The translations under genes and the position numbers were made by a program. From the IMG/VR virus record IMGVR_UViG_3300037358_000010, positions 1 through 26,734 of that record: DNA of 26,734 nt; one strand, written 5' to 3'. Of the stretch, positions 1 through 26,734 are shown piece after piece. Source of the stretch: a virus. Positions within the stretch are counted from its first letter, which is position 1, and each line of letters begins with the position of its first letter. The notes beneath the pieces are model-generated. The model was given only the letters and a program-made list of their open reading frames with translations, was not told the origin of the DNA and searched no databases.

Positions 1-862
1 CAGTATAAGCTAGTAGAGAAAATCCCCAGGCAAGAAAGTAAGCTAACCCTTGCGAGCCACCCTGTTGCTCAAATTCAAGGGTATTGAAAGTACAATCAAC
101 GGCAGACATCGTCATGATTGTTGAGTCATTTCTAACCCAATTGAAATCTTGATTAAAGCCGATGTTTACAAAGAAAGGGTTGCTATCTGTTCCGCCCTGA
201 CCGCCGCCGCCAGTAATCGTGTAATTGGCGTTAATTTCAATAAAATATTCGCAAAATAAGCTAACATCGGGAACCGCATTAATCGTTCCAGTATCCGTAT
301 TGCTATTTAAGGAGCCCGATAAGAAAAATACATATTGGTTGCCGGGACTAGAATCCGTAACTTGAGAAAACGCATAAGCAATAGTTTGCCAAGGAGAAAC
401 AATTGTTCCAGTGCCCGTTGAGTCACTACCATTGACAAAGTCGATATAGCGTTTATTTGGAATGCTAGCGAGTTTCGCAACTGCGGCGGCAGAGCCAGAT
501 ACGGGACCTGCGGTAATGTCACCAGTAAGCTGATTGATTGCGTTTACAACGACAACGCCCTGAGCGCCATTGACAGATTGCACACCAGCAGCCGGAGTAG
601 TAAGTTCCCACTGTGATCCGTTATAAATAACGAGATCGCCAATTTGGAAGTTATACATCGAGGCATTGTTGAGCCCTGCAATGGGTCCCGCGAAAGCCGC
701 GCTAGTCCAGTAGACATATCCTTCAATGCTTGTGCCATCCGATAGTGTCGGGGTATTGGTCGTAGGATTCCACGCACCTTGATAGGCGAATATGTTAGCA
801 GGAACTGTGCTAAGTGGGACCAGCGTCCCAACGAACGGGTCAAATATGTAGCTTATAGCCAT
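1..862 (-). CDS. Tail fibre or tailspike protein, C-terminus cut by window edge
   Basis: An open frame runs on the minus strand from ATG at 862 to the first base without a stop, giving at least 287 residues. Its ATG overlaps the TAA of the HNH gene in a TAATG junction. The N-terminus (MAISYIFDPFVG) is followed by a 'YQGAWNPTTNTPTLSDGT' segment and a 'VQSVNGAQGVVVVNAINQL' segment, both of a kind common in phage fibres. From about residue 140, 'RYIDFVNGSDSTGTGTIVSP' resembles the entry into a right-handed beta-helix of the pectate-lyase or tailspike type. It probably binds, and possibly cuts, host surface glycan at the tip of the virion. No catalytic residues can be placed because the C-terminus is missing. 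Fibre identity is fairly sure; the enzymatic role is open. Confidence 0.75.
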   Translation of the reverse strand, partial: MAISYIFDPFVGTLVPLSTVPANIFAYQGAWNPTTNTPTLSDGTSIEGYVYWTSAAFAGPIAGLNNASMYNFQIGDLVIYNGSQWELTTPAAGVQSVNGAQGVVVVNAINQLTGDITAGPVSGSAAAVAKLASIPNKRYIDFVNGSDSTGTGTIVSPWQTIAYAFSQVTDSSPGNQYVFFLSGSLNSNTDTGTINAVPDVSLFCEYFIEINANYTITGGGGQGGTDSNPFFVNIGFNQDFNWVRNDSTIMTMSAVDCTFNTLEFEQQGGSQGLAYFLAWGFSLLAYT

Positions 863-1515
863 TAAGCTACCCTCTTTCTAATAGCCTTAGTCTTGTAGTT
901 CTCGGTTTTACTGTGGCACGAAACGCATAAAGTTCTACAATTATCAATATTGAACCGAAGTTCGGGATAATTGCACCACTCTTTGATATGGTCCATCTCT
1001 AATTTTCCACCGCGAACCGCGCATACCTGACAACTAAAGTTATCTCTTTTAAACACAGATTTTCTAAGTTGTTTATAGGCATCGCTACTTCTTAATCTTT
1101 TATTTTCTGTAGTTCTTCCATCTATATAATGGTTAGTTTCTTTCCCACGTTTGCCCAACTTATCCTTGCGCATTTTTATCTTAGAGGAGTCTTTTTTAGA
1201 CGGATTATCGAATAAATTTCTATACTCACAAACCTTTTTATTACTAATAGAAGCTTTTCTTGTTTTATTTTTATGACCTTGGCCCAGTTTTAAACCTTCA
1301 AGGTTTGGTTTAATTTCCCCAAGTCTATAACCACAAGGTTTACATCTAGTCGGACTTATTCCAGATACTATAAGTTGAGCATTAGCGTATCCAACTATGC
1401 GTTCATTTTGACACTCGGAGCAAACAGCTACCCACTTAGACTGCCGTTTTCCGACAGCCCTGTCTATTTGATATAGAGTATGCTTTTTTTGTTCCCAAAG
1501 TTCAGATGATCGCAT
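862..1515 (-). CDS. HNH endonuclease with N-terminal zinc ribbon
   Basis: 217 residues. Two CxxC pairs (C32/C35 and C58/C61) form an N-terminal zinc-ribbon-like part, followed by a long basic linker. The HNH core has CQVC at 162-165, a DH pair at 175-176, N192, and CVSC-H at 197-201, which is the usual zinc-stabilised beta-beta-alpha-metal nuclease. Such free-standing phage HNH genes usually act as homing endonucleases that cut alleles lacking the insertion. Both ends are TAATG junctions with the neighbouring virion genes, so the gene looks dropped in between two otherwise adjacent fibre-region genes. Its Lys-rich composition differs from the Ala/Thr/Gly-rich neighbours. The nuclease fold is confident; homing is inferred. 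Confidence 0.88.
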   Translation of the reverse strand: MRSSELWEQKKHTLYQIDRAVGKRQSKWVAVCSECQNERIVGYANAQLIVSGISPTRCKPCGYRLGEIKPNLEGLKLGQGHKNKTRKASISNKKVCEYRNLFDNPSKKDSSKIKMRKDKLGKRGKETNHYIDGRTTENKRLRSSDAYKQLRKSVFKRDNFSCQVCAVRGGKLEMDHIKEWCNYPELRFNIDNCRTLCVSCHSKTENYKTKAIRKRVA

Positions 1516-1853
1516 TATTGTTCCACGCTATTAGAGACGGTGATTAACCTATTGTTGCTATCGTAAGTTAGGGTTAAAGCGGCCACCAAAGTCCCACTTA
1601 AACCCCCAACGTAATAGTCTACAGTTCCCACTTGCCCAGATCCATTACCGCTTGCAATGTACGAAAGGGTAAGCGCATCATAAATCTGAGGAACCAGCTG
1701 AGCAATATTCTCAACTCGAACAGCGTTATAAATCGGATCAATTGCGGGAATTAAGCTTTGGTCTTCAACTCTAACGGCATCATTAAGTGGATCAAAACTA
1801 TGATTGGCAATTTCGGTTTGGCTTAAATTAGAATAGTTGGGGTTCTTGGCCAT
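1515..1853 (-). CDS. Hypothetical virion-associated protein, 112 aa
   Basis: 112 residues starting at ATG 1853, two bases after the stop of the upstream gene. It contains an internal near-repeat: 'SFDPLNDAVRVE' is followed by 'AIDPIYNAVRVE' about 24 residues later. The C-terminal half (ALTLSYIASGNGSGQVGTVD onward) is Thr/Ser/Gly-rich predicted beta structure of the type seen in small phage fibre accessory proteins. No enzyme motif is visible. Its place between the fibre genes and the HNH insertion suggests a structural or assembly role. The function is not known to me. Confidence 0.7.
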   Translation of the reverse strand: MAKNPNYSNLSQTEIANHSFDPLNDAVRVEDQSLIPAIDPIYNAVRVENIAQLVPQIYDALTLSYIASGNGSGQVGTVDYYVGGLSGTLVAALTLTYDSNNRLITVSNSVEQ

Positions 1854-1854
1854 G

Positions 1855-2169
1855 TTACGGTCCTTGTTTCTTTTTCGCAGCTAAAAGAGCCATTAAATTG
1901 GGCATCATTCCAGGAGCACCAGCACCCGGCATATTGACGCCTTGAGTAGGAAGACCTGGAGCCATAAGAGGCGCTGCCATTGGATTGGAAGTGTTAGGCA
2001 TAGCTGGATTTGGATGCGGCATCTTGGGCATCGCAATTTTAGGCGCAGCCCCTGCTATACTGTGTGGGACAGCGCCAGCAAGTTTAGGATCTCCCATGGA
2101 GCCTTCCATAGTTCTGGTTGCCATTCTATTTTTTAGGATGTTGGTTAAGTTGCCAAATTGATTTGCCAT
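1855..2169 (-). CDS. Pro/Met/Ala-rich hypothetical protein, 104 aa
   Basis: 104 residues. After an ordinary N-terminus (MANQFGNLTNILKNR) the rest is low-complexity Pro, Met, Ala, Gly and Asn, with repeated MP and NP dipeptides and a basic C-terminus (LLAAKKKQGP). It has no transmembrane segment or catalytic motif. Stop TAA and the next ATG are separated by one base (TAACATG), so it is cotranscribed and probably translationally coupled with the 112-aa gene. The composition suggests a disordered linker or minor virion component. No function can be assigned. Confidence 0.6.
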   Translation of the reverse strand: MANQFGNLTNILKNRMATRTMEGSMGDPKLAGAVPHSIAGAAPKIAMPKMPHPNPAMPNTSNPMAAPLMAPGLPTQGVNMPGAGAPGMMPNLMALLAAKKKQGP

Positions 2170-2178
2170 AATTACTCG

Positions 2179-2352
2179 CTATTTCTTACTCTTTAGCCAG
2201 TCTTTTACCGACATTTTCTTCTTGGCTGCGCCTTGCATGGCTTTTTTTCCAAATTTCTCGTTCCCAATTTTAGCGGCAACGGCGTTGGCCCCTTCTTGGG
2301 AATAGCCACTCTTTTTCTTAATTGCGTTTGCTAACTTTTTAAATGCTGACAC
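2179..2352 (-). CDS. Small basic phage protein, 57 aa, GTG start
   Basis: This gene fills the gap between the fibre gene ending at 2388 and the gene starting at 2169. GTG at 2350-2352 opens a 57-codon frame ending in TAG at 2179-2181. The protein begins MSAFKKLANAIKKKSG and ends in a run of lysines. The central motif (KKSGYSQEGANAVAAKIG) resembles a short Lys-rich protein found in many phages and phage-like metagenomic contigs. The family has no established function that I know. A GAG-type SD lies about 6 nt before GTG. I accept it because it bridges the gap neatly and shows a recurrent phage motif. Confidence 0.7.
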   Translation of the reverse strand: MSAFKKLANAIKKKSGYSQEGANAVAAKIGNEKFGKKAMQGAAKKKMSVKDWLKSKK

Positions 2353-2387
2353 GGTTTTCTCTTTTCTGCATCTTGCAACAGCAAGTG

Positions 2388-4199
2388 CTATTGATAACTT
2401 TGCTTCACGTTTATCTGCCCGCCCGCGCCCGCGCCGCCTGCGCCAGAAGCCCCAGACCCACCTACACCCACTGTATAATAATAAGCGGTAGCGGGTGCTA
2501 AAATAAGCGCTTTTCCATATCCACCAGCACCGCCACCCGTACCAGCATTATTTGATATTATTCCACCAGTCCCGCCGCCGCCAGCCCCCGTGGCTGGAGT
2601 AGCCGCGTTACCTGTAGTATAAGAACCACTACCAGCGCCCCCGTAATAGCTGTTACCGCCGTCGCCGCCTTGATTGGCGGACGAACCTGCGCCCAGTACA
2701 AGTTCCCCTAAAAATCCAGAGCCCCCAGAAACGGCATCTTCTGTAATAAAACCAGTAATAACCGTTTGTCCCCCGGCACCGCCTACTTGTGTGGGTCCGT
2801 TGGTCCCACCACCACCGCCGGTCATAAGGATGTAGTTACCCGAGATACCGAAGAAACTGGGAGTACCAGCAGAACCCGTACTACCGGACCCATCAGCACC
2901 CCCCTGACCACCAGCACCAATACCCCACACTTCTAGATAAAGAGGAGAGGGGCTGCTCGGAGTAGTATAAGTAGCCAGAGCAGCGACTGCGGAAAACGCA
3001 ATCGTACTTGGGCCGGTACCACTAGTTTTAGTTAAAGTACCGCTAGCTAAGGGTGCCCCAGCCACTACTGTAGCAACCAATAGGCTATCAGTTGTGGAAG
3101 AGCCAACAACTGTAAAAGTTACGCTGTTGTTAGTATAAGTGGCACCCGCGCTTACGCTTGAAGCGGGGATTGTAAAAACATATGCGGTTGCAGATCCATT
3201 AGAAATAAACCTTTGAATAGAAGGCGCGGTAAGCGTAATGGAAGGATTTCCCCAAGTCATGGCAGAAGAACCACCACCGGCAGAAAGTAAACTTTGCCCA
3301 ACACTTCCAACCGTTGTAGGAAGATTGAAATTGTAGGTTCCAGAAGAAGCTTGTCCCTGAATCGTAATTGCACCGCTAGAGCTGCCTAAAACAACGAAGT
3401 CGGTAGCTTGAATTGCCCCGGTACCTGTTATCGTACCCGTAACACCCAAAGTTCCGCTCAAAACCTCGTTAACTCCATGAGCTGTACCTGTAAAAGTGGG
3501 AGAAGCAGAAAAAACAACGTTGCCAGTACCCGTGGTACCACTAACAGTAGTTCCATCAATAGCAGAAACAACCGTAGCGCCTTGAGTTCCAGTTACGTCT
3601 CCAACGAGACTGCCTGAGAAGTTAGTTGCCGTAGTTGCGGTTGTGGCATTACCAGACAAAGAAGCCGTAATAGTTCCGGCACTAAAGTTGCCAGAGCCAT
3701 CGCGTGAAACAATTGTATTTGGGGTGTTCAAATTCGTCGCAGTAGTCGATGAATTTGCAATATTGGTTATGGTGTTAGACGCACCAGAAATAGTCTTATT
3801 TGTAAGCGTCTGAGTGCCATCAGTTGTAACAATAGTCCCAGAAGAAGATCCGGTACCTAGCGTATAAGTCGTATTTGTGGTAGCGTTTGTTGCAATTGTA
3901 GACGTAACACCAGTAGTTTCACCGGAGAGAAGGAAATTGAGCTTTTTAGAAGTATCGGTAGGGTCTACAAACTGGACATTGGATGCGTCTAGGTCCTTGT
4001 TTTGGAGCCTATTGGCACCTTCAGAGGCATGAACCTCCGTCACCACAGGTGACGTGCCACTTTGGGAGCTGACAGCATTAAAATAGGTCATCTTGCCATT
4101 AGTTGACAATACCTCGGTATCGCCCGTAGAAGCGCCATTAGAGCTAGCCTTAGGAACGAGATTGATGCCGTAAAAGAATCTTTTAAACGAAAAAGCCAT
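2388..4199 (-). CDS. Tail fibre with C-terminal glycine-rich domain
   Basis: 603 residues; ATG at 4199 is preceded by a perfect AAGGAG six bases upstream. Residues 1-110 form a fibre-type N-terminus. 'GTQTLTNKTISGA' near 125 is the classic LTNKTI fibre motif, and 140-250 are Thr/Ser/Gly/Asn repeats of a beta-structured shaft. From about residue 419 to the end the protein is a Gly-rich domain with many GG and GGGG runs (GGAGGQ, GGGGTGG), like Gly-rich receptor-binding tips of fibres and adhesins. The shaft segment around 'SGNFSAGTITASL' is closely repeated in the neighbouring 662-aa fibre. It is probably a distal fibre or adhesin on the tail. The host receptor is unknown. Confidence 0.85.
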   Translation of the reverse strand: MAFSFKRFFYGINLVPKASSNGASTGDTEVLSTNGKMTYFNAVSSQSGTSPVVTEVHASEGANRLQNKDLDASNVQFVDPTDTSKKLNFLLSGETTGVTSTIATNATTNTTYTLGTGSSSGTIVTTDGTQTLTNKTISGASNTITNIANSSTTATNLNTPNTIVSRDGSGNFSAGTITASLSGNATTATTATNFSGSLVGDVTGTQGATVVSAIDGTTVSGTTGTGNVVFSASPTFTGTAHGVNEVLSGTLGVTGTITGTGAIQATDFVVLGSSSGAITIQGQASSGTYNFNLPTTVGSVGQSLLSAGGGSSAMTWGNPSITLTAPSIQRFISNGSATAYVFTIPASSVSAGATYTNNSVTFTVVGSSTTDSLLVATVVAGAPLASGTLTKTSGTGPSTIAFSAVAALATYTTPSSPSPLYLEVWGIGAGGQGGADGSGSTGSAGTPSFFGISGNYILMTGGGGGTNGPTQVGGAGGQTVITGFITEDAVSGGSGFLGELVLGAGSSANQGGDGGNSYYGGAGSGSYTTGNAATPATGAGGGGTGGIISNNAGTGGGAGGYGKALILAPATAYYYTVGVGGSGASGAGGAGAGGQINVKQSYQ

Positions 4200-4217
4200 T
4201 TGTTTCTCCTTAATTCA

Positions 4218-4270
4218 TAGGCACGTATGGAAACAACATACGCCTAGCTGACGATTCTTACGAATACGTC
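4218..4270 (-). promoter_or_regulatory. Two tandem RNA hairpins in the leader of the 603-aa fibre gene
   Basis: Between the stop of the 150-aa gene (4282) and the SD of the fibre gene are two consecutive inverted repeats. Hairpin one spans 4218-4246: TAGG, a CA bulge, CGTATG, a 7-nt loop, then CATACG CCTA. Hairpin two spans 4250-4270: GACG-ATTC, a TTAC loop, GAAT, a bulged A, then CGTC. Neither is followed on the minus strand by a U-run, so intrinsic termination is unlikely. RNA processing, mRNA protection or a partial transcript break are possible. The base pairing is seen; the role is inferred. Confidence 0.5.
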
Positions 4271-4281
4271 GTTTTAATCCG

Positions 4282-4734
4282 CTACGCCGCGATTGGAAAA
4301 GTCCTCGCCCTAACAATCATAATAGCCGCAGTCCCTGTTGAAGTTGTGGTATATTGGAGCTGTCCACCACTAGTTATGGAGAACGTAACGCCTACGTCCG
4401 TACCCGACTGAGTGCGGTCCATAGTCCAATTGCCATTGGTATAAACTAGGTCTAAAGTGTCTAATTCCGTGGCAGCGCCCCGATTAATGGTCATTTCTAC
4501 AATAGCGCCATAGATTAGGGAGCTATTAAAGACTAGGTTGGTTATGGTTGTAGGGACGGCGATATTATCAGCAAGAGTAGCAGTTGTCAGAGGGATATCA
4601 GTAGGAGGAACAAGGCCGTTAACATAGGCCGCTAATGCCACGAACGCGTCGCTAGCATCACTGCCCCATCCGGGCAGATCCCCCGGTTCTGGGTAGTTGA
4701 AAATTTGGCCATTTATTATAATGGGTATGCTCAT
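4282..4734 (-). CDS. Predicted minor virion / tail-associated protein, 150 aa
   Basis: 150 residues; the ATG at 4734 overlaps the stop of the endonuclease VII-like gene (TAATG). The N-terminus combines an 'IIINGQIFNYPEPGD' beta-hairpin with 'LPGWGSDASDAFVALAAYVN', a pattern common in small phage structural proteins near fibres. The rest alternates beta-strands (MTINRGAATELDTLDLVYTN, then WTMDRTQSG) and ends hydrophobically. It has no enzyme motif. Its gene order among fibre genes points to a baseplate, fibre-attachment or head-tail accessory role. The assignment to virion structure is by context and composition only. Confidence 0.65.
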   Translation of the reverse strand: MSIPIIINGQIFNYPEPGDLPGWGSDASDAFVALAAYVNGLVPPTDIPLTTATLADNIAVPTTITNLVFNSSLIYGAIVEMTINRGAATELDTLDLVYTNGNWTMDRTQSGTDVGVTFSITSGGQLQYTTTSTGTAAIMIVRARTFPIAA

Positions 4735-5207
4735 TACAATTTTTCCGACTTCTTAATATACTCAATTGCTTTTAAAAGAAATTCTATGCCAGAATCACAC
4801 TTAAAATTACCAAGTCCCCAATTACAACTATCACACAAAAGTCCCCGAATTCTTCCAGTAACGTGGTTATGATCTACAGCAAAGTCCTTTTTATTCTCTA
4901 ATCTTGGCTTTTCACAAAGAGCGCACTTATCGCCCTGATTTTTTAAAATTTCTTTATACTCCAATAGACTAATGCCGTACTTGTATTTAAGCTTCCAGTG
5001 TCTGTTGTATTCTGGATCTTTTCTTTTCTGTCTTTGTAGTCGATTTCTACATTTTGCCGCACAAGTCTTACATCCGGACCAATAGAAGTTTGGGCCTCGC
5101 TTGCTTTTATAAAAGTTGGTCAGTGGTTGATCTTCTCCTTTAAAATCACAACCTTGGGAAGTACAAGTGGCGGTTATGCCGTTTTTTGATACTTTTAAAA
5201 GCCCCAT
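4734..5207 (-). CDS. Endonuclease VII-like HNH nuclease
   Basis: 157 residues from ATG at 5207. A TTG 48 bases upstream is in frame, but the ATG has a GAGG-type SD and the upstream stretch overlaps the preceding gene. An N-terminal Cys-rich part (C15, C20, C46, C49) precedes the core CALC (95-98), VDHNH (111-115), a TGRIRGLLC stretch and CDSCN (125-129). This is the pattern of T4 endonuclease VII-type nucleases (His-Me finger; D112/H113 and N129 probable active-site residues). Family members resolve branched DNA or act as mobile nucleases. Its position inside the fibre cluster favours a mobile, homing-type gene rather than a core resolvase. Confidence 0.88.
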   Translation of the reverse strand: MGLLKVSKNGITATCTSQGCDFKGEDQPLTNFYKSKRGPNFYWSGCKTCAAKCRNRLQRQKRKDPEYNRHWKLKYKYGISLLEYKEILKNQGDKCALCEKPRLENKKDFAVDHNHVTGRIRGLLCDSCNWGLGNFKCDSGIEFLLKAIEYIKKSEKL

Positions 5208-5229
5208 TAGAACAAAACCTCTTCCACTC

Positions 5230-5391
5230 TTATCTGTTAAATAGCAACAAGGCAACTAGAACAATTATACCAAAGGCTTGTAACCCATTAATAACTAAGG
5301 ATAATTTAAGTTGCTTACGTAACTTAGCCGAGGGGGGTATTTGGGTCTTTAAAGAGGGCAATCCGTGGCTTATATTTCTAAGTCTAGCCAT
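5230..5391 (-). CDS. Small single-span membrane protein, 53 aa
   Basis: This overlooked frame starts at ATG 5391-5389, overlapping the TAA of the 68-aa gene in a TAATG junction, and ends with TAA at 5230-5232. The protein starts MARLRNISHG, is basic through residue 30 (KLRKQLKLS), and has one hydrophobic helix at about 36-51 (AFGIIVLVALLLF) before a terminal NR. It fully explains the gap before the endonuclease VII-like gene, which starts 22 nt downstream. A one-helix phage membrane protein could be a holin-like or exclusion factor, but nothing proves either. Its last codons lie inside one of the five ATCTGTTAA sites. Confidence 0.65.
   Translation of the reverse strand: MARLRNISHGLPSLKTQIPPSAKLRKQLKLSLVINGLQAFGIIVLVALLLFNR
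5232..5240 (-). promoter_or_regulatory. ATCTGTTAA repeat, copy 1
   Basis: The plus strand reads TTATCTGTTAAA at 5230-5241. It shares the 9-bp core ATCTGTTAA with four other gene-boundary sites. On the minus strand it lies 24 nt upstream of the endonuclease VII-like start and overlaps the last three codons of the 53-aa gene. Unlike the other four copies it has no TTGACT promoter beside it. Confidence 0.45.
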
Positions 5392-5597
5392 TAAGAACCC
5401 GTTGCCGCTGTGAAGTTGGTGCCGTCATAAGTAGACCCCGTTTGCACAGGAGAGCCATCCGTACAAGTAGGACTGGCAACATAATTGGTTACAGTAACCA
5501 TAATCCACGTATAGGCAGGATCAAAAACATCAGTTGTTAGCATCATTTGCATATTAACAACCACACCACCTTGAATTTTAGCATAAATATTTGGCAT
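5391..5597 (-). CDS. Small fibre-associated protein, 68 aa
   Basis: 68 residues; the ATG at 5597 overlaps the stop of the 662-aa fibre gene (TAATG). The sequence begins MPNIYAKIQGGVVVNMQMML and ends with 'GSTYDGTNFTAATGS'. This is the signature of short phage proteins with a 'YDGTNFT' C-terminus that follow fibre genes and may act in fibre assembly or as small structural caps. There are no catalytic residues or membrane spans. The family resemblance is recognised from the two end motifs; the assembly role is inferred from context. Confidence 0.7.
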   Translation of the reverse strand: MPNIYAKIQGGVVVNMQMMLTTDVFDPAYTWIMVTVTNYVASPTCTDGSPVQTGSTYDGTNFTAATGS

Positions 5598-7585
5598 TAG
5601 TTATCCCACAAAATATGAATGGCTCCTGCGGAACCTGCACCAGCTATACCGTTACCTGGGCCAGCCCCAGCACCGCCACCGCCATAGCCAGTACCCCCTA
5701 GGCCGTCGTCTCCAATGAAAGCCACATTGCCCACGCCGCCTAAACCCCAGCCCATACCACTACTTCCACCCGGCGCAGATGGGGTTTGCGTTCCAGCAAC
5801 TTTGTTGCCAGCCCCATTTTGTCCAGTGATATTTATAGTGCAATTAGTAGAAGCGCCACCAGCACCACCTACATAGGTTGACACGGTGTCTGGTCCACCC
5901 GCACCGCCAGCTGCGGTATAAGTTGTAGCCCCAATTGTTAGAGAAGTTGTGCCTCCAGCAGCCCCGGGCGTAGCAGATGGGGTGTAAGTGCCCCCCTGAC
6001 CACCAGCCCCGATAGCGATTGTATAGGTTGTATTAGGAGTTAGGCCATTAATATATAAAATGCCAACCCCCGCCCCACCGCCTCCGCAACCGAAAGCAGT
6101 AGCTGTAGCTATACCACCGCCCCCGCCCCCTCCTCCTATTAACGTAAAAGTAAATAGCGTATTAGGAGATATCACAGCTGGAGTTGTATAGGTTGTGCCG
6201 GAAGTTAGAAATGCGAAGCCCTTGGTTACAGAGCCATTCCAAATACCAGCAGTAACTGTGCCGACATTACTATTTCCGTTAACTTGAAGTTTTTGTGTGC
6301 CGCTATCAGTTGTAGTGCCAATTAATAAATCACCCGAAGGGGAAATACGCATAGCCTCCGTAGATGCTATAGAACCTGTTCCCGTAACAGAAAATGAAAT
6401 GTAGGTGGGCATTGATGTATCGGTAAAATTGCCACCAGCATCAATAGCGATAGATCCCGTTGATGTAGCAGGAAATCCCGTGGTACCATACCCCTGTCCG
6501 CTTATGAAATCAAGAGTGTCCCCCGTTTGTGCCGCAGTAGGAGAAGTTGCGGTTCCTCTAGCAAATCTTCCACGAAAACCGACAAAAGAACTAGTTCCAT
6601 AGCCGGTAAGTTCAATACGTTTAGTAGCACCTGTTAGATTGATTGCTTCTAGAAATGTATTGGAATTAGGAGTGTTTGTGCCGATTCCAAGGCTTTGATT
6701 AGCGTCATTCCAGAAGAAATTAGCATTGTCTTGAGTTAGGGAAGTTCCATTAGAGTATATGATAGAACCCGCAGTATAAGACGTTGAGTTATTAGTGCCG
6801 CCGCCAGAAAAGGGGAGGCCCGTAGCGTTAGTTAGTGTTAAAGCGGGCGCATTAGAGAATACAACATTGCCCGTGCCCGTGGTGCCAACAACCGTATTGC
6901 CGTCAATCTTGCTTACAAGCGTGGCACTTTCCGTACCAGTTACATCGCCAGCCAAGGACCCAGTAAAAGTAGCGGCGCTGCCGGACACATTCCCAGATAC
7001 GTTGCCAGTTAGTGATGCAGTAATAGTGCCAGCAGAGAAGTTTCCACTTGCATCGCGTTTAACTATGGTTGAGGGAGTATCTGCGCTAGTTGCGGCCTGT
7101 GTTGCAAGCGCCGCATTATCGAATGTAATCCAATCAACATCAGACAAGTAGCCGTTTTCAAGTGCGGTTGCTTGTTGAATTGAAATTACAGGGTTGACGC
7201 CGCCAGTGCTACTTAGCGGAGATGTAGCAGTAACGGACATAACTCCTCCTACGATATTGACATTAAGACTTCCGTCTGGATTAATTGTTAAAAAGGTACC
7301 AGTTGAGTTGGAAACGGACACAGAACCGGAGATGTGCCAAGGAGTTGAGCCTTGGTTGACCGTTATAGGGTCGTTATTAACTGTATTGACATTGAGTGCC
7401 CCATTAGTTACGGTAGCTAGATTACCAGAGGCATCCCCAATAGTTATGTTGTCATCTATGCTATTGATGCTAACTTCAACATCCCCAATAACAGCAGTAA
7501 CTTCAGCATTAACGTTTAGGGCGTGGTCAGCTGGGACATGTACGTCTTGTAGAATCTGCTGCTGACTTTGTTGGCTTGGTACCAT
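5597..7585 (-). CDS. Long tail fibre with C-terminal glycine-rich domain
   Basis: 662 residues from ATG 7585. The N-terminal 120 residues are beta-repeats rich in Val/Asn (VEVSINSIDDNITIGDASGN). Residues about 125-260 carry shaft repeats including 'SGNFSAGTITASL' and 'GDVTGT', shared with the 603-aa fibre. Further on, 'LGIGTNTPN' and 'AMRISPSGDLLIGTT' match motifs that usually precede a C-terminal S74 intramolecular chaperone. Here no S74 peptidase follows. Instead residues about 455-662 are a Gly-rich domain with runs of eight glycines and 'GGGGAGAGPG'. It is probably a receptor-binding fibre. An AAGG SD lies five bases before ATG, and the gene heads the left minus-strand operon. Confidence 0.85.
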   Translation of the reverse strand: MVPSQQSQQQILQDVHVPADHALNVNAEVTAVIGDVEVSINSIDDNITIGDASGNLATVTNGALNVNTVNNDPITVNQGSTPWHISGSVSVSNSTGTFLTINPDGSLNVNIVGGVMSVTATSPLSSTGGVNPVISIQQATALENGYLSDVDWITFDNAALATQAATSADTPSTIVKRDASGNFSAGTITASLTGNVSGNVSGSAATFTGSLAGDVTGTESATLVSKIDGNTVVGTTGTGNVVFSNAPALTLTNATGLPFSGGGTNNSTSYTAGSIIYSNGTSLTQDNANFFWNDANQSLGIGTNTPNSNTFLEAINLTGATKRIELTGYGTSSFVGFRGRFARGTATSPTAAQTGDTLDFISGQGYGTTGFPATSTGSIAIDAGGNFTDTSMPTYISFSVTGTGSIASTEAMRISPSGDLLIGTTTDSGTQKLQVNGNSNVGTVTAGIWNGSVTKGFAFLTSGTTYTTPAVISPNTLFTFTLIGGGGGGGGIATATAFGCGGGGAGVGILYINGLTPNTTYTIAIGAGGQGGTYTPSATPGAAGGTTSLTIGATTYTAAGGAGGPDTVSTYVGGAGGASTNCTINITGQNGAGNKVAGTQTPSAPGGSSGMGWGLGGVGNVAFIGDDGLGGTGYGGGGAGAGPGNGIAGAGSAGAIHILWDN

Positions 7586-7592
7586 ATACCTT

Positions 7593-7601
7593 ATCTGTTA
7601 A
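7593..7601 (-). promoter_or_regulatory. ATCTGTTAA repeat, copy 2
   Basis: The core ATCTGTTAA lies in the 67-bp divergent gap between the 662-aa fibre gene (minus) and the 56-aa gene (plus). Read on the minus strand as TTAACAGATAAGG, it ends about 5 nt before the fibre ATG and contributes its SD-like AAGG. It is 16 bp upstream of the TTGACT -35 box of the plus promoter. Confidence 0.5.
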
Positions 7602-7617
7602 TTCTTAAACGTTTCTA

Positions 7618-7646
7618 TTGACTTTCTCATAAAGACGTGGTACTAT
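7618..7646 (+). promoter_or_regulatory. Sigma-70-type promoter of plus operon 1, leaderless geometry
   Basis: The -35 box is TTGACT (7618-7623), followed by a 17-bp spacer and the -10 box TACTAT (7641-7646). The ATG of the 56-aa gene begins at 7653, only 6 bp after the -10. Transcription should therefore begin at or beside the start codon, giving a leaderless mRNA. The same distances recur at 19471 and 24450, with similar bases after the -35 box (CTCATAA). Confidence 0.82.
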
Positions 7647-7652
7647 AGTGTA

Positions 7653-7823
7653 ATGATTGCGCTTCTTTTACTTATGGGTATTGCTGTTGTACTGTGGATG
7701 CTGTTCGAATCGAAGCCCCAGGCTAAAGAGTATTGTAAATTGCACACTTGGTCACTCAACGGCCAAAATGGAAAGACCTTTTGTACTGTATGTCACTTTG
7801 TAATCGGAGGATCTAATGAATAA
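7653..7823 (+). CDS. Small membrane protein with C-terminal Cys/His motif, 56 aa
   Basis: ATG 7653 to TAA 7821-7823. The first 18 residues (MIALLLLMGIAVVLWMLF) are a hydrophobic membrane anchor. The short tail holds C-x2-H (CKLH) and, about 16 residues later, C-x2-C (CTVC), a possible small metal-binding knuckle. It is the first gene after the leaderless promoter at 7618. Its end overlaps the start of the lipoprotein gene by 8 bp, so the two are coupled. A lysis, envelope-contact or superinfection-exclusion role is imaginable. I do not recognise the family. Confidence 0.75.
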   Translation: MIALLLLMGIAVVLWMLFESKPQAKEYCKLHTWSLNGQNGKTFCTVCHFVIGGSNE

Positions 7824-7953
7824 GCTTATGTATGTTCTTGTTTTAATTGCACTTTTGGGCCTTTCAGCTTGTCCCAATGCTAAGCATGACCCAAGCCAAG
7901 ACGGCGTTAACTATTTCCGCAATGGAACGATTAATAAGGGCAATAAATTTTAA
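7816..7953 (+). CDS. Small lipoprotein, 45 aa
   Basis: ATG 7816 follows a strong GGAGG five bases upstream and reads to TAA 7951-7953. The N-terminus is a textbook lipoprotein signal: MNKLMYVLVLIALLG followed by the lipobox LSAC, with Cys19 as the expected lipidated residue. The mature part is only 27 polar residues (begins CPNAKHDPSQDG). Phages use such tiny lipoproteins as receptor blockers or as outer-membrane spanin subunits. Overlap with a gene for a small anchored protein would suit either, but the partner looks too short for a standard inner spanin. The lipoprotein call is firm; the role is not. Confidence 0.82.
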   Translation: MNKLMYVLVLIALLGLSACPNAKHDPSQDGVNYFRNGTINKGNKF

Positions 7954-7966
7954 ATTTGGTGCTTTA

Positions 7967-8605
7967 ATGAATATTGTAGCAATAAGCGACACCCATTGCC
8001 GTTTGCGTAAGATTGAGGTTCCCGATGGGGACCTATTAATCCATGCCGGAGACCTAACCTTCCAAGGCAATATTCAAGAGATTGGGCAAGAACTGAGAGA
8101 ACTTGGGCGCATTGCTAAACGCTTTAAATATGGTTGTGTATTTATTTGCGGCAATCATGATTGGCTAGGAGAGCGTAATCCTGCTCTTATGAAGCAAATG
8201 GCCATTGATAATGGACTTACTTACCTGGACCACTCTTCGGTTCAAATCGAGGGATTGAATATTTTCGGGTCGCCATATACCCCCGAATTCCACAATTGGG
8301 CCTTTAATGTTGACCGAGCTGCGCTAAAGCCTTATTGGGACGTTATACCAGATGATACTAATATATTGATTACACACGGCGGTCCTATGGGAACATTAGA
8401 TGAAGTTGAAATGGAACATGTTGGGTGTTACGACTTAAAAAATAGAATAAAAGAACTAAGGCAGTTAAAACTTCACATATTTGGTCATATTCATGGTAGT
8501 TATGGTCATATTAAAGTCGGAGATGTAAACTTTATTAATGCCTCAATTTGTACAGAACAATACGCACCAGTTAATGAACCTTTGATTATTGAAATAGGAG
8601 AATAA
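7967..8605 (+). CDS. Calcineurin-like metallophosphoesterase (MPPED-type)
   Basis: 212 residues. An in-frame upstream extension exists, but ATG 7967 begins the conserved core directly (MNIVAISDTHCR). All metal-binding motifs are present: D8-x-H10, GD at 28-29, GNHD at 62-65, H137 in THGG, and GHIH at 173-176. The compact form and a 'GSPYTPEF' loop resemble MPPED-type enzymes, which hydrolyse phosphodiesters including cyclic nucleotides. It could remove host signalling nucleotides or process RNA ends. It sits third in plus operon 1, 13 nt after the lipoprotein gene. A second, unrelated-looking metallophosphoesterase is at 21491. The fold is certain; the substrate is unknown. Confidence 0.93.
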   Translation: MNIVAISDTHCRLRKIEVPDGDLLIHAGDLTFQGNIQEIGQELRELGRIAKRFKYGCVFICGNHDWLGERNPALMKQMAIDNGLTYLDHSSVQIEGLNIFGSPYTPEFHNWAFNVDRAALKPYWDVIPDDTNILITHGGPMGTLDEVEMEHVGCYDLKNRIKELRQLKLHIFGHIHGSYGHIKVGDVNFINASICTEQYAPVNEPLIIEIGE

Positions 8606-8875
8606 GTGGCAAAATTTAGAAAGAAACCTGTAATTGTAGACGCTGTTCAGTGGAAACGCAATGATTTCCCAATGGGAGACTACTGGCAAGGCACCGATTC
8701 AACTGGAGTAGAATGGACTGTTATGGAAAAGCGCATTAGGACGCTAGAGGGCTTTATGCGCGTTAGTGATGGCAACTGGGTAGTGACGGGTATTATGGGC
8801 GAAAAATATCCAGTACAAAATGATATCTTTTTAGCTACTTATGACCGGGTAGAAGATGACTTTAACGGAGCTTGA
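8606..8875 (+). CDS. Conserved small phage protein, 89 aa
   Basis: GTG start at 8606 after GGAG five bases upstream, directly following the phosphoesterase stop. The sequence (MAKFRKKPVIVDAVQW at the N-terminus; 'GNWVVTGIMGEKYPVQNDIF' near the C-terminus) matches a very common phage family with a 'YRKKPVVIEAVQW' start and a '[20 protein letters not shown]' end. No function is established for it that I know. It is a single small alpha/beta domain without membrane or catalytic signs. Confidence 0.85.
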   Translation: MAKFRKKPVIVDAVQWKRNDFPMGDYWQGTDSTGVEWTVMEKRIRTLEGFMRVSDGNWVVTGIMGEKYPVQNDIFLATYDRVEDDFNGA

Positions 8876-8877
8876 AT

Positions 8878-9078
8878 ATGCCGTTTAAAAGTGCTAGCCA
8901 GAGACGTAAGTTTGGAGAACTTGTAAAGCAGGGTAAACTTAGTCAAAATGTATTCGATGAATGGAACTCAGCAACTGGGGATAAGAAGCTTCCAGAGCGA
9001 CTACCGGCAAAAGCTGCTCCAAAGAAGACAAAGAGACCTTCGCCACCAAAGCCAGTTAGACCGAAGTGGCAAAAATGA
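8878..9078 (+). CDS. Small basic phage protein, 66 aa
   Basis: The start is ATG 8878, with GGAG (8867-8870) at ideal spacing; a TTG at 8872 overlapping the previous stop is the alternative. The N-terminal 'PFKSASQRRKFGELVKQGKL' is a widespread motif of small phage and prophage proteins. The C-terminal 25 residues are disordered and rich in Pro, Lys and Arg (KKTKRPSPPKPVRPKWQK), which suggests nucleic-acid or virion binding. No function is established. The stop overlaps the next ATG (ATGA). Confidence 0.75.
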   Translation: MPFKSASQRRKFGELVKQGKLSQNVFDEWNSATGDKKLPERLPAKAAPKKTKRPSPPKPVRPKWQK

Positions 9079-9290
9079 TCTTGAAGCTAAAGTCCCTAAT
9101 CTATCGAGCGGGAGGACCCTATTTAGCCGATAAAGAAGAGCTAGAGTATATCACTTCTGAAGCGGCTTGTAATAGGATAGAAGAGGCATTGGCCGATCCA
9201 GTCAACGATATGTCTCTTCATGACCTCCAAGGACTAATAATTGGTTTGTGGCAGTGCGAGCACAAATTTTATAGGAGAATGAAATTTTGA
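9075..9290 (+). CDS. Hypothetical protein, 71 aa
   Basis: ATG 9075 overlaps the preceding TGA as ATGA; GTG 9066 in frame is a weaker option. The protein is mostly helical and slightly acidic ('EELEYITSEAACNRIEEALAD', cut here to show the helix between residues 20 and 40), ending basic (CEHKFYRRMKF). No known motif is seen. Its tight coupling within the operon supports it being real. Confidence 0.65.
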   Translation: MILKLKSLIYRAGGPYLADKEELEYITSEAACNRIEEALADPVNDMSLHDLQGLIIGLWQCEHKFYRRMKF

Positions 9291-9511
9291 CACTTTTAGC
9301 TATGACTTTAGGGCACGTATGTATGGCTATTACATTAGAAAATGTTAGCCCAGAACCGTGGAATGCCTACGACTTCGATAGGATGAACTATTCGGTTAGG
9401 CGATGTGGAGAACTCTATCCTGATGCCCCGTGCCTTCGTTTATGGCGTAAATACGAGCATCAGCAATATACAGCTATCTGCGGAGCCGAACGAGGCGCTA
9501 AGCTCAAGTGA
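9287..9511 (+). CDS. Small phage protein with possible signal sequence, 74 aa
   Basis: TTG start at 9287 overlaps the previous TGA and has AGGAG (9273-9277) nine bases upstream; ATG 9302 is the alternative. The N-terminus (MTLLAMTLGHVCMAITLEN) is short and hydrophobic, possibly a secretion signal. The remainder, 'SPEPWNAYDFDRMNYSVRRC' then 'LYPDAPCLRLWRK' and a final 'YTAICG', fits a phage family with a 'W-x2-Y-D-x-R...LYPDSPCL...AICG' pattern. Three conserved cysteines could form disulphides outside the cytoplasm. The family has no known role to my knowledge. Confidence 0.72.
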   Translation: MTLLAMTLGHVCMAITLENVSPEPWNAYDFDRMNYSVRRCGELYPDAPCLRLWRKYEHQQYTAICGAERGAKLK

Positions 9512-10164
9512 ATACCGTAATGTTCTCTCTTTGCTGGATTCCTGACGAAGGACGCCTAATCCGTCATCAGAAGTGGTTAAGCCACCATCTAGCATTGAAA
9601 GCACAGTTGGGCTTTGATAAGATTGTATTTACTGACAACGCCTCTGACTTTGCTTATTTGCGCCAGATAGAACACCCAGACCTAGAGATTAAACGGTTTC
9701 CTGAGTTTATTGGCCGCACTGGTATACACGAATATCCTTATTGTTGGAGGGGCCTTTCCTGGGTTAAGGATCATCTGGTGGCCAATCCTTCTGTCGATAA
9801 GATTATATTCCTAGACACCGACTTCTACGTCCTAACTCCCAAGCTGGCTGATTACATTAAAGGCCTTAATACCGGCTGGACCAGTTTTAGATGCAAGAAA
9901 TATGGATTCCCAGAAGCAGCAATGCACGTGTTGTGTAGGGATTCATTCAATTTATTGAAGGATATCCCGATACCAAGCTACACTCATTACAATGGTCGCA
10001 ATATGGAAGATATTCTACGGTTTACTAAGATTAACGAACCACATCTGTTTAAAGGCGACCGCTATGGAGAAGGTAGAGAACAGCAAACGGCGGACATGGA
10101 CTATTATGGGCAATGGGACCACACTTGTCCGACTATGGTTTTTGACATGAAAGGTAAGGCATGA
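9508..10164 (+). CDS. Glycosyltransferase-like protein (GT-A fold, DxD motif)
   Basis: 218 residues from GTG 9508, which overlaps the previous stop (GTGA). The N-terminal strand, helix and 'DKIVFTDNASDFAYL' pattern are typical of a nucleotide-sugar-binding Rossmann-like half. 'VDKIIFLDTDFYVLTP' places a DxD motif (D103, D105) that would bind metal and the sugar nucleotide. The C-terminal half has several Trp/Tyr/His positions that could form an acceptor site. Phage glycosyltransferases modify phage DNA, virion proteins or host surface sugars, and nothing here distinguishes these. The fold call is good; donor and acceptor are unknown. Confidence 0.72.
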   Translation: MNTVMFSLCWIPDEGRLIRHQKWLSHHLALKAQLGFDKIVFTDNASDFAYLRQIEHPDLEIKRFPEFIGRTGIHEYPYCWRGLSWVKDHLVANPSVDKIIFLDTDFYVLTPKLADYIKGLNTGWTSFRCKKYGFPEAAMHVLCRDSFNLLKDIPIPSYTHYNGRNMEDILRFTKINEPHLFKGDRYGEGREQQTADMDYYGQWDHTCPTMVFDMKGKA

Positions 10165-10469
10165 ATTGGCGCGATCCAAAGAAACAGTTACCGGAAAATA
10201 ATCAGCTGGTTTGGATTATGCTTGAGCCGCACAAACGGCGCGGCGGACTCTTAGAAAGTGCCCCTTCTATTGAGATTGTGTGTGGATGGGCCAATACTTG
10301 TAACTCACGAGCGCGACTAGTTTGTAGAATAGAAAATATGGATGAACTGGGATCAGGGGGGATTGGTTGGTTTTTGGGGGAGCTTCCAAACGATTTCGGA
10401 TACAATGAGTCTTATGGCATTGCTTGGCTTCCAGTAGAAGAAATGCCTTTTCCTAGCTGGTTGAAATAA
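10161..10469 (+). CDS. DUF551-like protein, 102 aa
   Basis: ATG 10161 overlaps the glycosyltransferase stop as ATGA. The N-terminal 'WRDPKKQLPENNQLVWIML' and C-terminal 'GIAWLPVEEMPFP' match the DUF551 pattern (W-x5-LP at the start, xHWMPLPxxP at the end). Such proteins are common small accessory genes of phages, and no function is established for the family that I know. It is the last gene of plus operon 1 and is followed at once by a terminator hairpin. Confidence 0.78.
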   Translation: MNWRDPKKQLPENNQLVWIMLEPHKRRGGLLESAPSIEIVCGWANTCNSRARLVCRIENMDELGSGGIGWFLGELPNDFGYNESYGIAWLPVEEMPFPSWLK

Positions 10470-10503
10470 AAAGGGCCGCTAAGCATCGCCTAGCAGCCCC
10501 TTT
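10470..10503. terminator. Bidirectional intrinsic terminator
   Basis: Stem AAAGGG (10470-10475) pairs with CCCTTT (10498-10503), and an inner GCTA/TAGC stem is separated by a small internal loop. The left flank is A-rich (AAATAAAAAGGG) and the right flank is T-rich (TTTAATTTTTATT), so the structure can end transcripts from both sides. It lies exactly between the convergent DUF551-like gene and the major capsid gene. Confidence 0.88.
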
Positions 10504-10526
10504 AATTTTTATTGTCTAACTACTGA

Positions 10527-11756
10527 TTAGGTACCATTCACGATTTGCGTAATCATAACATTGACAGCGGGCTTGGCACAGAAGAGGGCTTGGTCAGAAT
10601 AGGCGCGAAGTTCATATCCCGCACTATTTTCCAAGTCCCTGAAGAACTCATCTCCCTTACCAGGGCGTTTGAAGGTAACGTCGGTTGACCCGATGCGGCT
10701 CCATTCGTCCATAGCAAGAACATAAGCATAGCCTTCTTTTACATAGATAGAAGGTTCGATCGTAATCTTGCCGTTCTGTCCGTAGTATTCGATGGCCTTG
10801 CTGCCTGTTTCGGTCGTTCCATCTGAATAGCTGGAATCATACCGACGTAGAGCAGCTTCGTCGCCCATCAAGTCCGCCCACGTCTTCGGATTAACGAAGC
10901 AATGAACGTCCGTATCTAGGCCCTTACCAACTGCAACCGCGATAGCGTGTTGTACTTTGGTGAAGGAGAGCTGTGCAGATCCGGCAGAGTAGATGTTACC
11001 TTGCCAGAGATTATACGAAGCAGCGGAGATGTTGAACAACGTCCCCGTGTTTTGCATAATAGCCTGAACGCCAGCGAATTCGTTGCCGTAAGCGCCTTTG
11101 TGCCAGATTACGTCCGTAGCAATCGTGCCAGCAGGGAGCTGGTCAAGAGTGATGGTATAGCCATCAATATTAACCTGAACCACCGTAGCAAGACCGCGAC
11201 TAACCGTTCCCGCAGCGTTTCTGATTTCGATTGGCATCTGTTCAGCGCCAGCCCAAATACCAGCAGCGAATTCTGCCGTTACTAGGGTGATCGTTGCACC
11301 AGCCGTCGAACCAACGACTCCATAACCAACTTGGCCATAGAGCATTTCAATCTCAAGCTTTTTAGCAAGAGAGCGAATCATGTTAGCAACGAGATACTTG
11401 GTAGCATTCTCGAACGCCTGTTCTCCGCCCTGCGCAGCACGAGAAGCTGAGGTATAGCCGAGGACTGACCGAAGCACAACGGGGTTACCGCGTACTTGAG
11501 CGTCCTTCAACTGTCCAGCAACTGGAGCATTGAGGTTGAAAGCGTCGTCATCGCTAGAAGCGAAGGTAACGCCGTGTTCGAGTCCCAAGATCACGGGTTG
11601 GTGATAGAGGTTACCGAGCATCTTTTCTTTTCCAGAAAAAGGGATTTCATTCATTAACTTAACGCCATCTGGAATCAGATTTTCGATCTGTTTGGCGTAT
11701 CTTTCCTTGAACATACCATTTAAGGTATCAAGGGTATTTGCACTAGGTTGTGACAT
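10527..11756 (-). CDS. Major capsid protein, HK97-type fold
   Basis: 409 residues. Length, position after the scaffold and decoration genes, and overall pattern fit an HK97-fold coat protein. There is an N-arm (residues 1-60), an E-loop/P-domain region with 'RGNPVVLRSVLGYTSASRAA', a spine helix around 'ATKYLVANMIRSLAKKLEIE' followed by 'MLYGQ', and a C-terminal A-domain with 'TDVHCFVNPKTWADLMGDE'. It would form the icosahedral shell around the scaffold. The SD is AAAGGA, 11 bases before ATG. It is the last gene of the head operon, next to the terminator. Capsid identity is inferred from pattern and context and is quite strong. Confidence 0.86.
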   Translation of the reverse strand: MSQPSANTLDTLNGMFKERYAKQIENLIPDGVKLMNEIPFSGKEKMLGNLYHQPVILGLEHGVTFASSDDDAFNLNAPVAGQLKDAQVRGNPVVLRSVLGYTSASRAAQGGEQAFENATKYLVANMIRSLAKKLEIEMLYGQVGYGVVGSTAGATITLVTAEFAAGIWAGAEQMPIEIRNAAGTVSRGLATVVQVNIDGYTITLDQLPAGTIATDVIWHKGAYGNEFAGVQAIMQNTGTLFNISAASYNLWQGNIYSAGSAQLSFTKVQHAIAVAVGKGLDTDVHCFVNPKTWADLMGDEAALRRYDSSYSDGTTETGSKAIEYYGQNGKITIEPSIYVKEGYAYVLAMDEWSRIGSTDVTFKRPGKGDEFFRDLENSAGYELRAYSDQALFCAKPAVNVMITQIVNGT

Positions 11757-11795
11757 ACTTTATTTAGTCCTTTCTAAGACTGTTCTATTTAATTA

Positions 11796-12311
11796 TTACT
11801 GAACGACGTGATAATCCGCGATGATTACGCCCGTGAGAGTCGTAGTCGCGAGATTGACGCCGGTACCAACTGTAAACGCGATATTCTCACCTTCCGTCAG
11901 AGGAGCCGGAGGAGGATAAATACCTGGAACGGGTTCCGTTGAAATCGTAATACCCGTTGAATTATTACCATTGAGAGTGAGTGTATACCCGCCCGCACTG
12001 TTAATATTGTCTACAGCTATCTTGAAAAGCTGATCAACTCCCGTATCCCGTCCACCGAGACCGTAAAGAAGAACCCCGAAGGTTCCACTTGAGTCAGCAG
12101 CAGCTGGAGAGAAGTTGCAGTTTGGATCAAGGGCCGCCGCAGTAGCAGTATTGCCCTGCGTGCTAAGATATGCTACAGATGGAAGTCCGGTTGAAGTAAC
12201 CTTGTTCGCAGGAGTAGCACTTGCAGTAATCGAAAACGGAACACAAAGCCTGCGAGATTTTAGCTCCCAGTCATTAAGTTGCGAATTGGCATTATTACCT
12301 GATTGTGCCAT
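11796..12311 (-). CDS. Head-associated / decoration-like protein, short copy
   Basis: 171 residues starting MAQSGNNANSQLNDWELKSR. It is a clear paralogue of the neighbouring 384-aa protein. Residues 1-100 and the last 55 (from 'STGITIS' to the end) align nearly collinearly, with the same motifs 'LDPNCNFSPA', 'GTFGVLLYGLGGRD' and 'GENIAFTVGTGVNL'. It lacks the 200-residue insert of that copy. Position between scaffold/IBP-like gene and major capsid gene suggests a capsid decoration protein or a head-fibre base. No catalytic motif is present. Role by context only. Confidence 0.72.
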   Translation of the reverse strand: MAQSGNNANSQLNDWELKSRRLCVPFSITASATPANKVTSTGLPSVAYLSTQGNTATAAALDPNCNFSPAAADSSGTFGVLLYGLGGRDTGVDQLFKIAVDNINSAGGYTLTLNGNNSTGITISTEPVPGIYPPPAPLTEGENIAFTVGTGVNLATTTLTGVIIADYHVVQ

Positions 12312-12322
12312 ATTTGTTTACC

Positions 12323-12350
12323 TTTATATTTAGCCTTTGCCTCATGACAA
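12323..12350 (-). promoter_or_regulatory. Possible promoter before the short decoration gene
   Basis: On the minus strand TTGTCA (12350-12345), a 16-bp spacer and TATAAA (12328-12323) resemble a sigma-70 promoter. Initiation would fall about 5 nt before the ATG at 12311, so the transcript would lack the AAAGG SD that also exists here. A 10-bp palindrome ATACGCGTAT (12376-12385) lies a little upstream. The gap of 151 bp inside an otherwise tight operon makes some control element plausible. Confidence 0.3.
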
Positions 12351-12429
12351 AGACCTTGTTAACTAATCATCCTTTATACGCGTATTTCGGATATTGTTTA
12401 TCTAAAGGGTATAAACGGTCCAAAATTAA

Positions 12430-12456
12430 GATGTTGCAAGGAAAGACAACAACATC
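12430..12456 (-). terminator. Possible attenuator hairpin after the ice-binding-type gene
   Basis: Read on the minus strand, GATGTTG (12456-12450), a 13-nt loop and CAACATC (12436-12430) form a 7-bp stem followed by TTAATTTT. It lies just after the stop of the 384-aa gene. The stem is AT-rich and the loop long, so termination would be partial at best. It could lower expression of downstream genes or stabilise an mRNA end. Confidence 0.4.
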
Positions 12457-12462
12457 CCAAAC

Positions 12463-13617
12463 TTACTGAACTAGCAGATAGTCAGCCGTGACAGTTCCTG
12501 ATAGATTGGTTGTAGACAGGTTGACACCCGTAATAACCGTAAAAGCAATATTCTCTCCTGAAGCCAGAGGGGCATTAGGAGGATAGACGCCCGGCATAAT
12601 CGTAGAGACCGTAATCCCTGAAGAAGCCTGTCCATCTAGAACAATAACCCAAGGAGCAGACCCACCAGAAAGAGCAAGTTGCATCGTTGTAGCCGCGCTA
12701 ATAGTTACAGCACCCGTTAGAGCCAAGAGCTGACCATTGCTTGCGCCACCATCTACCGTGATAGAAGATTGGGCAATTAGAGTTCCTTCAAAAGTTCCCG
12801 TACCGCTAACATTTAGCGTGGCACTTGAACCGACAGCAAAATACAAATTGGCAGCCGTAGCTCCACCCGTAAATGCAATCGTGGGAGTTCCACCAGCGCC
12901 TGTGGTTAGAGTTGAGGCCGTCTGGATTACATATACACCAGCGCCGTTAAGCGTTAATGTCCCGTTGCCAGAAGCAGCAAGAGAAGCAGCGCCAGAAGTG
13001 AACTTATAAACGCCGGGGGTTAAGGTCTGACCATCAAGAGCAGAAGGGATTACCGTAGCTGACCGGGTAGAAAGATCCGTATATGCGGCAGTAGCGGCGA
13101 TTTGAGCATTAGCTGCTGCACCATTGGCCACATTCTCCGTGCCGTTAATTACGCCAGGTGGGAAACCCGTTACAGAGGTACCAGGATATAGACCAACGTT
13201 TCCAGTAATAACAGTTGATCCCGTATTGGTAATCGTAGATCCAGCTAGAACGGCATACGTTGAAGCAGACCCTAAATTGGGGCTACCAGCAGGAGCAGCG
13301 GGGCTAACAATAGGTCCCGCCGTAATCCTAAATAGCTGAGCAACGCCTTCGTCGCGTCCGCCGAGGCCATAAAGAAGAACACCAAAGGTTCCAGTAGAAT
13401 CATTGGCCGCAGGAGAAAAATTACAATTTGGGTCAAGAGCTTGGGCAGTTGCAGTTTGGCCTTGAAGAGAGAGGGTCATTACTGAAGGAGTTCCAACAAG
13501 GGAAGTCTTCAGGGAAGGAGTAGCATTAGCCGTAATGCTGAAAGGCATATCAAGACGGCGGCTTTTTAGCTGCCAGTCGTTTAACTGCATGTTATCGTTA
13601 TTACCTGATTGTGCCAT
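12463..13617 (-). CDS. Head-associated protein with inserted DUF3494 ice-binding-type domain
   Basis: 384 residues. An in-frame upstream Met adds 27 residues, but ATG 13617 has AAAGGA six bases upstream and begins MAQSGNN exactly like the paralogue. Residues 1-103 and about 318-384 match the short copy. Residues about 113-314 form a complete DUF3494-type domain: 'NLGSASTYAVLAGSTITNTG', 'GNVGLYPGTSVTGFPPG', an Ala-rich helix (AANAQIAATAAYTDL), 'LTPGVYKFTS', 'GVYVIQTASTLTTG', 'FAVGSSATLNV', 'GTLIAQSSITVDGGA' and 'ALTGAVTI'. This family folds as a beta-solenoid with a side helix. Several members bind ice; others do not or are untested. Gene order (scaffold, this gene, short copy, capsid gene) suggests display on the capsid. 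Ice binding is inference; the domain identity is strong. Confidence 0.88.
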   Translation of the reverse strand: MAQSGNNDNMQLNDWQLKSRRLDMPFSITANATPSLKTSLVGTPSVMTLSLQGQTATAQALDPNCNFSPAANDSTGTFGVLLYGLGGRDEGVAQLFRITAGPIVSPAAPAGSPNLGSASTYAVLAGSTITNTGSTVITGNVGLYPGTSVTGFPPGVINGTENVANGAAANAQIAATAAYTDLSTRSATVIPSALDGQTLTPGVYKFTSGAASLAASGNGTLTLNGAGVYVIQTASTLTTGAGGTPTIAFTGGATAANLYFAVGSSATLNVSGTGTFEGTLIAQSSITVDGGASNGQLLALTGAVTISAATTMQLALSGGSAPWVIVLDGQASSGITVSTIMPGVYPPNAPLASGENIAFTVITGVNLSTTNLSGTVTADYLLVQ

Positions 13618-13641
13618 ATTTGATCCTTTAGTAAACAGCGA

Positions 13642-13699
13642 TTTGACCTCCGTCAAACGCCGCCTATTTGTGTTTTGTTGCTTTATTTGTTGAAGCAAC
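13642..13699 (-). promoter_or_regulatory. Two hairpins in the leader of the ice-binding-type gene
   Basis: Hairpin one pairs TTTGAC (13642-13647) with GTCAAA (13652-13657) around a 4-nt loop. It can be extended by a GCG/CGC stem beyond a bulged A. Hairpin two pairs GTTGCTT (13677-13683) with AAGCAAC (13693-13699) around a 9-nt loop. Both lie between the scaffold stop and the ATG at 13617, and neither has a U-run after it on the minus strand. They may be operators or RNA elements setting the scaffold-to-head-protein ratio. Confidence 0.45.
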
Positions 13700-13737
13700 G
13701 TTTAAAAACTTTTTAGAGCCCTTGCCCCTACTCAACT

Positions 13738-13746
13738 ATCTGTTAA
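13738..13746 (-). promoter_or_regulatory. ATCTGTTAA repeat, copy 3
   Basis: The core ATCTGTTAA lies in the gap between the scaffold gene and the ice-binding-type gene. On the minus strand it is about 120 nt upstream of that gene's ATG. It is 7 bp before a plus-strand TTGACT. This is the only copy not placed in a divergent gap or at a nuclease-gene start. Confidence 0.5.
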
Positions 13747-13753
13747 AATTGAG

Positions 13754-13782
13754 TTGACTTCCCCACTTTTTTATGGTATGAG
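13754..13782 (+). promoter_or_regulatory. Possible plus-strand promoter facing into the scaffold gene
   Basis: TTGACT (13754-13759), a 17-bp spacer and TATGAG (13777-13782) share the -35 box, the spacer length and the bases after -35 (TTCCCCA) with the three leaderless promoters. It points against the head operon, into the 3' end of the scaffold gene. The only frame that follows (ATG at 13794, 42 codons) is antisense to scaffold and unconvincing. If active it would make antisense RNA; otherwise it is a relic. Confidence 0.4.
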
Positions 13783-13814
13783 AAGCCAACCCCATGAAAC
13801 TATTAGTCTTTAAA

Positions 13815-14711
13815 TTAGCCCCTAAGCTTGAAGAATTCCTTCATGGTCATCTTCTTAGGCGGCTCTTTCTTATCAGGAGCAGAACTTCTGCCCGTATCTT
13901 GAACTGGAGCAGCCTTAACTAGTTGCTTCTGAGTTTCCGTTAACCGCTTAGACTTCATGCCCTTAATGCGATCTTTGCCTAAGAATTGCTCTACAAGCTC
14001 GTCTGGAGCAGCTTTGAACATCTCCCTGATATCACTCTCAATTTCGTTCTTAACAAGAGGAGAAATGTCCGTTGTGGAAATGTCAATTCCATTTTCCAGA
14101 GCGGCGAGCATAAAGTCAGCATAACGTTTAATAACATAAGGGCTTTCTGGCAAACCAGCACCCTTAATGGCGTTTTTAATGCTATTGTCAATCTCATAAG
14201 CAGCTTTTTGCTGTTCATTGGCCAAGCGCTCTTGAGTGCGCTCTTGTTCAAGCTTAGTCTTTTCTGCACGAAGCTGCTCAAGTTCTTTACTGGCCTTTTC
14301 ATTAGCTTTTTGTTCTGGAGATTTCTTTTCTTCCGCAACCTGCTTTTCTAAAAAGCCAACAAGTTGTTTCTTTACATCAATGCCTAAACGAGGATCGGAT
14401 AGAACTGCAAAGGGATCTTTCTGCAATTGAGCAATAAATTCATTAACTTGCTTCTCTAAGTCAGCTTTTTCTTGGGACTTTTTGTGGCCCATCTTCCCAA
14501 GCTGCGCAAGCTTAATAACTTCTTCTTCACTTAGCTCTTCTTCTTTACCTTCAAACTTAAGCTTGAGCTTCCTAATTTCAGCAGCAGCTTTGGTAGCAGC
14601 TGGTGCAGCAGGAGGCGCTGCGGCGGCAGAAGCGGGAATTGCTGTTGCATCGGGGGCGGGGGTAGTAGAAGCATCGATTGCAGCTGGCGCTGCGGTATTG
14701 GTATCACTCAT
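13815..14711 (-). CDS. Capsid scaffolding protein
   Basis: 298 residues. Residues 1-45 are Ala/Pro/Thr-rich and disordered. Residues 45-75 are charged (KLKLKFEGKEEELSEEEV). About 75-175 form a long coiled coil rich in Lys, Glu and Gln, and the C-terminus is basic (KKEPPKKMTMKEFFKLRG), as expected for a coat-binding end. Composition, length and position between portal and coat genes are typical for an internal scaffold that guides procapsid assembly and then leaves. The SD AAAGGA lies upstream of ATG 14711. A slightly different name in the database is possible, but the role is well supported. Confidence 0.85.
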   Translation of the reverse strand: MSDTNTAAPAAIDASTTPAPDATAIPASAAAAPPAAPAATKAAAEIRKLKLKFEGKEEELSEEEVIKLAQLGKMGHKKSQEKADLEKQVNEFIAQLQKDPFAVLSDPRLGIDVKKQLVGFLEKQVAEEKKSPEQKANEKASKELEQLRAEKTKLEQERTQERLANEQQKAAYEIDNSIKNAIKGAGLPESPYVIKRYADFMLAALENGIDISTTDISPLVKNEIESDIREMFKAAPDELVEQFLGKDRIKGMKSKRLTETQKQLVKAAPVQDTGRSSAPDKKEPPKKMTMKEFFKLRG

Positions 14712-14738
14712 AAACGTTTCCTTTCAGGTAAGCGTTGT

Positions 14739-15026
14739 TTAGTCGTCCATACCCGCGTCTTTTAACGCTTGCAGGATAGACATTAGTTTTTTATAATCAA
14801 GCTCTTTTGTATCGGTACGAGCAAGCGCATGAATCAGAGCTTCGATATTCACACCTTGCTTATCTTTAGTTGGGAAACTTTTGCTATCATTAGGGGGCCT
14901 GTCACCCTTCCAATTGAATGGCTCAGCTTTCTGTGGCTGCGCTGCTGTAGGAACAACAGGATCTTCGGCTTCGTGCCCCGTTCCTTTCCCCGCCAGCATT
15001 GTTTTGAAAGTTTCTAAGAAGTCCAT
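14739..15026 (-). CDS. Hypothetical protein between portal and scaffold, 95 aa
   Basis: 95 residues; ATG 15026 lies one base past the portal stop. The N-terminal helix (MDFLETFKTMLAGKG) and C-terminal helical pair ('IEALIHALARTDTKELDYKK' onward) flank a Pro-rich polar linker. There is no known motif. Small genes here in related operons often encode head-completion or scaffold-helper proteins. That is only a contextual guess. Confidence 0.62.
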   Translation of the reverse strand: MDFLETFKTMLAGKGTGHEAEDPVVPTAAQPQKAEPFNWKGDRPPNDSKSFPTKDKQGVNIEALIHALARTDTKELDYKKLMSILQALKDAGMDD

Positions 15027-15027
15027 A

Positions 15028-17286
15028 TTAAGATTGAAGATTATCTGCTGGATTAATGGGTAGTCCTAGCGGATTTTTTGGTAAATTCGGTAAACTGACA
15101 CCGTTTTCAATCCCAGGACCCGTTACCCGCGAGGAGCCATTGGGCAGCACAAATTGGTTGGCCGGAGCCATCCCAGAAGGGGACGTTCCAGGACCGCCTT
15201 GCGGACCCTGACCCGGCTGCTGGGGATGGCCATGATGACCCCCACCAGGATGCCCAGGATGGCCTCCATGAGGATTATGCGGCCCTTGAGGACCCTGAGG
15301 CGGCATTGGAGCTGGGGGAGAAGGAGGACCCGCATTAGGAGGAGGTCCCATCGGTCCCGGCATTGGTCCGGGAGCGCCCATTTGAGGCCCTTGTGGAGGT
15401 CCAGGAGGAGGCCCGGGAGGGGCCGGGGGGGCTGGAGGAGGGGGGGGCTGAATCGGCTGCTGACCCAAAAGCATAAGCATATTGGGATTGGCTTCTTGAA
15501 GCATTGTGAAATGCTCTTGAATGTGGTCCCCAACCAACTTCGTTAGCTGTGGGTCCATTCTCAAATCAGGATCAGAGAGTAATTCTCTGTGCTCTAGAAT
15601 ATGCTGTTTGTGCTCATCGGTGAATAAGCAAGCGACGGGCTCTTTATCCATCATGCGTTCATTCTCTTGCCGGATTAACATATTCTGCTTCTGATCGCTC
15701 TCAAACATAAGTTCAATTTGGCCAGTATTCATAACCATGAGATACTCTTGAGGAGTTTTAATAGCTCCCATTTGGAGTAAGTCACGAGCCATTTCAACTC
15801 GACCTGCGGTAGTGCGTGACAGCGGATTGGCAATGCTCACCTGAACTCTGGCAATATTGCTAATGTCCTTATTAGAGAACTCCCTAACATAAGAGCGTTT
15901 TGACTTGCCGCTAATCATCGTAATGGCGCGTTCAGTTGTAGCAAAGTCCTGAAGCATCTTAATAAGTCCTGTGCCCACATTTTCGCAAAGCCTTACATAA
16001 CTATTCTGAAGTCCACTAATAAACTGAATAGCCATGGATTGAACCATTGCAAGAGATGTGCCAGATTTAAGAGAAGCTTCTGGATTGCCTCTAGTGACGC
16101 TATTAATGCCGGAAAGGGTTTCCATGTCCTTAACAAGCCTATCAAGGAAATTATAGGTCTCGCCGCTTGACGCGGTTAACTGCATCGGTTCTGGCTTTCC
16201 AATATTGGCATTATAGTCAATGAAATTCATGCCGCCCATTTGTTGAAGGCTAACATCGTTGCCTCTAGGATTTAGGATGCTTTGAACCGCAAAGGCGTTG
16301 TTATTAGTTGCGACAGCACTATAAAGCACGTTCAGAATTTCCTGAAGAGGAATTAAGTCGAACATAATGGTGTAGCCATACGGAGTGCCCATAATGTCAG
16401 AAGGAGATACACGATAGACGGGCATTTGTCTATAAGGCATATCCATATCCATAAATACGGTATCGCCAGTACAAAAGATCATATAGCGGCCATTAGGCAC
16501 CGCTTCTGTACGCCTATGATAGAACTCAAACAGGCTTACATCGTCAGTTTTGTCATAAGAAGCATTCATAAACCGATAGTTTTCCTGATCGGTTTTATCT
16601 CTAATAGCTAAAATTTCACTCTCAAATTGCGGATACTTTGCAATTAGATCATATTTATTCTTAAAGGTGCGGGTCAAAATCCAGTCGTTTTCGTCGGAAG
16701 TCTCTTTGGAACCGTCTACAACAACATCGAAAGGACTTAGATTCTGGATGATTACGTCCCCTTCGTACATGGGATTGCCTTCTTCATCGTAGTCATAAAT
16801 CTCACCGGCCATTGCATCCCAACCAAGCTTGATGTAGCCACTTCCAAGAACAATAGCGTATTCAACGGCGCGCTTTAGCTTATCTTCTAACTTCTTTTCG
16901 CGAAGATAGTAGTCCAATACACCGTCAGCGACAAGCGTCTGTGCTAGGGACTTATAGTCCGTATTAACCGCACGAGCTTCATAGGCTGGACGGCTAGAGG
17001 TCGTCATCTCAAGCATGTGAGAAGCAATGTTTCGAAAGTGATTGACTGGGAGGTGGAGGAATTCTTCTTGTTCCCCCGTAAAGGTAATTTCATGACCGGC
17101 GCTAATATCGCCTAAGTTAGCTCCATAATAAGCTGCCCAACAACGCCTAACCTTCTCTAGATAGCGATTGCGCTCAATGATGTTATTCCAATCATTAATC
17201 TTCTTTTCCAGAATCTCGGCAGTATCTAAGCTACTCTTATTAGCAAAATAAGTAGTTTCATCAGTATCTTGTTGCTGTAGTGCCAT
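15028..17286 (-). CDS. Portal protein (P22-type) with Pro/Gly/His-rich C-terminal tail
   Basis: 752 residues. The sequence pattern fits the P22-type portal family: an N-terminal 'RNRYLEKVRRCWAAYYGANL', then 'NHFRNIASHMLEMTTSSRPA', 'LSPFDVVVDGSKETSDENDW', 'VYRVSPSDIMGTPYG' and an 'LSGINSVTRGNPEASLKSGT' region. Twelve copies would form the DNA gate at one capsid vertex, bound by TerL during packaging. Residues about 614-707 are an unusual run of Pro, Gly, Gln and His (PPPPPAPPAPPG; HPGHPGGGHHGH), and the last 30 residues are again ordinary. The ATG is served by AAAGGA seven bases upstream, which overlaps the TerL stop. Identity is strong. Confidence 0.92.
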   Translation of the reverse strand: MALQQQDTDETTYFANKSSLDTAEILEKKINDWNNIIERNRYLEKVRRCWAAYYGANLGDISAGHEITFTGEQEEFLHLPVNHFRNIASHMLEMTTSSRPAYEARAVNTDYKSLAQTLVADGVLDYYLREKKLEDKLKRAVEYAIVLGSGYIKLGWDAMAGEIYDYDEEGNPMYEGDVIIQNLSPFDVVVDGSKETSDENDWILTRTFKNKYDLIAKYPQFESEILAIRDKTDQENYRFMNASYDKTDDVSLFEFYHRRTEAVPNGRYMIFCTGDTVFMDMDMPYRQMPVYRVSPSDIMGTPYGYTIMFDLIPLQEILNVLYSAVATNNNAFAVQSILNPRGNDVSLQQMGGMNFIDYNANIGKPEPMQLTASSGETYNFLDRLVKDMETLSGINSVTRGNPEASLKSGTSLAMVQSMAIQFISGLQNSYVRLCENVGTGLIKMLQDFATTERAITMISGKSKRSYVREFSNKDISNIARVQVSIANPLSRTTAGRVEMARDLLQMGAIKTPQEYLMVMNTGQIELMFESDQKQNMLIRQENERMMDKEPVACLFTDEHKQHILEHRELLSDPDLRMDPQLTKLVGDHIQEHFTMLQEANPNMLMLLGQQPIQPPPPPAPPAPPGPPPGPPQGPQMGAPGPMPGPMGPPPNAGPPSPPAPMPPQGPQGPHNPHGGHPGHPGGGHHGHPQQPGQGPQGGPGTSPSGMAPANQFVLPNGSSRVTGPGIENGVSLPNLPKNPLGLPINPADNLQS

Positions 17287-17296
17287 ATAGTTTCCT

Positions 17297-18745
17297 TTAG
17301 CGCTTTCTTATTTTAAATAGCTTTAGAAGAGCAGGTTCTTTTTTGTTTTGGTATTCTTTGGTATAGTGCCATTCAGACTCAGATCCATACTGATGGCCAT
17401 AAGGATAGGGGTTCTTGCTAATCTGCACGTTCCTACATAAGTAGCAAAGAGCGTCTACACCATCATAATGTCCGGCATCAGGAGAACGGGTATAAGTCTT
17501 GCGGCTTTTGGTCCAGGTTGCATTTTGGAGATGTAAAATTAGGTTCTTGCAACGCGGATTGATTATAACTTGGCCGCTCTTAATCATAACCCGCATATTA
17601 TTTAAGGCAGCGTCTTTGTCATCTTTTTCCGTAGCTTGGAACAAAAGCTTATGAGTTTGTTGCAAATCATTTATCAGAATCTTATTGTTATCGCTAACAC
17701 GCATATAAGGAGGCTTTGGCTCATTTGTGTATTGATCTTTCCACAAATTGGCCTCTTTGAACTTAATGGCCGTCGCAAGAACGTCCGTAGTCATTCTTTG
17801 ACCATTCATAACAAGCTCATCTTCAATTATGAGTTTATTTTTCTTAAAGTCCCAATAGGAGAATATAACGAAGGTTAGGTCATCAAAACCAATATCCATG
17901 GACACATAGCAATCCATGAACTTAGGACGTTCCCAATCTTTTACGCAGTCTTTGCGACATTGCTCATCGAACTCGGGAACAACCTGGAAGTTGCTGTCGG
18001 TTATAAACTCGCAAAGGAATTCGCGCCTAAACTCAACGCTATTGCGTCCGCCGTATTCAGCGGCCATGTCATCAACCTGCTGCTTTGTATAACGAGGGCA
18101 ATCGTCGATGGTAAAGAGAACTAAATCGCCCCTAAAGCGAGCTTCTTTAACATAGTGCTCGGCAAAATCATGATCGGCTGCGCGTGGGGGCGTGGAAGAA
18201 AGAATAATGCGACCATTTGTTGACAGTGTCGTAGGAAGCAGAACACTACGAACAATATACTCAAGCTCAGTTACGAATCCGGCTTCATCGATTATGCACA
18301 GGTCGGCCTTACCGCCGCGCATAGACTCATATTGCTGATTGTCGCATCCAGCAATTTGTATTTCACTGCCGTTCTTGAATTTGAATATGCTATCATCTTT
18401 GCGATAGACAGGAAGAAGGTCGTCAGGACAGTCCATTAGGATTTCCTGGAACAAGGGGCGTAGTATTGTACGCACCTGCTTTTGTTCGGGAGCTAGATAC
18501 TTGACAATAGCATTTGGCTTGCGTAGGCAAGTTTGGATTGCTATAATAGCTAAATCGTAGGACTTTCCAAGACGCCTAGAGCATACCCAAGTGCTAATCT
18601 TATGAGGACTGGCGGTATAAGCCTCATACATCTTGAGTTGGGTTGAGTCCAACTTCCAAGTGATGTTGGCACGACGCCAGAGAGCGTTAGAGGCTTCGGA
18701 TTTTGAGAATGAGGGGGAGTTTTGTTGCTTAATGATTACGGACAT
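17297..18745 (-). CDS. terL: Terminase large subunit
   Basis: 482 residues, the usual length. The ATPase half has Walker A CSRRLGKS (55-62), the phage-type variant with Arg before GKS, Walker B LCIIDEA (149-155) and coupling motif ILSSTPP (181-187). The RNase H-like nuclease half begins around 'YVSMDIGFDDLTFVIF', with D284 as the expected first metal ligand, and ends with 'GHYDGVDALCYLC' supplying a late acidic residue. It pumps phage DNA into the procapsid through the portal and cuts the concatemer. The start overlaps the preceding gene's stop by 10 bp. Confidence 0.96.
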   Translation of the reverse strand: MSVIIKQQNSPSFSKSEASNALWRRANITWKLDSTQLKMYEAYTASPHKISTWVCSRRLGKSYDLAIIAIQTCLRKPNAIVKYLAPEQKQVRTILRPLFQEILMDCPDDLLPVYRKDDSIFKFKNGSEIQIAGCDNQQYESMRGGKADLCIIDEAGFVTELEYIVRSVLLPTTLSTNGRIILSSTPPRAADHDFAEHYVKEARFRGDLVLFTIDDCPRYTKQQVDDMAAEYGGRNSVEFRREFLCEFITDSNFQVVPEFDEQCRKDCVKDWERPKFMDCYVSMDIGFDDLTFVIFSYWDFKKNKLIIEDELVMNGQRMTTDVLATAIKFKEANLWKDQYTNEPKPPYMRVSDNNKILINDLQQTHKLLFQATEKDDKDAALNNMRVMIKSGQVIINPRCKNLILHLQNATWTKSRKTYTRSPDAGHYDGVDALCYLCRNVQISKNPYPYGHQYGSESEWHYTKEYQNKKEPALLKLFKIRKR

Positions 18746-19134
18746 TCTTGTTCCTTAATCACCCGGATAAGATCGATATCTGGAACTTTGTCGGATATAG
18801 CGCCAATATTGCTAACAATTTCGGTAGCTTGTCCTTTAGTCAGATAGAGATTTTTCACAAGTAAATCAAGTCGTTTTGTCTCTTCAAGGGATAATTCGCT
18901 TTGCATTCCCTTATCATAAAGCTTTTTAATCTGGAGTTCGCAAATAAGCTGCTCAATGGGAATAGGCGCTAGTTTGTGGGTTGACGAGGTTAGAAGTTCT
19001 TCTAAGTGGTTAACTTTATTGGTTAAATCTTGGTTTAGAGCTTCGCTCTTTTGTAGGGCATGAAATAACCCTTCGGCGTACAAGCGCCATTCGGACATGT
19101 CCTTTAACTCGTTGATATCAATGACATTACTCAT
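18736..19134 (-). CDS. Candidate terminase small subunit, 132 aa
   Basis: 132 residues ending inside the start of terL. It is helical throughout: a coiled-coil-like stretch at about 28-50 (ALNQDLTNKVNHLEELL), then 'PIPIEQLICELQIKKLYDKG' and 'LSLEETKRLDLLVKNLYLTK'. Small terminase subunits are short, helical, oligomeric DNA-binding proteins encoded directly before terL, which fits size, fold and place. No clear helix-turn-helix is visible, so the call rests on context. Its ATG overlaps the upstream TAA by one base. Confidence 0.55.
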   Translation of the reverse strand: MSNVIDINELKDMSEWRLYAEGLFHALQKSEALNQDLTNKVNHLEELLTSSTHKLAPIPIEQLICELQIKKLYDKGMQSELSLEETKRLDLLVKNLYLTKGQATEIVSNIGAISDKVPDIDLIRVIKEQECP

Positions 19135-19400
19135 TATTTTTTAGCGTATAAGCTGCCCAACGTCAGTTGGCTAACCTTACCCTTTAATTTCTCAATATCT
19201 TCGCTGAGTTGGCCATTAATATTAGGCTGCTGTTTTTGTTTGAGAAAACTTTCAAACGAAAAGAAAGCTAAGAAACAAAGGACAATTAAGGCCGATGAAA
19301 TGTTAGCTCCTAAAACAATAGACCGTAACATAAGTAATGAAAATAACAAGTATTTTCCGTTTTCTTTCAGAAAAGTAAGGATTGGCGTGATGAGCTTCAT
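19134..19400 (-). CDS. Two-helix membrane protein with C-terminal coiled coil, 88 aa
   Basis: 88 residues. Hydrophobic spans lie at about 15-32 (YLLFSLLMLRSIVLGA) and 35-50 (SALIVLCFLAFFSFE). A charged tail follows with heptad-like residues (LSEDIEKLKGKVSQLTLG). Two helices with both ends on one side and a charged tail are compatible with a holin, and the endolysin gene lies just across the divergent gap. It is the first gene of the head operon. An inverted repeat sits between its SD and ATG. The holin role is possible but unproven. Confidence 0.65.
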   Translation of the reverse strand: MKLITPILTFLKENGKYLLFSLLMLRSIVLGANISSALIVLCFLAFFSFESFLKQKQQPNINGQLSEDIEKLKGKVSQLTLGSLYAKK

Positions 19401-19409
19401 ATTTATATT

Positions 19410-19423
19410 GTCGTAAAAACGAC
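19410..19423 (-). promoter_or_regulatory. Hairpin between SD and ATG of the 88-aa gene
   Basis: GTCGT (19410-19414) and ACGAC (19419-19423) form a perfect 5-bp stem around AAAA, i.e. UUUU in the mRNA. On the minus strand AAGGAG lies 3 nt before the stem and ATG lies 9 nt after it. Folding would bring the SD to about 12 nt from ATG, while the unfolded distance is far too long. The hairpin may therefore help translation or be a protein-binding site. Confidence 0.45.
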
Positions 19424-19456
19424 TGTCTCCTTTGCCGCTTTTGCCTTTCTATACTT

Positions 19457-19465
19457 ATCTGTTAA
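19457..19465 (-). promoter_or_regulatory. ATCTGTTAA repeat, copy 4
   Basis: The core ATCTGTTAA lies in the 105-bp divergent gap between the head operon (minus) and the endolysin operon (plus). It is 5 bp upstream of the TTGACT -35 box on the plus strand. On the minus strand it reads TTAACAGATAAGTATAG, about 56 nt before the 88-aa start. Confidence 0.55.
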
Positions 19466-19470
19466 AAAGG

Positions 19471-19499
19471 TTGACTTCTCATAAAATATTTGCTATTAT
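19471..19499 (+). promoter_or_regulatory. Sigma-70-type promoter of plus operon 2, leaderless geometry
   Basis: The -35 box is TTGACT (19471-19476), the spacer 17 bp and the -10 box TATTAT (19494-19499). Six bases then separate it from the endolysin ATG at 19506. No SD can fit, so initiation on a 5'-terminal AUG is expected. It has the same layout as 7618 and 24450. Confidence 0.87.
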
Positions 19500-19505
19500 A
19501 CTCTC

Positions 19506-19973
19506 ATGCGTTGTGAAACAAGAGAACAGTTAGAAGCGACCTATGGAGTACCGATCGGATGTAATTGGGGAGGGGAGTCAAAATTTATGGTTATGTATAC
19601 TCTCCCAGCCACAATTTTCAACTGGGTCAATACAGCAAGTGGCAAGCCTCTCAAGCGTATGTATGTCAACAAGGACATGATTCCGGCACTCGACCAAGCA
19701 CTAGACAACATTTTTAAGCGCGGCCTCATTGACCAGCTTAAAACTTTTGATGGCTGCTTTATGGTTCGCTCTGTACGAGGAGACCCAAGCGTTTGGTCTA
19801 TTCATTCCTACGGTTTAGCTATTGATCTTAATGCTGCAACTAATGTTTTGGGACAAGAGCCTACCCTATCTCCTGAGCTTGTACAAGCCTTTAAAGATGC
19901 TGGCTTTAGTTGGGGCGGAGATTTTACGCGTAAAGATGGAATGCACATGCAATACGCGAATCCTCTTTGTTAA
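19506..19973 (+). CDS. Endolysin, M15-family peptidase
   Basis: 155 residues, a single domain. The zinc ligands of the M15 (VanY / L-alanyl-D-glutamate peptidase) type are clear: H100 and D107 in 'SIHSYGLAIDLN' and H147 in 'RKDGMHMQY', with 'SWGGDF' before it. This enzyme class cuts the peptide stems of peptidoglycan and releases progeny at lysis. There is no signal peptide, so a holin is needed. It is the first gene of plus operon 2 and its ATG is placed 6 bp after the -10 box, so it should be read from a leaderless mRNA. That is odd for a gene that must be made abundantly late. Confidence 0.93.
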   Translation: MRCETREQLEATYGVPIGCNWGGESKFMVMYTLPATIFNWVNTASGKPLKRMYVNKDMIPALDQALDNIFKRGLIDQLKTFDGCFMVRSVRGDPSVWSIHSYGLAIDLNAATNVLGQEPTLSPELVQAFKDAGFSWGGDFTRKDGMHMQYANPLC

Positions 19974-19975
19974 TA

Positions 19976-20404
19976 ATGACTTACAATGGCACACAATCCT
20001 ACGACTTTCGGATCAGAAATGACTATCTCAATGATAGACATCTTAAAGCCTATGCTCGCAAACGCAATCTATCCTATTTTGGTTGCATTGCGTTATTTGG
20101 AGATGATCAGCTTTATGAAGTTTACCGCGAAAAGGTCGGAGGGTTCTTTATCCTAATCCACGCTTATACCCGTAAAGTTACGGCAATGCATCCTGATGGA
20201 CTTAAGGAGCAACGCTTTCGTACAGGGGCACAATGCCTAGCCTGTAAATCCATTGTCTACTCGTCCCATAAGCGCCACCTTCAAAAATGCCGCTGCAACA
20301 ATGTTGTAGTAGACGGCGGCCAAGAAATGCTTCGTATTAGTAACGAGCATGAAGACAGTTATCGAATTGTAACTGTTGATATGTTATCAAGGAGAATTGT
20401 ATGA
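19976..20404 (+). CDS. Small phage protein with C-terminal zinc-binding motif, 142 aa
   Basis: ATG 19976 is two bases after the endolysin stop; an upstream TTG in frame is unlikely. The N-terminal 85 residues form a small alpha/beta domain. The C-terminal part has C-x2-C (CLAC), 'SSHKRHLQKCRC' and 'VVVDGGQEMLRI'. This matches a recurrent phage zinc-ribbon motif of the type 'C-x2-C...S.H.HdF..C.C.....DGG'. Metal binding is likely, and the function of that motif is not known to me. The TGA overlaps the next ATG (ATGA). Confidence 0.78.
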   Translation: MTYNGTQSYDFRIRNDYLNDRHLKAYARKRNLSYFGCIALFGDDQLYEVYREKVGGFFILIHAYTRKVTAMHPDGLKEQRFRTGAQCLACKSIVYSSHKRHLQKCRCNNVVVDGGQEMLRISNEHEDSYRIVTVDMLSRRIV

Positions 20405-20820
20405 AATGTACTTGTGGAGCTTCTACCGTAGGAGGAGGGCACAGTTCGTGGTGTGATACTACGATTGAAATTCCTCAATTAGAACTAGCTAGGCAAGACG
20501 ATGATGGCCAGAACTATTTCTTTAATTACTCAGGTGCACTTATACCTCTACCGCCGAATAATCCATTCGCGCCCCAACCCTCGCCCCCACAGGCTCACCC
20601 AGCCCCCTCTCCCGCATATTATAAGCAGTATAATCTACGCCTACATAATGTCAACAACCCAGCTAAATATGTAGAAGAGGAACTACTAACGGATATGGCA
20701 CAAATTCCCTTTATGGAAACTGAGATTGATGCTTGGAAAAAGAAATTCCCTTTTAGTTCTTGTCTAGTTAACGGTAAGGAACATGTTAATTTTATTACGC
20801 TTACGTTCGAAGAAGTATGA
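20401..20820 (+). CDS. Hypothetical protein with N-terminal Cys/His motif and Pro-rich linker, 139 aa
   Basis: ATG 20401 overlaps the previous TGA. The N-terminus has a compact 'CTCGASTVGGGHSSWC' zinc-knuckle-like motif. A Pro-rich linker at about 50-75 (PPNNPFAPQPSPPQAHPAPS) leads to a C-terminal helical domain with 'EIDAWKKKFPFSSC'. The N-terminal motif is common in small phage proteins of unknown role. Nothing further can be assigned. Confidence 0.7.
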   Translation: MKCTCGASTVGGGHSSWCDTTIEIPQLELARQDDDGQNYFFNYSGALIPLPPNNPFAPQPSPPQAHPAPSPAYYKQYNLRLHNVNNPAKYVEEELLTDMAQIPFMETEIDAWKKKFPFSSCLVNGKEHVNFITLTFEEV

Positions 20821-21059
20821 ATCTAAAACCAATTTACGATTATTTCGACTACGAAGATAACTACCATCCCAATTATATGGCCGAAATGAGCGAAGCACAA
20901 TCTCTTGTTGACTATTTGATTGGAAAGGGTTATACTTACAAACAGAAAGACGATAAGGCTATTTTTAAAAAGGGCCGTAAGACAATAGTCGGAGTAGGCG
21001 AAACAGAGAGCGAAGCGATTACAAGAGCCTTCCTAAACTATCTAAGGAGCTTTGAATGA
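20817..21059 (+). CDS. Hypothetical protein, 80 aa
   Basis: ATG 20817 overlaps the previous TGA as ATGA. Acidic and aromatic-rich at the N-terminus (IYDYFDYEDNYHPNY), then 'GYTYKQKDDKAIFKKGRKTI' and 'GETESEAITRAFLNYLRSFE'. The late part resembles the small alpha/beta accessory fold in which a C-terminal 'E..A...A.L' helix packs on a beta-sheet. No function can be named. Confidence 0.7.
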   Translation: MNLKPIYDYFDYEDNYHPNYMAEMSEAQSLVDYLIGKGYTYKQKDDKAIFKKGRKTIVGVGETESEAITRAFLNYLRSFE

Positions 21060-21256
21060 AGATTGGCGATAAAGTAGAAAAGATTTCTGACCGGCATGAT
21101 CAAGCCTACGCAAATAAGAGAAACGATCCCGCTTTTAGGAAAGGATGTATTCTTACTATTAAGCGCATTGTACGTCTTCCTTCGGGCAACCAATACTTAG
21201 AATTTGAAGAAAACGATCATAGCTCCCCTTTGGAAGACTTTAAGGCGGTTACGTGA
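21056..21256 (+). CDS. Hypothetical protein, possibly SH3-like, 66 aa
   Basis: ATG 21056 overlaps the preceding TGA. 'MKIGDKVEKIS', 'FRKGCILTIKRIVRLPSGNQ' and 'YLEFEEND' suggest a small beta-barrel (SH3/KOW-like) domain, common in short phage proteins. The binding partner is unknown. Its stop overlaps a GTG start downstream. Confidence 0.68.
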   Translation: MKIGDKVEKISDRHDQAYANKRNDPAFRKGCILTIKRIVRLPSGNQYLEFEENDHSSPLEDFKAVT

Positions 21257-21498
21257 GACAAGTAGAAAAGTATTACAGTTTCTTTATTCCAGCTCTAAAC
21301 AAGGCCCATCCCTTTAAACGCGTTAACCAAGTGCTCACCGTAAAGCTCCGAGACGAAGAAGTTATGGAACTTGGCAGCGACAACCTTCATGTGGTATTTC
21401 CTAAGGAGTACGAGGTTATTAATGTTCGCTCAGCACCTATGAAGACAGAATCAGCTTGGCTTATAAGCGCAACCGTAAAGGATTGGGAACTTGATTAA
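21253..21498 (+). CDS. Hypothetical protein, 81 aa, GTG start
   Basis: GTG 21253 overlaps the preceding stop as GTGA. The predicted fold is mixed alpha/beta ('HPFKRVNQVLTVKLRDEEV', 'VVFPKEYEVINVRS', ending 'ATVKDWELD'). No motif is recognised. The stop lies inside the TTG-start region of the following phosphoesterase gene. Confidence 0.65.
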   Translation: MRQVEKYYSFFIPALNKAHPFKRVNQVLTVKLRDEEVMELGSDNLHVVFPKEYEVINVRSAPMKTESAWLISATVKDWELD

Positions 21499-22222
21499 AT
21501 TAATCTATCTTTATGTACAGGCTGTCGCCGCGAGGATTAAACGCCATTTCCGCAAGAATAACCTCTCATGGTTTTGTAGCGACTATCATTTCGGTCATGC
21601 TGCAATTATTGGCTATTGTGACAGACCTTTTAGAAATGTGAAGTCTATGGACCGCTTTCTTCTCTTCCAGTGGAATTGCTACATTGGACCAAAAGACACC
21701 GTTTATTTCCTTGGAGACTTCGCCCTTAATAGACAGGCGCTATCTACAATAGGCCCCAAGCTTAATGGTAGAAAGTTTCTCGTTTCCGGCAATCATGATA
21801 AGACTTTCCTAAAGAAAGAAAGCAAGAATAAGAATGCCGCAGGAGATATTAATAAAGCTGTTGCCGCTGGTTGGACCGTAACCCAGAAGATTGAACTTGG
21901 AGCAGTGCGTGATGGGGAAGAACTTCGTATTATCATGACACATCTTCCTCCAAAACACATAGAGCTTACCGCTTATGATCAGCGGTTTCTTAATGAGCGT
22001 ATTGACCACGACCCCAAAGCACTCCATCTTCATGGACACCTTCACGGCAAGTACACAAAGAAGGGCAACGCAATTGACGTAGGATGGGATAGCTTTAGGC
22101 GTCCAGTAACACTTAAGGAGATTATGAATGTTTTCCAAGATGAAAGACAATATATTGCGTCTCCTATCGAGGCTTTCAATAACTGGCGGCGTGAGAATGA
22201 AAAAGACAAAAACGCAAGCTAA
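21491..22222 (+). CDS. Calcineurin-like metallophosphoesterase, TTG start
   Basis: 243 residues. TTG at 21491 has AAAGGA about eight bases upstream, and no in-frame ATG precedes the first catalytic motif. All metal sites are present: D31-x-H33 in 'WFCSDYHFGHAAII', GD at 75-76 (LGDF), GNHD at 100-103, H151 in MTHLPP, and GHLH at 182-185. This is the very common phage phosphoesterase type with 'RPF..V..MD..L...WN'. It acts on phosphoester substrates, often 2',3' or 3' RNA/DNA ends in related families, but the substrate is not fixed. It overlaps a PNK-like kinase gene by 26 bp, which suggests a joint nucleic-acid-end function. Confidence 0.92.
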   Translation: MIKLIYLYVQAVAARIKRHFRKNNLSWFCSDYHFGHAAIIGYCDRPFRNVKSMDRFLLFQWNCYIGPKDTVYFLGDFALNRQALSTIGPKLNGRKFLVSGNHDKTFLKKESKNKNAAGDINKAVAAGWTVTQKIELGAVRDGEELRIIMTHLPPKHIELTAYDQRFLNERIDHDPKALHLHGHLHGKYTKKGNAIDVGWDSFRRPVTLKEIMNVFQDERQYIASPIEAFNNWRRENEKDKNAS

Positions 22223-22676
22223 AGTTGTAGTTCTAGTAGGACTTCCTGCAAGTGGTAAAAGTTATTTCGCCAAAGAATTGTGGGATAACGGTTATTTTGT
22301 AGTTAATCAAGATAGTGTGGGCTCAAGAGAAGCTTGTATAACTAAAGCTAAAAACGCCCTTGAGAGGGGCTATAATATTGTTATTGACCGCTGTAATATA
22401 AACAAAAAGCAGAGATCTTTTTGGACTAAACTAGCTAAGCAATATAAAGCAGAGTTGGACTGCGTTGTGTTTGATCCCCATGTAGATATTTGTACCCAGA
22501 ATGCTGTGTCCCGTAAAGGACATCCCAACTTCCCGACTGATCCGGATAAGATTGAGGAAATTATAAGAAAGTTCGAGAAAGAATATGAACCGCCCAGTAA
22601 AGAAGAAGGCTTTAAAAGTATTACGCATCATCACAGCTATCATGGCTACTCTAACACTTACTTTTATCGGGAGTAG
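22197..22676 (+). CDS. Polynucleotide-kinase-like P-loop kinase
   Basis: 159 residues from ATG 22197; a longer frame from 22128 would add 23 residues overlapping the phosphoesterase. The Walker A motif GLPASGKS is at 15-22. D39 in 'VVNQDS' is in the position of the general base, 'VIDRCNINKKQRSFW' (62-76) matches the PNK-family 'DN-T-N' strand, and R106 in 'NAVSRKGHP' is a lid arginine. The family phosphorylates 5' ends of RNA or DNA, or sometimes small molecules. Direct overlap with a metallophosphoesterase supports an end-healing role. Substrate is inferred. Confidence 0.85.
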   Translation: MKKTKTQAKVVVLVGLPASGKSYFAKELWDNGYFVVNQDSVGSREACITKAKNALERGYNIVIDRCNINKKQRSFWTKLAKQYKAELDCVVFDPHVDICTQNAVSRKGHPNFPTDPDKIEEIIRKFEKEYEPPSKEEGFKSITHHHSYHGYSNTYFYRE

Positions 22677-22713
22677 CGCATTATTTTTATTAGGAACTTA
22701 TGTCACGAAGTAA
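22585..22713 (+). CDS. Small membrane protein overlapping the kinase gene, 42 aa
   Basis: ATG 22585 lies inside the kinase gene in another frame, and the frame runs to TAA 22711-22713, 14 bp into the next gene. The protein begins MNRPVKKKALKVLR and then has a single hydrophobic helix of about 22 residues (IITAIMATLTLTFIGSSALF). The positively charged start followed by a clean span is what real small membrane proteins look like, and it bridges the 23-bp gap between two coupled genes. The SD is weak (GAGAAAG). It may still be a chance frame. Confidence 0.45.
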   Translation: MNRPVKKKALKVLRIITAIMATLTLTFIGSSALFLLGTYVTK

Positions 22714-22912
22714 TAAGAAAAATCCATACCTAACTCAAGGCGAAGGCGGCAAGTACCGCAAGACTGCGAAGCGCTATGCCAATAAAGCAATTCGCAATAA
22801 AGCCGCCACAGAAGAGGTCGGAAGTGGCGCTAAATTTAAGCGAGAGTTTTCGAGCTGGGACATCTGCGACTGGAAATTCAAGTCTAATGATCCCAAGGCT
22901 AAGCGTAAATGA
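22700..22912 (+). CDS. Small basic conserved phage protein, 70 aa
   Basis: ATG 22700 has an AGGA SD five bases upstream. MSRSNKKNPYLTQGEGGKYR at the start and 'GAKFKREFSSWDICDWKF' later match a widespread short, Lys/Arg-rich phage protein with a conserved 'Y..SW.I.D' segment. It may bind nucleic acid. The function is not established. The stop overlaps the next start as ATGA. Confidence 0.78.
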   Translation: MSRSNKKNPYLTQGEGGKYRKTAKRYANKAIRNKAATEEVGSGAKFKREFSSWDICDWKFKSNDPKAKRK

Positions 22913-23361
22913 CGGTTGCTCGCAAAGCCTCACAACTCGTCCTCGTCGCGATGCTCCTCGCAATTACGGCCTGGGGAGACTTACCTGCGCTTCCCGAAGG
23001 GAACGCAACCTATTTGGCCAACACCAAGCTAGTTGTGGCCGAGCCTATTAGCCCTGACACCAAAGGAATAATGCTGCTGGCCTCCTTCCTGAAGTTCGTA
23101 GGGGGTCCAGCCGCACAAGCTGGCAATGCCGCTTTCCAAATGAGCGGCGGACAAGAAGCAGAAAGCCTAGCCAATAAGTATGTCAGTACTCAAGGAACCT
23201 CCCTGCTTAAGTCCACAGGAGCTGAAACTGAATTAGGAGTGGGGTATTTTCTCTACCATACCTACTCGACGCAGAACCTATCCGTCCCGCTACTGCGCGG
23301 CATCTCTTTAAGCGCCACACCAAATAGCTGCACCTTTAACCTACGATTGGAACTCAAATGA
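22909..23361 (+). CDS. Secreted protein with N-terminal signal peptide, 150 aa
   Basis: ATG 22909 overlaps the previous TGA. The N-terminus (MTVARKASQLVLVAMLLAIT AWG) is a good Sec signal, basic then hydrophobic, with cleavage probable near AWG at residue 22. The mature part has Ala/Gly-rich helical stretches ('GGPAAQAGNAAFQMSGGQEA') and a beta-rich C-terminus (PNSCTFNLRLELK). No catalytic motif is visible. The base composition here is richer in G and C than in preceding genes. A periplasmic or host-surface role is likely; the family is not recognised. Confidence 0.75.
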   Translation: MTVARKASQLVLVAMLLAITAWGDLPALPEGNATYLANTKLVVAEPISPDTKGIMLLASFLKFVGGPAAQAGNAAFQMSGGQEAESLANKYVSTQGTSLLKSTGAETELGVGYFLYHTYSTQNLSVPLLRGISLSATPNSCTFNLRLELK

Positions 23362-23582
23362 CTATTGGCCAAATTAATAGACGCGGCAACAAGATTAGAA
23401 GACCAAATTGGGAAGTGGGACAGTATTTAGAGATTTTTAATGAGAGCGGCTATGTCGGGACTGATTTTGGTTTTAGTCCGGAGCACTATGGCCCCTCAGG
23501 ACTTTTGACTAATAAAGAGGGCGGAAGACACCCTTGGTGGATTCCAGGAAGCCACTCTGCAACTGATTGGGAGATTATATGA
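23358..23582 (+). CDS. Tad2-like (DUF2829-type) small protein, 74 aa
   Basis: ATG 23358 overlaps the previous TGA. Three features fit the Tad2/DUF2829 family: an opening 'INRRGNKIRRPNW' like its 'GKKVRRxNW', a following 'GQYLEIF' strand, and a C-terminal 'PWWIPGSHSATDWEII' like its 'PW...Q.DMLAEDW.I'. Tad2 proteins bind the signal molecule of Thoeris anti-phage systems and so block host defence. The length is a little shorter than usual. The family call is from motif order alone; the anti-defence role is inferred. Confidence 0.6.
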   Translation: MTIGQINRRGNKIRRPNWEVGQYLEIFNESGYVGTDFGFSPEHYGPSGLLTNKEGGRHPWWIPGSHSATDWEII

Positions 23583-24265
23583 CAATATGGCAACAACTTA
23601 AGCAAGCCGGGCTTATCGATACGAATAAAATGGTTACACTTACGGGTCAGCCCGACGGCTCGGATAACGGCACACTATACACGGCCCAGTATCTCCTCTT
23701 GGCCGCAAAGGCCGGAGAAGGCATTAGTCAGGAGCACATCAATGCCCTATTCGCCATCCAACAATGCTTGAACGGCGGTAACCCAATTAGGCGTCCAGGG
23801 GACTTCACCCAGAACAGCCCAGACAACCTAATCTCCTGCTGCGCGGTTAGCACAACCTTTGCCACTACAGTTTATGATTATGGCTGGCCCCTATTCAACT
23901 ACAACACCGAGAACCCCAAGTCCATTAATCTAAGCAGCTGGATGGGGCGTCAGCCGGGCCTTATAGGATATATGCAAATGCGAGCCAAAGCTTTTGTCAA
24001 TCCCTTGAGGGTCTTGGCTCTCTTTATAGGAGTGTGGCTAACTAGCCGTGAACCACTAACCTCAACATCTGATAGGCTATTAGCTCAACTGATTGTGGAC
24101 ACGCTGCCTGTAACTTGGTATACAGAGCGGTTTATTAATTGGTGGGGGACAAAGACCAGGAGTCAGTATGCTCGTGGTATTAACGACTGTGTCTTAACCT
24201 ATTTTGGACCGCAGCACACGTTCAGTCAGTTGGATTGGTACACTGGGAAGCCTTTGACGCCTTAG
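23579..24265 (+). CDS. Hypothetical protein, 228 aa
   Basis: ATG 23579 overlaps the Tad2-like stop as ATGA. A frame from 23567 would add four residues. Features: 'MVTLTGQPDGSDNGTLYTAQ', 'QEHINALFAIQQCLNGGNPI' and a Trp-rich C-terminus ('ERFINWWGTKTRSQYARGIN'). The middle has a moderately hydrophobic stretch around residues 135-155 (NPLRVLALFIGVWLTS). I see no known catalytic motif. It is the last gene of plus operon 2, and its final 44 bp overlap the end of the minus-strand zinc-ribbon gene. Confidence 0.78.
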   Translation: MTIWQQLKQAGLIDTNKMVTLTGQPDGSDNGTLYTAQYLLLAAKAGEGISQEHINALFAIQQCLNGGNPIRRPGDFTQNSPDNLISCCAVSTTFATTVYDYGWPLFNYNTENPKSINLSSWMGRQPGLIGYMQMRAKAFVNPLRVLALFIGVWLTSREPLTSTSDRLLAQLIVDTLPVTWYTERFINWWGTKTRSQYARGINDCVLTYFGPQHTFSQLDWYTGKPLTP

Positions 24266-24446
24266 CCCGCTCGGCCATTTTAATCCGCATGGACTCTTTA
24301 TAGCATTTAGGACAAAGCTTGCCCATCCAAAGGCCGCCAGTATCGGATCTAAATCTTCTCGTTAGGTTTTTCTCTATATAAGAGAAGACCTTAACTACAG
24401 ACTCCTTGCACTGCTTACACGTTGCTTTACTTGATTCTTCACTCAT
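24222..24446 (-). CDS. Zinc-ribbon protein, 74 aa
   Basis: ATG 24446 with GAGGAAG about eight bases upstream. C-x2-C at 10-13 (CKQC) and C-x2-C at about 45-48 (CPKC) should bind one zinc. The segment between contains 'SYIEKNLTRRFRSDTGGLWM', and the tail is Lys/Ala-rich. Such ribbons bind nucleic acid or proteins, including transcription-related partners. It is the only minus-strand gene in the right arm, divergent from plus operon 3 across 38 bp, which would suit a regulator of that operon. Regulation is inferred. Confidence 0.72.
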   Translation of the reverse strand: MSEESSKATCKQCKESVVKVFSYIEKNLTRRFRSDTGGLWMGKLCPKCYKESMRIKMAERAKASKASQCTNPTD

Positions 24447-24449
24447 AAC

Positions 24450-24478
24450 TTGACTTCCTCATAAGAATCTGTTAAACT
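24450..24478 (+). promoter_or_regulatory. Sigma-70-type promoter of plus operon 3, leaderless geometry
   Basis: The -35 box is TTGACT (24450-24455), the spacer 17 bp and the -10 region TAAACT (24473-24478). Six bases follow before ATG 24485. The bases after the -35 box (TCCTCATAA) match those at 7618 and 19471. The -10 overlaps an ATCTGTTAA repeat, so a protein bound there could block it. Confidence 0.78.
24467..24475 (-). promoter_or_regulatory. ATCTGTTAA repeat, copy 5
   Basis: The core ATCTGTTAA overlaps the spacer and -10 box of the plus promoter, and on the minus strand lies about 21 nt upstream of the zinc-ribbon gene's ATG. This is the copy whose position most suggests an operator. 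Confidence 0.5.
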
Positions 24479-24484
24479 ACTTCT

Positions 24485-24700
24485 ATGACGGTTAAAGAAC
24501 TAAGAGAACAATTAAGTCATTTCCCAGACTACATGGAGATTGTGCGGTTTAGCAGTGGCTCTTCAGAAGGACCCCCCGCCGCTTCTACTCTTAAGTGCGC
24601 GGCGGTTGACACCCACGAAGTCTATGATTATAGTAGCAAAGCTAGTAATCAGTACAAGCTTCTCAATGCTGTTGTATTTGAATGGGGCGAGTTCTTATGA
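24485..24700 (+). CDS. Small conserved phage protein, 71 aa
   Basis: ATG 24485 is 6 bp after the -10 box, with no room for an SD. 'MTVKELREQLSHFPDYMEIV' at the start matches a common small phage family ('MTVKELIEALSKLPPDAEVV'), followed by a beta-rich tail (YKLLNAVVFEWGEFL). No function is known for this family. It heads plus operon 3, and its stop overlaps the next start as ATGA. Confidence 0.78.
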   Translation: MTVKELREQLSHFPDYMEIVRFSSGSSEGPPAASTLKCAAVDTHEVYDYSSKASNQYKLLNAVVFEWGEFL

Positions 24701-25092
24701 GAAACAAAGCTTTAGAACGACTTAGGTCAATTGCGTATAACGCAGACCCCTTCACCCGCAATGCCCTTCTAGGCTGGCTAAATACCCACGTTGTAGAAAT
24801 TGGCCAGCAATCTCACATTGATGCTATCGCGCTAGAGCATGGCGGCTTAGACTACTCCGAGTACTATAAGAAGGCTATGACCCATAATATTGCTAAGGAA
24901 GTGGTGCGAAGTGCCGCTTCGGTAACCGTGCGGCAGAGCCTTCCCTTTGGAAACTTTCAGAGTAAAGAACCTATTAGCTACAAAGAATATGAAGACACCG
25001 ATCCAGAAGCCCTTCTGTTGCCTACAGAATATGGTCTAACCTACACAACCTATCTAGCTGTAATAACGAATAAACCAAAGGAAAACCTATGA
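24697..25092 (+). CDS. Hypothetical protein, 131 aa
   Basis: ATG 24697 overlaps the previous TGA; an in-frame ATG at 24682 is also possible. Mostly helical in the first 80 residues ('NKALERLRSIAYNADPFTRN', 'AIALEHGGLDYSEYYKKAMT'), with a less ordered C-terminus. No recognised motif. The TGA overlaps the next ATG. Confidence 0.68.
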   Translation: MRNKALERLRSIAYNADPFTRNALLGWLNTHVVEIGQQSHIDAIALEHGGLDYSEYYKKAMTHNIAKEVVRSAASVTVRQSLPFGNFQSKEPISYKEYEDTDPEALLLPTEYGLTYTTYLAVITNKPKENL

Positions 25093-25286
25093 TTAAAACA
25101 CTGCTTGTTGGAACTCTCTTAACGGCCCTAGAAGCCGTCGTAACCCTCCCCATCACCATCCCGCTTTATTATGCCTTCACAACGGCTAATAACGCCTACT
25201 ACCTCCTAGCAATTCCAGGAACCTTGGCCTATATCTACTTTACCGGACTTGCCGCTATTAAAGAACTAGAGAAGCGCGGGCAGTGA
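25089..25286 (+). CDS. Two-helix membrane protein, 65 aa
   Basis: ATG 25089 overlaps the previous TGA. Hydrophobic spans at about 5-29 (LLVGTLLTALEAVVTLPITI) and 37-54 (YYLLAIPGTLAYIYFTG) are joined by a short polar turn, and the tail is basic (KELEKRGQ). This is the layout of a small class II holin, but superinfection-exclusion and other membrane roles are equally possible. The stop overlaps the GTG of the nucleotidyltransferase gene. Confidence 0.7.
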   Translation: MIKTLLVGTLLTALEAVVTLPITIPLYYAFTTANNAYYLLAIPGTLAYIYFTGLAAIKELEKRGQ

Positions 25287-26293
25287 ATAAAATTGTAGAG
25301 CTGTCGTTTGGGTCACATTTGTATGGAACAAATACCCCCCAATCCGATACCGATATTAAGGGCATCTACATCCCAGAAGCCCGGGACATTCTGCTTGGCC
25401 GGTATGCCAAGACAGTCTCTTCAACTAGGCCTAAGCGAGAAGGAGAGCGGAACACCAAGGATGATGTAGATACAGAGTTCTTTAGCCTTGATCGCTATTT
25501 AGAACTCCTAATGGCTGGTCAGACGGTTGCCTTGGATATGCTCTTTGCTCCAGACTTTGCAAACGCCCACCCCATTACCCGCACTCTTTATGAGAATCGG
25601 CACAAGCTCCTAAATAAGAACGTGACCAGCTTCATTGGCTATACAAAGCAGCAAGCTAGTAAATATGGTATTAAGGGCTCACGCCTAGACGCCCTAAACA
25701 ACGTAGAAACGTGGTTGGGTGCCCTACCTCCTAGGAGTCGCCTGGGAGATCATCTGAAGGGCATTGAGGAGCTTATAGCAGCTTGTACGCCACTAGTTAG
25801 CTTAGAGAAGACTCCGCTTGTGCGCGTTGTGCAAATTGTTAGCCCTATCGGACCTAATGAACGCGGGCTAATGCCTCATTTGGAAGTGTGCGGCAAGATG
25901 TATAGTTTTACCACCCATGTCCAGAATGTCTATGACCAAGTGCATAAGAAGGCTTTAGGCTATGGTGACCGAGCCCGTATGGCCTCTGTTGAGGGGGGCA
26001 TTGATTGGAAGGCCCTAAGTCATGCTGTTCGTGTAGCAAGTGAAGCTATAGAGCTTCTTAAGACAGGCCACATTACCTTTCCCTGCCCCAACCGAGAATT
26101 ACAGTTGGCTATTAAGACAGGTAAGGTTAAGTATGCTGAAGTTGCAGAGCTTATTGAACAAGGCCTAGTAGACCTTCTCGCTGCGCAAGAAGTTTCCTTC
26201 TTAAGAGAAGAGTCAGACAAGGAATGGGCAGATAACCTAGTTGTGAACACTTACAGCACCGTTGTTGCTTTTAATATAGGGGCAAGTTTATGA
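25283..26293 (+). CDS. RlaP-like nucleotidyltransferase
   Basis: 336 residues, GTG start overlapping the previous stop. 'FGSHLYGTNTPQSDTDIKGI' (9-28) is the signature of RlaP-type polymerase-beta-superfamily nucleotidyltransferases: GS at 10-11 and catalytic D22-x-D24, with further acidic residues at 61-65 (DVDTE). A helical C-terminal domain follows. The family was named for its association with RNA ligases and is thought to act in RNA repair; T4-like phages carry relatives. With the kinase and phosphoesterases upstream it may be part of an RNA-repair set. The enzyme class is confident; the substrate is inferred. Confidence 0.86.
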   Translation: MNKIVELSFGSHLYGTNTPQSDTDIKGIYIPEARDILLGRYAKTVSSTRPKREGERNTKDDVDTEFFSLDRYLELLMAGQTVALDMLFAPDFANAHPITRTLYENRHKLLNKNVTSFIGYTKQQASKYGIKGSRLDALNNVETWLGALPPRSRLGDHLKGIEELIAACTPLVSLEKTPLVRVVQIVSPIGPNERGLMPHLEVCGKMYSFTTHVQNVYDQVHKKALGYGDRARMASVEGGIDWKALSHAVRVASEAIELLKTGHITFPCPNRELQLAIKTGKVKYAEVAELIEQGLVDLLAAQEVSFLREESDKEWADNLVVNTYSTVVAFNIGASL

Positions 26294-26595
26294 GAGCAGT
26301 GTGGAGACCGTCAGAGCAACTATTCTACGGTTTGGCTTGTATTGAGCTGGCAACCCCTCGCTGTCCCGCTACCGAATACGCTGTGCGAGGGAAGTACGGG
26401 GAGATATGGGAGCATGCGCCAGGCATCCTTAAGGCCTACCTATATCGGTCAGGGAGGGGCCAATTTCGCATCTTTCGGAGCATAGAAACGTTCAAAGCCG
26501 AAGAGCTGCCCCTCTGGGCTTCCCGGCTTAAGATTTACAAGACTAAGACTAAAATGGCTCGTTTTGCTAATTCCGGGGTTGATGAGCTTTTATGA
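26290..26595 (+). CDS. Hypothetical protein, 101 aa
   Basis: ATG 26290 overlaps the nucleotidyltransferase stop as ATGA. The protein is basic and aromatic-rich (MRAVWRPSEQLFYGLACIEL; 'LKAYLYRSGRGQFRIFRS'), probably a small alpha/beta domain. No motif is recognised. It is the last credible gene of the window. Confidence 0.65.
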   Translation: MRAVWRPSEQLFYGLACIELATPRCPATEYAVRGKYGEIWEHAPGILKAYLYRSGRGQFRIFRSIETFKAEELPLWASRLKIYKTKTKMARFANSGVDELL

Positions 26596-26734
26596 GGGTC
26601 TAAATGACTCCAGGGGTCTGTGAGGTGAATTGCATTTCCCACCCAGGCCCAAGTCTCCCTACCCCCCATACCGACACACCTCAGCCCTGACACAGGCTAT
26701 GGCACGGGCCTTGCAATAGCAAACGCTATGCCAG
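26596..26734. other. Non-coding right end with hairpin
   Basis: 139 bp without a convincing gene. The only plus frame is a 28-codon, Pro-rich one at 26604. An imperfect hairpin pairs GCAATAGC (26713-26720) with GCTATGC (26725-26731) around AAAC. The sequence ends at 26734, so whether a T-run follows cannot be seen. It could be an operon terminator or an edge of a regulatory gap. Confidence 0.4.

Follow-up and report, generated by a model that had tools for sequence, protein, structure and literature searches.

The window analysed here, that is, the whole stretch of 26,734 nucleotides of the viral record IMGVR_UViG_3300037358_000010, is a fragment of a tailed phage in which the genes for the terminase, a P22-type portal, a probable scaffold and two paralogous proteins are followed by that for the coat protein. 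The longer of the two paralogues carries an inserted ice-binding-type domain. The features to which we refer are the following.

17297–18745, minus strand: terminase large subunit (phrog_2 E 2e-43, PF03237)
15028–17286, minus strand: portal protein (P22_portal E 2e-11, phrog_156 E 6e-19)
13815–14711, minus strand: probable scaffold protein, from its position and because most related phages have homologues ahead of the coat gene
12463–13617, minus strand: 384-aa decoration-type protein with inserted domain (ATG at 13617, AAAGGA upstream)
13309–13617, minus strand: its N-terminal part, residues 1–103 (57% identical to the 171-aa neighbour)
12649–13308, minus strand: whole insert including Pro/Ala/Ser/Gly-rich linkers, residues ~104–323 (BLASTP against the short paralogue)
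12676–13281, minus strand: PF11999/DUF3494 ice-binding-type beta-solenoid, residues 113–314 (PF11999 E 1.2e-35; AlphaFold2; Z 32 to 7bwy and 6eio)
12463–12648, minus strand: its C-terminal part (60% identical to the 171-aa neighbour)
11796–12311, minus strand: 171-aa domain-free paralogue, modelled as helix plus beta-sandwich (related phages have homologous ORFs of 139–175 aa in this position)
10527–11756, minus strand: major capsid protein (phrog_14242 E 5e-17; 52 viral relatives)

Elsewhere in the window, Endonuclease VII-type and HNH endonuclease genes (4734–5252 and 862–1512, both minus strand) lie among probable tail or fibre genes, and two long fibre-like proteins (5597–7585 and 2388–4199, minus strand) have glycine-rich C-terminal regions, with PF21722 in the first. 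There are also two calcineurin-like phosphoesterases (7847–8602 and 21491–22219), as well as an RlaP-type nucleotidyltransferase and an AAA_33 kinase (25283–26290 and 22128–22673, plus strand), which possibly form an RNA or tRNA repair set.

The inserted domain and its carrier protein

The sequence-only reading of this DNA had placed a DUF3494 domain in the 384-aa protein, and both profile search and structure modelling confirm it. Namely, PF11999 matches residues 124–311 at 123.5 bits (E 1.2e-35), where the curated cut-off is 28.7 bits, and the match runs over profile positions 1–206 of 208, that is, over the full domain, as expected of a family member (the scanned protein had 385 aa, with one residue ahead of the ATG); in a six-frame search, the profile also matches the DNA at 12688–13251. 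In an AlphaFold2 model, for which an alignment of phage domains served as input, residues ~112–316 form the DUF3494 fold, mostly at pLDDT >90, with the discontinuous beta-solenoid braced by one long helix (residues 166–184) plus coils; this model covers the domain and not the flanks. The model superimposes on 7bwy with Z 32.0 (rmsd 1.1 over 195) and on 6eio with Z 31.9; the remaining DUF3494 structures in the list match it at Z 28–32. In this sense, the domain is like the known ice-binding proteins of the family (EfcIBP 6eio, AnpIBP 7bwy, FfIBP, ColAFP), with the same full-length domain and fold, and the closest two are 38–43% identical to it in structural alignments. The nearest solved protein by sequence is EfcIBP (E 1.5e-37).

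The frame of the carrier is intact, and in the program-made list of open reading frames an earlier TTG start would extend it to 411 aa. As had been noticed from the sequence, its ends match those of the 171-aa neighbour that lacks the domain, with BLASTP identities of 57% (N part) and 60% (C part), and the insert replaces about 7 residues of the short form. The insertion point, after the ..QLFKI strand, maps between predicted strands 92–102 and 110–114 of the short-form model. Of the earlier claim that the domain sits in an exposed loop, the site between predicted strands and the Pro/Ala/Ser/Gly-rich linkers are borne out, and the exposure itself is putative. Only 3.4% of the residues of the domain are charged and 64% are S, T, A, G or N. 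The protein has no hydrophobic export-like segment (maximum KD 1.05).

Head-gene neighbourhood and related phages

The position of the carrier beside the scaffold and coat genes, pointed out at the outset, holds, and it recurs in related phages. These were collected via the coat gene rather than the short paralogue, with which a direct search of the viral contigs gave no match. Viral contigs yielded 52 relatives of the coat protein, and in most of those with a readable region one short ORF of ~100–175 aa stands between the scaffold and coat genes. The 171-aa protein is homologous to those of 139–175 aa (best 35% identity, E 6e-24), and shorter forms of 98–121 aa at the decoration position align over the same ends. 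A distant Silvanigrella phage, whose coat protein is 29% identical, also retains the order scaffold, 167-aa protein, coat. The gene for the decoration protein D (gpD) of phage lambda likewise lies between the scaffold and coat genes, as do those of similar decoration proteins. From this gene order and homology, we infer a role in capsid decoration for the 384-aa protein, a reading strengthened both by the synteny in related phages and by the occurrence of the same domain in tail sheaths, to which we return below.

The short form is predicted to consist of a helix plus a beta-sandwich (pLDDT 76), and its best structural match, at Z 6.4, is to unrelated proteins; two mixed alignments, A2 and A4, were excluded from modelling because decoration rows were misplaced in them. 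There is no confident fold match for it in the PDB or among viral models and no PHROG match, nor does it have a sequence or confident fold match to the known decoration families (beta-tulip, OB, Ig and tadpole folds). As regards the host, 396 genomes from the phylum to which a Bryobacteraceae MAG belongs gave no match to the sheath or the coat protein.

Several of the window phage's relatives (L106, L109, L115–L122 and L131) have a coat match truncated towards its 5' side, with long ORFs just upstream that look, by eye, like homing endonucleases (GIY-YIG-like and others); this suggests an intron in the coat gene. Rfam gave no known intron family in L106, L109, L118, L121 or L131.

The same domain in other phage structural proteins

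The sequence-only reading knew of no decoration protein of this kind, and DUF3494 is indeed absent from the folds in a review of decoration proteins (PMC7602432). Nor is the domain a one-off oddity of the capsid. Namely, 46 loci were found with a profile built from three phage domains; they lie on 43 further uncultured viral contigs, which hold 67 PF11999 match segments in all and up to five per record. The carriers are of many types, including tail sheaths (L006, phrog_2839 E 2e-27; L025, phrog_279 E 1e-29; the L002 type, with a weak PF17482 match), FN3-like proteins (judged by eye), a minor-tail-like family (L023, phrog_9922 E 7e-7), tail-protein-like proteins (L035, phrog_8763 E 4e-6, and L041) and long fibre-like proteins. 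The module is present in some and absent from other homologous structural proteins of several types, both decoration proteins and sheaths. In particular, 8 of the 14 loci of the L002 sheath family have the domain (767–976 aa) and 6 of the 14 do not (565–624 aa), and in L003 a 341-aa carrier lies beside shorter domain-free ORFs that resemble it at the N-terminus. What we take to be northern peat or glacier-forefield soils are the source of several of the IMG samples, a point to which we give little weight.

A nested insertion is seen in three FN3-like proteins (L040 4500–6182, L047 2365–3879 and L048 2508–4022), where another segment interrupts the DUF3494 domain. L025 (4398–7214) has a tail sheath of 938 aa in which the match comes in two pieces, with the C-terminal part before the N-terminal part, and this swapped order looks like a circular permutation.

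Among 50,697 catalogued phage records, tblastn gave no match to the window protein, its paralogue or two phage ice-binding-type domains. The same method with one such domain, used as a positive control, matched 38 plasmid records, so that the absence from phage records is no failure of the method. Among predicted viral structures, the only matches were three DUF3494 proteins of a giant virus (Hyperionvirus).

A second case in the decoration family itself comes from L098, where two genes in tandem code for a domain-bearing protein of 380 aa and a domain-free one of 154 aa. Here, the insertion is at a different, later loop, just before the last strand (..DCCLEVNYIV). In the tree, the L098 domain groups with one from L005 (98/84), and the window domain with L004 and L008 (95/94); a tree constrained to unite the two decoration domains is rejected (AU p 0.027). 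Given the different groups and the rejected constraint, the two insertions are most simply taken as independent events. What is more, phage domains cluster apart from cellular ones, with 4 label changes against 36 when shuffled (the cellular set being the pattern-selected best 80), and the domain has thus spread chiefly from phage to phage and rarely to or from cells. As the window is a single metagenomic contig, one could suspect a chimeric assembly or a chance similarity. This we regard as virtually impossible: the frame is intact, the match has an E-value of 1e-35, dozens more contigs carry the domain and an independent case exists in the same decoration family; the E-value and the recurrence rule this candidate out.

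Could the gene instead be an auxiliary metabolic gene, whose product, an ice-binding protein in soluble or secreted form, would shield the host cell during infection? PF11999 has been reported in viral contigs and so interpreted: PMC11515562, the only paper in the searched literature in which PF11999 and phage occur together, describes the same Pfam family in three Arctic vOTUs as host cryoprotection genes. The same paper names S-SKS1 as the main viral homologue, in which we found no PF11999 match. Cellular DUF3494 ice-binding proteins are mostly secreted, and 91 of 93 cellular DUF3494 proteins (pattern-selected, from the best 80 rows) have an export-like hydrophobic stretch ahead of the domain. 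In contrast, such a segment is found in 6 of the 46 phage carriers and is missing from the other 40 as well as from the window protein, where the domain, its activity putative, is inserted in a phage protein. Moreover, the domain lies inside head and tail proteins, and the phage domains are not scattered among host ones. Because export-like segments are mostly missing and the carriers are head and tail proteins, the published cryoprotection reading fits these architectures poorly, and we consider it very improbable here.

Display, adhesion and ice

The known system that comes closest is that of the Ig-like accessory domains (T4 Hoc, T5 pb10, N4 gp17, and insertions in sheaths and fibres). Like the module studied here, these are non-essential, vary in presence even among close relatives, occur in decoration, sheath, fibre and tail proteins alike, and apparently pass from one phage to another (PMC7602432, PMC9230969). 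However, the window domain is a DUF3494 beta-solenoid and not an Ig sandwich, so that it would work like the Ig-like domains without being one of them. The decoration review describes five folds, none of them DUF3494 (PMC7602432), and a sheath survey, in which extra domains are mostly Ig-like and adhesion or stability is suggested for them, does not list it either (PMC9230969). Taken together, this points to a previously undescribed ice-binding-type display module on virus particles. A bacterial parallel is the Shewanella SfIBP-type adhesin (6bg8), in which, judging by the title under which PMC7966756 cites Vance et al. 2018, DUF3494 is likewise a module of a larger extracellular protein; it differs in being bacterial and no virion protein, and is 29% identical.

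It is our belief, held with a probability of roughly 0.78, that DUF3494 serves these phages as a virion-display adhesion module, in the way that Ig-like domains serve other phages. What we infer in this proposal is virion assembly, copy number, adhesion and ligand; it runs as follows. The decoration beta-sandwich would have taken up the solenoid in a strand-to-strand loop, with short flexible linkers holding it off the phage head, and the 171-aa paralogue would be the plain version of the decoration protein. The module would move between phage structural proteins, be they decoration, tail sheath, FN3-like or fibre-like. Many copies of its flat, low-charge, Thr/Ser/Ala-rich face could then give weak multivalent adhesion, with avidity, to a repetitive surface such as host envelope or exopolymer, particles, or ice.

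One can also argue that the solenoid only adds bulk or capsomer contacts, as a stabiliser or spacer with no external ligand. Many decoration proteins do cement capsids (PMC7602432), and extra sheath domains may stabilise the sheath (PMC9230969). That said, carriers as unrelated as head, sheath and fibre proteins have the domain and close relatives lack it, so that assembly does not depend on it, and the flexible linkers argue against fixed contacts; a purely structural role thus seems to us rather unlikely.

Is ice the ligand? A true ice-binding virion would be a special case of the display and adhesion reading, in which the displayed domains adsorb to ice and hold particles near hosts in brine or films, or protect them through freeze-thaw. 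The closest solved sequence, EfcIBP, is an experimentally studied ice binder, whose IRI and TH are compared in PMC12337378, and the window domain has few charged residues. Furthermore, mutating T20 and A214 of TisAFP7 affects antifreeze activity (PMC7966756), and alignment places Ser and Thr at these positions in both the window domain and EfcIBP, in a family without a consensus motif. On the other hand, a b-face with S/T in place of Ala is taken as a sign of weaker ice binding, and the family holds both ice- and substrate-binding members (PMC12337378). DUF3494 is also frequent in mesophiles, being found in mesophilic Streptomyces, Thaumarchaeota and Thermoplasmata in our cellular scan (pattern-selected, best 80). 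Consequently, of the name ice-binding given to the domain at first, the family identity stands and the function is putative. We regard ice as a possible ligand, though a doubtful one, and the broader statement that the heads and contractile tails of uncultured tailed phages bear a coat of functional ice-binding domains, by which the virions adsorb to ice, as slightly more doubtful still. If true, ice-adsorbed virions would be retained, concentrated or protected where their hosts live.

The display reading itself, if correct, would add a second widespread class of virion-display modules besides the Ig-like domains, in a fold best known for binding ice. Those viral PF11999 genes that are listed as host cryoprotection genes call for a re-reading in its light, and it would offer a testable handle on how phages of soil and cold habitats stick to surfaces.
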